From a bacterium (lineage in GTDB: Bacteria; Patescibacteriota; Saccharimonadia; Saccharimonadales; UBA4665), in the NCBI GenBank assembly GCA_021790875.1, contig JAJYFN010000002.1:1-63510 (forward strand): 63,510 nt of DNA. Direction: 5' to 3'. Made by a program: the position numbers and the translations under genes. The notes beneath the pieces are model-generated. The model did not search any database, was not told the origin of the DNA, and saw only the letters and a program-made list of their open reading frames with translations. Shown here in pieces: positions 1-63,510 of the stretch (positions are counted from its first letter, which is position 1; each line of letters opens with the position of its first letter).

Positions 1-1
1 G

Positions 2-202
2 CTTAATGAGATATTAGAATATGTCGAGCAACTTCAGGGCGTAGATACTCTAGATTTAAAACCAACCAACCAAGTAACTGGACTTACTAATGTGATGCGT
101 GCTGACGAGCCAATCGATTATGGCTATTTACCAGCTGAACTATTAAAGAACGTGCCACAGGTCTTAAATGATCAAATTCAGGTTAAAAGGATGGTTGAGT
201 AA
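2..202 (+). CDS. gatC: Asp/Glu-tRNA amidotransferase subunit C, 3' part (5' truncated by window)
   Basis: Open frame from window start encoding ...GVDTLDLKPTNQVTGLTNVMRADEPIDYG...LLKNVPQ..., typical GatC C-terminus; stops immediately before gatA. Confidence 0.85.
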   Translation, partial: LNEILEYVEQLQGVDTLDLKPTNQVTGLTNVMRADEPIDYGYLPAELLKNVPQVLNDQIQVKRMVE

Positions 203-204
203 GA

Positions 205-1638
205 ATGGCGGCAGACTGGGAGCCAATCGCACAGCTAGCAAGCCGTGTTCAAGCTGGTAGTACTACCGCGACGGAGTTAGTTAAACGTTCACTAAAGCTG
301 ATTGCTGAAGCTCAGGAATATAACAGCGTAATTATTGATCTTAGTGCCTCGGCCTTAAAGCGGGCTCAACTAATTGATCAGCAAGTCGCGCGTGGTGAAA
401 CGGTCGGCGTGCTAGCTGGTGTGCCTTTTATTGCCAAGGATAATTTTTTAGTTTTTGGAGGTGAAACCAAGGCTGCCAGCAAGATCTTAAGTGGCTTCAT
501 CCCGCCTTATCAGGCAAGTGCCATTAACGCGCTTGAGAGTGCTGGTGCAATTTGTGTTGCTAAGGCTAATATGGACGCTTTTGCGCACGGCGCCAGTACC
601 GAGAATAGTGACTACGGCGTCGTTAAGCATCCGTTTGATCAAACCCGGGTTCCAGGCGGTTCTTCTGGTGGTAGTGCGGCAGCGGTAGCGCTCGGTCTTG
701 CACCCTTTGCTTTAGGTACCGATACAGGTGGTTCAATCCGCCAGCCAGCCTCATTCTGTGGTGTCGTTGGGCTAAAACCAACTTACGGCTTAGTGAGCCG
801 CAGCGGTGTTATAGCAATGGGCAGTAGTCTGGATTGCATCGGGCCAATTACGCGCAATGTAAGTGATTCTGCGCTAGTCTTAGATGTAATGTCTGGACGT
901 GACGCCTTAGATGCTACAACTATTGAGCGCGATGAAGCCGGGTACTTCCCAATTAAGAAGACGCCTTTAAAGAAGCTTAAAATTGGTGTCATTAAAGAGT
1001 ATTTTAGCGACCAGGTAGACAGCGATATTCGCTCCACCCTAGAAGCTAGCATTAGTAAGCTTAAAGCTAATGGCGCAGAGATTAGCTATGTGTCACTACC
1101 TTCAACTGAGCTGGCGCTAGCATGTTATTACATTATCTGTCCGGCTGAGGTTAGCTCTAATCTCTCGCGCTACGATGGCCAACGCTATGGTTACTCTAAC
1201 CCTCAGGCAACAACCCTAGACGAAAGTTACGTTACGGCGCGTGGGCAGGGATTCGGCAAAGAAGCTAAACGACGCATTATGATTGGCACTTTTGTTTTAA
1301 GCAGTGGTTACTACGACGCCTACTATAAAAAAGCAATGACGGTTCGCACTAAATTAATTAACGAGTTTGAGACGGCTTTTAAAAGTGTCGATTTCCTGAT
1401 TGGCCCCATTGCACCAACCACGGCTTTTAAAATTGGCGAAAAGTCGCAGGACCCCTTGCAGATGTACCTCGCGGACGTCATGACAGTAGCCGCTAATCTA
1501 GCTGGCATACCGGCGCTTTCAATTCCAGTTGGAGTTGACTCGCTCGGATTGCCGATTGGCCTACAACTCATGGCAGCTCAACGCCAGGATGCCGCTCTAT
1601 TAAATCTAGCTGGTGCGATTGAAGATATGGGTAACTAA
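205..1638 (+). CDS. gatA: Asp-tRNA(Asn)/Glu-tRNA(Gln) amidotransferase subunit A
   Basis: Amidase signature GGSSGGSAAAVALG, catalytic K in IAKDNF; gatC-gatA-gatB context. Confidence 0.95.
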   Translation: MAADWEPIAQLASRVQAGSTTATELVKRSLKLIAEAQEYNSVIIDLSASALKRAQLIDQQVARGETVGVLAGVPFIAKDNFLVFGGETKAASKILSGFIPPYQASAINALESAGAICVAKANMDAFAHGASTENSDYGVVKHPFDQTRVPGGSSGGSAAAVALGLAPFALGTDTGGSIRQPASFCGVVGLKPTYGLVSRSGVIAMGSSLDCIGPITRNVSDSALVLDVMSGRDALDATTIERDEAGYFPIKKTPLKKLKIGVIKEYFSDQVDSDIRSTLEASISKLKANGAEISYVSLPSTELALACYYIICPAEVSSNLSRYDGQRYGYSNPQATTLDESYVTARGQGFGKEAKRRIMIGTFVLSSGYYDAYYKKAMTVRTKLINEFETAFKSVDFLIGPIAPTTAFKIGEKSQDPLQMYLADVMTVAANLAGIPALSIPVGVDSLGLPIGLQLMAAQRQDAALLNLAGAIEDMGN

Positions 1639-1642
1639 AACT

Positions 1643-2101
1643 ATGAATTTTGCTAAATACTTACCGAGTAGCTTAACGCTCCAGCACATCATTTTTGCGG
1701 TGGCTGCCGGACTTTTACTGATCGTGCTCATTATGCTGACTTTTAGTTGCAAGGCACGCAGTAATTATGCAGCCCGTTGGAAATCGCTTCAAAAGCTCCT
1801 GGCAGATAAGCAAACTTGGAAAGATGCCGTGATTGAGGCCGATAAACTGTTAGATAATGCCCTAAAGCAGCGTCATTACAAGGGAAAGACCATGGGTGAA
1901 AGATTAGTTTCAGCTCAGCATGAACTAACTAAGAACGATATGGTTTGGTATAGCCATAAGTTATCTAACAAGATTAGCAATGACGAAGTAGAAGTTAGTA
2001 AAGCGCAAGTCAAGAAATCACTCTTAGGCTTCTGGCTGGCTCTAAAAGACCTCGGCGTGTTTTCCAAAAATGAACCAGACCCTGATAAGGACAAATCATG
2101 A
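1643..2101 (+). CDS. Small single-TM protein of unknown function between gatA and gatB (ATG 1643 preferred over the upstream ORF start at 1613)
   Basis: In-frame ATG just after gatA stop; one N-terminal hydrophobic segment; overlaps gatB start by 4 nt. Confidence 0.7.
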   Translation: MNFAKYLPSSLTLQHIIFAVAAGLLLIVLIMLTFSCKARSNYAARWKSLQKLLADKQTWKDAVIEADKLLDNALKQRHYKGKTMGERLVSAQHELTKNDMVWYSHKLSNKISNDEVEVSKAQVKKSLLGFWLALKDLGVFSKNEPDPDKDKS

Positions 2102-3555
2102 GCCACAAATACCGTCCGACTATCGGCATTGAATGCCATGTCCAGCTCAAGACGAAGACCAAATTATTCTCGGGTGCTAATAACGATGCCCGTAACGCTG
2201 AACCAAATACGTTGGTTAATCATATCGACTTTGGCTTACCAGGCGCCTTACCAGTCTTTAACCGCGAAGCTCTTCAATTAGCCGTTCGTGCCGCGCTTGC
2301 CTTAAAGAGTGAGCCTGAACTGTTTTCAACCTTTGATCGTAAGCACTACTTTTACCCCGACTTACCAATGGGTTACCAGATCACACAGTATGACCAGCCC
2401 ATTATTAGTGGCGGTCAAGTTAACTTTAAGCTGGATGGTCAAGCCAAAACGGTGGGCATTACACGGGCCCACTTAGAGTCAGACGCCGGTAAAAGTACGC
2501 ACCCAGAAGGCTCAGCCATCTCTCTAGTTGACTTAAACCGCGCCGGAACGCCATTACTTGAGATTGTAAGTGAGCCTGAAATGCACACAGCAGCTGAAGC
2601 CAGAGCTTATACCGAAGAGCTCTACTTACTGATGCGCTATGCCGATGTAACGGAAGGTGATTTGTATCACGGCAACATGCGCTTTGATGTAAACGTGAGC
2701 CTTAGTCAGACTGATGAGCTCGGTGTAAGGAGCGAGACTAAAAATCTAAACAGTTTCCGGGCAGTCGAAAAGGCCATTGCTTACGAGATAAAGCGTCAAA
2801 GTGAACTCTTAGACGCCGGTAAAGCAATTATCCAAGAGACGCGTGGCTGGAACGAAGCCAAGCAAAAAACGGTCTCTCAGCGCACTAAAGAAAATGCTGA
2901 TGACTATCGCTACATGCCAGACCCAGACTTACCACCTTTAGTTATTGATCAGGCGTACATTGAGAAAATTAGAGCCGAACTACCAAATCTACCTGACTTC
3001 TGGCGTAAAGAGCTAAGCGCGCTGCAACTCGATGAGGATCAAATTCAGTTATTACTGGAAGCTAATATTGACTTTGAAGCGATCGGCTACATGGCTTTAA
3101 TTAAAGCTTTCCTATCAAAAGTAGATTTAGCAAAGACGCTCGTCAACTGGCTTGTCAATATCGAGATCCCGTTAATGCGCAGCAGTGAGAACAGTGTGAA
3201 GCTAATTAGCTCTGCTCGGAACCAGCTCTATAGTGACGTAATGCAGCTTAGTAAGTCAGGACAACTGAGCTCCACTGGGGCTAAGGAGCTGATTACTAAA
3301 CTGTTAATGGAGCCTGAACTACCCAGCGATATTACGAGCTTTGCAGAGCAAGCGAACTTGCTACAGCAATCTGATCAAAATGAAATTGAGACAATTGTTA
3401 AGCGGGTGCTTGATGCCAACCCAAACGCCGTAAAAGACATTCAAAAAGGTGAGACTAAAGCAATCGGCTTTTTAATCGGGCAGGTGATGAGCCAAAGTGC
3501 CGGCCGCGCTAATCCGGAACTGACCCGGCAGATTATTGAGCAACTCTTAAAATAG
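2098..3555 (+). CDS. gatB: Asp/Glu-tRNA amidotransferase subunit B
   Basis: IGIECHVQLKTKTKLF, LVDLNRAGTPLLEIVSEPEM, ETKNLNSFRAVEKAI, YRYMPDPDLPPL motifs. Confidence 0.95.
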   Translation: MSHKYRPTIGIECHVQLKTKTKLFSGANNDARNAEPNTLVNHIDFGLPGALPVFNREALQLAVRAALALKSEPELFSTFDRKHYFYPDLPMGYQITQYDQPIISGGQVNFKLDGQAKTVGITRAHLESDAGKSTHPEGSAISLVDLNRAGTPLLEIVSEPEMHTAAEARAYTEELYLLMRYADVTEGDLYHGNMRFDVNVSLSQTDELGVRSETKNLNSFRAVEKAIAYEIKRQSELLDAGKAIIQETRGWNEAKQKTVSQRTKENADDYRYMPDPDLPPLVIDQAYIEKIRAELPNLPDFWRKELSALQLDEDQIQLLLEANIDFEAIGYMALIKAFLSKVDLAKTLVNWLVNIEIPLMRSSENSVKLISSARNQLYSDVMQLSKSGQLSSTGAKELITKLLMEPELPSDITSFAEQANLLQQSDQNEIETIVKRVLDANPNAVKDIQKGETKAIGFLIGQVMSQSAGRANPELTRQIIEQLLK

Positions 3556-3653
3556 CAAAGAGGCTATTTATAAAAATTTGAAGTTTTGATTGACTCGATT
3601 GATCAGATTGCGAAAACTGTACTAATCCTAGCCAATGTTGTAGATTGTCTAAT

Positions 3654-3914
3654 ATGACTTCATTGGACAGTTTTTTCCTTATTTCGGCATCAATTTGTTT
3701 AAGCGTTTTCTTTATCGTCTTAACCTTACTGGCGATTTACGTCTGGGTGGCTCTAAAGCGACTAATGAAAAGCGCTGAGGCCGCTATTAATGGCGTAGAA
3801 GCCGCTTCAACCATGCTGCGCAACGCAGCCGTGCGTCGTGGCGTTCCAACCTTGCTAATGAGCCTCGTTAAACACATCTTAAGTACCCGCAGTCAAAAAA
3901 AGAACGAAGACTAG
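3654..3914 (+). CDS. Small single-TM hypothetical protein
   Basis: ORF with N-terminal TM segment; ATG 3654 in frame with upstream TTG 3645. Confidence 0.5.
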   Translation: MTSLDSFFLISASICLSVFFIVLTLLAIYVWVALKRLMKSAEAAINGVEAASTMLRNAAVRRGVPTLLMSLVKHILSTRSQKKNED

Positions 3915-4059
3915 ACCTTATAGCTCGATTAAAACTTAGCTTAGGAGGTGAGCTAGTTAGATATTGCTAATGGTAAAAAATTACAGCATGCTTTTCTGGT
4001 ATTAAGCTTAATGCAGCGATATAATAGCTTTAGCTAAAAGCGAGACAAAAAGTGAAAAT

Positions 4060-7000
4060 GTGCGGGAAGAATGTATGCCTAAAGCTAGCCGATTAACTGC
4101 CTCTAATTTTGTGCACCTGCACAACCACACACACTATTCGGTGTTAGATGGTCTGACGAAAGTGCCGGCTCTAGTTAACTTAGTCAAAGAATACGACATG
4201 TCCGCCGTGGCGATTACCGATCACGGTACGCTGAGTGGCGCCATCGAATTTTATACTGAAGCCAAAGAGAAGGGGATTAAACCGATCATTGGCATGGAAG
4301 CCTATGTGGCACCACGCACTAATCAGGACCGCGATCCAAGCAAAGATAAAAATAGCTACCACCTGACAATTCTAGCCATGAACCACGAGGGCTACTTAAA
4401 TTTGATGCAGCTCTCAACAATCGCCAACCTAGAAGGTTTCTACTACCGGCCACGGATCGATTTTGAGCTTTTAAAAAAGTATAACGCAGGCCTAATTGTC
4501 TTAAGCGGTTGTATTGGTGGCGAAGTAGCCGATAATCTGCGGGCGAACCAGGATAAACAAGCTGAGGCCGTAGCCCGCAAGTATAAGAGCTTACTAGGGG
4601 ATCGTTATTATCTTGAGGTCCAAGATCACGGCCACCTTAAGCACCCTAATTACTGGGAAGAGCAAGGACGTGTTAATGTTGGCCTACTGAAGCTTGCCAA
4701 AAAATTAGATATCCCGGCCGTCGTAACTTGTGATGCGCACTACTTAAAGACTGAGGATAAGGAGGCGCATGAGATTCTGCTATGCGTGCAGACGGGCTCA
4801 TTCTTAAGCGACAACAACCGCATGTCACTGGCTGAATTTGATCTCAGTGTCACCGATCCAAAGAACGTTATTGAGCGCTGGGGCGACGAATACCCAGAAC
4901 TGATTACTAATACTAAAGCAATTGCTGAGCGCGTTGATCTTAAGATTCAACTAGATAGCATCTTAATTCCAAAGTTTCCAGTTCCAGCTGAAGAAAAGAG
5001 TGAAGGTCAGTATTTAGAAAAACTAGTTTACCAAGGTTTAGTCTGGCGCTACAACGGCGAAACACGGGACCAAATTAAAGACTTAAGTGTTGCTCAAGCA
5101 AAACAGAAACTGCCTGACGCAATCTTAAAGAGAGCCGAGTATGAGCTTGAAGTAATCGGCAAAATGGGCTTCCAAGGCTACTTCTTAATTATTAACGACT
5201 TTATTCAATGGGGAAAGAGCCAAGGCATAATCTTCGGTCCTGGGCGTGGTAGTGCTGCTGGATCGATTGTTTCGTATGGGTTAGACATCACGTCACTTGA
5301 CCCTCTAAAATACGACTTACTGTTCGAGCGTTTCTTAAATCCAGATCGTATCAGCATGCCTGATGTCGACATCGATATTATGGACACCCGGCGCAATGAG
5401 GTGATTGCTTACTGTGCTGATAAATACGGCCATGATCGGGTAGCCAACATCGTGACCTTTGGTACGATGGCGGCACGTAACGCGGTACGTGATGTCTCAC
5501 GCGTCTTGCAAGTGCCCTATGCCGAGGCTGACCGCTTAGCTAAGATGATACCGCCACCGATCCAAGGCATTCATGTCCCACTCAAGCGCTCCATCCAAAA
5601 AAACCGTGATTTAAAACAGGAATATGAAACTAATGCAGTCGCCAGGCAGGTCTTTGATCTTGCGACACAACTTGAAGGCACAATTCGCTCGCACGGCGTG
5701 CATGCCGCTGGCGTAGTCATCGCGCCGGATGAAATCGTCAAATATACGCCGCTTGAAATGGCGCAAAAGGGAGTAGTAGCGACCCAATACTCCATGGGCC
5801 CAATTGAGCACCTAGGCTTGCTTAAGATGGACTTTCTAGGCTTGAGTAACCTAACCATTATTAAGAACGCCTTACGAATTATTAAGCGGGTCTATAACGA
5901 GGACATTGACATTGAGAAACTACCACTTGATGATGCCGAGACCTATGCCTTATTCCAACGTGGTGACACTACTGGAGTGTTTCAGTTTGAATCAGCTGGC
6001 ATGCGACGTTATCTAAAGGCGCTACAGCCGACACGCTTTGAAGACATTGTAGCTATGAACGCGCTATACCGACCGGGCCCGATGCAGTTTATTGATGACT
6101 TTATCTCTCGCAAGCGTGGCGAGAAAGAGATTTCTTTCCTGCACCAGAGCATGGAGCCAGCACTTAAAAACACTTACGGCGTTCTTGTTTACCAGGAGCA
6201 GGTAATGCAGATCAGTAAAGATGTCTGTGGTTTTTCGGGTGGCGAGGCAGACACCTTACGTAAGGCCATCGGCAAGAAAAAGATAGATATCTTACGCAAG
6301 ATGCGCCAAAGAATGATTGATGGCGCCAAGGAAGTGTCTGGCGTCGAAGAAGCTACGATGGAGAAATTCTGGCAGCAGCTAGAAGACTTCGCAGCTTACT
6401 GCTTCAATAAGAGCCACGCAGCCTGCTATTCCTTAATTGCTTATCAAACGGCCTATCTCAAGGCACATTGGCCAGCTGCATTTATGGCCGCCTTAATGAC
6501 CTCAGTCTATGTTGATACAGACCGCTTAGCGCTAGAAATTAGCGAGTGTCAGAAAATGAACATTGCTGTCTTACCACCGGACATTAACGAATCATTTAGT
6601 GAATTCGCCGTAATTGAGAATGGCGACTCTTCATCAATTCGTTTTAGCTTAAGTGCTATTAAAAACGTTGGCAGTAATGCGGTAGACGAAATCTTAAGAG
6701 CCAGAGAAACTGGCCCCTTCCTCGACTTCGAAGATTTTCTGGCCCGCGTAGATTATAAGAGCGTCAACCGTAAATCTTTCGAGAGTCTAATTAAAGCTGG
6801 CGTGTTCGATCGCTTTCACGAGCGCGTCTTGCTCCTAAATAGCTTAGATTTAATCATGGCTTATGGCTCACGCTCGCAAAAGCAAGCCGAACGTGGTCAA
6901 ACAGACCTCTTTGGCGGCGATAGCGCTAAGGCCAATCAAATGCCGACCGCCCGCTTGAATTTGCCGAAACCGACGCCAGATCAACAGATGTCACGCGAGC

Positions 7001-7698
7001 ACCTCATTTGGGAGCGTGAACTACTTGGGCTCTATCTCTCCAAGCACCCACTAACACTGTTTGAGTCCTTGCTAAAAGACCAGGCACAGCCAATCTCAAG
7101 CCTAAACTCAAAAATGGATAATCAGGCGGTTAAGATTGGCGGAATTGTGAACGGGATCCGCGAAATAACGACCAAGCGTGGCCAAAAGATGGCCTTTGTG
7201 CGTGTCGAAGATCTAAGTGGCGACATCGAGGTAATCCTCTTCCCGCAAACTTATGCCCAATTTAGTAATCTATGCGTTCTGGATAAGGTAGTTCTAATGA
7301 AGGGAAAGTTAGACGCCAAAGACCGTGATGGCCGGATTGGTGATGAATTAAAGATTATTCTTGACTCCGCTAATGAGCTAAGCACCGATCAGGCTGAGGC
7401 TTACCATAAGCCAATTCCTAATGAACTTGGGGGTCAAATCTTAAGCGGTCCTGGCGCAAAGGGCGCGACTAAAGCCGAGCGTTTATATATTCGTCTCGCC
7501 TCCTCTGAAGATCAGACACTGCTAATGGACCTTAAGCGCACCATTGACATGTATCGGGGCAGCACAGAAGTCGTCTTGGTGCTAGGCGATGATCAACGCA
7601 AACAAGCTATCAAACTTCCTAGTGGGATTGAGATTACAAGTGACGGCCCGAAGCTCTTAACTCAGTTGATGGGTAGCGAAAACGTAGTCGTTAACTAG
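4060..7698 (+). CDS. dnaE: DNA polymerase III subunit alpha with intact PHP motifs (ATG 4075 is an alternative start)
   Basis: PHP motif HLHNHTHYSVLDG, GPGRGSAAGSIVSYGLDIT, PDVDIDI, YQEQVMQI, RPGPM. Confidence 0.95.
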   Translation: MREECMPKASRLTASNFVHLHNHTHYSVLDGLTKVPALVNLVKEYDMSAVAITDHGTLSGAIEFYTEAKEKGIKPIIGMEAYVAPRTNQDRDPSKDKNSYHLTILAMNHEGYLNLMQLSTIANLEGFYYRPRIDFELLKKYNAGLIVLSGCIGGEVADNLRANQDKQAEAVARKYKSLLGDRYYLEVQDHGHLKHPNYWEEQGRVNVGLLKLAKKLDIPAVVTCDAHYLKTEDKEAHEILLCVQTGSFLSDNNRMSLAEFDLSVTDPKNVIERWGDEYPELITNTKAIAERVDLKIQLDSILIPKFPVPAEEKSEGQYLEKLVYQGLVWRYNGETRDQIKDLSVAQAKQKLPDAILKRAEYELEVIGKMGFQGYFLIINDFIQWGKSQGIIFGPGRGSAAGSIVSYGLDITSLDPLKYDLLFERFLNPDRISMPDVDIDIMDTRRNEVIAYCADKYGHDRVANIVTFGTMAARNAVRDVSRVLQVPYAEADRLAKMIPPPIQGIHVPLKRSIQKNRDLKQEYETNAVARQVFDLATQLEGTIRSHGVHAAGVVIAPDEIVKYTPLEMAQKGVVATQYSMGPIEHLGLLKMDFLGLSNLTIIKNALRIIKRVYNEDIDIEKLPLDDAETYALFQRGDTTGVFQFESAGMRRYLKALQPTRFEDIVAMNALYRPGPMQFIDDFISRKRGEKEISFLHQSMEPALKNTYGVLVYQEQVMQISKDVCGFSGGEADTLRKAIGKKKIDILRKMRQRMIDGAKEVSGVEEATMEKFWQQLEDFAAYCFNKSHAACYSLIAYQTAYLKAHWPAAFMAALMTSVYVDTDRLALEISECQKMNIAVLPPDINESFSEFAVIENGDSSSIRFSLSAIKNVGSNAVDEILRARETGPFLDFEDFLARVDYKSVNRKSFESLIKAGVFDRFHERVLLLNSLDLIMAYGSRSQKQAERGQTDLFGGDSAKANQMPTARLNLPKPTPDQQMSREHLIWERELLGLYLSKHPLTLFESLLKDQAQPISSLNSKMDNQAVKIGGIVNGIREITTKRGQKMAFVRVEDLSGDIEVILFPQTYAQFSNLCVLDKVVLMKGKLDAKDRDGRIGDELKIILDSANELSTDQAEAYHKPIPNELGGQILSGPGAKGATKAERLYIRLASSEDQTLLMDLKRTIDMYRGSTEVVLVLGDDQRKQAIKLPSGIEITSDGPKLLTQLMGSENVVVN

Positions 7699-7701
7699 TT
7701 T

Positions 7702-8091
7702 CTAAGCCGGCACGTTGTGGTGCGACAGCAGTAGTCCGACCACCGCTAAGGTTACTAAGGCGATGTCAAAGAGAGGGTGCTTGAGGGCAAAAGACTCACT
7801 CTTAATGAAAACTTTGTGCCAGGCAAAAGCATGGCGCAAGAGAAAAATGGCTAGCGCCATCAGGCCGATACTTGACTCTAGAATAGTGTAGTAACTGTAG
7901 GCAGTTAAGTTTTGGGTTTTAACTGGTTGAACGCTATGCCAATTACTAGCTAAAACTAGCCCAAGACCAATAATCAATACAACTGGAATATACGGCCAGT
8001 AGGTTTTTAAATAATGCTTAGATTTGCGGTGATGAGCGGCATGGATTTGTTTATGGGCCGCACTGGGTCGCGCTTTGGTAGTTAAGGACAT
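7702..8091 (-). CDS. Membrane protein of unknown function
   Basis: ORF with about three hydrophobic segments; fills gap between dnaE and TrmH-family gene. Confidence 0.5.
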   Translation of the reverse strand: MSLTTKARPSAAHKQIHAAHHRKSKHYLKTYWPYIPVVLIIGLGLVLASNWHSVQPVKTQNLTAYSYYTILESSIGLMALAIFLLRHAFAWHKVFIKSESFALKHPLFDIALVTLAVVGLLLSHHNVPA

Positions 8092-8116
8092 TTTTATTTT
8101 TGTTTAACACTTTAGA

Positions 8117-8623
8117 TTATAGCATAAGCGTAAAATAAAAGAGTGCCATGGCAGCGGCTGCACTAACGTTAAAAGACTCTTTTCTGCCTTGCATTGGAAT
8201 CTCAACAATGGCATCAGCAAGTAATTTGCAATCTGAGCTAACTCCCTTAATTTCATTTCCAACTATTAGGACAAGATCACTCTTAAGGCGGTAGTCTAAT
8301 AAGGGCAGAGCTTGGCTGTCTTGCTCAAGCGCCACAATATTTGCGCCCTCTGCCTTAAGCGTAGTTAAAACACTCATGGCGTCTTCAACGTAACGCCATT
8401 TTTGGCTTTGCTCCGCTCCAAGGGCAGTTTTAGCAATCCGTTTCGTTATCTTAGCTGCTAGATAGGGCAGGCGCGTATCGTTATTTTCAAGCATTGGGTA
8501 AGGCGTAATACCGCACATAATAACTTCAAAAACGCCTAAACCTTCAGCGGTGCGCAGCATGCTGCCAACGTTATGGGAGCTCCGTACGTCATCGAGCAGT
8601 AGATAGATTTTGCGTGTGGGCAT
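8117..8623 (-). CDS. TrmH/SpoU-family RNA 2'-O-methyltransferase
   Basis: LLLDDVRSSHNVGSMLRTAEGLGV, LIVGNEIKGVS, IPMQGRKESFNVSAAAAMALF motifs. Confidence 0.9.
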   Translation of the reverse strand: MPTRKIYLLLDDVRSSHNVGSMLRTAEGLGVFEVIMCGITPYPMLENNDTRLPYLAAKITKRIAKTALGAEQSQKWRYVEDAMSVLTTLKAEGANIVALEQDSQALPLLDYRLKSDLVLIVGNEIKGVSSDCKLLADAIVEIPMQGRKESFNVSAAAAMALFYFTLML

Positions 8624-8737
8624 AAGCTAATCATACAAGAAGAGTGTGAGCAGACTTAACGCTCATGCTTTATACTTAACTTAAGTAGTTTAATTTTAAG
8701 TAGAGCTAGATTAGAGAACACAAGTAAACATATATAT

Positions 8738-10351
8738 ATGGGCGATGACCTTAGAATTAGCGAAGAACAGGCTTCTCTGCGACGGGCGCGATTGCTTGGT
8801 TTTGACTATATAGATACCTCTCAGACCAGCGGTCACAAACAAATCTATGTTAATTTAATTAGCCCGAACGAAATGCGCGATTTAAAAGCGCTGCCGATTC
8901 TAGCCGATGCCAGTCACATCACCTTCGGCATCTTAAACACCACGCCGCAGTCCGCCTTAAGGCAACTAGCGGAGCACTTTAATGATCGCCGTGTTAACTT
9001 TGCCTTAATTTCTGAGACTGGCTTTAAGGAATACATGAATCTGTATGATCCACCTAAAGCGGTGGTCTATCACGATATTGAGATTAAGGATGCTGGCTCA
9101 CAGGCTTTAATCGACCAGATCTCTGCGATTTTAAATGAGGTGCGTGCTGATGACATGTTGGCGTATCTGGTATCCCAAGCGCACCGCCTGAACGCCAGCG
9201 ATATCCATATTGAAACCCAAACTAGTGACGTACGGATCCGTTTTCGGATTGACGGCGTACTCCATATTATTGCTCGTCTACCTCTTGAGAAGTACCGCAT
9301 ATTAATGTCAGCCATTGCAAGTGCTGGCAATATCTCCACTGGTGCCGATGAAGCCCAGCAGGGTCACATTGCCCAAAAAGTAAAGATGGCCGATGGCTCA
9401 GTAGTTGATGTTAACGTCCGTTTAGAAACCGTGCCAACAATTAACGGTATAGATGTTGTGATGCGTTTGTTTAACATGGACCAAGATCGCTTTAAGCTCG
9501 AAAAGCTTGGGCTTTCAGATAAAGAACGCGGTGTTGTTGACGCTATTATCGCAAAACCCTCTGGGTTAGTCATGGTCGTCGGACCAACCGGCTCCGGCAA
9601 GACAACCACCCTTTACTCAATTTTAAATAGCCTTAGTAACGATCAACGCAAGATTATTACAATTGAAGACCCCGTCGAGTTTCAATTCCGAGGCATAACC
9701 CAAATTCCAGTCCACTCCAGTGATTTAACTGGTGGCGATACGGTCTTTGCCGACAAATTAAGGGCAGTACTGCGCTTAGACCCAGACGTTGTTATGGTTG
9801 GCGAGATTCGCGACCAGGACACGGCACGAACGGCACTGCAAGCTTCTCTAACCGGTCACTTAGTCTTAACAACCTTCCACGCCGGAAATGCCTCGGCTGC
9901 CCTAACGCGTCTTGCGGACGTGATTGGTCAGAACCCGCTCTTTGTATCGGCCGTCCGTTTAATTATGGCGCAACGCTTAGTGCGTAGGCTGGATGAATCT
10001 TTGCGCGAAGCATACGACCCGAGCGAAGAGGAGAAACGGATCATCCAAAATGTAGTAGATACTTTACCTGCAAACGTCGAAAGACCGAATTTAGACGGGC
10101 TGAAACTCTATCATCCTGGCTCCAGCGAGAGTAACCCATATGGCTACTCTGGGTTACTAGCAGTGCGCGAACAACTGCTAATGAGCGAGGAAATTACTAA
10201 AGTTATTATCACGCCAGGTAAAGTGGTTAGTACGGAAGAAATTGAGCAAGCCGCAATAGCTAGTGGCATGACAACAATGCTCCAGGACGCGATCCTAAAA
10301 GTCGTAGCCGGCTTAACCACCATCGAAGAAGTGTTTAGAGTCGTTGGTTAA
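8738..10351 (+). CDS. GspE/PilB-family type II secretion / type IV pilus assembly ATPase
   Basis: SDIHIE, VGPTGSGKTTTLYS Walker A, ITIEDPVE, VGEIRDQDTA, GHLVLTTFHA. Confidence 0.9.
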   Translation: MGDDLRISEEQASLRRARLLGFDYIDTSQTSGHKQIYVNLISPNEMRDLKALPILADASHITFGILNTTPQSALRQLAEHFNDRRVNFALISETGFKEYMNLYDPPKAVVYHDIEIKDAGSQALIDQISAILNEVRADDMLAYLVSQAHRLNASDIHIETQTSDVRIRFRIDGVLHIIARLPLEKYRILMSAIASAGNISTGADEAQQGHIAQKVKMADGSVVDVNVRLETVPTINGIDVVMRLFNMDQDRFKLEKLGLSDKERGVVDAIIAKPSGLVMVVGPTGSGKTTTLYSILNSLSNDQRKIITIEDPVEFQFRGITQIPVHSSDLTGGDTVFADKLRAVLRLDPDVVMVGEIRDQDTARTALQASLTGHLVLTTFHAGNASAALTRLADVIGQNPLFVSAVRLIMAQRLVRRLDESLREAYDPSEEEKRIIQNVVDTLPANVERPNLDGLKLYHPGSSESNPYGYSGLLAVREQLLMSEEITKVIITPGKVVSTEEIEQAAIASGMTTMLQDAILKVVAGLTTIEEVFRVVG

Positions 10352-10389
10352 AGTAAACGTCTAAATTTAAGTTAGTGCGCACTAAAATA

Positions 10390-10418
10390 TTTACAGATAG
10401 AGCCTAATAGTGTAGTCT
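10390..10418 (+). promoter_or_regulatory. Putative rplS promoter (TTTACA-N17-TAGTCT), -10 ends 9 nt before ATG
   Basis: Hexamer match and spacing; would give a nearly leaderless mRNA. Confidence 0.45.
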
Positions 10419-10427
10419 AGTACGGAT

Positions 10428-10931
10428 ATGCCATCAGTTATTGAAACCATTAATAGCGCCAACATGAAAGCAAACGTCGTACCTGTACGCAGCGGCGATA
10501 TTGTACGTGTGCACCAGAAAGTCCGCGAAGGCAATAAAGAACGTGTCCAGGTCTTCCAGGGCTTAGTTATTAAAACTTCAAAACGAGGTGGTCACTTAAA
10601 CCGCATGACCGTCAGACGTGTCGCCAATGGCGTCGGCGTTGAAAAAAGTTTCCTCCTGCACAGTCCTTTAGTTGTTAAAGTTGAAGTTACTAAACGAAGT
10701 AAGGTGCGCCGTAATTATCTAACTTACATGCGTGATCTAACCGGCAAAGCTGCTCGCTTAAGTGGCGTAGATTTTGACCGGGCCTCCGTTAATGCAATCC
10801 CAGAAGAAGTTGTCCCAGAAGTTGCAGTTGAATCTGAAGCTGAGGCAGCAACTGAGGCGCCAGCCGCTAGCGAAGAACCAGCACCCAGCGAAGCTGAAGC
10901 TACAGACGAAAAAGTAGCGCCAAAAGCTTAA
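10428..10931 (+). CDS. rplS: 50S ribosomal protein L19 with acidic Glu/Ala/Pro C-terminal tail
   Basis: RSGDIVRVHQKVREGNKERVQVFQGLVI; VRRNYLTYMRDLTGKAARL. Confidence 0.95.
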   Translation: MPSVIETINSANMKANVVPVRSGDIVRVHQKVREGNKERVQVFQGLVIKTSKRGGHLNRMTVRRVANGVGVEKSFLLHSPLVVKVEVTKRSKVRRNYLTYMRDLTGKAARLSGVDFDRASVNAIPEEVVPEVAVESEAEAATEAPAASEEPAPSEAEATDEKVAPKA

Positions 10932-10985
10932 TTTAAACGCTCCACTCGCTTTTAAAAAGTAAGACTCGCGCTAGAGGGTAAGTTT

Positions 10986-11564
10986 ATGTATCTAGTTGGT
11001 ATTGACGAAGTTGGACGTGGCGCACTTGCCGGACCGCTAGTTGTGGGTGCGGTCGTGCTTAATCAGCCAATCTCAGGCTTGCGTGATTCTAAAGTCTTAA
11101 GCCGTAAACAGCGCACCGTCTTAAATGAGCTCATTATTAAAAGTGCTAAATATGTTGGCCTGGGTTGGGTAAGCAGCAAAGAACTTGATGCTATTGGGCT
11201 GAGTCAGGCGCTAACGCTGGCTGCAACGCGCGCACTAAGTGATCTAAACCTAGAACCAATCCGTTACATCTTAGATGGCAATTATAATTACCTATCTGCT
11301 GCCCACACGCCGTTTGAGCTAATCATTAAAGGTGATGCTCTAGTACCTGCGATTAGTGCCGCCTCAATTGTCGCTAAAGTGGCTAGAGATAATTACATGT
11401 TCGAACTTGATAAAGAGTTACCCGAGTACGGCTTTAAAAACCACGTTGGTTACGGCACAAAAGAACATCTTAATGCGATCGTGCGCTCAGGAGCAAGTAT
11501 TGAGCATCGCAAAAGTTTTGAACCACTTAAGTCACAACTTAGTTCTGATGGTAGTAGTCTTTGA
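10986..11564 (+). CDS. rnhB: Ribonuclease HII
   Basis: GIDEVGRGALAGPLVVGAVVL, DSKVLSRKQR, ISAASIVAKVARD, YGFKNHVGYGT. Confidence 0.95.
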   Translation: MYLVGIDEVGRGALAGPLVVGAVVLNQPISGLRDSKVLSRKQRTVLNELIIKSAKYVGLGWVSSKELDAIGLSQALTLAATRALSDLNLEPIRYILDGNYNYLSAAHTPFELIIKGDALVPAISAASIVAKVARDNYMFELDKELPEYGFKNHVGYGTKEHLNAIVRSGASIEHRKSFEPLKSQLSSDGSSL

Positions 11565-14112
11565 GCGCCTTAAGGTCTCGTTCGCGCCAGAGTGCCTGCC
11601 AGGTAATAGTTTCAATGGCCTGGTTTAAGGGTCGAGCAAAGCTAGGCGATAAGCGATCTTGAAAGAACTTCTCAAAATCTGGCAGAAAAGCTAAATCACT
11701 AAAGCCACGTGCCACATAACGCGGCATCATAAAGAAGCTAAGGTCTGAACCAAGGTTGGTCTCTAGCCAAGTCCAGTGGTCTTTAACCCATTGCCAGGTT
11801 GCAAGTTTAGCGTGGCGGTTCGCAAAGCTATCGCTAACCCAATAAGCGACGTCTTGTAAACGGACTTTATCGGTCGTAATTAAATCAAGTGCCCGCTTAA
11901 TTAATTCGGGCTGCTTAAAATTAGTTAAGGCTGCCGCTAAAGCCAGACGCTCCTCGCTATTAGTGCTAAAGTCATGCATCTTAAGTAGCGTTTCAAATTC
12001 CGCCTTGCCACCATAGCGGGCGATTGTCGGGTAAATAATGGGACGGATATCTGGATGAATTAACTCTTGATCGCGCTTAGCAAAACGATCCTTAACCTGC
12101 TCTTGAGCAGCTTTAAGATTACTCATACAAGCTAATCCCAGTATTACCGGACGCAGTAATTTATCGAAATGAGTATCGCTTTCAAGCTCATCCCAACCGA
12201 GGCGAGCATGTTGTTTGGCAATCAGTTTATGAATTGAAGGGTTCATACTGTCGCGGAGTGCCTCATCATCATCGATGACGCAAGTTCTAAGAGCGGCAAT
12301 GTTGGCGGCAATCATCTCCCATACAACCTCGCTATCTTCTTGGGCGTAGGCGTTTAGGAGATCTAAGGCGTCAGTAGTGCTACTAAGACCGGCCTTAGCG
12401 GCTTCAAAACTATCGGCAATTAGACCAAGACGATCCAGCTCATTGAAAGCTAGATGGTTTGCTTTGAGTTGTGCGGTGATTAATTTTAAATGCGCCTGAT
12501 CATAAACCACACGGTAAAACGCACTGCGTCCAGTATTTAAAATCAGCGGGTCAGTAGCTTTAGGGGCGCTAAAGTGAATAACCTTTTCTTTTGCATCTAA
12601 GAGGGTGGCCTCAATATTTAGACTTGGTAGGAGTGGCAACGGCCATTTGGCTTCTTCGCGCTTGGCCTGAGGCGAAATATAAAAACGGCTTTGCGTAAGA
12701 CTTAGCTCTTTTGAGCTTGTTTTAACACTGAGCAAGGGATAACCAGACTGCATCGTCCAGGACGACATAAAGTCACTAACTGGTTTATGGGCGGTCTCTT
12801 CCCAGGCCTGCCACAGGTCCGCTGATACGGTATTGCCGTAGGCGTGCCGCTTAAGATAGGTCATTAGTCCAGCTCTAAAGTCATCCTTGCCTAAGTAGTG
12901 CATGAGCATAAAGAGCACGCTGGCACCCTTTTCGTAGCTGATGTTATCGAAGATGGTTCTAATTTCGTCAGGATGGTGAATTGCAACGTTAATCGGGTGG
13001 GTGTGTTCAAGCGAATCAAGCTTTAGGGCGGGCGCCTGCTCATCAACTAAGAACTGGACCCATATTTGCCACTCTGGAAAAAGTGCGTCCATTGCAACGT
13101 AGCTCATCAGCGAAGCGAAACTTTCATTTAGCCATAAATCGTTCCACCAGCGCATGGTCACTAAGTTACCAAACCACTGGTGCGTTAACTCGTGCGCAAT
13201 CACATTGGCAACGTACTGCTTCATATTGAGGCTGGTATTAAGCGGATCAACAATTAGGCCTTGTTCGCGGAAGGTAATGAGGCCCCAGTTCTCCATTGCA
13301 CCACTCGCAAAATCCGGCAGGGCGATTAGGTCACACTTGCTGAGTGGGTAAGCAATGCCAAAGTAATCATTATAAAAATCTAAAGTTTTAGTGGCAGTTT
13401 CAAGAGCGAACGCAGTATGCTCAACTAGGTCATATCTGGCATAGGTTCTCACTCTAACTCCAGACTTAGTCATAGCTTCGCGGTACTCAACCTTACCAAT
13501 AATGAAGGCGAGTAAGTAAGTGCTCATCTTTGGGGTCGGTGCAAAGACGTATTCCGTTAAACCAGGCTCTAGCTCGTCACTACTAATGGGCTCGGTATTC
13601 GCAAGTACCGTTTCATCGCTTGGTGCAACTAGAGTTAATTCAAAAACCGCTTTCGCCTCAGGCTCATCAATGCAAGGCAGAACTTCACGCGCGTGATGGC
13701 TTTCAAACTGTGTCGCGAGGATCACTTCTTGTTTGCCGTCACGGTCGTAGTAGCAAGGATAGAGACCTTCCATGGGGCGGGTAATCTTGGCGCTGTAGTT
13801 AAGTTCAATCTCATATTCACCAGGATAAATTAAGCTATCTGAATGTAGCCTAACTTCGTTATATCCTGCATGAGACACAATGCGACTAATCTTAACGTCG
13901 CTTTTGCCATGACGCGACAAGTGTGTAATTTGTGCTGAAGTTATCTTTAACTTCTTAGAATGCAACACGATGCGTTTGGAAGGGCGGCCTTTTTTAACGC
14001 CTTTTAACAATAACGAACCCTGAAAATGCATGGTCGTTTTGTCTGGATGAAGGTAGAGTTTATATATTTCTGGCTCGAACTGCTCGAATAAGCGGCGGAC
14101 ATTACGACTCAT
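11539..14112 (-). CDS. M1-family (aminopeptidase N-like) zinc metallopeptidase
   Basis: GAMENWGLI; HELTHQWFGNLVTMRWWNDLWLNESFA (HExxH-x18-E). Confidence 0.95.
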   Translation of the reverse strand: MSRNVRRLFEQFEPEIYKLYLHPDKTTMHFQGSLLLKGVKKGRPSKRIVLHSKKLKITSAQITHLSRHGKSDVKISRIVSHAGYNEVRLHSDSLIYPGEYEIELNYSAKITRPMEGLYPCYYDRDGKQEVILATQFESHHAREVLPCIDEPEAKAVFELTLVAPSDETVLANTEPISSDELEPGLTEYVFAPTPKMSTYLLAFIIGKVEYREAMTKSGVRVRTYARYDLVEHTAFALETATKTLDFYNDYFGIAYPLSKCDLIALPDFASGAMENWGLITFREQGLIVDPLNTSLNMKQYVANVIAHELTHQWFGNLVTMRWWNDLWLNESFASLMSYVAMDALFPEWQIWVQFLVDEQAPALKLDSLEHTHPINVAIHHPDEIRTIFDNISYEKGASVLFMLMHYLGKDDFRAGLMTYLKRHAYGNTVSADLWQAWEETAHKPVSDFMSSWTMQSGYPLLSVKTSSKELSLTQSRFYISPQAKREEAKWPLPLLPSLNIEATLLDAKEKVIHFSAPKATDPLILNTGRSAFYRVVYDQAHLKLITAQLKANHLAFNELDRLGLIADSFEAAKAGLSSTTDALDLLNAYAQEDSEVVWEMIAANIAALRTCVIDDDEALRDSMNPSIHKLIAKQHARLGWDELESDTHFDKLLRPVILGLACMSNLKAAQEQVKDRFAKRDQELIHPDIRPIIYPTIARYGGKAEFETLLKMHDFSTNSEERLALAAALTNFKQPELIKRALDLITTDKVRLQDVAYWVSDSFANRHAKLATWQWVKDHWTWLETNLGSDLSFFMMPRYVARGFSDLAFLPDFEKFFQDRLSPSFARPLNQAIETITWQALWRERDLKALKDYYHQN

Positions 14113-14192
14113 TTAACTCTTTCAATCTTTTATTTACAGCTTATTTATAGTTTAGCATGCTAGCATTACACGGTCTAAAACAGTTGGTTTAA

Positions 14193-14222
14193 TTGACGTT
14201 ACTAGCTAATGAATGCTAGTAT
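14193..14222 (+). promoter_or_regulatory. Putative nusA promoter (TTGACG-N18-TAGTAT with TGC extended -10)
   Basis: Hexamer match and spacing. Confidence 0.55.
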
Positions 14223-14233
14223 AAAGATAGTTA

Positions 14234-14261
14234 TCCGGCCGAGATTTAGGTCGGATTTTTT
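14234..14261 (+). terminator. Rho-independent terminator/attenuator hairpin in nusA 5'UTR
   Basis: TCCGGCC-GAGATTTA-GGTCGGA (7-bp stem with one G-U) followed by T6. Confidence 0.7.
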
Positions 14262-14298
14262 AATAGCTCGCAAGCAAAGGAAACAAGTTTAATTAATT

Positions 14299-15522
14299 AT
14301 GGATAACAATTTCGATTTCAAACAACTCAGTGTCGCCATTCGTTCGATTGCTGAAGAGAAGAACCTTCCAGAAGAGACCGTTCAGGAAGCAGTGGAGCAA
14401 GCTCTAGCTGCTGCTTACCGCCGTGATTACGGTGACCGCGACCAAGAGATTAGAGTTAAGATGAACTTAAACACTGGCGCCGTTGATGCCTACATCTCAA
14501 AAATCGTGGTTGAGACTGTTGAGAACCCAGCTTATGAAATTGCTTTAAGTGAAGCACAGCTGCAGCAAAAGAATATTAAACTTGGTGATTCTCTAGAAGT
14601 CCACCAGAAGGTCGAAAGCTTTGGCCGTGTCGCAGCCCAAACTGCCAAACAAGTCATCCTGCAGCGCCTGCGTGAAGCAGAGCGTGAGATCATTATGGTC
14701 GAATATGAAGATAAAATCGGCACAGTTATTAACGCCATCGTCAATCGTGTGGAAGGTAATGTCGTTAGAGTGGACCTAGGCAAGGCGCAAGGTATCATGC
14801 CACGCAGTGAACAGATTCAAGGCGAACGTTACTACCCTGGACAAAGAATTAAAGTCTATCTTAAAGACGTTGAGCGTGGTTTTCGTGGTCCGCAGCTCGT
14901 TGTTAGTCGTGGCAATAAAGAGTTCATTGAATGGCTCTTTAGAGGCGAAGTACCAGAAATGGAATCTGGCGCCGTTCAAATTAAGGAATTGGCGCGTGAG
15001 GCTGGCGTGCGGAGTAAGATTGCAGTCTATAGCAATGTTCCAGGCGTTGATCCAGTCGGGACGTTTGTCGGTGGTCACGGTACTAGAGTTAATGCCGTAA
15101 TGAGCGAAATTGGCGAACAGGAAAAGATTGACATCATTGTCTATAGCGACAACCCAGTGGAGTTTATTACAAACGCTCTTAGCCCAACTAAAGTAGTGAA
15201 GGTCACAATTGACGAGAACAGCAAACGCGCAGTCGTTAAAGTTCCCGAGGATCAGCAGAGTATTGCGATTGGTAAGGGTGGACAAAACGTCCGCCTAGCT
15301 AGCAAATTATCTGGCTATGAATTAGACATTGAAGCCGCTGAATCAAGCGAGGCTAGCGAAGCCCAACCGCAAGCGCAGCAGCAGCCAGAACAAGTCAAAG
15401 AACAAGTGGCGCCAGTTGTGGTCGCCAAGTCAACTACCCCCGGACGGATTAAGAAAAAGACTGAACTTGAGAGCAGTTTAATTGACGCAATTGAAGAAAG
15501 CGGCACGGAAACAGATAGTTAA
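14299..15522 (+). CDS. nusA: Transcription termination/antitermination factor NusA
   Basis: S1-KH-KH organisation; GVDPVGTFVGGHGTRVNAVMSEIGEQEKIDII; IGKGGQNVRLASKLSGYELDI. Confidence 0.95.
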   Translation: MDNNFDFKQLSVAIRSIAEEKNLPEETVQEAVEQALAAAYRRDYGDRDQEIRVKMNLNTGAVDAYISKIVVETVENPAYEIALSEAQLQQKNIKLGDSLEVHQKVESFGRVAAQTAKQVILQRLREAEREIIMVEYEDKIGTVINAIVNRVEGNVVRVDLGKAQGIMPRSEQIQGERYYPGQRIKVYLKDVERGFRGPQLVVSRGNKEFIEWLFRGEVPEMESGAVQIKELAREAGVRSKIAVYSNVPGVDPVGTFVGGHGTRVNAVMSEIGEQEKIDIIVYSDNPVEFITNALSPTKVVKVTIDENSKRAVVKVPEDQQSIAIGKGGQNVRLASKLSGYELDIEAAESSEASEAQPQAQQQPEQVKEQVAPVVVAKSTTPGRIKKKTELESSLIDAIEESGTETDS

Positions 15523-15549
15523 TTAGCACTCTTGACTGGTGAGTGCCAA
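15523..15549 (+). promoter_or_regulatory. CIRCE (HrcA operator) upstream of clpC
   Basis: TTAGCACTC-N9-GAGTGCCAA; one mismatch to consensus TTAGCACTC-N9-GAGTGCTAA. Confidence 0.9.
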
Positions 15550-15724
15550 TTCGAGTATTATATTTTTAGATGTCTATTAGTTATATGATGGACATAGGTA
15601 GATAAATATAAATTTAAATAAACCCGTGGCATTCACTTTCTACTCACCCTATAGCGACCGTACTTATTGTTCAGCTTTTGCTCTTACTCAGCCCGGGCTC
15701 AAGGAATGGTGCTAAATAATAACT

Positions 15725-18208
15725 ATGCTGCCAAATTCGCCAGACTTTCAAGAGTTTCGAAAACACTTAACTAATAATGCCCTGTTGTCGCTAAAGCATG
15801 CTGATGCGATTGCGCGCAGCTTTGGCAGCGCTTACGTTGGCACCGAACACCTGCTTCTAGGTGTCTTGGCGCAAGAGGGTAGCATGGGCGCTAAATTACT
15901 CGAACATGTTGGCGTAACCTTGGATCGGGCACGACTAGTGCTTAATCTAACCCCTAAAACTTTTGTTATTAATATGGGTGCTAAGGGATTAAGTGAAACG
16001 GCAAAGCATACCCTTAAAACGGCTTACGATATTGCTCAAGATTACTCACAAGACTTTTGTGGCACCGAGCACATACTCTACAGCATCTTAAGCCAACAAA
16101 AGGCCCGAGCCACTAAGCTCTTACGCGATATGAACGTGGACGTTAATGCGCTCACTCAAGAACTAGAGCAATTCCTTTCCCGTCAACAGTATGAAGAGCG
16201 AGAAGATGTCGGACCGCACAACGGGCGTCGTCCTAACAGTAAAAAGACGGCTCTCGATTTCTTTGGCACCGACTTAACCGCACTGGCCGCTGAAGGTAAA
16301 CTCGACCCAGTCGTCGGGCGTGAAGTTCAGATTAGCCGGATGATTACCATCTTAAACCGACGCACTAAGAACAACCCGGTCTTAATTGGCGAACCCGGGG
16401 TGGGCAAGACTGCGATTGTCGAAGGATTAGCCCAGCGGATTGTAAATGAAGAAGTGCCAGACAGCTTGTTAGGCAAGCGTATCATTATGATTGATCTCGC
16501 TGGCATGATCGCCGGTACTAAATACCGTGGTGAATTTGAAGACCGCCTTAAAAAGGTGATGCATGAGCTTGAACGCGATCAGAAAGCAATTGCTTTTGTT
16601 GATGAGTTACACCTGATCGTTGGGGCCGGCGCAGCCGAAGGGGCAATGGACGCTGGTAACATCCTAAAACCAGCCTTAGCGCGGGGCAAGATACGCTTCA
16701 TTGGCGCCACCACGACTGCTGAGTACACGAAGCATATTGAGAAAGATGCGGCTCTTGAGAGACGCTTCCAGCCAATCCAAGTGCCTGAAACTACTCCAAT
16801 TGAAACCCTGGCTATCTTAAAAGGTCTGCGCAAACGTTATGAACAATTTCATGGCGTCAGCATGAGCGACGAGGTGTTAGCCGATGCTGTAACGTTATCC
16901 AAGCGTTACGTGCAAGACCGCTACCTACCGGATAAGGCAATTGATTTAATTGACGAAGCCGCAGCCCACATTAGAGTTGAGCGTGTCAAAACCAGCCCTG
17001 AAGTCCGAAAATTAAATAAAGAGCTCCAACTCGTTAATTTACGTAAAGATGAAGCCAGCGAGAATGAAGATTACCAGCTAGCAGCGCATTACAAAACACG
17101 CGCCAGCCAGATTAGCGAGCAACTCAGCGCTCTTGAAGCAACCATTAAAAAAGATAAAGCGATTGCCTTAACGAGCGAAGATTTAGCCGACGTTATCTCC
17201 CGAATTACGGGTGTGCCGGTGAAAAAAGTAATTCGTTCCGAAGCAAAATATTTGCTCGATCTTGAGAAGATTATTGGGAAGTATATCATTGGCCAAAAAG
17301 AAGCCGTGTCTGCGGTCGCTAAAGCCGTCCGGCGCAACCGTAGCGGTATTGGTAGTGAAGCACGGCCCATTGGTTCGTTTATCTTTCTCGGTCCAACTGG
17401 CGTCGGCAAGACAGAGCTTGCCCGAGTCCTAGCCCGTGAATTTTTTGGCAGTGAAAACGCCTTAGTGAAGATCGATATGAGCGAGTTTGGTGAACACCAT
17501 AACGTTTCAAGACTCGTTGGAGCGCCAGCTGGTTATGTGGGTTACGATGACGGAGGTCAGCTAACAGATAAAATCCGCCGTCAGCCATATAGCGTGGTCT
17601 TATTTGACGAAATTGAAAAAGCCCATCCTGACGTTTTCCATATGCTGCTGCAGATTCTAGAAGATGGCAACTTAACTGATGCTAAAGGTCGCCGGATAGA
17701 CTTTACGAATACCATTGTCATCATGACGAGCAACGTGGGCGCCGATAAACTGCAAAAAGAAGCAAGCCTTGGCTTTAGAGGCGCGAGTAGTAATTCGTCT
17801 AAAGACGCTAAGCTAGCCAATATTAATTCTGAAAATGAGGCCATGGTACTTGATGAGCTGAAGAGAATGTTAAGACCAGAGCTCTTAAATAGGATCGATA
17901 AGGTTATTGTCTTTAACCCCCTATCTAAAGCTGACATTAAACACATCATCGATTTGCAGATTGAAGATTTAAGAATCCGACTGCGCCGCAAAGGTATTGG
18001 CTTGACGCTAACTTCTAAAGCTAAGGACTATTTGCTCGAGCACGGCTATGATGCCAAAAACGGTGTTAGACCGCTGCGTCGCCTGATTCAGGACACGATT
18101 GAAGACAAAATGGCACTAGAAGTACTTGACGAACACTACTCTAAAGGAGATATCATTCAGGTGGCAACCAAAAATGGCGAACTAGCTTATGCCACCCAGA
18201 ACGAATAA
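15725..18208 (+). CDS. clpC: ATP-dependent Clp protease ATP-binding subunit ClpC
   Basis: Two AAA modules ([33 protein letters not shown]), Clp N-domain repeats. Confidence 0.95.
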
Positions 18209-19235
18209 CCTCAAACCAACTCCAGCTCAATTTAGAAACCAGCTTCCATCGAAGCCGGCTAATTACTGGCTTTACGGTAGCTTTAGCTTAATTCTCGCTC
18301 TCTGCGCTGTTTTAGCCTGGGCACTATTTAACATTACGACGCTTAAGGACTGGTATGTTCTAGCCACCTATCACCCACCAGCTGTGATTACGCAACTGGC
18401 CGTTGACGACGGTATGACAAACTACGCTCGGCGCTTGTTTTATGTCAATAAGCCCCAGATTGAGAATAAATCCGTTTTTGCTACGAATTGTACTTCGAGT
18501 GATGTCTCAGCGCATGTCATTGGCTGTTATCACTCAGGAGATAATGGTATTTTCCTGCTAAATGTTACTGACCCGCGCTTAAATGGCATTATTGAAGTCA
18601 CGGCAGCTTATGAAATGTTGCACGCCGGCTACGCCAGGCTAAACAGTACTGAGCGCAACCAGCTAGATCAGGAGATGTGGCAGTATTACACTCAGGCTAA
18701 TATTAGTACCGCTATCAAGCAGCAAATGGCCTCTTACGCAATAAGTGAGCCTGGAGCACGCTACGATGAGCTGTACTCGGTCTTAGGGACAGAAGTTAAT
18801 ACATTGCCAGCGTCACTCGAAAATCACTTTAAACTCTACTTTAATGACCGTGCGGCGATAGTTAAGCAATATAACGGCTACGAAGGGTCGTTTACTTCAA
18901 TTGAAACAGCGATTAACACTTATAGTGCTGAACTGACCAGTTTGCGCGGACAAATTGACGCCCAAAAGAGCCAGCTTAATAGTTTGCTAAACAGCATTAA
19001 TGCCGAGCAGTCCGTCTTGAGTAACGAGAAGGCTAACGCTCAATTTGCCATCTATAACTCCGGCGTCGCCGGCTATAACGACCTAGTTAATCAATATAAT
19101 CAATTAGTGAATACCGTTCGCTCGGAGATTACGCAATATAACCAAATTGTTAGTGCCAGTAACGCTCTAGCAATTGAAGATCAGCAATTAGTCGCGGCAA
19201 TTACTTCCACGCCCAGCCAGCAAATTACTAAATAA
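18189..19235 (+). CDS. Membrane-anchored extracytoplasmic protein with YEMLH (degenerate HExxH-like) motif and C-terminal coiled coil
   Basis: N-terminal TM segment, [12 protein letters not shown], heptad-like C-terminal region; overlaps clpC 3' end by 20 nt. Confidence 0.65.
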
Positions 19236-19253
19236 GGTAATATAGATAGACAA

Positions 19254-20597
19254 ATGTCGATCTCAAAGACCATTAAACCAGCGACTTATGTTTGCAGTAA
19301 TTGTGGCGTTTCAGCTAACACTTGGTCTGGGCGTTGTGCGCAGTGTGGCGAATGGAATACGCTTGAACTACGCCTAAACGATCCTCAAGCTTCAACTTCC
19401 ATTAGCCGTTTACAAACTGAGACATTAAGCGCTAGTAAACAAACAGGTGATAAACGCATTCTAAGTGGCCTTAAAAGTGTCGATTTGGTCTTTGGTGGTG
19501 GCATTGTAGAGGGTAGCGTCAGTCTAATTAGTGGTGAACCAGGGATGGGCAAGAGCACCCTGCTACTGCAGCTTGCCGGCGCTGTCGCTAAAACTAACTC
19601 AGTACTCTATGTCAGCGGCGAGGAATCAATGCATCAGTTATCGACGCGTGCTAAACGACTTGATGTTAACGAGGAAAAACTTAACGTCGCTTCGTCTAAT
19701 TCAACCGATGCAATTGCGGCTGAAATCCAAACTGCCAAAAATAAACTCGTGATTGTCGATTCAATTCAAACCTTACGTTGTGAACAAATTGGCGCAACTG
19801 CTGGTAGTACTACTCAAGTCACAAATAGCTGCGCCCTTTTAACTGCTGCTGCCAAGCAAAGTAACACTGCACTAATCATTGTCGGGCATGTCACTAAAGA
19901 TGGCAGTATTGCCGGTCCAAAACTGCTAGAACACACAGTAGACGCTGTATTAAGTCTAGAGGGTGATCCAAGCGCTGGTTTAAAGCTGCTGCGCGTTAGT
20001 AAGAACCGCTATGGCTCAACAAATGAAACAGCTATCTTTGAAATGCACAGTCGCGGCTTAATCCCAGTTGCTAACCCCTCGGCCTTACTTCTTGCCGAAC
20101 GTCAGGTGAGTGACGGTTCCGTAGTCTTAGCCGCCATGGAAGGCAGTCGACCAATTTTAGTTGAAGTACAAGCCTTAGTTAACCCAACTAGCTATGGCTA
20201 CCCGAAACGAGCCGCCAGTGGTCTGGATCTTGGTAGATTAAACCTACTCATTGCAATGCTGGAGCGCCGTACAAAGCTTAGCCTGGGCGATAAGGACGTT
20301 TACTTAAACATAGTCGGTGGCATTAAAATTAGCGAGCCTGCTGCCGATTTAGCTGTCGTTATGGCAATTGCCTCAGCTGCCAAAGCGAAACAACTTAAAG
20401 ACAATGCAGTTGTGTTTGGTGAAGTCGGCTTATCTGGCGAAGTACGTCATGTACCAGCCATCGATAAAAGGATCGCCGAAGCTAAACAACTTGGCTTTGA
20501 ATACGCCATTGGCCCAAAGCCACTAAACGCTAAGAGTAATCCTTTCCTGCAATCGGTACGCGATGTCCGGAGTGCCCTGAATAGTTATCTCTCTTAG
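19254..20597 (+). CDS. radA: DNA repair protein RadA
   Basis: Zn finger CSNCGVSANTWSGRCAQCGEWNT, GEPGMGKSTLLLQLA, KNRYGS motif, Lon-like C-terminal domain. Confidence 0.95.
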   Translation: MSISKTIKPATYVCSNCGVSANTWSGRCAQCGEWNTLELRLNDPQASTSISRLQTETLSASKQTGDKRILSGLKSVDLVFGGGIVEGSVSLISGEPGMGKSTLLLQLAGAVAKTNSVLYVSGEESMHQLSTRAKRLDVNEEKLNVASSNSTDAIAAEIQTAKNKLVIVDSIQTLRCEQIGATAGSTTQVTNSCALLTAAAKQSNTALIIVGHVTKDGSIAGPKLLEHTVDAVLSLEGDPSAGLKLLRVSKNRYGSTNETAIFEMHSRGLIPVANPSALLLAERQVSDGSVVLAAMEGSRPILVEVQALVNPTSYGYPKRAASGLDLGRLNLLIAMLERRTKLSLGDKDVYLNIVGGIKISEPAADLAVVMAIASAAKAKQLKDNAVVFGEVGLSGEVRHVPAIDKRIAEAKQLGFEYAIGPKPLNAKSNPFLQSVRDVRSALNSYLS

Positions 20598-20612
20598 ATA
20601 ATAGTTAGACTC

Positions 20613-23594
20613 TTAGGGGCTAGTAGTGCTAGGTGGGGTTGTAGTTGTAGTACTTGGAGTAGTAGGCGTAGTTGTTGGTGTTGTTGTCGTTGAGGCCGGG
20701 GTGTTATATTGCGTTGCTAGCGTTACTACTGGAGGCGTAAATTGGTACAAAACACTATCCGTTACGGTTGCCGAAACTTGAACTGAGCCGGTACTAGTAG
20801 GCACGTAATTATAGTAGAACGTAACTGTCGGTGCAGCGTCTGTAATAGTAAAGGTTTTAACTAAAGTATTGTTAATACTTAGATCAATTGTGCCACCAAA
20901 ACTACCGCCACCTAATGGGTGGGTGCCTTGTGAGGCGGTAAGTGCAATTACGCAACCAGCACCGTTATTGTCGGTGTTAGCACAAACGTTATTAGCATCC
21001 AGTGACGGAGTAATAGTTAGGTTTGGTGGAACGTCGCTACATTGATGCACGGTGTCATAGGTGGTTGGCGTAGTAGCCGGTGATGCTGAGTTGGAAGAAG
21101 TTACTTGGTTTGGTGGATAGAACTGATCGGCTGAGAAAGTACTCGCATTACCACCACTAAAGAGTGATTCCTTAGCATCAGCTGGTGTACATGAAGTTGC
21201 GAGTCCGCCCGAAACCTTATCGATAACTTCGTTACTGCCCGTGGCATTTTTGCCAGTGTACCAGGATGGGAAGATCTCTTTACTCGGTCCTGGCTCAATG
21301 GAGCCTAGACCAACGTGCACGGTTTGAACATAAGCCGGCAAGACTTTAATGTCACTCGGTTGAACCCAGTTGACAGGCTTCATATTGAGCTGGTTAAGAG
21401 CACCTTGCATCCAGCCTCTTGTCATCGGCTCGGTAATATACTCCATTTGCCCAGCGGTAAGCACGGTATTCACTGTATGGTAAGCAGCCCAGGAAATAAC
21501 CGCGTATTGGGTTGTCCAACCCGCCATTAGACCACTTTGGCCACTGTTAGTGGTACCGGTTTTAACTGCAATGTCCCAACCGTTATAGCGTTGCCACTTG
21601 TAGCCAAATGAACTAAGTGGCGTACAGGTAACTGCACTACAAGAGCCTGGTAGATACGATGCGCGTGGATCGCTTAACATGTTGTCGAGAATGTAGGCTG
21701 TATCGGTCTTGATGGCTTGGACTGGTTTAGGTTGTTTCCATTGGTAGATGGTATTGCCGTTAGAGTCGGTTATTTTAAGAATATAGGTTTGGGGAACTTC
21801 TTGACCTAGACGGCCGAGGGTTGCTAGACCATTCACCGTTTGGTCGAGATGTAAGAAGCCATCGCCAATAGCGGCCGAACCGTAACAAGGTACTTCTTGA
21901 GCCGGACCGTCTGTAAAGACATTAGTATTTGGTTGGTAGCAGCGGTAAGCATCAGGATAGCCCATCATCGCACTAGCCGTAGATTGAACATTGGGCAGCC
22001 CGGCCATTAAACCGGCTTTTACCGCGGGCACGTTTCGAGAGCCAGCTAGAGCGTAGCGTACGGTAGTTGCCCCTGGATAGCGGAAGTCGTAGTCCTCAAG
22101 ACAGTTACCGCCGTTACTGGGTAGATTCTTATTAGTACACGGGTAGCCCGGCAGTGGTTGCTGGACGTCATAAAGCACCGATCCAGCGCCTACATCGTGA
22201 CTGTTATTAATAAACGTCGAGTAAACGTAAGGCTTAATCGTTGAGCCCGGATTAATATTAATCTGAGCATAGTTAATCTGACCATCGATCGGATTGTTAA
22301 AATTCTCACCACCAACTAAAGCGACAACCTGACCGGTTTTAACTTGTTCGGCCACTAAAGCTTCTTCATCGGCACCCATCCGGAGAGCATTGGGAGCGTT
22401 TTGAGCCGTAACCGTGTCAGCTAAGTCTTGGAGTGGAACACTTAAGGTCGTATCAACCTTCCAAGTGCCGTGGTTAATCAGCTGTTGGCCATAGGTGTTT
22501 AAGAGCTGCTGTTTAGCAGCGAGATCGAAGTAAGGATATTTAATGTTCGAATACTCGGATTGAATTGATTGAACTTGAGCCAGCACATCGACTTGCTTGG
22601 CGGCGTTAGCTTGGGCTTGGGTGATATATCCCTGCTGAGCCATCAGATCGAGTACGTAATGGGCTCTGATGGTCAGTCCGTTGACGTCAAAGTAGTTTGA
22701 AGATACCGCTGGGTTATAGACTGGGCTTGAATAAGGCGAGTATGCGGTTGGGGCCTGCGGTATTGAAGCCAGCATGGCAGATTGGGCTAAGCTTAAGTTA
22801 GCGGCTGAGGTATGAAAGTAATCTTCAGCGGCAGCTTGAACACCGTAGTCAATGTTGCCATAAGGAGCGATATTGAGATAGGCGTTTAAGATCTGTTGTT
22901 TTGAGTAGTCGCGGCTTAGTACAACCGACAACCCAATCTCTTCAATCTTTTCTTGAATTGAAAGCGGATCCTGCCAGCCTTTATTGAGTTTTACGACTTG
23001 CTCGGTAATAGTTGAAGCACCCTGTAGACCGTTGCCACTTTTTAAAATGTCATGAGCAGCGGAGCGTAAAATTGCCATGAAGTCAAAACCACCTTCATGG
23101 TAGAAGTGTTTATCTTCAATTGCGACCGTAGCGTCGCGCATGTAAGGGCTAATGTTATTAAAAGAGACCGGAATTCGCTTCACTGACTTGTAATCTTGCC
23201 AGAGTAGAACGCTACCAGTTCGATCGTAATAACTAATACTGCCACCTAAATTAGAGCCACTAATACTATTAAAAGCCAGGATATCCTTCTTAAAGTAGGC
23301 AAACATGCCGACAACTAAAAAGAAGCTAAGCACAATAAAGATGCCAATAATCTTAAGCGACATAATAGCGCCATCGCGTGAAAACCAGAATTCAATTAAA
23401 TGGCTGGGTCGAAAACGGGCTATGAACCTTTTAAGGGGTTCTTTGGGTAAGCTGGCTAGATATTCAGCTTTTTTAGCTGCGCGGGCCGCCTTACGCTCTT
23501 TATGATTAGAGGTAATGCTACGGTTCACGTGCATGCTGGACGATTTACTATTGCTGGGTCGGCGTCTATTACGAGTGTTCTTAGAGTTTGCCAC
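20613..23594 (-). CDS. Class A penicillin-binding protein (transglycosylase/transpeptidase) with Ig-like and Thr/Pro-rich C-terminal extension
   Basis: AIEDKHFYHEGGFD, GASTITEQVVKLN, PGSTIKPYVYS (SxxK), KTGTT; C-terminal TTTTPTTTPTTPSTTTTTPPS. Confidence 0.93.
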   Translation of the reverse strand: MANSKNTRNRRRPSNSKSSSMHVNRSITSNHKERKAARAAKKAEYLASLPKEPLKRFIARFRPSHLIEFWFSRDGAIMSLKIIGIFIVLSFFLVVGMFAYFKKDILAFNSISGSNLGGSISYYDRTGSVLLWQDYKSVKRIPVSFNNISPYMRDATVAIEDKHFYHEGGFDFMAILRSAAHDILKSGNGLQGASTITEQVVKLNKGWQDPLSIQEKIEEIGLSVVLSRDYSKQQILNAYLNIAPYGNIDYGVQAAAEDYFHTSAANLSLAQSAMLASIPQAPTAYSPYSSPVYNPAVSSNYFDVNGLTIRAHYVLDLMAQQGYITQAQANAAKQVDVLAQVQSIQSEYSNIKYPYFDLAAKQQLLNTYGQQLINHGTWKVDTTLSVPLQDLADTVTAQNAPNALRMGADEEALVAEQVKTGQVVALVGGENFNNPIDGQINYAQININPGSTIKPYVYSTFINNSHDVGAGSVLYDVQQPLPGYPCTNKNLPSNGGNCLEDYDFRYPGATTVRYALAGSRNVPAVKAGLMAGLPNVQSTASAMMGYPDAYRCYQPNTNVFTDGPAQEVPCYGSAAIGDGFLHLDQTVNGLATLGRLGQEVPQTYILKITDSNGNTIYQWKQPKPVQAIKTDTAYILDNMLSDPRASYLPGSCSAVTCTPLSSFGYKWQRYNGWDIAVKTGTTNSGQSGLMAGWTTQYAVISWAAYHTVNTVLTAGQMEYITEPMTRGWMQGALNQLNMKPVNWVQPSDIKVLPAYVQTVHVGLGSIEPGPSKEIFPSWYTGKNATGSNEVIDKVSGGLATSCTPADAKESLFSGGNASTFSADQFYPPNQVTSSNSASPATTPTTYDTVHQCSDVPPNLTITPSLDANNVCANTDNNGAGCVIALTASQGTHPLGGGSFGGTIDLSINNTLVKTFTITDAAPTVTFYYNYVPTSTGSVQVSATVTDSVLYQFTPPVVTLATQYNTPASTTTTPTTTPTTPSTTTTTPPSTTSP

Positions 23595-23712
23595 TAGATT
23601 ATATTTTAATCCCTTGCTTTTAATCTTCTCTTATTAACAGCTAGATTATAGCAAATTAAACTTAAGACTTTCCTTAGAAATAGCTGAACTTAGTTTTACC
23701 ACAGAAACTATA

Positions 23713-23741
23713 TTGGCTAGAATAGCTAGACAAGGGATAAT
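23713..23741 (+). promoter_or_regulatory. Putative tyrS promoter (TTGGCT-N17-GATAAT), -10 ends 10 nt before ATG
   Basis: Hexamer match and spacing. Confidence 0.4.
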
Positions 23742-23751
23742 ATAAAGACTT

Positions 23752-25014
23752 ATGAAGACAACTCTCTCCGAAGAATTAACCTGGCGCGGTTTTGTTAACC
23801 AGAGCACTTTTAGTGATATCGCTGAGTTAGATAAACGCAAATTCAGTTTTTACTGGGGAGTTGATCCTAGTTCAAGCTCAATGACTGTTGGCAATCTAGC
23901 ACTTGCCATGATGGTCAAGCACTTCATAGCTTACGGACACAAACCATACTTATTAGTGGGCGGTGCAACCGGTTTAATTGGTGATCCTGATGGCAAAACA
24001 GAAGAACGGGCAATCCAATCTAAGGAACAGATTGAAAGTAACAAAAAAGCGCTCGGTGAACAGTACAAAAAGCTGTTTGCAGGTAGCAACTTTACTTTAG
24101 TAGATAATCTCGACTGGTTTAAGGGCTACGCTTACTTAGATTTTCTAAGAGATATTGGCAAGCACGTTCCGCTTAGCCAAATGATTGGCCGCGAATTCGT
24201 CCAGTCGCGTCTTAAGACTGAAAACAGCGGCATTAGTTACGCTGAATTTAGTTATGTAATGATCCAGGCCTATGACTACTTCTATCTGCATAAGGAGCAT
24301 AAGGTTGATCTGCAAGTAGCTGGCTCCGACCAGTGGGGCAATTCAATTGCGGGTGTTGATCTAATTCGACGTCTCAGTGGTGACGTTACGCATGTCTGGA
24401 CCGGTCCGCTTGTTGTTAACCCTCAAACGGGTGTTAAATTTGGCAAAAGTGAACAAGGCGCTGTCTGGCTTGATCCAAAACTCACTTCTCCGACGGCGTT
24501 TTACCAGTTTTGGGTTAATGCTGAAGACGCAGCTGTCGAGCAGTACCTCAAACTTTATACATTGCTCGATAAAGCCCAAATTGAAGCAGTTATGAAGCAA
24601 CAGAACGGTCAGCTAAAGAAAGATCGTCCCGCCCAGTTTAAATTAGCCGATGAAGTAACCACACTCGTTCACGGTGAGAGTTTGGCGGCCAGCGCACGTC
24701 GTGTTACCTCTTATCTAACTAGCAGTCTAGATATCGCTACGGCGAGTCACGAGGACCTAGCAAGCTTAAGAGAGGAAATTCCATTTTTAAAAAGCAGTTT
24801 AGGCGGTAGTATTATTGGCGCTTTAGTGGCCAGTGGATTAGCGACCTCTAACACCGCTGCTAGACAGTTAATTGGAGATGGTGCTGTCTATATCAACAAC
24901 CAGCGTGTTACTAAAGATCACTTTGAGTCAGACGATTTCACGCAAGGACGTCTTTTGCTGAGGCGCGGCAAAGCTTACCGCGACAGCGCACTTGTCGAAC
25001 TAGCGAACGCCTAA
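23752..25014 (+). CDS. tyrS: Tyrosyl-tRNA synthetase
   Basis: Rossmann core, YDYFYLHKEHKVDLQVAGSDQWGN, KFGKS loop, C-terminal S4 domain; HIGH motif is TVGN. Confidence 0.93.
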   Translation: MKTTLSEELTWRGFVNQSTFSDIAELDKRKFSFYWGVDPSSSSMTVGNLALAMMVKHFIAYGHKPYLLVGGATGLIGDPDGKTEERAIQSKEQIESNKKALGEQYKKLFAGSNFTLVDNLDWFKGYAYLDFLRDIGKHVPLSQMIGREFVQSRLKTENSGISYAEFSYVMIQAYDYFYLHKEHKVDLQVAGSDQWGNSIAGVDLIRRLSGDVTHVWTGPLVVNPQTGVKFGKSEQGAVWLDPKLTSPTAFYQFWVNAEDAAVEQYLKLYTLLDKAQIEAVMKQQNGQLKKDRPAQFKLADEVTTLVHGESLAASARRVTSYLTSSLDIATASHEDLASLREEIPFLKSSLGGSIIGALVASGLATSNTAARQLIGDGAVYINNQRVTKDHFESDDFTQGRLLLRRGKAYRDSALVELANA

Positions 25015-25044
25015 ATAATTATTTATTAATTTTATATATATAAT

Positions 25045-27108
25045 ATGGCAGCCTTAGCCGCTAAAAAGTCTCAGATCAGGCTAAATGATGCCTTAACGAC
25101 CCTACCTGGAATTGGCGAAAAGCTAAGTGCCGCACTGGCTGCCAAGAACGTCGAATCAATTCAAGATCTACTGTTTTTTATACCCAGAAAATACCAGGAC
25201 TATTCTCAAGTACTAGAGATTGTCAAACTAAAACCGGGTCAAGTAACAATACAAGCGCATTTAAACAATATTAAGACTCGAAGAGTGCGTCGTGGTCTCG
25301 CTATCACTGAAGCTATCGCTAGCGACGCGAGTGGTAGTGTACGGATTGTCTGGTTTAATCAACCCTACCGCCAAACGTCACTAAAAAGTGATGTCGACTA
25401 TTATCTATCCGGCACATTTAAACTTTCCAATCGTCATTTATCTATCATTAACCCAATGACTGAGTTAGTTAGCGATACGGTGCTCAATACGGCCCGAATT
25501 ATTCCAACCTACAGTGAAAGTAAAACATTAAGTTCTTGGACGGTTCGGCGTGCTGTTGCTGCTGCCTTGCCACTAGCAAGCAGTCTAAAAGATTATCTGC
25601 CTAACTACATCATTAAAAAACTAGCATTGTTAGGTTTAGCCCAAGCAATTAAACAGATTCATTTTCCTGATTCAGCGAGTGAGCTAGCAAAGGCCAAGAA
25701 GCGGTTTCAATTTGATGAACTATTTCCGCAATTACTGGCCAACGAATTAAGTAAACTTGAACGCCAAAAAGAAGTGGCTTTAAAGGTCGACTTTAAGCTT
25801 GAACTGGCTAAAACATTCGTTGAAAAGTTGCCCTTTAAATTAACGGACGACCAACGCCGGGTGATTTGGCAAATTTATCAGGACATGGGCTCAGATCTAC
25901 CTATGAACCGGATGGTGGAAGGAGATGTTGGCAGTGGCAAAACGGTAGTCGCTGTGATGAGCGCCTTAATGGCCATGGCCGAGGGCTATAAAGTAGCCTT
26001 TATGGCACCGACTGAATTGCTAGCCCGCCAGCATGCGAAAACGATTGCAAATTTGCTTAAACCACTTGGCTGGGATAATCACTTAGTGATTTTAACTGGT
26101 GGCATGAAAACTGCAGCCAAAAAGGAAGCCATTAAAACTGCTGATGCGCTTAATGGGGCCTTAGTTGTTGGTACGCACAGTTTACTAACGAGTGGCGTTG
26201 ATTGGAGCAAACTAGCCCTATTAATAATTGATGAGCAGCACCGTTTTGGGGTCGATCAAAGAATGGCACTCCAGAAACAAGCGCACCACTTGCCGCATTT
26301 TTTAAGTATTACGGCTACGCCCATACCGCGCTCTTTAGCGCTTACTATCTTTAACGATCTAGATATCTCAAGGCTTAAACAAATGCCGTCAGGTCGACGG
26401 GCCATTACTTCAGAGTTAATCGCACCGTCCGATCAGGTAAAACTCTGGAAAACCTTAAACGATGAGCTTAAAGCCGGTCGTCAGTTTTATGTCGTCTGTC
26501 CCTATATCCATCCGACCGAAAAGGGCGATCAAGTTGGTGCTGAGACAATTTATGAAGAATATAGCAAACGCTTCAAGCAGTATAAGGTTGGTTTAATTCA
26601 TGGCCAGCTAAACGCCCTCGAGCAAGCGAGTGTCATGGAAGACTTTGTTAATCATAAGCTCGATATCCTCGTAGCTACTACCATCATCGAGGTTGGTGTA
26701 GATGTTGCTAACGCTAGTGTAATGGTCGTTTATGGTCCGGAACGTTATGGTTTAGCCCAACTCCACCAGTTGCGTGGCCGGGTTGGCCGTGGCCAATATC
26801 AAAGCTATTGCTTCATCGTACTAAGCGATTCTCTTGGTCCACCGCTTCGTCTGCGTCAGTTTGTTAACTTAAATGACGGCTTTGCCCTAAGTGAGTTAGA
26901 TTTAACCCTAAGAGGGCCGGGCGCGATTTACGGCAAGTTGCAACACGGTAAAGGTTTCGCGAGACTCTTAACCCTAGATGACCACGAATTAATAACGCAG
27001 GTTAAGTCTGCCGTCCAGTTATTTATAGATAAGAAAGAGCCATTAGCTAAGTATAAAAACCTAGCTGAAGCTGTCGCAGCAGCCCAACAAATGACATATT
27101 TAAACTAA
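25045..27108 (+). CDS. recG: ATP-dependent DNA helicase RecG
   Basis: LPGIGEKLSAAL wedge, EGDVGSGKTVVA, DEQHRFGVDQR, SITATPIPRSLA, QLRGRVGRG. Confidence 0.95.
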   Translation: MAALAAKKSQIRLNDALTTLPGIGEKLSAALAAKNVESIQDLLFFIPRKYQDYSQVLEIVKLKPGQVTIQAHLNNIKTRRVRRGLAITEAIASDASGSVRIVWFNQPYRQTSLKSDVDYYLSGTFKLSNRHLSIINPMTELVSDTVLNTARIIPTYSESKTLSSWTVRRAVAAALPLASSLKDYLPNYIIKKLALLGLAQAIKQIHFPDSASELAKAKKRFQFDELFPQLLANELSKLERQKEVALKVDFKLELAKTFVEKLPFKLTDDQRRVIWQIYQDMGSDLPMNRMVEGDVGSGKTVVAVMSALMAMAEGYKVAFMAPTELLARQHAKTIANLLKPLGWDNHLVILTGGMKTAAKKEAIKTADALNGALVVGTHSLLTSGVDWSKLALLIIDEQHRFGVDQRMALQKQAHHLPHFLSITATPIPRSLALTIFNDLDISRLKQMPSGRRAITSELIAPSDQVKLWKTLNDELKAGRQFYVVCPYIHPTEKGDQVGAETIYEEYSKRFKQYKVGLIHGQLNALEQASVMEDFVNHKLDILVATTIIEVGVDVANASVMVVYGPERYGLAQLHQLRGRVGRGQYQSYCFIVLSDSLGPPLRLRQFVNLNDGFALSELDLTLRGPGAIYGKLQHGKGFARLLTLDDHELITQVKSAVQLFIDKKEPLAKYKNLAEAVAAAQQMTYLN

Positions 27109-27133
27109 GGCATAAAGGAAGTATTAATTAGCA

Positions 27134-27667
27134 ATGCGTGTAATTAGCGGTTCTTTAGGTGGCAGATTGTTTGTTGCGCCGAGCTCACAACGGGTCCATC
27201 CGATGAGCGATAAAGTCCGCGGCTCCATATTCTCAACTCTAGGTGATCTCACTGGATTATCAATCTGTGATGCCTATAGCGGCAGTGGCGCCTTGTCAAT
27301 TGAAGCCATTAGCCGTGGGGCAAAATCTGCTATTGCTATTGAAGCTGACCCTAGAGCAGTTAAAACCATTAGCTCTAATCTAATGACGCTAGGACTAAAT
27401 AATCAGGTAAAGCTTGTTAAAAATAAGGTAGAAACTTGGTTAGCTTATAGCGAATCTCAATTCGATGTCATCTTAGCTGACCCGCCATATGACAATTTGC
27501 CCCAAACAAAAACACTATCTCTTTTAGCTAGTCACTTAACAAAGGATGGCTTAGCAGTACTGTCTTGGCCAGGCAAGCATGAGTCACCGACACTAAACGG
27601 ACTAGTGTTATTAAAGTCTAAATCGTTTAATGATGCACAAATTTTCTACTACCGGCACGAACGCTAG
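27134..27667 (+). CDS. rsmD: 16S rRNA (guanine966-N2)-methyltransferase
   Basis: MRVISGSLGGRLFVAP, RPVREAIFS-like region, DAYSGSGALSIEAISRGA, LADPPYDNL. Confidence 0.9.
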   Translation: MRVISGSLGGRLFVAPSSQRVHPMSDKVRGSIFSTLGDLTGLSICDAYSGSGALSIEAISRGAKSAIAIEADPRAVKTISSNLMTLGLNNQVKLVKNKVETWLAYSESQFDVILADPPYDNLPQTKTLSLLASHLTKDGLAVLSWPGKHESPTLNGLVLLKSKSFNDAQIFYYRHER

Positions 27668-28379
27668 ACTTCTTATTAAAGTGTTTGCTAATTTCTAAAT
27701 AACGCATCACTGGCAAAAAAAGCACGCTATAGGTAACCAGCGTCGTAATAACTGAGCCAATTACAAAATTGCCAAATGCGGTTTCGGCAACGAGGCTAAC
27801 CGCTAGAATAACTAAGAACGTACCATAAATATAGAACATGAAAGGAGCGCTTTGCTCTGCGGAGAGCTTAAATATTTGAGTAAGACTGAGACTAGGGTTT
27901 TGAGCTGCATAGTAAGGCACTAAAACGTAACGCCTAAACAGCAGTACACCAGGCAGGATTAAGAGCACTAGACCAATAGTAACGATTAGAAGAAAAGCCA
28001 GCTCCGAGAATAAGACTTTATAAAAGTCTTTAAACCCCTGACGATAGCAATCAGCAATTGAGGGTATCTTTTCAGATCCTGCGGCTTGGAGTCGAAAATA
28101 AATCGCTGGTGGGTAGTTAATAATACTTACAATTAGCCAGAGCAAAATTAGTAGTACGCCGATTTCGCTATGAGTTGTGAGTTTTGCGAATTCAATAAAG
28201 TGATGATTCTTGTTAATGCTCAATGTCGAGCCGACGTAAAAGCCACCTAATATCTGAAGAAGCGTAGGAATAAAAAAGAGTATCGCGATAGCTTCGTAAT
28301 TTTTAATCGCTAAGCGGTAACTTGGGCCAAGCAACGACCAGCTAGGGGTGGCCTTAACTAAGTTTTGATAGATATTCAT
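27627..28379 (-). CDS. Polytopic membrane protein of unknown function
   Basis: ORF with multiple hydrophobic segments; convergent 3' overlap with rsmD. Confidence 0.6.
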   Translation of the reverse strand: MNIYQNLVKATPSWSLLGPSYRLAIKNYEAIAILFFIPTLLQILGGFYVGSTLSINKNHHFIEFAKLTTHSEIGVLLILLWLIVSIINYPPAIYFRLQAAGSEKIPSIADCYRQGFKDFYKVLFSELAFLLIVTIGLVLLILPGVLLFRRYVLVPYYAAQNPSLSLTQIFKLSAEQSAPFMFYIYGTFLVILAVSLVAETAFGNFVIGSVITTLVTYSVLFLPVMRYLEISKHFNKKSSVRAGSRKFVHH

Positions 28380-28570
28380 TTTTTTATCTTTATCATCATA
28401 ACCTAAAATTTGGCACTATCCCTCTATTGCTCCAAGCGGTGCTACATAAAATAACTATTACTTACCTTAACTCAATCTGGTACGCTACAATACTAGAGAT
28501 GCCTGTTTTAACACAACGTATAAAAGGGCATAATTAATAAAAATACTATCAATAAAGAAAAAATAGCGAC

Positions 28571-28654
28571 GCGCGGGTGGCGAAATGGTAGACGCACTAG
28601 CCTTAGGAGCTAGCGGGGCAACCCATGGAGGTTCAACTCCTCTCCCGCGCACCA
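28571..28654 (+). tRNA. tRNA-Leu (anticodon UAG), 3' CCA encoded
   Basis: Acceptor GCGCGGG/CCCGCGC, anticodon arm CTAGC-CTTAGGA-GCTAG, long variable arm, GGTTCAACTCC T-arm, ACCA end. Confidence 0.95.
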
Positions 28655-28687
28655 ATAACTTATTAAAGATAGCTAAACGAATTAAGC

Positions 28688-29992
28688 ATGAAACTTTCAA
28701 CCCAACCATATAAAGGGGCCCGTGACTTTTATCCAGATAAGCAGGCTCAGCGTGACTACATGTTTAATACGATGCGGGAATGCGTGCGTCGTTTTGGCTA
28801 CGAAGAGTATGATGCACCATTAATCGAACCAATTGAAATTTATCAGGCTAAAAGCGGCTCGGAAATCGTCTCGGAACAAACCTATAGCTTTATTGATCGT
28901 GGCGGACGTGAGGTAGCAATTAGACCTGAGATGACACCAACCGTCAGTCGAATGGTTGCAGCCCAGCGCCAGCAATTAGCCTATCCACTACGCTGGTTCT
29001 CAATTCCTAACCTATGGCGTTATGAAAGACCACAACGTGGCCGTTTTCGTGAGCACTGGCAATTAAACGTCGATTTGTTTGGTGTCGCATCTATTAATGC
29101 TGAGCTTGAACTAATGCTGGTCGCGGACAGTATCTTTAAAGCTTTTAAAGCCGACCATACGATGTACGCATATCGAATTAACCATCGCCAGTTACTTGAT
29201 GCGATGTTTGAAACGCTACTTAATCTCTCTAAAGAGCAAGCTCTTAAAATGGCTCATCTAATTGATCGCAGAGCCAAAATGGATCATTCCTTATTCCTAG
29301 ACAAAATTGACGAAATATTAACGCCAAAACAGAAAGAGGCAGCGGTTGCTGAAACGCTGCTAACTTTATTAGACATTAAAACTATTGATCAGTTGCCTCC
29401 CCAGCTAAAAGACAGTTCAGCCGCCAAAGAACTAAGCGATCTGCTTCAAGCCTGCAAGAAAAGTGGTATTTTAAATGTCACTTTTGACATATCTTTGGTA
29501 CGCGGCTTTGACTACTATAGCGGCATCGTGTTTGAGCTATACGATAACAATCCAGAAAATAACCGATCGATGTTAGGTGGCGGGCGTTACGACGGACTCG
29601 TTGGCTTGTTTGGCGTCGAACCTTTGCCAACTGTTGGTTTCGGCTTAGGCGATGCAACAATGACTAACTTTCTTGAGCAACACCATCTGATGCCAGAGTT
29701 TAAGAGTGATGTAGATATCTATATCGCACCGCTAAATGAAACAGTCGAAACGGCAACTGAAGTTGCTAATCAACTACGCATTAAGGGTCTTAATGTGGCA
29801 GTCGACTATAGCGGGCGAAAACTAGGCGATCAAATCAAGGCGGCGCAAAAAAAGATGATTCAGTTTGTGCTCATTATTGGTGCGCGGGAAGCAGAAGCTA
29901 AAAGCTACACCCTCAAGAATTTAGAGACGTCTACTGAAGAGCAGTGCACAATTGAACAACTAGTAGCTAAGTTTAGCCCCAAACAAGAGTAA
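28688..29992 (+). CDS. hisS: Histidyl-tRNA synthetase
   Basis: Class II motifs; RPEMTPTVSRMV, LVRGFDYYSGIVFE, GGGRYDGL. Confidence 0.95.
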   Translation: MKLSTQPYKGARDFYPDKQAQRDYMFNTMRECVRRFGYEEYDAPLIEPIEIYQAKSGSEIVSEQTYSFIDRGGREVAIRPEMTPTVSRMVAAQRQQLAYPLRWFSIPNLWRYERPQRGRFREHWQLNVDLFGVASINAELELMLVADSIFKAFKADHTMYAYRINHRQLLDAMFETLLNLSKEQALKMAHLIDRRAKMDHSLFLDKIDEILTPKQKEAAVAETLLTLLDIKTIDQLPPQLKDSSAAKELSDLLQACKKSGILNVTFDISLVRGFDYYSGIVFELYDNNPENNRSMLGGGRYDGLVGLFGVEPLPTVGFGLGDATMTNFLEQHHLMPEFKSDVDIYIAPLNETVETATEVANQLRIKGLNVAVDYSGRKLGDQIKAAQKKMIQFVLIIGAREAEAKSYTLKNLETSTEEQCTIEQLVAKFSPKQE

Positions 29993-30035
29993 CCCCCTTT
30001 TGCAAGCTGAACATAAGATGATAGAATAGTCGCTT

Positions 30036-31319
30036 ATGCAAGCGAAAGTTAAAACCCTCGAACCAACTAAAGTCTTAATTAGTATTGATGTCGAGGCAGC
30101 TGATTTGCTAAAAGCCAAGCAGGCGGCAATCGCTAAATTGGCTGTTGCTGTTACTGTGACCGGTTATCGCCGTGGTAAAGCGCCGTTCTCGGCTGTCGAG
30201 AAAGTCCTTGACCCGAATGTCTTATCTGAAGAAACACTGCAGCTTGCTTTAAGTGAGGCCTATTCTGAGGCGCTAATTAAAAATCAACTACGTCCAGTCA
30301 GCAATCCAGAAATCAGTGTTAAGAGTTATGTACCAAACCAGACCCTCACTTTTGAGGCTACACTGGAAGTAATTGGTAAGGTACAGCTCGCAAAGTACAG
30401 TGGCTTAAAAGTTCCGCGCACTCAAGCTAAAGTTAGCGAAGCCGAGGTTACTACTGTTCTTAAGCGGCTTCAAAAGCAACTTGCTAAGCGATCCTCAGTT
30501 AAGAGTGCCGCTAAGATTGGAGATGAAGTATTAATAGATTTTAACGGCAAGTATGCAGACAATGACGAATTAATTGACGGCGCCAGTGGCAAAGATTATC
30601 CACTTGAGCTCGGTAGTGAATCATTCATCCCTGGCTTTGAAACTAAGTTAGTTGGCATTAAAGCTGGCGAAAGCAAAGAAATTAGTTTAACTTTTCCTAA
30701 GGATTATCAGGCTGAGTTCCTCCGTGGTAAAAAAGCAATCTTTGAAGTTAAGGCTAAAGGCGTCAATGCCTTAGTACTACCTGAACTTAATGATAGCTTT
30801 GCAAAGCAAGTCGGTCAGTTTAAAACCCTAACCGAGTTAAAAGCAGATATTAAACGGGAGCTTTTGTCAGGTAAAGAGAGTGACCTTGAGCTACAGTATC
30901 AGAATCAACTCCTTGAGCAGATTGCGAACGCCTCGAAAGTCGACATTCCAAAATCACTGATTGCCGATGAAGCACAACGTATCGAGCGCGACGCCAGACA
31001 GAATGCCGCCTACCGCTCCCAAACTTGGGAAGAGTATTTAAAAGACCAAGGACAAACTGAAGCCGATTTTAACTCCTTCATTCATACGCAAGCCGAACAG
31101 AGAGTGAAAGCTGGCTTGGTGCTAGGCGAAATTGCCACACTTGAGAAGATTAGTATCGAATCTAAAGAAGTCGATGAGCGAGTAGCGGCCTTAAAACTGC
31201 AATATGCCAATGATCAAGCAATGCAAAAAGAACTGGACAAAGAACAAAACAAAACTGATCTAAGAAACCGGATTATGGTTGAGAAGACGATTCAGCGCTT
31301 AATTCAACTTAATAGCTAA
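30036..31319 (+). CDS. tig: Trigger factor
   Basis: N-terminal ribosome-binding GYRRGKAPFSAVEKV, FKBP-like PPIase domain, C-terminal chaperone arms. Confidence 0.93.
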   Translation: MQAKVKTLEPTKVLISIDVEAADLLKAKQAAIAKLAVAVTVTGYRRGKAPFSAVEKVLDPNVLSEETLQLALSEAYSEALIKNQLRPVSNPEISVKSYVPNQTLTFEATLEVIGKVQLAKYSGLKVPRTQAKVSEAEVTTVLKRLQKQLAKRSSVKSAAKIGDEVLIDFNGKYADNDELIDGASGKDYPLELGSESFIPGFETKLVGIKAGESKEISLTFPKDYQAEFLRGKKAIFEVKAKGVNALVLPELNDSFAKQVGQFKTLTELKADIKRELLSGKESDLELQYQNQLLEQIANASKVDIPKSLIADEAQRIERDARQNAAYRSQTWEEYLKDQGQTEADFNSFIHTQAEQRVKAGLVLGEIATLEKISIESKEVDERVAALKLQYANDQAMQKELDKEQNKTDLRNRIMVEKTIQRLIQLNS

Positions 31320-31335
31320 GCTTCTAAGAAATAAG

Positions 31336-31611
31336 TTAAAGTTCTTCGAAATTAGGTGGTGCTATCTGTTCTGCGTTCTGTCTCAGCTTCGTTGCTTCGC
31401 TAAAAGCACCAGAAGCAGCCTTAAAGGCTAAGCCACCAAGTACTAAAGCAAATACGCCGGGGGCATTAGTTAGCCCGGACTCATAAATGTGCACGATGGC
31501 ATTAGCTTCAAATAAGCCACCAGCGGTTAATGAAAGTGCGCCCATTTTCAAGAAATTAGATTCATTCCAGAGTTCATGGGAGTGGATAGGACTATTTTCG
31601 TCGTGCTTCAT
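31336..31611 (-). CDS. Small membrane protein, unknown function
   Basis: ORF with two hydrophobic segments and a polar, His-containing N-terminus. Confidence 0.5.
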   Translation of the reverse strand: MKHDENSPIHSHELWNESNFLKMGALSLTAGGLFEANAIVHIYESGLTNAPGVFALVLGGLAFKAASGAFSEATKLRQNAEQIAPPNFEEL

Positions 31612-31636
31612 GTTTTTAAATCAAAGTTTCCTTAAA

Positions 31637-32002
31637 TTAAAGTTGATCTGTGTGGTTTGGGTTTGGAAAGTTTAATTCATGCAGTCTAAGTTGAGTATCA
31701 CGATCTTCTAGCCGATCCTGCCTAAGCATGCCGATACCTGACGCAACTGCGGTCACAATGCCAAATTTAGCAAGATCGAGGCCTTCGTTTAGATTAGTGC
31801 CGATTTCGTAAACAGCGCCAATAATTAAACTACTTGCGGCTATGCCACCGGCAAAATTAAAAATGCGGGTATTGCGCAGACTATTGTGGACCTGCGAATG
31901 TTCTTTCTGGATACGATTACGAGTTTCTTCTAAATCGCGTTCATGATTCATCTCAATTGGGTGCACGTGCATGTAGTAATCTGAGTGTTCTTGATGTTCC
32001 AT
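31637..32002 (-). CDS. Small membrane protein with His-rich N-terminus, unknown function
   Basis: ORF; MEHQEHSDYYMHVHPIEMNHE... then two hydrophobic segments; promoter at 32032-32058. Confidence 0.55.
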   Translation of the reverse strand: MEHQEHSDYYMHVHPIEMNHERDLEETRNRIQKEHSQVHNSLRNTRIFNFAGGIAASSLIIGAVYEIGTNLNEGLDLAKFGIVTAVASGIGMLRQDRLEDRDTQLRLHELNFPNPNHTDQL

Positions 32003-32031
32003 CTGTCACCTTTCCTTAGGTAAGAGCATAG

Positions 32032-32058
32032 ATTATAACATAAGCATAAACCTGTCAA
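32032..32058 (-). promoter_or_regulatory. Putative minus-strand promoter (TTGACA-N15-TATAAT)
   Basis: Perfect consensus hexamers, read on minus strand as TTGACAGGTTTATGCTTATGTTATAAT. Confidence 0.55.
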
Positions 32059-32125
32059 GTCATAAATAGAACCACGTATTCTTTGTTTTATTTACTTTAA
32101 TTGTTATAAGAATATTTAGACTAGC

Positions 32126-32153
32126 TTGACCTAAGCTTATGCTTATATATAAT
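32126..32153 (+). promoter_or_regulatory. Putative promoter of surface operon (TTGACC-N16-TATAAT)
   Basis: TTGACCTAAGCTTATGCTTATATATAAT. Confidence 0.6.
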
Positions 32154-32193
32154 AAGTGCCATAATTAACAATAAAGAATTTTTGAGGGATAAA

Positions 32194-32853
32194 ATGTTCG
32201 AAAAGTATAAGCGTATTTTAGTAGCAATTGTCGCTTCGAGTTTAATGTTGCTACCTGCGGTTGCTTCAGCTAGTTTAACTCCTAGTTTTTCGCAAACTAT
32301 TAACGCTGGTTCAATTACGGCGGACATATACCAAAGTAACGATACGACTCCTGTAGCAGCCCCGACAGTGGCTTTCAGCCCTGTTAATTATAGTTTTAGT
32401 TGTCAAACAAGTACCGGTACTCTTGGGGACTCTAACGATAAGCTTAACGTCACAAACCTAGCCAGTGGTGTTTCGAACTGGAATATTGCGATTGCTGCAA
32501 CTGCAGGCCCTACGGCTACGTGGTCGTCTGGTTCAAGTACCTATAGCTATAATAATGCAGCCGGTTCACCTGCAGGTTGTACTAGTGGTGAATTAACTGT
32601 TAATCCTTCGGTGGCAACTAAGACAGACGATTGTAACAGTAGCTGTACCGCCAACGACTCTACTGTTTCTTTGGGAGCATCAACTGTTCTTAATAACGCT
32701 ACCAGTACAAATAGTGCCACTCTAATGAGCGATACAGCGGGTACGCCTTGGGAAGGTTACATAACGGGTATTAGTTTGAGCCAACAAATTCCAGCCCTAC
32801 AGGCTTCAGGTGCTTATACACTACCCATGACTATTACGTTGACACACGCTTGA
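32194..32853 (+). CDS. Secreted WxL-like surface protein (short form)
   Basis: Signal peptide (…LLPAVASAS), SNWNIAIAAT, YNNAAGSPAGCTSGELTVNP, C-terminal SGAYTLPMTITLTHA; SD GAGGG before ATG 32194. Confidence 0.65.
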   Translation: MFEKYKRILVAIVASSLMLLPAVASASLTPSFSQTINAGSITADIYQSNDTTPVAAPTVAFSPVNYSFSCQTSTGTLGDSNDKLNVTNLASGVSNWNIAIAATAGPTATWSSGSSTYSYNNAAGSPAGCTSGELTVNPSVATKTDDCNSSCTANDSTVSLGASTVLNNATSTNSATLMSDTAGTPWEGYITGISLSQQIPALQASGAYTLPMTITLTHA

Positions 32854-32893
32854 TATTTGTCTTCTCTAAGAGGCATACTGTACAGTTAACAAT

Positions 32894-34042
32894 ATGAATA
32901 GACTGAAATACTTAATAACCGCAGTTGTTGGTGTGGTAGCTATCTTAGTTCCAGCTACAGCTTTAGCCATTAATTATGGTGGCATTGGTGGTCGACCCGC
33001 CTATCCTAATCCCAATAACGCACGTACACAGTCGATCTTTATTTTCGAACTCAAGCCTGGTCAGCAGGCCAGCAATGCCGTCTTAGTCTTAAATAACACT
33101 AATCAAGCCCAAACTATTAATTTAGATAGTGTTGATTCAGAGTTAGCGAGCGGAGGGAACTTTACTTGTCGTCAAGCCGTAGAGCCAAAACTGGATGTTG
33201 GGGCTTGGATAACTCTTAGCTCAACAAATGTAACGATTGCACCTTTTAGTAACCAAGTAGTGCCCTTCACGGTCATGGTTCCAAACTCACATAGTATTAG
33301 CGTTGGCGAACACGACGGTTGTATTACGATTCAGGCCGTCTCACAAACTGCTAAACCAAGCAACACGAGCGGTATTGTTTTGAGTTTTAGGTCAGCAATA
33401 CGAGTCGTGGTTACAGTGCCAGGTAAAATTATTAAAAAATTGTCAGTTTTAAATGTTGCCGTAGGCACTAAGTCAGGTAATTATATAGTTTCTCCGGTAA
33501 TTAAGAATGAAGGTAATGTATCATTGGATGCTTACCAAACAATTAGACTAGTATCAATATTTGGATTTAGCGTTACATCATCAAAAGAAGGTTCTACGCC
33601 GGTCTTACCACAAAGCATAGCGAGCCAAGAGTACACTCTTAAAAAACCTTTTTGGGGTGGGTTATATCGGGCTAGAGACGTAGTTTCGTATAATAACGAC
33701 CCCTCAACTCAACTTGGTGAAGGCAGAACAGTCAACCAAACAATTATTACTAAAAGTTCAGCCCTATTTTACGCTTGGCCGGCACCACTTGGGCTGTTAA
33801 TTGAAGTGATCGTATTGATATTCCTAATTTATTTGATATTTCAGTTTGTACGTAAGATGAACCATCGACAAGATGTAAAGCAAAAATGGGAGAGCTATAA
33901 AGTTAACGATAAAGATACTCTACAGTCACTTGCCCATGAACGTAGTAGCTCGTGGAAACTAATAGCTAAGACTAATAAACTTAAACCTCCTTATCATTTA
34001 GAGAAGGGAAGTTCACTGAAGCTGCCTCCTAAAAAAAAGTAG
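32894..34042 (+). CDS. DUF916/WxLIP-like surface protein with C-terminal TM and LysM-like tail
   Basis: Signal peptide ending ATALA; FELKPGQQASNAVLVLNNTNQ; APFSNQVVPFTVMVP; TM near LLIEVIVLIFLIYLIFQFV; LysM-like YKVNDKDTLQSLAHERSSSWKLIAKTNKL. Confidence 0.6.
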   Translation: MNRLKYLITAVVGVVAILVPATALAINYGGIGGRPAYPNPNNARTQSIFIFELKPGQQASNAVLVLNNTNQAQTINLDSVDSELASGGNFTCRQAVEPKLDVGAWITLSSTNVTIAPFSNQVVPFTVMVPNSHSISVGEHDGCITIQAVSQTAKPSNTSGIVLSFRSAIRVVVTVPGKIIKKLSVLNVAVGTKSGNYIVSPVIKNEGNVSLDAYQTIRLVSIFGFSVTSSKEGSTPVLPQSIASQEYTLKKPFWGGLYRARDVVSYNNDPSTQLGEGRTVNQTIITKSSALFYAWPAPLGLLIEVIVLIFLIYLIFQFVRKMNHRQDVKQKWESYKVNDKDTLQSLAHERSSSWKLIAKTNKLKPPYHLEKGSSLKLPPKKK

Positions 34043-34044
34043 AC

Positions 34045-35295
34045 ATGCGTTATCGGGTTAATGGCTCTATCATCATACGCGTAGGCGCTACCTTATCTAT
34101 AGTACTAGCTGTAATTGCATGGTCTATTCCTAGGGTAGCTGCGGCTGTATCGTTAGTTCAAGCTACATCTACTAACTCCGGCACATCTCCCGTTTCGCTA
34201 AGTTTTAGCACAACACCCACAGCCGGTAACTTATTGGTTGCAATCTGTAGTGCCGACGCAGCAGCCACCATATCGGCTCCATCTGGATTCTCGACCGTTA
34301 TTAATGAATCCAGCGATCCGGCGCAAGCTATTTTTTATAAAGTTTCTGTAGGCACAGAGACAAGTATTAGTTGTGGATTTAGTGCGGGTGGGGACATGGC
34401 TATTCAAATATACAATTATTCTGGAATTGAAAATGTTACACCTCTTGATGCATATAACACTTCCACATCGAGTGGCAGTACAACCCCTGCGTCAACTGGC
34501 AGCGTCAGTACACATAATGCAAGTGATTTACTAATTGGTGCAATTACTAGTGACGCTAGTAGCGGTATTGCTTCTTGGACTAATTCTTTTGTTCAGGAAT
34601 CAGCTACAACTTCTGGCGGTAAACCATCTACTCGGCTAGATGCAGCCAGCGCCGATTTAAGCGTATCAAGTACCGGTAGCTATTCATCACTGCCGGCTGT
34701 GCAGAGTGGATCAAACTGGCGTGGTCAAATTGCAGCTTTTAAAATAGCACCAGCCGCTTCGTTTGGGGCAGATATCGTAAATAGTAGTGGCGTTTCTGTG
34801 TCTAGTCCTTCAGTATCGATGAGTGCCATGTCCTACGCATTTGCCTGTCAAACTTCTACGGGCACCCTAGGTTCAGCAAGTCAAAAAATTCGAGTTACTA
34901 ATACAACGCCAGCTGACAGTAATGGCTGGAATCTGACGATTGGAGCATCTTCGGCCGATTGGAGTGATGGGGCAGGCCATACTTACGCCTATAACAATAG
35001 CGCAGGAAGTCCAGCGGGCTGTACTAGTGGACAGCTAACAATTAACCCAACTGCTGCGACGATTACACCTGAATCTTCACCGGAATACGGTTGCACAAAT
35101 ACTGGAGTCTCTGCCTATACAGCAAGCACTGCATTTACAGGGAGTACGCCAGCTACAATTATTCAAGCAAGTCCATCGTCAAGTCATTACTGTTATTGGG
35201 ATATAACTGGGATAACCTTGTCTCAAACTATCCCTCCCGTCCAGCCAAGCGGTACATACTCAATTAATTTCACAATTACTTTAACGGCGCTATGA
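34045..35295 (+). CDS. Large secreted WxL-like surface protein with N-terminal beta-sandwich-type domain
   Basis: Signal peptide; C-terminal domain is paralogous to 32194-32853 (CQTSTGTLG, GWNLTIGAS, YNNSAGSPAGCTSGQLTINP, ITGITLSQTIPPVQPSGTY). Confidence 0.65.
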   Translation: MRYRVNGSIIIRVGATLSIVLAVIAWSIPRVAAAVSLVQATSTNSGTSPVSLSFSTTPTAGNLLVAICSADAAATISAPSGFSTVINESSDPAQAIFYKVSVGTETSISCGFSAGGDMAIQIYNYSGIENVTPLDAYNTSTSSGSTTPASTGSVSTHNASDLLIGAITSDASSGIASWTNSFVQESATTSGGKPSTRLDAASADLSVSSTGSYSSLPAVQSGSNWRGQIAAFKIAPAASFGADIVNSSGVSVSSPSVSMSAMSYAFACQTSTGTLGSASQKIRVTNTTPADSNGWNLTIGASSADWSDGAGHTYAYNNSAGSPAGCTSGQLTINPTAATITPESSPEYGCTNTGVSAYTASTAFTGSTPATIIQASPSSSHYCYWDITGITLSQTIPPVQPSGTYSINFTITLTAL

Positions 35296-35759
35296 GTGTA
35301 AGAAATTCTTATTATTGGTTTCTAGCTTTTCTAATTTCTAGCTCAATTGGATTAACTTTACTCGGTACTAATACTTATGCTTTTAATACTACTTTCAGCC
35401 AGGAGATACTGCCCATTAACTGTATCTTTACGATCGTAAATGCTGGCACTGGAGAATTACATTATGTAACACCGCAGGCCTGTGGTGTCTATAATCCTTC
35501 GCTAAGACAAAGTTCAAATCAGACATCCTCAGCTTCAAGTAAATCGAATTATTTTGGCCCCACAGTAGCACCCAGCAAACCCGAAACTAATTCAGTATCG
35601 GCTGCTTTAAGCACTCGACTTCCTTGGCAACCTCTCACGAAGATATCTAACACTCAATTCTCAAAAACAAGTGGCGGTACTTTTTTTAGTACCGATTCAA
35701 TTTCACTAATAACTTTAGTGATAGTTGTACTTTTCGTCGTCGCAATAGCTATTTTTTAG
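35292..35759 (+). CDS. Small secreted protein with C-terminal membrane anchor
   Basis: Signal peptide and C-terminal hydrophobic stretch ISLITLVIVVLFVVAIAIF; ATGA overlap with preceding gene. Confidence 0.55.
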   Translation: MSVRNSYYWFLAFLISSSIGLTLLGTNTYAFNTTFSQEILPINCIFTIVNAGTGELHYVTPQACGVYNPSLRQSSNQTSSASSKSNYFGPTVAPSKPETNSVSAALSTRLPWQPLTKISNTQFSKTSGGTFFSTDSISLITLVIVVLFVVAIAIF

Positions 35760-35760
35760 A

Positions 35761-36819
35761 TTAGATTTTATTAATCACTAGCTTTTTTAGTTTATGGTTA
35801 TTAAAACCGAGGTACAGGATTACAAAGAATAGGCTTAACATTGGTAGTTCGCTGAGGATGAGCAGACGAGGAAGCCATAGAGCTGTTTTCGATAATCCAT
35901 AATTTTGAGAAGCTTCAAAAGTGACATGCCAAGTTTGTCCTGCAATTATGACGTCTGTCTTGCTTTCTAGTCCTTTAGTTTTAGGCAAGGAGGCATTACT
36001 GTAAATGGTTTTACCGCCATTTTGTATTTGTACAGAAATTAAACCATCGGGGTCACTTGAAGAAAAGACTTCATTTAAGAGTGGTTTTATATGTAGCAAT
36101 ATGTCGACATAGCCTTGAACGGCTCCTTGTCTTTGTGTGGCCGATGAGATAGGTTGCTGATTATTATAAACTGGTAAGAAAATTATGATGCTTTGCTGTT
36201 GTCCGGGTGGGTCGCCTTGTAAATGGATGACCCGTGCTGTTGCGGTTGGAAGTCCTGTAATGGTCGCTTCATTGATGGCGGTAGCTCTGGTTGGATCACT
36301 CAGTATATTGTAGCCAATCCCACTTTGGTTTGCAGTGTCTGGAGCAATATAAGTCACTACAGCTAAATGACTTGAGGAGGTAGACGGATAGATGCTAGTA
36401 AGTGGTTTTTCGCCAGGCAATAGTCCACTGTTGATTTGAGCCAGGAGAGACGGAATATTATCTGAGCTAACAGCTCTTACATAACTCAGACCATATACAC
36501 CTGGATATCTATTAGTTAAATACTGAGCATCTATAAAAGAAGTCCAATCTTGTCTTGATACTGTGTTATCAACACTAAATAATGCTTGCCCAGCATACAA
36601 AGTATTAACATAGTATTCAAAGTTATCTTGGAGCGCTGTAACTTCATTATTAATTGTAGTTTGAAAGTGGGAATACGATGCTTGTGAATTGTTGTTGCTT
36701 ATAACTACCCAAGCAACTAGTCTGACTAAAATAACCCAGACAGCAAGAAATAATATGACCAAACGCCAAACTAATTTTGGGCGATTTTTAAGATAGATAA
36801 TTGGATGTTTCATGTTCAA
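35761..36819 (-). CDS. CHASE-domain membrane protein without output domain
   Basis: TM-extracytoplasmic-TM layout; FEYYVNTLYAGQALF...SRQDWTSFIDAQYLTNRYPGVYGLSYV...P.VAVVTYIAP-like CHASE motifs. Confidence 0.7.
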   Translation of the reverse strand: MNMKHPIIYLKNRPKLVWRLVILFLAVWVILVRLVAWVVISNNNSQASYSHFQTTINNEVTALQDNFEYYVNTLYAGQALFSVDNTVSRQDWTSFIDAQYLTNRYPGVYGLSYVRAVSSDNIPSLLAQINSGLLPGEKPLTSIYPSTSSSHLAVVTYIAPDTANQSGIGYNILSDPTRATAINEATITGLPTATARVIHLQGDPPGQQQSIIIFLPVYNNQQPISSATQRQGAVQGYVDILLHIKPLLNEVFSSSDPDGLISVQIQNGGKTIYSNASLPKTKGLESKTDVIIAGQTWHVTFEASQNYGLSKTALWLPRLLILSELPMLSLFFVILYLGFNNHKLKKLVINKI

Positions 36820-37022
36820 TATGTATAAATCTAGATTTTAAATAAGTGTACCATATGAGGCTTGATTAGGTTATGAACCCTACAGATTAAAAATGAAAAA
36901 ATTTTAGCTATATATCAACTGCAATTCGAAGTGTTCTGGATCTATATAGTGTTCCCAAAAGTATATGTAATTTTATGATTTTTATACTTAGCATATAGTT
37001 GAGATAGTATTAGCTAAATAGT

Positions 37023-38231
37023 GTGTCTATGCTTTTTAAGAGACAATACCCGAAACATAATCACCAAGTAGGTTATCAACTGTGGTTTGTGCTCGGCGTA
37101 TTAGCGTTAATTATATTTAGTCTTGGCGTATGGCAATTTATTGGTTTTAAAGTATTAACTTCAAAAGTAAAAACAAATAACGCGCACCAAAATAGCCCTG
37201 TTTACGTTAGCGTTAACGGTAGTTATCTGTTTAGTGGCACGATTGTACTAAGTCGGGGGGTTGAAACCTACGCGAATGGCAATTACGCTCGACCCTTTAG
37301 TGGCATGGGCTCGCTAGGTACTTATGATGCACGAGTTGGGGATTTAGAGTGTCCCGTTACGACAAACTATGATAGTTACGCCAATGAGGTTAATAACTTA
37401 GTATTTAATTGTTCGCCTAACTGGTTACCCTACCTTTTGAAATACTACCCAATTATCAATCTATCAAGCAACCATCTCTACGATGAAGGTGTCAGTGGCT
37501 TTAATGAAACCGTGTCACGTCTTAATAGCGCTGGTTTTCAAACGGTTGGCAACTATAACCCTCACATTCAACCAGATGATTGTAAAAGCGTCGTCTTGCC
37601 AGTGCATGCTGTTATGTCTAGCGCGCAAGCAGTTGACGCCTTTCTTCCCGTCGCTTTCTGCTCTTATAACTATAAGTCGCTCTTTTCGCCTGCTTTAGGA
37701 GAGATTGAAAGTATTGCTAGATGGTCAAAAATTATGCCGGTGATTGCGCTTTTAAATGAAGGTCCTGAATATTCGCATACGGCTAGTAGCGAAACAGTCG
37801 CAATTGCACACCAAATGGTTGATGAAGGCGCCTCTTTAGTAGTCGGCAACGGGACGCATTGGGTCCAGAATACAGAAGTCTATAAAGGTAAGTTAATTGC
37901 TTACTCATTAGGTAATTTTATTTTTGATCAACTCGATTACGATGGTAGGATTGCACTTAATCTTGAAATGAATCTAAGTCTCGAATACTCAACTAATGTA
38001 GCCAATTGGTTAGCCATTGGACAACTCTGTCATAGCGACACAGCGCAATGTTTAAGCCTCGCTCAAGCGCGTCACTTAACTAAGCTCTACCCAAGCTTTA
38101 GCTATGAACCAATTGGTAGTTATGGTGGCTACCTTCAGATTGCCACCCGTGCAACGCCGCAAGAACAAGCCGATATAGAGAAAATTGCTAACTGGTCGAC
38201 GACTGCGCAACAACTAGCCCAACAACCCTAG
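37023..38231 (+). CDS. CapA/PgsA-like (PGA_cap) extracellular metallophosphatase-fold protein
   Basis: GTIVLSRGVETYA, VGDLECPV, INLSSNHLYDEGVSGF, GASLVVGNGTHWVQNTEVYKGKLIAYSLGNFIFDQ. Confidence 0.8.
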   Translation: MSMLFKRQYPKHNHQVGYQLWFVLGVLALIIFSLGVWQFIGFKVLTSKVKTNNAHQNSPVYVSVNGSYLFSGTIVLSRGVETYANGNYARPFSGMGSLGTYDARVGDLECPVTTNYDSYANEVNNLVFNCSPNWLPYLLKYYPIINLSSNHLYDEGVSGFNETVSRLNSAGFQTVGNYNPHIQPDDCKSVVLPVHAVMSSAQAVDAFLPVAFCSYNYKSLFSPALGEIESIARWSKIMPVIALLNEGPEYSHTASSETVAIAHQMVDEGASLVVGNGTHWVQNTEVYKGKLIAYSLGNFIFDQLDYDGRIALNLEMNLSLEYSTNVANWLAIGQLCHSDTAQCLSLAQARHLTKLYPSFSYEPIGSYGGYLQIATRATPQEQADIEKIANWSTTAQQLAQQP

Positions 38232-38240
38232 CAAAGTTAC

Positions 38241-38498
38241 TTAGTCCTCTATTAAGCTAACGTTTTCTTCACAGAGAACTTCAAGACAAAGTCCAGCGAC
38301 ACGTTTTAGTAAGGGGTCGTTAGTATTTTCTGTACCGAGTATATCTAAAATATGATCAACTGAATCTACCAACGGTAGCGATTCAACATCTAAAACAAGA
38401 CCGCGAATTTTATTAATCTGAAGTTCGCTGGCGTTTGCGATATCGTTATCGCCCCTTAAGCGCTCACTTAATCGAGATTGTTGCCATTCAGAAAGCAT
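38241..38498 (-). CDS. Hypothetical protein
   Basis: 85-aa ORF in gap between capA-like and clpP. Confidence 0.4.
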   Translation of the reverse strand: MLSEWQQSRLSERLRGDNDIANASELQINKIRGLVLDVESLPLVDSVDHILDILGTENTNDPLLKRVAGLCLEVLCEENVSLIED

Positions 38499-38611
38499 TA
38501 AAATACCTCTCTATATTTATTTATAAAAGATAACTATTTAATTAACTTATATAACTATTGATGCATAAAAGCAATAAAAGAGCTAAAGCTGACTTATCAT
38601 CTTTTTGCTAA

Positions 38612-38638
38612 TTAGCACTCTTGACTAATGAGTGCCAA
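38612..38638 (+). promoter_or_regulatory. CIRCE (HrcA operator) upstream of clpP
   Basis: TTAGCACTC-TTGACTAAT-GAGTGCCAA. Confidence 0.9.
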
Positions 38639-38658
38639 AACTCTAATATAAATAACAT

Positions 38659-39276
38659 ATGATTTTAAACTATGACGATGTTAAAGCACAGGTCTTAATT
38701 CCAACAGTAATTGAGCAAGAAGGCCGTTATGAACGGGCTTACGATATCTACTCACGCCTCTTAAAAGAACGCATTATTTTCCTAGGTAGCGATATTAATG
38801 AGGCTAGCGCCAACATTGTGGTCGCCCAAATGTTGTTTCTGCAAGCTAGTGATCCTAAGAAAGATATCTTTCTCTACATTAACTCACCTGGCGGATCAGC
38901 TTACGACGCCCTAGCAATTTATGACACGATTCAGTATGTCAGCAATGACGTCCAAACGGTTGGGATTGGCGTTCAAGCCTCAGCTGCAGCCTTTATTCTA
39001 AGCAGTGGCACAAAGGGCAAGCGTTCATTGCTGCCTAATTCTACTGTCATGATTCACCAACCATCAAGTGGCACTCAAGGTAAGATTACAGATCAAGAGA
39101 TTACCTTAAGAGAAGGTCTGAGACTCAAGAAGGTCTTAGAAGAGATTATGGCGAAGAATACTGGCCAGCCGGTCGCCAAGATTCATACCGATATGGAGCG
39201 TGACAAATGGCTCTCAGCAGAAGAAGCTAAAAAGTACGGAATTGTCGATTCAATCTTCAAACCAATCAAAAAATAA
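38659..39276 (+). CDS. clpP: ATP-dependent Clp protease proteolytic subunit
   Basis: [38 protein letters not shown] (catalytic S), MIHQPSSG (catalytic H). Confidence 0.96.
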
Positions 39277-39308
39277 TACTTCTTTCAAGATTGTAATTTA
39301 ATCTACTG

Positions 39309-39335
39309 TTGACAGTTGTGCTATGCATCTGTCAA
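39309..39335 (+). promoter_or_regulatory. Inverted repeat TTGACAG-N13-CTGTCAA upstream of rpoB
   Basis: Perfect 7-bp inverted repeat. Confidence 0.5.
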
Positions 39336-39452
39336 ACTACACTATAAGAAGTAGTGTAAACTGGGGTTTTTGTTGCTAAAACCGCTTCAAAAATATCCAG
39401 CTTAGGTACCTTCGCTCGAAAACACACTAAAAGTAATTAATCACTAACCAAT

Positions 39453-39466
39453 GCTTTAGCTAAAGC
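39453..39466 (+). promoter_or_regulatory. 14-bp perfect palindrome GCTTTAGCTAAAGC just before rpoB SD
   Basis: Palindrome read directly. Confidence 0.45.
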
Positions 39467-39485
39467 GAAGGGAGATAATTTATCA

Positions 39486-42400
39486 GTGGCAAGAACTACG
39501 GCCGTTAAAGCGAAGACTAACGATAAACAAAAACGAGTATATTTCAGTAAACAAGACCAGGGAATCGCACTTCCTAATTTAGTTGATCACCAAAACAAGT
39601 CCTTTGACTGGTTCGTCCAGGAAGGTCTCGGAGAGCTATTAGCTGAAATTAGCCCGATTGATGACTACACCGGCACTAAACTCTCCCTATCTTTTAAAGA
39701 TTATCATTTCGAAAAGCCAAAATTAAGTGAACAAGAAGCACGTGAGAATAATGTTAGCTTTGACGCTCCGCTTAAAGCGACAGTTGTTCTAACTAATAAA
39801 GTTACGGGTGAGATTAAAGAACAGGAAATCTACCTCGGGGATTACCCATGGATGACTAGCCGCGGTACCTTCGTTATTAACGGTGCCGAGCGAGTTGTTG
39901 TTAGCCAGCTGATTCGTTCCGCTGGTGTTTTCTTTACACGTGATCTCCATGCTGCTGGTTACATTTACGGAGCAAAGGTTATTCCAGGACGCGGTGCCTG
40001 GCTGGAGTTTGAAACCGCCGTCAATGGTTCGATTTATGTAAAAATTGACCGCAAACGTAAGATTGCTGTCAGTACTTTGTTTAGAGCCCTCGGCATGACC
40101 GAGTCTAGTATGCGTGAAGCTTTTGCGCACGTGGACAGTGGCCGCATCAACTACCTCGATGCAACACTTGAAAAAGACCCAAGTCGTGGCCAAAACGACG
40201 CCTTAATTGAGGTTTATCGTCGCTTGCGCCCAGGAGATTTAGCTACAGTCGACAACGCTAAGAGCTTAATTGAGAACATGTTCTATAACTTTAAGCGCTT
40301 TGACTTCTCTCGTGTCGGTCGCTACAAGATTAATAAGCGTTTAAATTTGGATGTGCCTAACACTGTTGAAAACCGCATTTTGCGCCTTGAAGACCTAGTT
40401 GCTATCGTCGCTGAAATTATTCGTTTAAATAACACCCAGGAACTTGCAGACGATATCGACAGCCTGGCTAATCGTCGAGTTAAACTGGTCGGTGAATTAG
40501 TGCAACGTCAGTTTAGAATTGGTTTGCTTAGGATGGAGCGTAACAGTAAGGACCGGATGAGCATGAGTGACATTGAAACGGTTGCTCCTGCCCAGCTCAT
40601 TAATGCACGACCCGTAGTCGCTGCCGTACGTGAATTCTTTGCCTCAAGTCAGTTAAGCCAATTCATGGACCAGATCAACCCATTAAGTGAGCTAGCGCAC
40701 AAACGTCGTTTAAGCTCAATGGGCCCAGGTGGATTGAGCCGAGAACGGGCGGGTTTTGAAGTCCGTGACGCTCACTCTACTCACTACGGCCGAATCTGCG
40801 CTGTTGAAACACCTGAAGGTGCCAACATTGGACTAGTCCTAAACCTAGCTAACTACGCCCGTGTTAACGAGTACGGCTTCATTGAGACAGCCTATCGTAA
40901 GGTCATTAACGCCGTTAGCGCTAAGAATGCCGTTGGCCACATTGCAGCCAGTGATTACCTTAATGAGCGCGGCACTGTAATTGTTAAAGCAAATAAAGAA
41001 ATCACTAAAGCCGACGCCGAAAAAATGGCGAGTGTAAAGAACCAGGCAACTTGGCCAGTTAAAGCCAAAGTTACAAATGATGTAGTCTATCTTGACGCCG
41101 CCGAAGAGGAGTCAGCTATTATTGCTGGCGCCGGTAACGACGTTGATGACAATGGTTACTTTATTGAAGAGCGTATCAGTGCTCGTAATCGCCTAAACCC
41201 AGGTGAAGTTGACGCCAACGACGCCAATTACATGGACGCAGCCCGGAATCAGATTATTGGTAGTAGCGCCGGACTAATTCCATTTATTGAGAAAAACTAC
41301 GTTTACCGCTCCCTAATGGGTAGCAACCAACAGCGTCAGGCAGTGCCTCTAATTCAACCAGCCGCCCCAATTGTCGGCACCGGTCTTGAAGGTACCGCTG
41401 CTTTAAACACTGGTCAGGTCATCCTTGCGGAAGCTGATGGTGAAGTTGTAAAAGCTACCGCTGATCTCATTACTGTTAAATACGAAGACAATCAAAGCGT
41501 CAGTTACGAACCACAGCATTTTGTGCGCAGTAACGAGGGTACTTCAATTAACCAAAAAGTAGTTGTGAGTAGTGGTCAGAAAGTTAAGGCTAATGATGTG
41601 CTGGCAGAAGGTATGTCCATCTCTGGTGGCGAGCTAGCACTAGGTAAAGACTTAATGGTTGGTTTCATGCCCTGGTCTGGTTACAACTTCGAAGACGCGA
41701 TTATTATTTCGCGCAAGCTAGTTGAAGACGACACCCTAACTTCAATTCACATTGTCGATTTCATGATTGAAGTTCGTGAGACTAAGCTTGGCCCAGAAAT
41801 TGTAACTCGAGATATTCCTAACGTTTCAGAAGAATCACTACGTCACTTAGACGAAGACGGCATTGTCCGGATTGGTGCTGAAGTCCACCCAGGTGACATT
41901 TTAGTTGGAAAGATTACACCAAAAGGTGAGCAAGAACTAAGCTCAGAAGAGCGACTCCTAAGGGCCATCTTTGGTGAAAAAGCTAAAGAAGTCCGCGATA
42001 CCTCCCAACGCATGAGCAATGGTAAGCACGGTAAAGTTGTTGGCGTTAAAGTCTTCTCCCGCGAAAACGGTCACGAATTGAAGGCTGGTGTGATCATGCA
42101 AATCCAAGTCTTCGTGGCTCAGATGCGCAAGATCTCTGTTGGTGACAAATTAGGTGGTCGACACGGTAACAAGGGCGTAATTGCCCGTATTCTACCGGTT
42201 GAAGATATGCCATTCATGGAAGACGGTACACCACTAGACATCGTTCTTAACCCCCTTGGCGTGCCATCACGTATGAACGTTGGACAGTTGTTTGAAACGC
42301 ACCTTGGTATGGCAGCTCGAATGCTTGGCTTCCATGTTGCTAGCCCATCCTTTAACGGTGTTCCAGAAGCCAAAATTAAAGAACTCTTAAAAGAAGCCGG

Positions 42401-43061
42401 TTTACCTGAAGATGGTAAGCAACAACTCTATGACGGCCGCACCGGTCAAGCCTTTAAAGAACGTACCTCAGTTGGCAGCATGTACATCATTAAGTTGAAC
42501 CACATGGTGGCCGACAAGATTCACGCTCGCTCAACTGGCCCATACACCATGGTGACGCAACAGCCGCTGGGCGGTAAAGCCCAAAACGGTGGCCAGCGCT
42601 TTGGTGAAATGGAAGTCTGGGCGCTAGAAGCCTTTGGTGCCGCAACGACCTTACAAGAAATGCTGACCTTAAAGTCAGATGATGTTTATGGTCGTAGCAA
42701 AGCCTATGAGTCAATCATTAAGCGCACTGAAATTGTTGGACCTAAAGTACCTGAAAGCTTTAACGTGCTTGTTAAAGAACTACAGGGCCTTGGATTGAAA
42801 GTTGACTTAATTAAGGAAAGCTCCGTCGTTGACGCTGAAGCTGTCTTAGCTACTAACGTGCACGAAGAAGCTATCCACCAGAGTACGATTGACTTTCCTA
42901 AGGATCAGATATCTGACATTGATGTGAGTGAAGAAACAATCGGTGACGACTTTAGTATTGAAGAAGAGATTTCCGAAGCTGCCGGCGCCGTGTCTGACGC
43001 TAGTAGTGACGAGGAAGTTCTAGCCCAAACAACGTCTGACGACGAGAAAGAGGTAGCATAA
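39486..43061 (+). CDS. rpoB: RNA polymerase subunit beta (GTG start)
   Basis: SSQLSQFMDQINPLSELAHKRRLSSMGPGGLSRERAGFEVRD; GDKLGGRHGNKGV; GGQRFGEMEVWALEAFGA. Confidence 0.97.
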   Translation: MARTTAVKAKTNDKQKRVYFSKQDQGIALPNLVDHQNKSFDWFVQEGLGELLAEISPIDDYTGTKLSLSFKDYHFEKPKLSEQEARENNVSFDAPLKATVVLTNKVTGEIKEQEIYLGDYPWMTSRGTFVINGAERVVVSQLIRSAGVFFTRDLHAAGYIYGAKVIPGRGAWLEFETAVNGSIYVKIDRKRKIAVSTLFRALGMTESSMREAFAHVDSGRINYLDATLEKDPSRGQNDALIEVYRRLRPGDLATVDNAKSLIENMFYNFKRFDFSRVGRYKINKRLNLDVPNTVENRILRLEDLVAIVAEIIRLNNTQELADDIDSLANRRVKLVGELVQRQFRIGLLRMERNSKDRMSMSDIETVAPAQLINARPVVAAVREFFASSQLSQFMDQINPLSELAHKRRLSSMGPGGLSRERAGFEVRDAHSTHYGRICAVETPEGANIGLVLNLANYARVNEYGFIETAYRKVINAVSAKNAVGHIAASDYLNERGTVIVKANKEITKADAEKMASVKNQATWPVKAKVTNDVVYLDAAEEESAIIAGAGNDVDDNGYFIEERISARNRLNPGEVDANDANYMDAARNQIIGSSAGLIPFIEKNYVYRSLMGSNQQRQAVPLIQPAAPIVGTGLEGTAALNTGQVILAEADGEVVKATADLITVKYEDNQSVSYEPQHFVRSNEGTSINQKVVVSSGQKVKANDVLAEGMSISGGELALGKDLMVGFMPWSGYNFEDAIIISRKLVEDDTLTSIHIVDFMIEVRETKLGPEIVTRDIPNVSEESLRHLDEDGIVRIGAEVHPGDILVGKITPKGEQELSSEERLLRAIFGEKAKEVRDTSQRMSNGKHGKVVGVKVFSRENGHELKAGVIMQIQVFVAQMRKISVGDKLGGRHGNKGVIARILPVEDMPFMEDGTPLDIVLNPLGVPSRMNVGQLFETHLGMAARMLGFHVASPSFNGVPEAKIKELLKEAGLPEDGKQQLYDGRTGQAFKERTSVGSMYIIKLNHMVADKIHARSTGPYTMVTQQPLGGKAQNGGQRFGEMEVWALEAFGAATTLQEMLTLKSDDVYGRSKAYESIIKRTEIVGPKVPESFNVLVKELQGLGLKVDLIKESSVVDAEAVLATNVHEEAIHQSTIDFPKDQISDIDVSEETIGDDFSIEEEISEAAGAVSDASSDEEVLAQTTSDDEKEVA

Positions 43062-46000
43062 ATGGCAACGCAAAAAGCTAGCTACGGAACAGATATAGCT
43101 GAGTTTGACGCGGTCAGACTAGCTATCGCTGGACCAGCCGACATTTTAGAGTGGAGTTACGGTGAAGTAACCAAACCTGAAACCATTAACTACCGGACCC
43201 AAAAGCCAGAGCGCGACGGATTGTTCTGTGAGCGCATTTTTGGACCAGTTAAAGACATTAACCCGCATGACGCTAAGTACAAGGGTGTTAGAAGCCGTGA
43301 GGCTGCTGTCGACAAGAATGGTGAATTAGTCACTAAGAGTATTGTGCGCCGCGAACGAATGGGTCACATTAATCTTGCAGTCCCAGTGGCCCACATTTGG
43401 TTCTTACGTGGTACACCAAGTGCCATGGGTCTGCTCTTAGGTATGACCGTTAAAAACCTCGAGCGCGTTGCTTACTTTGCTAGCTTCGTCATTATTTCTG
43501 TCAACGAAGACAAGCGTGACGCCTTAATGATCGATAAAGAAGCTGAATTTAACGCAGCCAAGGAAGCAATTAAACTGCGTTTTGAAAAAGAGGCTGCCGC
43601 TGACACAGAAGTTAACGTTAAAGCGTTAGCTGAAATGCAGACTAAAGAAATTGAAGAACTCACTAAGGAATTTGAGCTTTACCGCGACCAACTTGGTGGT
43701 TTAGTAAAACAGAACTTAATTAGCGAAACCGAATACCGTCTACTCCCAGATGAGTTACGAGCCGTTGTTAAGGTTGGCATGGGTGGCGCTGCACTTAAGG
43801 AACTGTTAGATGAGATTGATTTACCGAAATTAATTGAACTGCTTAACTCAGAAGTTGAAGAGTCAAAGGGTCAACGTCGCAAGCGCTTAATGAAGCGATT
43901 GCGTTTGCTTGAGAGTATCTTGCGTGCCGGGATTCAACCAGGCAGCATGTGTCTATCAATCTTGCCAGTGATTCCTCCCGACTTAAGACCAATGGTTCAG
44001 TTAACTGGTGGTCGTTTTGCGACATCAGACTTAAACGACCTTTACCGTCGAGTCATTAACCGTAATAACCGACTTAAAAAGCTAATTGATCTAAATGCAC
44101 CAGAAGTCATCCGCCGTAACGAGCAACGTATGTTGCAAGAAGCAATCGATGCCTTAATCGATAACTCAGCCGCTCGTGGTGGTCGCGCAGTTGCCGCAAC
44201 TGGTCAACGTCGCCGCCTGAAGTCCTTGAGCGACATGCTTAAAGGTAAGCAGGGACGTTTTCGTCAGAACCTGCTTGGTAAGCGTGTAGATTACTCTGGT
44301 CGTTCCGTTATTGTGTCTGGACCGGAGCTAAAGATTCACCAGTGTGGATTGCCTAAGATGATGGCAATTGAGCTCTTTAAGCCATTTGTCATTGGTGAGT
44401 TAATTGCCAAGGAACATGCCCACAACATTCGCAGTGCCACACGTTTAATTGAACTGAGTGAAACTGTAGTCTGGGATGCCCTTGACGAAGTCATTAAAGG
44501 CAAATACGTCCTACTAAACCGTGCACCTAGTTTGCACCGTCTCAGCATCCAAGCCTTTCAGCCAGTTCTAATTGAAGGCCGCGCGATTCAGCTGCACCCG
44601 TTAGTCTGTCGTGGTTTTAACGCAGACTTTGACGGCGACCAGATGGCCGTTCACCTTCCGCTAAGTGATGAGGCGCAAGAAGAAGCACGCACCATCATGG
44701 CTGCTAACCGCAACCTCCTAAAGCCAGCTGACGGCTCGCCAATATTGCACATTGAGCAGGACATCGTACTTGGTTGCTACTACCTGACATACGAGCGACC
44801 CGGTAAGAACGAGACGCTCTATCCTTTCAGCAGTGTTGACGAAGTTATTTTAGCGCTCGACAACGGCAAGATTAGCTTGCAGTCAAATGTCCGCCTGCCT
44901 TTCCGTGGCGTCGTTAGAACTACCACCGCTGGGCGCGTACTCTTTAACGAAAACTTCCCAGAAGACTTTCCATTCCATGACGAGCCAATGACCAAGAAAC
45001 GACTCCAGGGCGTAATGGCTGAAGTCTATGCGCGTTACGGTCAAGAACGCACAGCTGAAATTGCTGACGATTTGAAGGACCTTGGTTTCAACTATGCGAC
45101 GCAATCCGGACTCAGTATGGGCATGGATGACTTTGAACGTATCAAAGGTATGGATGAGCTAATTAAAGAAGGTGACGCGCGTTCGGCTGCCATTTCCGTA
45201 CAGTACGAACAAGGCTTTGTGACCGAAGAAGAGCGTTCCCGCTTAGTTATTGATAGCTGGACTAAAGTCGAAAACCAGGTGACAGACTTATTGTCTGAGC
45301 AAACTGTCAATAAAGACTCCTCAATGGCAATTGCTATTACCTCAGGTGCCAGAGGAAACATTTCTCAGATGAAAATGACTGTTGGTATGGTTGGTGTGCT
45401 GCAAGATGCTGCCGGCCGTACGATTGAGCTACCAATTAAGTCTAGCTACATTACTGGTCTTGATCCACTTGAGTACTTTACAGGTACCAGAGGCACCCGA
45501 AAGGCTTTAATTGACATTGCCTTAAAGACTGCCGACGCTGGCTACTTAACAAGGCGTCTCGTCGATGTTTCACAGGACGTGTTTACAATTGACGACGATA
45601 TGGGCGATCCAGGTCTCGCGATGTTTAGGGCCGATGCTGAAACAATTGGTGTTTCCTATGCCTCACGTCTAACCGGTCGTTTTGCTGCCGTAGATATTAG
45701 TAAGCATGTTAAAAGTGGCGAATTAATTACGTCAGAAATTGCCCAGGCTATTGAAGCCGATGCTAAGCTGGACGGAGTTAAGATCATGAGTGCACTTTCC
45801 TGCATGAACGTGCGAGGTGTCCCACGTCGTAGTTACGGTGTCGACCCAGCAACCGGTGAGCTAGTTAATAGTCACCACCCAATTGGGGTTATTGCTGCGC
45901 AAAGTATTGGTGAACCAGGTACGCAGCTGAGTCTTGACTCAAAGCACCGTTCTGGTGCGCTTGTTGCGGACGATGCCGCCCAGGGACTAAGCCGTATTGA

Positions 46001-46895
46001 AGAGTTGTTTGAAGTTCGAACACCAAAGGGTGTTGCTTACTTAACCGATATTGACGGAACTGTTAACGCATGGGAAGAAGGTGACCACTACATCGTGCAA
46101 GTCACTGCCCACAGTAAGAAGAACCTTAGCTTTGATCTCGGTGAACGTAAGACTAAGCTCACGAGCGGTACTGACGTGTCTGTTGGTGATGTTATTGCGA
46201 CCCATGAAGATGGTAGTGAACCTCTCATTGCGCCAATGGCAGGAAGACTTAGCATTAGCGACACCACAGCGCAAATTACGCCTACCAAGCAAAGTGTTGT
46301 ACGTTACGAAATACCTGGCATTAAACAGCTATTAGTAGTCGACGGCGACAAAGTCATAGCCGGTCAAAGACTAACCAATGGTTCGATTAACCTGCATGAC
46401 TTAATGCGACTGCAAGGGGTTGAACCTACTCAGCGCTACATCATGAATGAGATTTTACGGATCTTCGTTGGTCAGGGACAGAACATTTCAGACAAGCACT
46501 TAGAAATTATTGTGCGTCAGATGTTTAGCCGAGTCCAGATTGAAGACAGTGGTGACAGTGAATTCGTAACCGGCGATATTGTTTCAAAACTGGCCGTTGG
46601 CGAAGCTAACGAAAAGTTGCTGGCTGATGGCAAGCAACCTGTGCAGTATGTTCAACTTTTGCTCGGCATCACTAAAGCCTCACTATCGACTGATTCCTTC
46701 TTGTCAGCAGCCTCATTCCAGGACACCACGCGGGTGCTAATTGCCGCTGCAGCCTCAGGAAAGATCGATCGTCTGTTTGGACTGAAGGAAAACGTCATTT
46801 TAGGACGCAAGATTCCAGTTGGAACGGGTTACGTGGAAGAAAATGTTGATCTAAACGATGAGAGCGAGTTAGCTGTCGATTCATTCGTCAGTTGA
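43062..46895 (+). CDS. rpoC: RNA polymerase subunit beta-prime (divergent trigger loop, zinc sites lost)
   Basis: CRGFNADFDGDQMAVHLPLS, RQNLLGKRVDYSGRSVIVSGPEL, GVIAAQSIGEPGTQL. Confidence 0.97.
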   Translation: MATQKASYGTDIAEFDAVRLAIAGPADILEWSYGEVTKPETINYRTQKPERDGLFCERIFGPVKDINPHDAKYKGVRSREAAVDKNGELVTKSIVRRERMGHINLAVPVAHIWFLRGTPSAMGLLLGMTVKNLERVAYFASFVIISVNEDKRDALMIDKEAEFNAAKEAIKLRFEKEAAADTEVNVKALAEMQTKEIEELTKEFELYRDQLGGLVKQNLISETEYRLLPDELRAVVKVGMGGAALKELLDEIDLPKLIELLNSEVEESKGQRRKRLMKRLRLLESILRAGIQPGSMCLSILPVIPPDLRPMVQLTGGRFATSDLNDLYRRVINRNNRLKKLIDLNAPEVIRRNEQRMLQEAIDALIDNSAARGGRAVAATGQRRRLKSLSDMLKGKQGRFRQNLLGKRVDYSGRSVIVSGPELKIHQCGLPKMMAIELFKPFVIGELIAKEHAHNIRSATRLIELSETVVWDALDEVIKGKYVLLNRAPSLHRLSIQAFQPVLIEGRAIQLHPLVCRGFNADFDGDQMAVHLPLSDEAQEEARTIMAANRNLLKPADGSPILHIEQDIVLGCYYLTYERPGKNETLYPFSSVDEVILALDNGKISLQSNVRLPFRGVVRTTTAGRVLFNENFPEDFPFHDEPMTKKRLQGVMAEVYARYGQERTAEIADDLKDLGFNYATQSGLSMGMDDFERIKGMDELIKEGDARSAAISVQYEQGFVTEEERSRLVIDSWTKVENQVTDLLSEQTVNKDSSMAIAITSGARGNISQMKMTVGMVGVLQDAAGRTIELPIKSSYITGLDPLEYFTGTRGTRKALIDIALKTADAGYLTRRLVDVSQDVFTIDDDMGDPGLAMFRADAETIGVSYASRLTGRFAAVDISKHVKSGELITSEIAQAIEADAKLDGVKIMSALSCMNVRGVPRRSYGVDPATGELVNSHHPIGVIAAQSIGEPGTQLSLDSKHRSGALVADDAAQGLSRIEELFEVRTPKGVAYLTDIDGTVNAWEEGDHYIVQVTAHSKKNLSFDLGERKTKLTSGTDVSVGDVIATHEDGSEPLIAPMAGRLSISDTTAQITPTKQSVVRYEIPGIKQLLVVDGDKVIAGQRLTNGSINLHDLMRLQGVEPTQRYIMNEILRIFVGQGQNISDKHLEIIVRQMFSRVQIEDSGDSEFVTGDIVSKLAVGEANEKLLADGKQPVQYVQLLLGITKASLSTDSFLSAASFQDTTRVLIAAAASGKIDRLFGLKENVILGRKIPVGTGYVEENVDLNDESELAVDSFVS

Positions 46896-47061
46896 TAACC
46901 TGAGCTCTATCTGATAGAATACGGTCAAACGAAATTAATTTAAGTAAGAGAAGGAAAGTTTTAAGCTAGAACCCGTGCAGCATTTGTGCTAGAACATTCA
47001 CTAGCCGATATCTATAGGGGACTACTAAAAAAGGTCAATAGCGATCTTAAGCAAATCTAAT

Positions 47062-47469
47062 ATGCCTACAATTAACCAATTGGTTCGAAAACCACGCGTC
47101 AAAGTAACGAGCAAGAGTAAGTCTCCAGCTATGCAGCGGGTTGTGAATAACCTAAAAACAACAGGCTATGAAAAGCCAGCTCCGTTTAAGCGCGGGGTAT
47201 GTATTAAGGTCACAACTAAGACACCAAAGAAACCTAACTCTGCCCTACGAAAAGTAGCACGTGTCCGACTCACTAACGGCTATGAAGTCTGGGCTTACAT
47301 TGGCGGCGAAGGCCACAACTTGCAAGAACACGCTGTTGTTTTAGTCCGGGGCGGTCGTGTTAAAGACTTGCCTGGTGTGCGTTACCATATTGTACGTGGA
47401 TCGCTTGACCTCCAAGGGGTGAGTGACCGCAAGCAAGGTCGCAGTAAATATGGCGCTAAGAAACCTTAA
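47062..47469 (+). CDS. rpsL: 30S ribosomal protein S12
   Basis: [40 protein letters not shown]. Confidence 0.97.
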
Positions 47470-47489
47470 GACTTTAGAGATTAATATAT

Positions 47490-47969
47490 ATGCCACGCAA
47501 GAAAACTAAAGCATTCACAAGAGATATTAAACCAGACCGTTTGTATAACAGCGTTGCTGTTTCACGCCTCATTAACCGGGTGATGCTTGATGGCAAGAAA
47601 CAACTTGCCGAGCGCCTTGTTTACGATGGACTGCAATCAGCCGCTGCTAAATTAAAAGTCGATAACCCGCTTGACGTGTTTGAGCAAGCCTATAAGAACA
47701 TTCAACCGCACATGGAAACCCGTTCACGTCGTGTTGGTGGGGCTAACTACCAAATTCCATTTGAAGTGAAGGGTCAACGCCAGAACCACTTAACCATTAT
47801 GTGGCTGGTGGCTGCAGCTCGTGCACGTAAAGGCATGAGCATGGTGGATCGTTTAGCGGCTGAATTTACAGATGCCTACAACAACCAAGGGGCAGCAGTT
47901 AAAAAACGCGAAGACACGCACCGCATGGCAGAAGCAAACCGAGCCTTCGCTCACTTTGCACGCGGTTAA
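47490..47969 (+). CDS. rpsG: 30S ribosomal protein S7
   Basis: Family-typical VSRLINRVMLDGKK, VRSRRVGGANYQIP-like region. Confidence 0.96.
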   Translation: MPRKKTKAFTRDIKPDRLYNSVAVSRLINRVMLDGKKQLAERLVYDGLQSAAAKLKVDNPLDVFEQAYKNIQPHMETRSRRVGGANYQIPFEVKGQRQNHLTIMWLVAAARARKGMSMVDRLAAEFTDAYNNQGAAVKKREDTHRMAEANRAFAHFARG

Positions 47970-47997
47970 TTCAAGTATAAAAATTAAGGGAATATAG

Positions 47998-50082
47998 ATG
48001 GCTAATTCGACCTATCCGATAGATAAACTACGCAATATCGGCATTATTGCTCATATTGATGCCGGCAAAACCACCACGACAGAGGGTATCCTCTACCGTA
48101 CTGGTTTAAAGCATAAAATTGGCGCCGTGCATGAAGGTGAGACGACAACTGACTGGATGGCTCAAGAGCGCGAGCGTGGTATCACGATTGTCTCGGCGGC
48201 TGTAACTTGCTATTGGAAGAATCACCAAATTAATATTATCGACACCCCAGGACACATTGACTTTACAGTTGAAGTCGAACGGAGCTTACGCGTCCTTGAT
48301 GGCGCGGTAGTGGTCTTTGATGGCAAGATGGGTGTTGAGAGCCAGAGTGAAACAGTTTGGCGTCAGGCAGATAAATATAACGTGCCTCGAATCTGTTTTA
48401 TCAACAAGATTAATCAAACCGGCGGTGATTTTTATAAGTCACTAGAATCGATCCACGCCCGCTTAAGCAAACAAGCTTTCCCGATCCATTTGCCAATTGG
48501 CTTTGAGCAAGCCATCAGTGGCGTCGTTGATTTAATCAGTATGAAGGCTTACACCTACAAGGATTTTACAGATCATGAGTTAGTCGTAGGTGAAATTCCG
48601 GCTGACATGTTAGATGAAGCAAAGCGCTACCGTTCGCTCTTAGTTGAAAATGCTGTGGCTGAAGATGAGCCGATGCTTGAGAAGTATCTTGAAGTTGGCG
48701 AAGAGGGCATGAGTGAAGCTGACATTATCCATGCCGTTCGAGTTGCAACCCTATCTGGCAAGTTTTTCCCAGTTACGGGTGGTGATGGTCGCGGTGTGAT
48801 AGTTGAGAAAGTACTAGATATTGTCACTGAGCTTTTACCCAGCCCAAATGACCGCGGTGTAACTTGGGGCAAACACCCAAAAAGCGGTGAAGAGATTGAA
48901 CGCACACCAGAAGCCACTACGCCTTTTACGGCCCTAGCTTTTAAGATTGCGACCGACCCCTTTGTTGGTAAGTTAGCTTACTTTAGAGTCTACTCTGGCA
49001 AAATTGTCGCCGGCAGCTATATCCTAAACAGTTCCACGAACGAACGTGAACGCGTGGGCCGTATCGTGCGTATGCAGGCCGATAAGCGCGAGGATGTTGC
49101 CGAAGTTAGTACCGGAGATATTGCAGCCATTGTTGGCCTTAAGGGCACAACTACCGGCAACACTCTCTGTGACCCCACTAACCCGATTATTCTAGAGAGT
49201 ATTACTTTCCCTGAACCACCGGTCTCAATTGCAATTGAACCAAAGACTAAGGCCGATCAAGAAAAGATGGGTATTGCCTTACAGCGCTTAGCAGAAGAAG
49301 ATCCAACTTTCCGTATCCGAGTTGATGATGAAACTGGCCAGACAATTATCGCTGGTATGGGTGAGCTACACCTAGAAATTATTGTTGACCGGATGAAGCG
49401 TGAATTTAGCGTCGAAGCTAATGTTGGTCAACCACAGGTGGCTTACCGCGAAACGATCCGTAAAAGCGACGTTGAAGTACAAGGTAAGTACATCCGCCAA
49501 ACTGGTGGTCGTGGTCAATATGGTGATGTCTGGCTACGCTTGTCGCCAAATGAAACTGGCGCTGGGTTTGAGTTCATTAACTCAATTCGCGGTGGCGTAG
49601 TACCAAGCGAATATATTCCAGCCGTAAGAAAAGGTGTTGAAGAAGCTTTATCTAACGGTGTTATTGCTGGCTACCCAGTAGTCGATGTGAAGGCTGAACT
49701 TTATGACGGTAGCTATCACGACGTCGACTCCTCGGAAATGGCCTTCTCAATTGCTGGTTCAATGGCCCTTCAAGAAGGTGTTAAGCGGGCTAACCCAGTG
49801 TTGCTCGAGCCAATCATGAAGTTAGTTGTCGTTTGTCCGGAAAGCTTTATGGGTGACGTGATTGGTGATTTAAACTCCAAGCGCGGACGGATTGAAAGCA
49901 TGGATGATCTAGCTAACGGCATTAAAGAGATTACAGCCTTTGTGCCCCTCGCTGAACTGTTTGGTTACACAACCAACTTACGCTCTATGACTCAGGGTCG
50001 AGCTAGCTCAACGATGGAAATTGACCGTTACTCTGATGTGCCGCCACACATTACTGAAGGTATTGCCTCAAAGAAGAAATAA
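47998..50082 (+). CDS. fusA: Elongation factor G
   Basis: [49 protein letters not shown]. Confidence 0.97.
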
Positions 50083-50325
50083 ACGCGAGAGCTGCAAATT
50101 TTTAGGCTCTAGTGTTTTATTGGGCTACGCTTTTAGAGCTACCCCTTTACAAAGATAAGGGTTTTCTCTATACTAGCCTCGGTAAAAAGCGTGGGTATTT
50201 TAGTAGTTTAATTATTACGATTTGCCCCTTACGCTTAATAATAATTACATATCTAGTAAGCGACCCGGGAGCATATATTTGTCACCCGTTAGCGCGTACA
50301 GCAAAAGCAAGGAGAAGTTAGAGAT

Positions 50326-51507
50326 ATGGCTACATTTGATCGAACAAAACCGCATGTTAACGTCGGTACGATGGGACACGTTGACCACGGTAAGACAAGC
50401 TTAACAGCAGCTATTACGGCTGTCTTAGCTAAAAGACTACCAAGCGACATCAATAAAGCAGTTGCCTATGACCAAATTGACAAGGCTCCAGAAGAGCGCG
50501 CTCGTGGTATTACAATTGCCACCTCCCACCAGGAGTATGAGAGTGAAAAGCGTCACTACGCCCACGTCGACATGCCTGGACACGCTGACTATGTTAAGAA
50601 CATGATTACTGGTGCTGCTCAAATTGACGGCGCTATCCTAGTCGTAAGTGCCGCTGACGGCCCTATGCCTCAGACGCGTGAACACGTTCTACTAGCCCGC
50701 CAGGTAGGTGTACCTAGCATTCTGGTCTACATGAACAAGATGGACCTCGCTGACGCCGAACTAGTTGATTTAGTGGAAGAAGAGATTCGTGATCTTCTAG
50801 CTAAGTATGACTTTGACCGTGACTGCCCAATTATTCGTGGTTCAGCCACTAAGGCCCTCGAAGGCGACAAAGAAAGTGAAGATTCAATCATGGCACTAGT
50901 TGAGGCAATGGATGCTTACATCCCAGAGCCAGTGCGTGATCTCGACAAGCCTTTCTTAATGCCAATTGAAGATGTTTTCTCAATTAAGGGTCGTGGCACC
51001 GTTGCTACTGGCCGTGTTGAAGCCGGCATCGTGAAGATGAACGAAGAAGTTGAAATTGTTGGTATCCGCCCAACCACTAAGTCAGTTGTAACCGGCATCG
51101 AAGCCTTTAAGAAACAACTTGATGAAGGTCGCGCTGGTGACAACGCCGGTATCTTACTCCGCGGTATTGAGCGTGACGATATTGAACGTGGTCAGGTGCT
51201 TGCAAAGCCAGGTACCATTACTCCTCACACAGAATTTGAGAGTGAAGTTTACATCCTAACCAAAGAAGAGGGCGGACGACACACTCCTTTCTTCAAGGGC
51301 TACAAACCACAATTCTACTTTAGAACCACTGACGTTACTGGTGAAGTTGAACTACCAGCTGACAAAGAAATGGTAATGCCTGGTGATACCATCACCTTTA
51401 ATGTTAAGTTACTTGCCCCAATTGCAATGGACCAAGGATTGCGTTTCGCTATCCGTGAAGGTGGTCGTACTGTCGGTGCAGGTGTCGTAACCAAGATTTC
51501 TAAGTAA
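50326..51507 (+). CDS. tuf: Elongation factor Tu
   Basis: [46 protein letters not shown]. Confidence 0.97.
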
Positions 51508-51528
51508 GGCAAAATTTAAAATAAGCAT

Positions 51529-51855
51529 ATGGCAGAAGTTAAAACCGAAACCAAGCAACGTATCCGAATTCGTCTTAAAGCCTACGATCACAAAGTGATT
51601 GATCAGGCCGCCAAGCAAATTATTGATACGGCGCTCAGGACTGGGGCGAGCTTAGCTGGCCCCATCCCACTGCCAACGCGGCGCTCAACCTTTACGGTTG
51701 TTAAGAGCCCTCACGTCTACAAGAAGAGCCGTGAACAGTTTGAAATGCGCGTCCACAAGCGTTTAATCGACGTTTTTGAACCAACCGCTAAGACCATTGA
51801 TAGTCTTATGAATCTATCTTTGCCTGCCGGTTGTGACGTCGAAATCAAAATGTAG
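51529..51855 (+). CDS. rpsJ: 30S ribosomal protein S10
   Basis: [30 protein letters not shown]. Confidence 0.95.
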
Positions 51856-51877
51856 CTGTCGTAATATATTCAACGTA

Positions 51878-51906
51878 TTGACTGATTACATTTAAATTGC
51901 TAATCT
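51878..51906 (+). promoter_or_regulatory. Putative internal promoter between rpsJ and rplC (TTGACT-N17-TAATCT)
   Basis: Hexamer match and spacing. Confidence 0.45.
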
Positions 51907-51955
51907 ATTACGGTATCTTTTGTAAGCTAACAAGAGGTCTATATAGAAAACTGTT

Positions 51956-51988
51956 GGTATAGGATCGAATAACTTGCTTCCTATAGCC
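51956..51988 (+). promoter_or_regulatory. Leader hairpin in the rpsJ-rplC intergenic region
   Basis: GGTATAGGA...TCCTATAGCC complementary arms (bulged C). Confidence 0.45.
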
Positions 51989-52028
51989 TGGTAGTCATCT
52001 AAATAGTTTTAGTAGCAGTTTCGTCATT

Positions 52029-52047
52029 AGACACAATAATCGTGTCT
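52029..52047 (+). promoter_or_regulatory. Second leader hairpin AGACAC-N7-GTGTCT before rplC
   Basis: Perfect 6-bp inverted repeat. Confidence 0.4.
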
Positions 52048-52126
52048 GTAGTAGAGACTGTCACCTAAAGTTAATAGGCTCGATCTGGTTAGGCATTAAA
52101 TATAAGGAAGCTATAGCTTTAAAGAA

Positions 52127-52744
52127 ATGAAAGCACTTATCACGCGTAAAGTAGGCATGACCTCGCTGATCGGCGAAGATGGTATTGTGACGCCCGTTAC
52201 GATACTCGACGCCTCTTTAAACGTGGTTGTAGGTAAGCGCACTATTGAAACTGACGGTTATAGTGCCCTAATTCTCGGTGCTGGAAAGGCCAAGCATCAA
52301 GCTAAACCCCAAGTCGGGATGCTAAAAGCTTCTAAGGCCAATCCATCTGTTATTACTGAAATTCGTCTTAACTCTGAAGATATAGATGAACTAAATGTCG
52401 GCGACCAACTAAGCGCCGACATTTTTAGTGTGGGTGACATTGTAAGTGTGAGTGGCAACAATAAAGGTAAGGGTTGGGCAGGCACTATTAAACGCCATAA
52501 CTTCCACCGGGGTCGTAAAACTCATGGTGGCCGTAGCTATCGCCGTGTCGGCTCAATTGGCTCAATGTATCCTCAGCACATCTTAAAGGGTAAGAAAATG
52601 GCTGGACGCATGGGTAACACTAAAGTTACTACACGTGGACTTAAGATTGCCTATATCGATAACGCTATGAACGCCATTGGTGTTAAGGGTGCAGTTCCTG
52701 GTCCTAAAAAAGGCGTGATTCTTATAAAGGGGATGAGTAAGTAA
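52127..52744 (+). CDS. rplC: 50S ribosomal protein L3
   Basis: KGWAGTIKRHNFHRGRKTHGGRSYRRVGSIG, KMAGRMG. Confidence 0.96.
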   Translation: MKALITRKVGMTSLIGEDGIVTPVTILDASLNVVVGKRTIETDGYSALILGAGKAKHQAKPQVGMLKASKANPSVITEIRLNSEDIDELNVGDQLSADIFSVGDIVSVSGNNKGKGWAGTIKRHNFHRGRKTHGGRSYRRVGSIGSMYPQHILKGKKMAGRMGNTKVTTRGLKIAYIDNAMNAIGVKGAVPGPKKGVILIKGMSK

Positions 52745-52745
52745 A

Positions 52746-53417
52746 ATGTCAGCTCTAACTTTCACTAAAGTTGGCGTAAAAGCCCAAACTCAGGTCAAAC
52801 TCGACCCAGGTGTTTTTAGTGTTAAGGAAATTAACCAGACTTTGATTCATCAAGCCTATAACACCTACCTTAAGAACGGTCGTGAGAATCTTGCTAAGAC
52901 TAAGACGCGTGGCTTAATTAGTGGTGGTGGTCGCAAGCCTCACCCCCAAAAAGGGACTGGTCGCGCCCGTAGCGGATCATCGCGTAACCCATTATGGCGT
53001 GGTGGTGGCACTGTCTTTGGGCCTACTGGATTTGAAAACTACAGTCGCAAAATTAACACTAAAGCTAAACGAGCCGCGCTCGTGCATGCATTAAGTGCTT
53101 TTTACGCTCGAAGTGGTGACAATCTTTTTATTATTGAAGAACTAGCTCTTAAAGCAGCTAAGACTAAAGATCTCTCAAAACTTTTAGCTAAGCTAAATTT
53201 GCTCGACGCCAAATGTCTTATTGTGGCCGATGCCCCTAGTCCTGAGCTGCGTCTAGCAAGCCGTAATATGAGTGGCGTGAGTGTAAGCTCAGCCCAGTAT
53301 TTAAACATTGCTAAGATTATTGACGCAGACCGGATTTTAATCACTAAGCAAGCCCTGCATGATTTATCTGCCTGGTTGAACCCGACACCTAAAACAGTAG
53401 CAAAGGAAAGCAAATGA
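52746..53417 (+). CDS. rplD: 50S ribosomal protein L4
   Basis: GGGRKPHPQKGTGRARSGSSRNPLWRGGGTVFGP. Confidence 0.96.
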   Translation: MSALTFTKVGVKAQTQVKLDPGVFSVKEINQTLIHQAYNTYLKNGRENLAKTKTRGLISGGGRKPHPQKGTGRARSGSSRNPLWRGGGTVFGPTGFENYSRKINTKAKRAALVHALSAFYARSGDNLFIIEELALKAAKTKDLSKLLAKLNLLDAKCLIVADAPSPELRLASRNMSGVSVSSAQYLNIAKIIDADRILITKQALHDLSAWLNPTPKTVAKESK

Positions 53418-53827
53418 GCCTTCAATCTGCTAAAAGCCTAAACATCTTGCCTCGTCTTAGCGAGAAGGGCTACGCCTTAAGCCAAAACCGGGTCTATGTC
53501 GTAGAGGTGTCTCTCAACATGAATAAGCACAGTGTAGTACGGGCGATTGAAAGCCAGTTCGATGTTAATGTCATTAAAGTTAACTTGCTTAATGTAAAAG
53601 GCAAGGCTAAACGATCTGTTTCTCAACAAGGCCGCCGGGTCGCAGATGGTCGTGATAAAAGTATCAAGAAGGCTTACGTGACCTTAGCAGAGGGGCAGAG
53701 CCTACCGTTTTACCAGGCGATTGAAGAAGAGGAACAAAAGGCCGAGAAGGTCCAAGAACGCATTGCTAAAGAAATTGAGAAGCAAGATAAGCCAAAGCGT
53801 CGCGCTAAGAAAGCGGATAAGGAATAA
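53414..53827 (+). CDS. rplW: 50S ribosomal protein L23 with charged C-terminal extension
   Basis: PRLSEKGYALSQNRVYVVEVSLNMNKHSVVRAIESQFDV; operon position. Confidence 0.9.
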   Translation: MSLQSAKSLNILPRLSEKGYALSQNRVYVVEVSLNMNKHSVVRAIESQFDVNVIKVNLLNVKGKAKRSVSQQGRRVADGRDKSIKKAYVTLAEGQSLPFYQAIEEEEQKAEKVQERIAKEIEKQDKPKRRAKKADKE

Positions 53828-53832
53828 AAGTT

Positions 53833-54669
53833 ATGGCAATTCGCAACTACAAGCCTACGACTAGTGCCCGCCGCGGTATGACCAGCGAAGATACGTCTCA
53901 GTTGACTACTTCTAAGCCGACTCGTTCACTAACACGTAACATTAACCAGAAACATGGCCGCAATAACCAAGGCCGGATCACAACCCGTCATAAGGGTGGT
54001 GGTAGTCACCGTCTGTACCGTGAAATTAGTTTCATGTTGCCAAAAGATTACAGTGGCGTAATTGAGCATATTGAATATGACCCAAACCGCACTAGCCATA
54101 TTGCACGGGTTAAGTCTAGCGATAATCGCTACCGCTATATCCTTGCTGCCCAAGGAATGGTTGTTGGTACAAAGATTAAAAGTGGTGATGAAGTGGCAAT
54201 TGAAGTTGGCAACCGCTTAAGCCTAAAGCAAATCCCAGTTGGCAGCGTGATTCATGCCATTGAGCTTACACCTGGCAATGGTGCTCAATTAGTACGTAGC
54301 GCTGGCGCTTCAGCTCAGTTAGTAGCACGTGATGATAAATACGCCCAAGTCCGCTTGCCAAGCGGTGAAGTTAGATTCATTAGTGTTGAGTGTAGTGCTA
54401 GCCTCGGTGTAATTAGTAATGAACAGCACCAAAACGTCTCAATTGGTAAAGCTGGGCGTAATCGCCGCAAGGGAATTCGTCCAACTGTTCGTGGTGTTGT
54501 TATGAACGCTGTCGATCACCCGCACGGTGGTGGAGACGGTGGTCGTCACCGTATGGCTAAAGCACCGCGGACACCATGGGGTCAAAAGACCTTAGGTCTT
54601 AAGACACGCCACAATAAGTCAACTAATAAGTACATTGTGCGCAGCCGGCACGCGAGTAAGAGGAGTTAA
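53833..54669 (+). CDS. rplB: 50S ribosomal protein L2
   Basis: [36 protein letters not shown]. Confidence 0.97.
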
Positions 54670-54671
54670 TT

Positions 54672-54956
54672 ATGAGCCGTTCACTTAAAAAAGGACCATT
54701 CATCGATTTCAAACTGGCTCGTAAGCTGGACCGTTTAAGCCCAGAAGACCGAACCATTGTTAAGACTTGGGCTCGATCTAGCACGATCGCACCCGAATTT
54801 GTTGGCCGCACAATTGCAGTTCACAACGGTCGTGTGCACGTACCAGTCTTTATAACTGAAAATATGGTCGGTCACAAACTCGGTGAATTTTCGCCAACCC
54901 GTAAATTCCGCCGTCACGGTGGCAAATTAGCTAAATCATCAGGTGAAGGGGCCTAA
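54672..54956 (+). CDS. rpsS: 30S ribosomal protein S19
   Basis: [38 protein letters not shown]. Confidence 0.96.
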
Positions 54957-54971
54957 AAAGAGGTAATCGAT

Positions 54972-55379
54972 ATGCCAGTCCAAGCTATAGCTAAAGGAGT
55001 CAAACAAAGCCCACGCAAAGTCGCGGTAGTTGCTGCTTTGGTGCGTGGTCGCAGTGTTAGCGATGCACTAACGATTCTTGAGCATACGCCCCGCCGTAGC
55101 GCCATTGCCGTCCGCAAAGCAATTGAAAGCGCCAGAGCTAATGCCGACTTTAACCATAATTACAAACCAGCTAGTCTGCGCATTGTAGAGATTCATGTTA
55201 CTCCTGGACCAAGATTAAAGCGTTTTCGCCCAGTCGCACGTGGTGCAGCACATCCTTACCAGAAGAAAACTTCACATATTCGTGTTATTGTTGACGGCGA
55301 CATCAGGCAGCCAAAGAGCGAAGTAAAAGCTAAGCCAGCAGCTAAAGTAGCCGCTAAAGCTAAGACGGAGAAGAAGTAA
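54972..55379 (+). CDS. rplV: 50S ribosomal protein L22
   Basis: QSPRKVAVVAALVRGRSVSDAL; RFRPVARGAAHPYQKKTSHIRVIV. Confidence 0.93.
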   Translation: MPVQAIAKGVKQSPRKVAVVAALVRGRSVSDALTILEHTPRRSAIAVRKAIESARANADFNHNYKPASLRIVEIHVTPGPRLKRFRPVARGAAHPYQKKTSHIRVIVDGDIRQPKSEVKAKPAAKVAAKAKTEKK

Positions 55380-55383
55380 GCAT

Positions 55384-56013
55384 ATGGGCCAAAAAGTTAA
55401 TCCAATCAGCATGCGCCTCCAGGTAAACAAGGAGTGGTCTAGTCGTTGGTTCGCAGACAAGCGCTCATACGCCGCATATCTTAGCGATGATCTTTCAGTA
55501 CGTCGCTTGATTCAAAACAAGTTAGGTTCACGCGCTGCTATTAATCGCGTTGAGATTAGCCGTACTCCAAACCTAGTAACCGTTACAATCTACACCGCTA
55601 AAGCTGGTGTCGTAATTGGTCGCGGTGGTTCCGGTGCTCAAGAACTTAAAGACGATATTGAGCGTATTTACCACACTCCAGTACGTGTGAACATTGAAGA
55701 AGTTAAAAAGCCTGATCTATACGCTAAATTAGTGGCTGAAAATATTGCTCATCAGCTGGAACGCCGCATGAGCTTCCGTCGTGCCATTAAGAGTGGCGCT
55801 GCAGCAACTATGCGCTCTGGCGCTAAAGGTATCCGCATTCAAGTTAGCGGCCGTTTAAACGGTTCTGAAATGAGCCGCCGCGAAAAAGAAGTTTTAGGTT
55901 CCGTACCGCTTCACACCTTACGTGCCGACATTGACTATGCCTACTCCCCAGCTTTCACAAGCGCCGGTATTATCGGGGTTAAAGTATGGATCTACAAGGG
56001 TGAGGTAATTTAA
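55384..56013 (+). CDS. rpsC: 30S ribosomal protein S3
   Basis: [21 protein letters not shown] motif, [32 protein letters not shown]. Confidence 0.96.
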
Positions 56014-56014
56014 G

Positions 56015-56428
56015 ATGTTAGTACCAGCACGTAGTAAGTATCGCAAAGTCCGCAAAGGGCGTATCCGTGGTGTTGCTACTTCCGGCAACTATATCGCTTA
56101 TGGTGATTACGGCCTACAAGCCCAAGGTAATCAGCGTATTAATTCACGCCAGATTGAAGCCGCTCGTCAAGCAATGACACGTTATATTAAGCGCGGTGGC
56201 AAGATCTGGATTCGTATCTTTCCACACACTCCAGTTACGCGTAAGCCCCAAGATGTTAAGATGGGTAGCGGTAAAGGTAGTCCTGAGTTTTTTGTGGCTA
56301 AAGTTAAGCCAGGAACCATATTGTTTGAAATGCAGGGTGTAAGTGAAGAGACAGCACGCGAAGCAATGCGGCTGGCTTCTAACAAGCTACCTGTCAAGAC
56401 ACGCTTCCTAATTCGTGAGGAGGCCTAG
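56015..56428 (+). CDS. rplP: 50S ribosomal protein L16
   Basis: Family-typical [37 protein letters not shown]. Confidence 0.96.
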
Positions 56429-56448
56429 GATCGCTAGGAGATAAGACT

Positions 56449-56649
56449 ATGAAGATTGCAGATATCCGTAAACTAACCACTGACGAACTTACGAAACAGA
56501 GCAGCACTCTGCGTGATGAGATTGTTGAGTTGAAGCGTAAGAAAAGCCTAGGTGAAACTAATAATGTGCGCTTAGTAAAGAACATGCGTAAAGACTTAGC
56601 TCGAATGCTGACAGTTCTTGGTGAGCAACTACTAAAGGAGAAAATCTAA
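56449..56649 (+). CDS. rpmC: 50S ribosomal protein L29
   Basis: Operon position; KIADIRKLTTDEL...LRDEIVELKRKKSLGETNNVRLVKNMRKDLARMLTVL. Confidence 0.9.
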   Translation: MKIADIRKLTTDELTKQSSTLRDEIVELKRKKSLGETNNVRLVKNMRKDLARMLTVLGEQLLKEKI

Positions 56650-56999
56650 TGGCTAAGCTAATTACCGGTGTGGTTAGTTCAATTTCCGGCAACAAGACTA
56701 TTGCTGTTAAGGTTGAACGCCGCCGGACACACCCCATTCTACGCAAGCAGTATCTCGACAGTAAGAAGTTCATGGTTCACGATGAGAAAAACGAAGCTCT
56801 CGTTGGTGATAAAGTTTCAATTGTTGAAACCCGCCCGATCAGTGCCTCGAAACACTTTAAGCTTGAAAGCATACTGGTGCGTCCAAAACTAAGAGACGAC
56901 AGCTTAAGCGTTCTAAAAGCTGATGCTGAAATTCCTTCAAAAGAGAACGTAGAAGTGAGCGAGAAGACTAAACCAACTGCAGTCAAAGGTAAGAAATAA
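56649..56999 (+). CDS. rpsQ: 30S ribosomal protein S17 with C-terminal extension
   Basis: [56 protein letters not shown]. Confidence 0.93.
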
Positions 57000-57367
57000 T
57001 GATTCAACAAGAAACTAGACTATCCGTCGCAGATAACAGCGGTGCCCGCGAGATCCTCTGCATCCGCGTCTTAGGTGGTAGCCGACGCCGTTACGCACGC
57101 GTGGGCGATATTATTGTTGCTACCGTTAAAGAAGCTAGTCCAAACGGCGCTGTGAAGAAGAAAAGTGTTGTTAAGGCCGTTGTCGTTAGAACGACCGATC
57201 AAATTCGCCGCAAAGATGGCTCAACAATTAAGTTTGACGATAATTCAGCAGTTATTATTGGTGATGACAAACTACCTCGCGCTACCCGTATCTTCGGTCC
57301 AGTTCCACGCGAACTGCGCGAAAAAGGTTATGCCCGCATTATTAGTCTTGCCCCGGAGGTACTATAG
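56999..57367 (+). CDS. rplN: 50S ribosomal protein L14
   Basis: [33 protein letters not shown]. Confidence 0.96.
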
Positions 57368-57369
57368 CT

Positions 57370-57699
57370 ATGAGTAACCAGCTATTTAAAATTCGACTTA
57401 AAAAAGGTGACACCGTAGTTGTACGTAGTGGTAAATACAAGGGTAAAACCGGCAAGATCACAGCAACGCACCCAACCTTAAATCGCGTAACAGTAGAAGG
57501 CATTAACGTCGTTAAGCGCCACACTAAAGCTAATAAAGCCTACCCTCAGGGTGGTATCGTGGAAATTACCAAACCGATTTCAGTTAGTAAAGTCGGCATT
57601 TATGAGCCAACTCTGAAAAAGGCAAGCCGCATCCGTTTTAACGTAAAAGACGGTGTTAAGAGTCGAACCTATGTTTCAAGCGGCAAGGAGATTAAGTAA
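57370..57699 (+). CDS. rplX: 50S ribosomal protein L24
   Basis: RLKKGDTVVVRSGKYKGKTGKI KOW motif. Confidence 0.95.
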   Translation: MSNQLFKIRLKKGDTVVVRSGKYKGKTGKITATHPTLNRVTVEGINVVKRHTKANKAYPQGGIVEITKPISVSKVGIYEPTLKKASRIRFNVKDGVKSRTYVSSGKEIK

Positions 57700-57704
57700 A
57701 GATT

Positions 57705-58292
57705 ATGGCAACAACTAAGAAAGCTAAAGCAAACGCACCCTACGCTGCCCGTTTACAGGCGCAGTTTAGCTCTCAGATCGCGAATGAGCTAAAGACGGAG
57801 CTAAAGCTAGCTAATATTAACCAAGTGCCAAAACTTGAAAAGATCGTCATTAACAGTGGGCTTGGCAAAGCAAAGGACGAAACCCGTTTAATGGACGTGG
57901 CAACTAATACCCTACGTAAAATTAGCGGCCAACAACCAGTCCAAACTGCAGCTAAGAAGTCGATCGCGACCTTTAAGTTACGTGAAGGCAACAAAATTGG
58001 GCTTAAAGTTACTTTACGTGGCGAGCGGATGTATGAATTTTTGGATCGCTTAATTAATATTGTGCTGCCAAGACTGCGTGACTTCCATGGCGTAAGTGTT
58101 AAGGCCTTTGACAAGCAAGGTAACTATGCGCTAGGATTAACAGATCAATCCGTCTTTCCGGAACTGAGCTTTGAAGAGACTTCTCCAGCCCACGGAATGC
58201 AAGTGATTTTTGTGATTAAAACCGAGAAGCCTGAACACGCGAAAGCTTTGCTCACTAAACTGGGCATGCCCTTCTCAAAAGAGAATAAATAA
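57705..58292 (+). CDS. rplE: 50S ribosomal protein L5
   Basis: NQVPKLEKIVINSGLGKA, TAAKKSIATFKLREGNKIGLKVTLRGERMYEFLDRLI. Confidence 0.96.
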   Translation: MATTKKAKANAPYAARLQAQFSSQIANELKTELKLANINQVPKLEKIVINSGLGKAKDETRLMDVATNTLRKISGQQPVQTAAKKSIATFKLREGNKIGLKVTLRGERMYEFLDRLINIVLPRLRDFHGVSVKAFDKQGNYALGLTDQSVFPELSFEETSPAHGMQVIFVIKTEKPEHAKALLTKLGMPFSKENK

Positions 58293-58316
58293 GAGTTGAA
58301 AGAGTAAGAATATATT

Positions 58317-58586
58317 ATGGCCAAGACATCAATCATCGTCAGAGACGCAAAACGACAAGCAATGATCCGTCGTTATGCTGCTAAGCGCGCCGAGCTTAAA
58401 GAGCTGGGCGACTGGGAAGGTCTTGCAAAGCTTCCCCGCAACAGTTCGCCAACACGTTGGAAGAACCGCTGCGTTGAAACCCATCGTCCACGAGGATATA
58501 TGCGCCAATTTGGTTTAAGCCGAATTAGTTTTCGAGAACATGCAAGCCGGGGCGAAATACCAGGCGTAACTAAATCTAGCTGGTAG
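58317..58586 (+). CDS. rpsN: 30S ribosomal protein S14 (zinc-free C-minus type)
   Basis: [51 protein letters not shown]. Confidence 0.95.
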
Positions 58587-58602
58587 TTAAAGAGAGAATA
58601 TT

Positions 58603-59004
58603 ATGAGCAAAGTATCCACTGACCCGATTTCCGACATGTTAGCCCGTATTAGGAACGCCAACGCGGTTAATATTACCGATATCTCTCTACCCCACTCGGC
58701 AATTAAAGAAGCCGTCGCTAAGGTTTTAGTTGAGTCCAACTATATTATTAGTGTCGCAAGTAGCGGTAAGGGTAAAGACAAGGTTTTATCTCTTGTCCTC
58801 TCAAGCAGTAGCCAAAGCCCTAAAATTACTGCAATTAAGCGTTTAAGTAAGCCAGGCAGGCGCATCTACGCTAGCGTCAAGGAAATCCCACGCATTAAAC
58901 ACGGTCGTGGAATGGTTATAATCTCTACCGCTAAAGGTATTATGAGTGGCGATCAAGCGCGAGCCAATCAAATTGGTGGTGAACTAATCTGTGAGGTCTA
59001 TTAA
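58603..59004 (+). CDS. rpsH: 30S ribosomal protein S8
   Basis: DPISDMLARIRNANAV; RGMVIISTAKGIMSGDQARANQIGGELICEVY. Confidence 0.96.
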   Translation: MSKVSTDPISDMLARIRNANAVNITDISLPHSAIKEAVAKVLVESNYIISVASSGKGKDKVLSLVLSSSSQSPKITAIKRLSKPGRRIYASVKEIPRIKHGRGMVIISTAKGIMSGDQARANQIGGELICEVY

Positions 59005-59550
59005 ATGAGTCGTGTTGGCAAACAGCCTATTACTATCCCTTCTGGCGTCAATGTGACTATTAATGATGGCTTGATTCAGGTCAGTGGCAGCAAAGGTAAC
59101 TTATCTCAGCCACTGCTTGAAGGCCTAGCAGTAACGAATGAAAATAATGTCTTACAGGTTAACGCTTTAGGCGAAGCCGCCAAGATTCGGGCTAACCATG
59201 GTCTAATGCGCACCTTAATTAATAATATGGTGATTGGTGTCAGCAATGGCTTTAGCAAAAAGCTTGAAATTAACGGTGTTGGTTACCGTGTAGCAGCTAG
59301 TGGTAACAATATGCTTAAATTCTCACTTGGTTACTCACACGATATTATGTTTCAACTGCCGGAAGGTGTCGCTGCCAATATTGAACAGAATGTCATCACC
59401 TTAAGCGGCGCCGACAAACAACGCGTTGGACAAGTGGCCAGCGATATCCGTGAGCTACGCAAACCTGAACCGTATAAAGGTAAAGGCATTAAGTATGAAA
59501 ATGAGTATATTATCCGCAAGAGCGGCAAAAGCGGAAAGGACAGTAAGTAG
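59005..59550 (+). CDS. rplF: 50S ribosomal protein L6
   Basis: [44 protein letters not shown]. Confidence 0.96.
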
Positions 59551-59558
59551 GCTTATAT

Positions 59559-59912
59559 ATGTCGAGACTTTCTCATAAATTAAACACTCAGCAGATGCGT
59601 CAAAAGCGTGTTCGCGCCACTATTACCGGCACTAAAGAGCGTCCCCGCCTAAGTGTGCATATTTCACTACAGCACATTAATGCACAGTTAATTGATGATA
59701 ACTCTAAGACCACATTGGTTTATGTATCCTCAGTTGGCCGTAAGCTTGAAGGCACGATGAGCGACAAAGCCAAGCAAATTGGTATCGAGCTTGCTAAGAA
59801 AGCTAAAACTGCCGGCGTTACAAAGGTTGTCTTTGATCGTGGCAGCAAACTCTACCACGGCCGCATTAAAGCTCTAGCTGACGCCGCTCGAGAAGGCGGA
59901 TTGGAGTTCTAA
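59559..59912 (+). CDS. rplR: 50S ribosomal protein L18
   Basis: [48 protein letters not shown]. Confidence 0.95.
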
Positions 59913-60529
59913 TGGCAGCTAAAAGAGGTAGTTCAGGAATGAGTTTTGGCGCAGCGCGACGCAATAATAATGAAACCGAGGAAGACAATCGCTTTGATGA
60001 GCGCATGTTGCACATTGACCGTGTCGCTCGTGTCGTTAAAGGTGGACGTCGTTTTCGTTTCCGCGCATTAGTCGTTGTTGGTGACCACAAAGCAAACGTC
60101 GGTATTGGCATTGCTAAAGGCGCTGACGTTACGGCAGCTGTCGCTAAGGCCAATGAAGTTGCCAAAAAGAACATGATTAAAGTGCCCCTTTACAAAGATA
60201 CTTTGCCTCACGACGTGGAAGCTAAAGTTGGTGGCGCACGTATTTTACTGATGCCAGGATCACCCGGAACTGGGCTCATTGCTGGTGGTGTGGTGCGTAG
60301 TATCCTAGAAGTTGCTGGCGTCAGTAACGTCTTAAGTAAATCACTTGGCTCTTCAAATAAGGCTAACACGGCCTATGCAACCATCAAGGCTTTAGAGCAA
60401 CTAAAACCCGCCAAAGACTGGATTCGACCGAATAAAGTTATAGTTGCAGCAGCTGTAGAAGCTAAGACTAGCGACAAGGCAACTAAAGCAAAAACGCCAG
60501 TTGCTAAAGCCAAGAAAGTAGCTAAGTAG
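59912..60529 (+). CDS. rpsE: 30S ribosomal protein S5 with Lys/Ala-rich tail
   Basis: RVARVVKGGRRFRFRALVVVGDHKANVGIGIAKGADV. Confidence 0.96.
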   Translation: MAAKRGSSGMSFGAARRNNNETEEDNRFDERMLHIDRVARVVKGGRRFRFRALVVVGDHKANVGIGIAKGADVTAAVAKANEVAKKNMIKVPLYKDTLPHDVEAKVGGARILLMPGSPGTGLIAGGVVRSILEVAGVSNVLSKSLGSSNKANTAYATIKALEQLKPAKDWIRPNKVIVAAAVEAKTSDKATKAKTPVAKAKKVAK

Positions 60530-60537
60530 GGTTAATT

Positions 60538-61011
60538 ATGAAGTATCACGATTTAACGATTAAGAAGCACCGCCGCATTAAGCGAGTCGGCCGTGGCATT
60601 GCCGCCGGACAAGGTAAAACTGCCGGACGCGGAACTAAAGGTCAAAAGTCCCGAACTGGTTATTCACGTCGTCCTGGCTTTGCTGGTGGTCAGAACCCGC
60701 TCATGCAACAGCTTCCTAAACTACCTGGCTTTAGATCATTCCATCCAAAACCAGCCATGGTCTTTACGAATCAGTTAAATAACCTGAGTGAGACTACTAT
60801 TACGGCAGAAGTGCTTGCAAACTCCGGATTAATTGCGCATCCTTACCAAAACATTAAATTGCTTAGTAGGGGTGAGTTAAAGCGCAAAGTTAGCGTTAAT
60901 TTGCCAGCAGCTTCGGCATCCGCCGTTGTGGCTATTGAAAGCTTAGGCGGAAGTTTTGTTAAGACTGAGCGTTTAGCAAGACCAGCCAAAGCCAAGCCAA
61001 GTAAAGACTAA
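60538..61011 (+). CDS. rplO: 50S ribosomal protein L15
   Basis: KRVGRGIAAGQGKTAGRGTKGQKSRTGYSRRPGFAGGQNPLMQQLPKL. Confidence 0.95.
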   Translation: MKYHDLTIKKHRRIKRVGRGIAAGQGKTAGRGTKGQKSRTGYSRRPGFAGGQNPLMQQLPKLPGFRSFHPKPAMVFTNQLNNLSETTITAEVLANSGLIAHPYQNIKLLSRGELKRKVSVNLPAASASAVVAIESLGGSFVKTERLARPAKAKPSKD

Positions 61012-61044
61012 ATTACTGCTAAAAAGCACTAGCTAGTCTTATTA

Positions 61045-61065
61045 ATTCTTAGGATTACCAAGAAT
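61045..61065 (+). promoter_or_regulatory. Hairpin in rplO-secY junction
   Basis: ATTCTT(A)GG-atta-CCAAGAAT, 8-bp stem with bulged A. Confidence 0.35.
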
Positions 61066-61143
61066 GATTGGCGATTAACAATAGACCTATGGCATACTAA
61101 ATCTAGATCAAAAAATAGAGGGTGTATTAAACAGTAAATAGTT

Positions 61144-62640
61144 ATGAACTGGAAAGTAATCGCGCAGTCACTTAAGCATCGGGATATGCAAAAACGTATC
61201 CTGGCTTTAATTGGTATTATTATTGTCTTCCGGATCATGATCAATATTCCGGTACCTCTAGGCAGCTCACAGAATTTACACCAGATCCTCTCGAACTTAT
61301 TTAGTTCTAAGACGGCACCTCAGTTTCTAAGCTTCCTAAACGTCCTTTCAGGTGGCGCTTTGGCTAACTTCTCAATCATGCTTGCCGGTCTAGGGCCGTA
61401 CATTAACGCCTCGATTATTATGCAGATGCTTACGAAGGCCATTCCGCAACTTGAGGCTTTACATAATGAAGGTGAGTTTGGCCAAAAGAAGATTAATCAA
61501 TACACCCGAATTCTAACCTTTCCACTGGCTATCATTCAGTCCATTGGCTCAATCTTTTTAATTCGCCAAGCTGCCCAAAGTCTAGGTGGCACAGCAGATA
61601 TTACAGCTCACGCCACCCTAATGCAGTGGGTAATCATGGTTTCAGCCTTAACAGGCGCCTCAATGCTACTGATGTGGCTTGGTGAGTTAATTACTGAACA
61701 AGGTATTGGCAATGGTATCTCGCTAATTATTACGGTCGGTATTGTCAGCCGCTTGCCATCGAACATGTATAACATCGTTAACGCTCAACTCGGCTCGAAG
61801 GATCGTTGGAAGCTGTTTGGTCACACTTGGCCAATGGACCGGAGGGCATCTTTCTATCTCATTGGTATTGTGCTCTCCATTTTGATCTTAACTTGGATCG
61901 TCGTGAAGCTAAATGAGGCCGCGCGTAACTTAACCATTAACTATGCGAAACGAGTTCAAGGCAACCGCGCCTATGGTGGCGTAACGACTAAGTTGCCTGT
62001 GAAGTTAATTACGGCTGGCGTGATCCCAATCATTTTTGCTGTGGCTTTCTTGAGCGTCCCTGGATTTGCCGGACAGTTAATGGCTGGTTCACACAGTCAT
62101 ACAATTGCGCATATTGGCAGTGACTTAGTAAGCTGGTTCCAAACACCTTCGGCTACGACTTTTGCTACTGAACATTGGAAGGCCTATATTTACCCGGTGA
62201 CTTACTTCCTCTTAGTCTTTGTCTTTACCTTCTTCTACACTTCAATTACGTTTAACTCTAAAGAGATAGCTGAAAACCTCCAAAAACAGGGCGGGTTTTT
62301 AGAGGGCATTAGAAGCGGACTGCAGACTGAGAAGTACTTATCTAGGATTGTTAACCGTTTAACCCTATTCGGCGCCATGAGCTTAGGCATACTAGCTTTA
62401 ATCCCAATCGTTGCGCAGATCTTCATTAACCAGAACATTACAATTGGTGGTACGTCGATCTTAATCTTGGTTTCTGTTGCCTTGCAAACCCTAAGATCAG
62501 TCGAATCACGCGCTCTAATGGTGACTTATGATCAATATTCACAACCAGACTTCTTCTATGAGCCAGAAGTAGCCGTTGAGGCCGCTACCGGCGCACGGCG
62601 TCTTAAGTTTATTAATCCAACCCGCTTTAAAAAGAAATAA
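61144..62640 (+). CDS. secY: Protein translocase subunit SecY
   Basis: GLGPYINASIIMQML, EQGIGNGISLIITVGIVSRLP, TFFYTSITFN. Confidence 0.96.
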   Translation: MNWKVIAQSLKHRDMQKRILALIGIIIVFRIMINIPVPLGSSQNLHQILSNLFSSKTAPQFLSFLNVLSGGALANFSIMLAGLGPYINASIIMQMLTKAIPQLEALHNEGEFGQKKINQYTRILTFPLAIIQSIGSIFLIRQAAQSLGGTADITAHATLMQWVIMVSALTGASMLLMWLGELITEQGIGNGISLIITVGIVSRLPSNMYNIVNAQLGSKDRWKLFGHTWPMDRRASFYLIGIVLSILILTWIVVKLNEAARNLTINYAKRVQGNRAYGGVTTKLPVKLITAGVIPIIFAVAFLSVPGFAGQLMAGSHSHTIAHIGSDLVSWFQTPSATTFATEHWKAYIYPVTYFLLVFVFTFFYTSITFNSKEIAENLQKQGGFLEGIRSGLQTEKYLSRIVNRLTLFGAMSLGILALIPIVAQIFINQNITIGGTSILILVSVALQTLRSVESRALMVTYDQYSQPDFFYEPEVAVEAATGARRLKFINPTRFKKK

Positions 62641-62744
62641 CTCTTTTCTAACAGATAGCAGGTAGTTTATCGACCTGATTTATTCCATGCTAAAATAGAA
62701 TCTAGAGCGGACGGTTAGCCAGTAAAACGGAACCGTCATGTTTC

Positions 62745-62760
62745 GGGTTATATAAAACCC
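62745..62760 (+). terminator. Weak hairpin GGGTT-ATATAA-AACCC after secY
   Basis: 5-bp perfect stem followed by TTTA only. Confidence 0.3.
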
Positions 62761-62790
62761 TTTACAATCACCTTATGTTCTTGCTATAAT
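62761..62790 (+). promoter_or_regulatory. Putative infA promoter (TTTACA-N18-TATAAT)
   Basis: Near-consensus hexamers; predicted 5'UTR of about 12 nt. Confidence 0.55.
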
Positions 62791-62808
62791 TACCCCTTAG
62801 TTATAGGT

Positions 62809-63030
62809 ATGGCTGCTAATAAAGAAGTAATTGAGCTCGGCGGCACGATAGTTGAGACCCTACCAGGGACGCAATTTCGTGTAGAGCTTGAGAATGGCCA
62901 TCAAATTATAGCTCACGTCGCCGGTAAGATGAGGAAACATTTTATCCGCATCGTTCCAGGTGACAGCGTAACGGTCGAGTTGACCCCTTACGATCTAACT
63001 AAGGGCAGAATCACCTATCGCAAATCTTAA
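62809..63030 (+). CDS. infA: Translation initiation factor IF-1
   Basis: [63 protein letters not shown]. Confidence 0.96.
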
Positions 63031-63084
63031 TATCATTACTGTTTATTTAGGCAGTGTGTCAAATTCAAGGAGGAATTGATCCGC

Positions 63085-63201
63085 ATGAAAGTGCGTGCCA
63101 GCGTCAAGAAAATCAGCCCCGACGACTTAATTGTTCGTCGTAAAGGCCGTGTCTACGTAATTAACAAGCGTAAGCCTAAACATAAGCAAAGGCAGGGTTA
63201 G
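63085..63201 (+). CDS. rpmJ: 50S ribosomal protein L36 (zinc-free form)
   Basis: Translated manually: [47 protein letters not shown] upstream. Confidence 0.95.
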
Positions 63202-63207
63202 TTAGTT

Positions 63208-63510
63208 ATGGCACGTATTGCTGGTGTTACAATTCCGAGCGAAAAACAGATTTGGGTTGCCTTGACTTATGTTTATGGCATTGGCCCAAAGTCTAGTTAT
63301 GACATTCTAGCGAAGGCGAAGGTTGAACCGACACTACGCACTAAAGACTTAACCGATGACGATATCTCCCGTATTTCCGAAGTCATAAGTACTAACTATT
63401 CCGTAGAAGGTGAATTGCAACGCGTCATTAGCGGCAACATTAAGCGTCTTAAAGACATTAAGAGTTACCGTGGCCAACGTCATAGTGCAAACTTACCAAC
63501 CCGAGGCCAA
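63208..63510 (+). CDS. rpsM: 30S ribosomal protein S13, 5' part (truncated by window)
   Basis: MARIAGVTIPSEKQIWVALTYVYGIGPKSSYDIL...YRGQRHSANLPTRGQ. Confidence 0.95.
   Translation, partial: MARIAGVTIPSEKQIWVALTYVYGIGPKSSYDILAKAKVEPTLRTKDLTDDDISRISEVISTNYSVEGELQRVISGNIKRLKDIKSYRGQRHSANLPTRGQ

Follow-up and report, generated by a model that had tools for sequence, protein, structure and literature searches.

The nusA gene of a Candidatus Saccharibacteria genome is preceded by a predicted promoter that runs almost directly into a terminator-like hairpin, and the sequence and conservation of this hairpin indicate that it very probably functions as an attenuator of nusA. By analogy with leaders described in other bacteria, the element is probably a minimal attenuator in which NusA-stimulated termination would limit nusA transcription, with NusA itself the likely controlling factor. 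A first-pass annotation of the DNA had proposed a NusA autoregulatory attenuator at this site, and that reading draws support from the conservation of the hairpin, the position of the promoter, and the parallels with B. subtilis and S. agalactiae.

The promoter and hairpin in the nusA leader

The stretch of DNA analyzed (the window; 63,510 nt) comes from a genome of 430 kb and 82% completeness, in which it is contig 11; the closest named relatives are MAGs of Candidatus Saccharibacteria. The gene order near nusA is rplS, rnhB, an M1 aminopeptidase gene, nusA, a clpB-like gene, an unassigned gene, and radA/sms. The gene upstream of nusA, annotated at first pass as divergent, is the M1 aminopeptidase gene, and the unassigned gene, a 348-aa ORF, matches nothing in Pfam or NCBIfam (Table 1). 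The window also contains two CIRCE-like operators, TTAGCACTC-N9-GAGTGCCAA, each with one mismatch (15523-15549 and 38612-38638; 0.01 expected by chance). They precede the clpB-like gene and a clpP-like gene (38659-39276), respectively, an arrangement that suggests an HrcA heat-shock regulon, and several relatives also have CIRCE-like sequences immediately 3' of nusA.

Table 1. Features of the nusA locus in window coordinates
Feature	Position	Strand	Basis or remark
M1 aminopeptidase gene, divergent from nusA	11539-14112	-	
Sigma70-type promoter, TTGACG-N18-TAGTAT, with TG immediately 5' of the -10	14193-14222	+	Sequence; position relative to hairpin kept in 90% of 83 relatives
-35 element TTGACG	14193-14198	+	
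-10 element TAGTAT, after an 18-nt spacer	14217-14222	+	
Predicted transcription start, 7-8 nt past the -10	14229-14230	+	From promoter
Terminator hairpin AUCCGGCC-GAGAUUUA-GGUCGGAU	14233-14256	+	Kept in 85 relatives; covariation in the outer pairs, an inner pair that is weak throughout
U-tract TTTTTT abutting the stem	14256-14261	+	Four U columns invariant, two at least 90%, in 79 aligned sequences
Remaining leader to nusA ATG, with purine-rich AAAGGAAA ribosome-binding-like stretch	14262-14298	+	
nusA, 407 aa, NusA N-terminal domain + S1 + KH domains	14299-15522	+	TIGR01953 (368 bits), PF08529, PF00575, PF13184
clpB-like gene, 3' of nusA	15725-18208		
348-aa ORF	18189-19235	+	

The promoter pair, hairpin, U-tract, and intervening distances reported at first pass are all present in the sequence. 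TCCGGCC-GAGATTTA-GGTCGGA-TTTTTT occupies 14234-14261, and an A-T pair (14233/14256) extends the stem. Folding of the predicted 34-nt leader RNA (14229-14262) gave the hairpin and no other structure, at -13.3 kcal/mol (z = -4.5), a better fold than that of 200/200 shuffles. A scan of the window gave promoter and terminator matches at a level not above that in shuffles, so the fold of a single sequence is weak evidence, and the weight of the argument rests on conservation. The hairpin model had a single match in the window (E 2e-7; next E 1.7). The nusA leader matched no Rfam family, whether riboswitch or other known leader RNA, and assignment of the hairpin to a known RNA family, RF01770 included, was rejected.

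Conservation and specificity for nusA

Sequences of nusA with its upstream DNA were taken from 80 named genome contigs and from the genus genomes, giving 85 loci after removal of duplicates. The hairpin and an accepted U-run were found at nusA in 84 of these, and in 85/85 if one interrupted U-run is allowed; the exceptional locus keeps the hairpin and has CTCTTTT where the U-run is expected. Conservation upstream of nusA in relatives, which the first-pass annotation had named as a check, thus extends throughout the order, and a chance terminator was rejected on these grounds. In 40 further genomes of the order, mostly from other families, the hairpin was present in 40/40 and a strict U-tract in 38. 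A related hairpin also occurs in the two genomes that belong to the class but not to the order. Within one family, the most divergent genera retain the position with an altered stem and U-tract; among them, one genome (locus L299, G459) has no clear element. The L299 leader instead carries a long inverted repeat, rich in G, where the hairpin would be expected, possibly a replacement, an insertion, or an assembly problem.

The hairpin consensus is [U/G][C/U]CG[G/A]CC-loop-GGUCG[G/A][A/C]-UUUUUU. In relatives, the stem core (C-G-[G/A]-C-C / G-G-[U/C]-C-G) and the U-tract are nearly constant, the loop (4-12 nt) is free to vary in sequence, and 18-152 nt separate the hairpin from the ATG. Information content reaches 1.1-2.0 bits per position in the 5' arm of the stem vs ~0.05 bits upstream of the promoter; conservation of the stem therefore does not merely reflect close kinship. 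Substitutions in the two outer stem pairs affect both partners (U-A to G-C, C-G to U-A), and these paired changes, in 25 cells, exceed those in every shuffle and every slid version. Several leaders with longer spacing (L046, L043, L066, L087, L062, and others) have an AGAGAC-like stretch after TTTTTTCAT, past the U-tract, and some longer-spaced leaders also carry TTACAATTTAGA farther on.

The promoter, too, keeps its place relative to the stem. A -35/-10 pair scoring at least 9/12 lies within 60 nt 5' of the stem in 90% of 83 loci, compared with 9% of shuffles. Of the 75 confident cases, 74 have 9-16 nt between the end of the -10 element and the stem, whereas the distances in shuffles are evenly spread. 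With the usual 7 nt from the -10 to the start, the stem would begin at about +3 to +9, and the predicted leader has no room for an antiterminator upstream of the hairpin. A start downstream of the hairpin had been raised at first pass as an outcome that would count against attenuation; as far as sequence can tell, a promoter held at a fixed distance 5' of the hairpin places the start upstream of it.

Within the window's genus, a covariance model of the hairpin identified one strong copy per genome, and 15/15 strong hits were at nusA (next best E 0.27). A wider regulon was rejected, given that strong hits in the genus genomes occur at nusA only; outside the order, the weaker hits lie at sites other than nusA and resemble ordinary terminators of similar sequence. 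In Saccharimonadales, 48/66 nusA leaders have a promoter followed immediately by a terminator, vs 0/341 other leaders at the same loci (p 8e-48), and in Patescibacteria outside the class the counts are 13/35 nusA leaders vs 1/207 others (p 2e-11); the Fisher p-values overstate the evidence because related genomes are not independent, although the contrast is still large, and the nusA fractions are lower bounds because the counts used simple ORF calling, with some starts misplaced, and simple consensus rules. The nusA terminators of Patescibacteria outside the class mostly have other stem sequences. Identity of the stem across the phylum was rejected, since in most other Patescibacteria the stem is different or no stem was found. 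In a few of these, for example L253 and L256, the nusA leaders have GGG...CCC stems resembling the canonical rimP-leader, and the nusA leader of another Patescibacterium (G110; L243, 275-388) matches L20_leader at 31.7 bits, below the cut-off of 58.7.

A probable minimal attenuator and its rivals

In the proposed mechanism, transcription would begin at about 14229, as placed by the promoter, and the first ~32 nt would fold as an intrinsic terminator; the sequence and its conservation are observed, and termination is predicted. Some polymerases would halt at the leader terminator and others would continue into nusA. By analogy, NusA would join the young elongation complex and assist the rather weak hairpin to complete. 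High NusA would then give more termination and less nusA mRNA, and low NusA more read-through; an antiterminator would not be required.

The stem itself has a constant imperfection. In 79 sequences, the fifth of its seven pairs is G-U (69), A-U (9), or a mismatch (1), and in none is it G-C, while the adjoining pairs are always G-C. Judged by eye, several stems in the divergent genera have a mismatch at the same position. Placing a G-C there would stabilize the hairpin by a computed 2.7 kcal/mol or so. Stability is also confined to a narrow range across the order, with the middle half of nusA hairpins between -11.0 and -10.4 kcal/mol vs -16 to -7.8 kcal/mol for the middle half of gene-end terminators from the same loci. 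The constant weak pair and the narrow stability fit a terminator tuned to partial efficiency. A protein that reads the stem sequence is the alternative explanation of both features, and the data do not separate the two.

Such a protein (NusG, a ribosomal protein, or a group-specific RNA-binding protein) would make the element a genuine nusA attenuator under a controller other than NusA. The near-invariance of CG[G/A]CC...GGUCG beside a freely varying loop exceeds the needs of a plain terminator and could reflect recognition by another factor, and NusG too stimulates intrinsic termination in B. subtilis (PMC8060035). We nevertheless regard this as unlikely. The promoter-terminator layout sets nusA apart from the other leaders tested, and this specificity points to the product of nusA as the source of the feedback. 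The layout recurs at nusA in other Patescibacteria with other stem sequences, so one factor that reads a given sequence cannot be what these leaders have in common. RimP, which had been named as the alternative for the rimP-leader (PMC2965389), is missing from 19/19 genus genomes. It is also quite improbable that the hairpin is a constitutive damper, stopping a fixed share of transcripts to hold nusA at a low, steady level without regulation. The narrow range of stabilities would fit a fixed read-through share, but a weaker promoter would achieve the same effect with less upkeep, and insensitivity to NusA would be surprising because NusA is a termination factor.

Two further readings were weighed. 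As the extreme 5' end of the predicted mRNA, it could be a stabilizing structure or a part of translation control, with the U-run incidental; this is most improbable given that the stem and the U-tract adjoining it are equally conserved, and that the start codon region is left free at a distance varying from 18 to 152 nt. The first-pass annotation had held in reserve a roadblock to antisense read-through from rnhB across the aminopeptidase gene, and the end of an upstream gene could call for a similar block. The ORF upstream of nusA is indeed co-directional in 19 of 72 relatives. However, it is divergent in the other 53, and the element stays at nusA and is the same in both arrangements, so its role cannot depend on one particular upstream neighbor; divergent leaders of other genes contain a terminator in only 2/130. 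The hairpin also lies past the promoter at a fixed distance, so a roadblock would stop nusA's own transcripts as well. The fallback therefore did not hold up, and a roadblock of either kind is scarcely credible.

Feedback by NusA remains the preferred reading. A broader and more speculative extension, which we consider possible but would not favor, is that feedback by a terminator directly behind the nusA promoter is widespread and perhaps ancestral, and persists at nusA even where rimP-nusA-infB has been broken up and RimP lost. Saccharibacteria might then have fixed one stem, with one pair kept weak, because NusA or NusA-bound polymerase reads its shape or sequence directly.

Comparison with known leaders of nusA operons

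One close parallel is the rimP-leader (Rfam RF01770; Naville and Gautheret 2010, PMC2965389), with which the Saccharibacterial element shares a lone hairpin, a conserved stem sequence, and NusA as the proposed factor. That account ranks the rimP-leader as the most ubiquitous attenuator and describes a terminator hairpin by itself, with GGGc...gCCC as the conserved stem, 4-130 nt ahead of the gene that opens the nusA operon; most species have no visible antiterminator, and NusA is the favored factor (PMC2965389). Its 5' arm is G-rich, whereas the CCGGCC...GGUCGG stem found in nearly the whole order has a C-rich 5' arm. The rimP-leader precedes rimP, the first gene of rimP-nusA-infB, whereas the Saccharibacterial hairpin lies directly before nusA, which stands alone. 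The RF01770 covariance model at its gathering score matched 0/19 genus genomes, and the window's genome gave no match at all, in what is a narrow test, given that only 1/14 control genomes passed the cut-off. A search for RimP_N was negative in 19/19 genus genomes and positive in the bacterial controls. With no RF01770 match, a different stem, and no rimP, the element would share the mode of action of the rimP-leader, but we do not assign it to that family. The absence of RimP from the genus, together with the location of nusA outside a rimP operon, removes the ambiguity of the rimP-leader over which operon product could act.

According to a review (PMC12288461, on Mondal et al. 2016), B. subtilis NusA autoregulates through NusA-stimulated termination in its leader. 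As in the mechanism proposed for Saccharibacteria, an intrinsic terminator in the 5' leader, there of ylxS(rimP)-nusA-infB, controls transcription into the operon; the increase in terminator efficiency by NusA is experimental in B. subtilis and predicted by analogy in Saccharibacteria, and the B. subtilis leader is 180 nt (PMC2965389) vs about 32 nt for the predicted Saccharibacterial terminated RNA. NusA is known to assist suboptimal terminator hairpins (PMC8060035). A nearly identical leader geometry is seen in S. agalactiae gbs0413-gbs0418 (rimP-nusA-infB), where RNA-seq located termination 31 nt past a mapped start and NusA feedback was proposed (PMC4448216), although this is a six-gene operon led by rimP in a different phylum. 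Our literature search found no start-site map, Term-seq, or other transcript data for Saccharibacteria.

NusA feedback on its own operon is also described for E. coli metY-nusA-infB, which, by the accounts that cite Bylund et al. 2011 (PMC4448216 and PMC6511841), NusA represses through RNA polymerase; the leader of that operon holds the tRNA gene metY and rimP precedes nusA, unlike the arrangement in Saccharibacteria. In the E. coli greA leader (GraL), an elongation factor likewise limits its own gene via a leader terminator, but the factor is different, further leader sequences are needed, and the RNA made from the leader has an additional role in trans (PMC6829880).

The NusA-attenuation mechanism is thus already known from the rimP-leader, B. 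subtilis nusA, and S. agalactiae. What is new is the group of organisms, a nusA without rimP, a different stem that is fixed and in which one weak pair is conserved, and the narrow stability; the literature search found no described attenuator in Saccharibacteria or other Patescibacteria. At ~32 nt, the predicted leader is near the minimum for an attenuator and would be a clean test piece for the help that NusA gives to terminators, and the hairpin could serve as a covariance-model marker of nusA leaders in such genomes. The proposal would widen the range of feedback attenuation by NusA to include Saccharibacteria and, judged by layout, other Patescibacteria.
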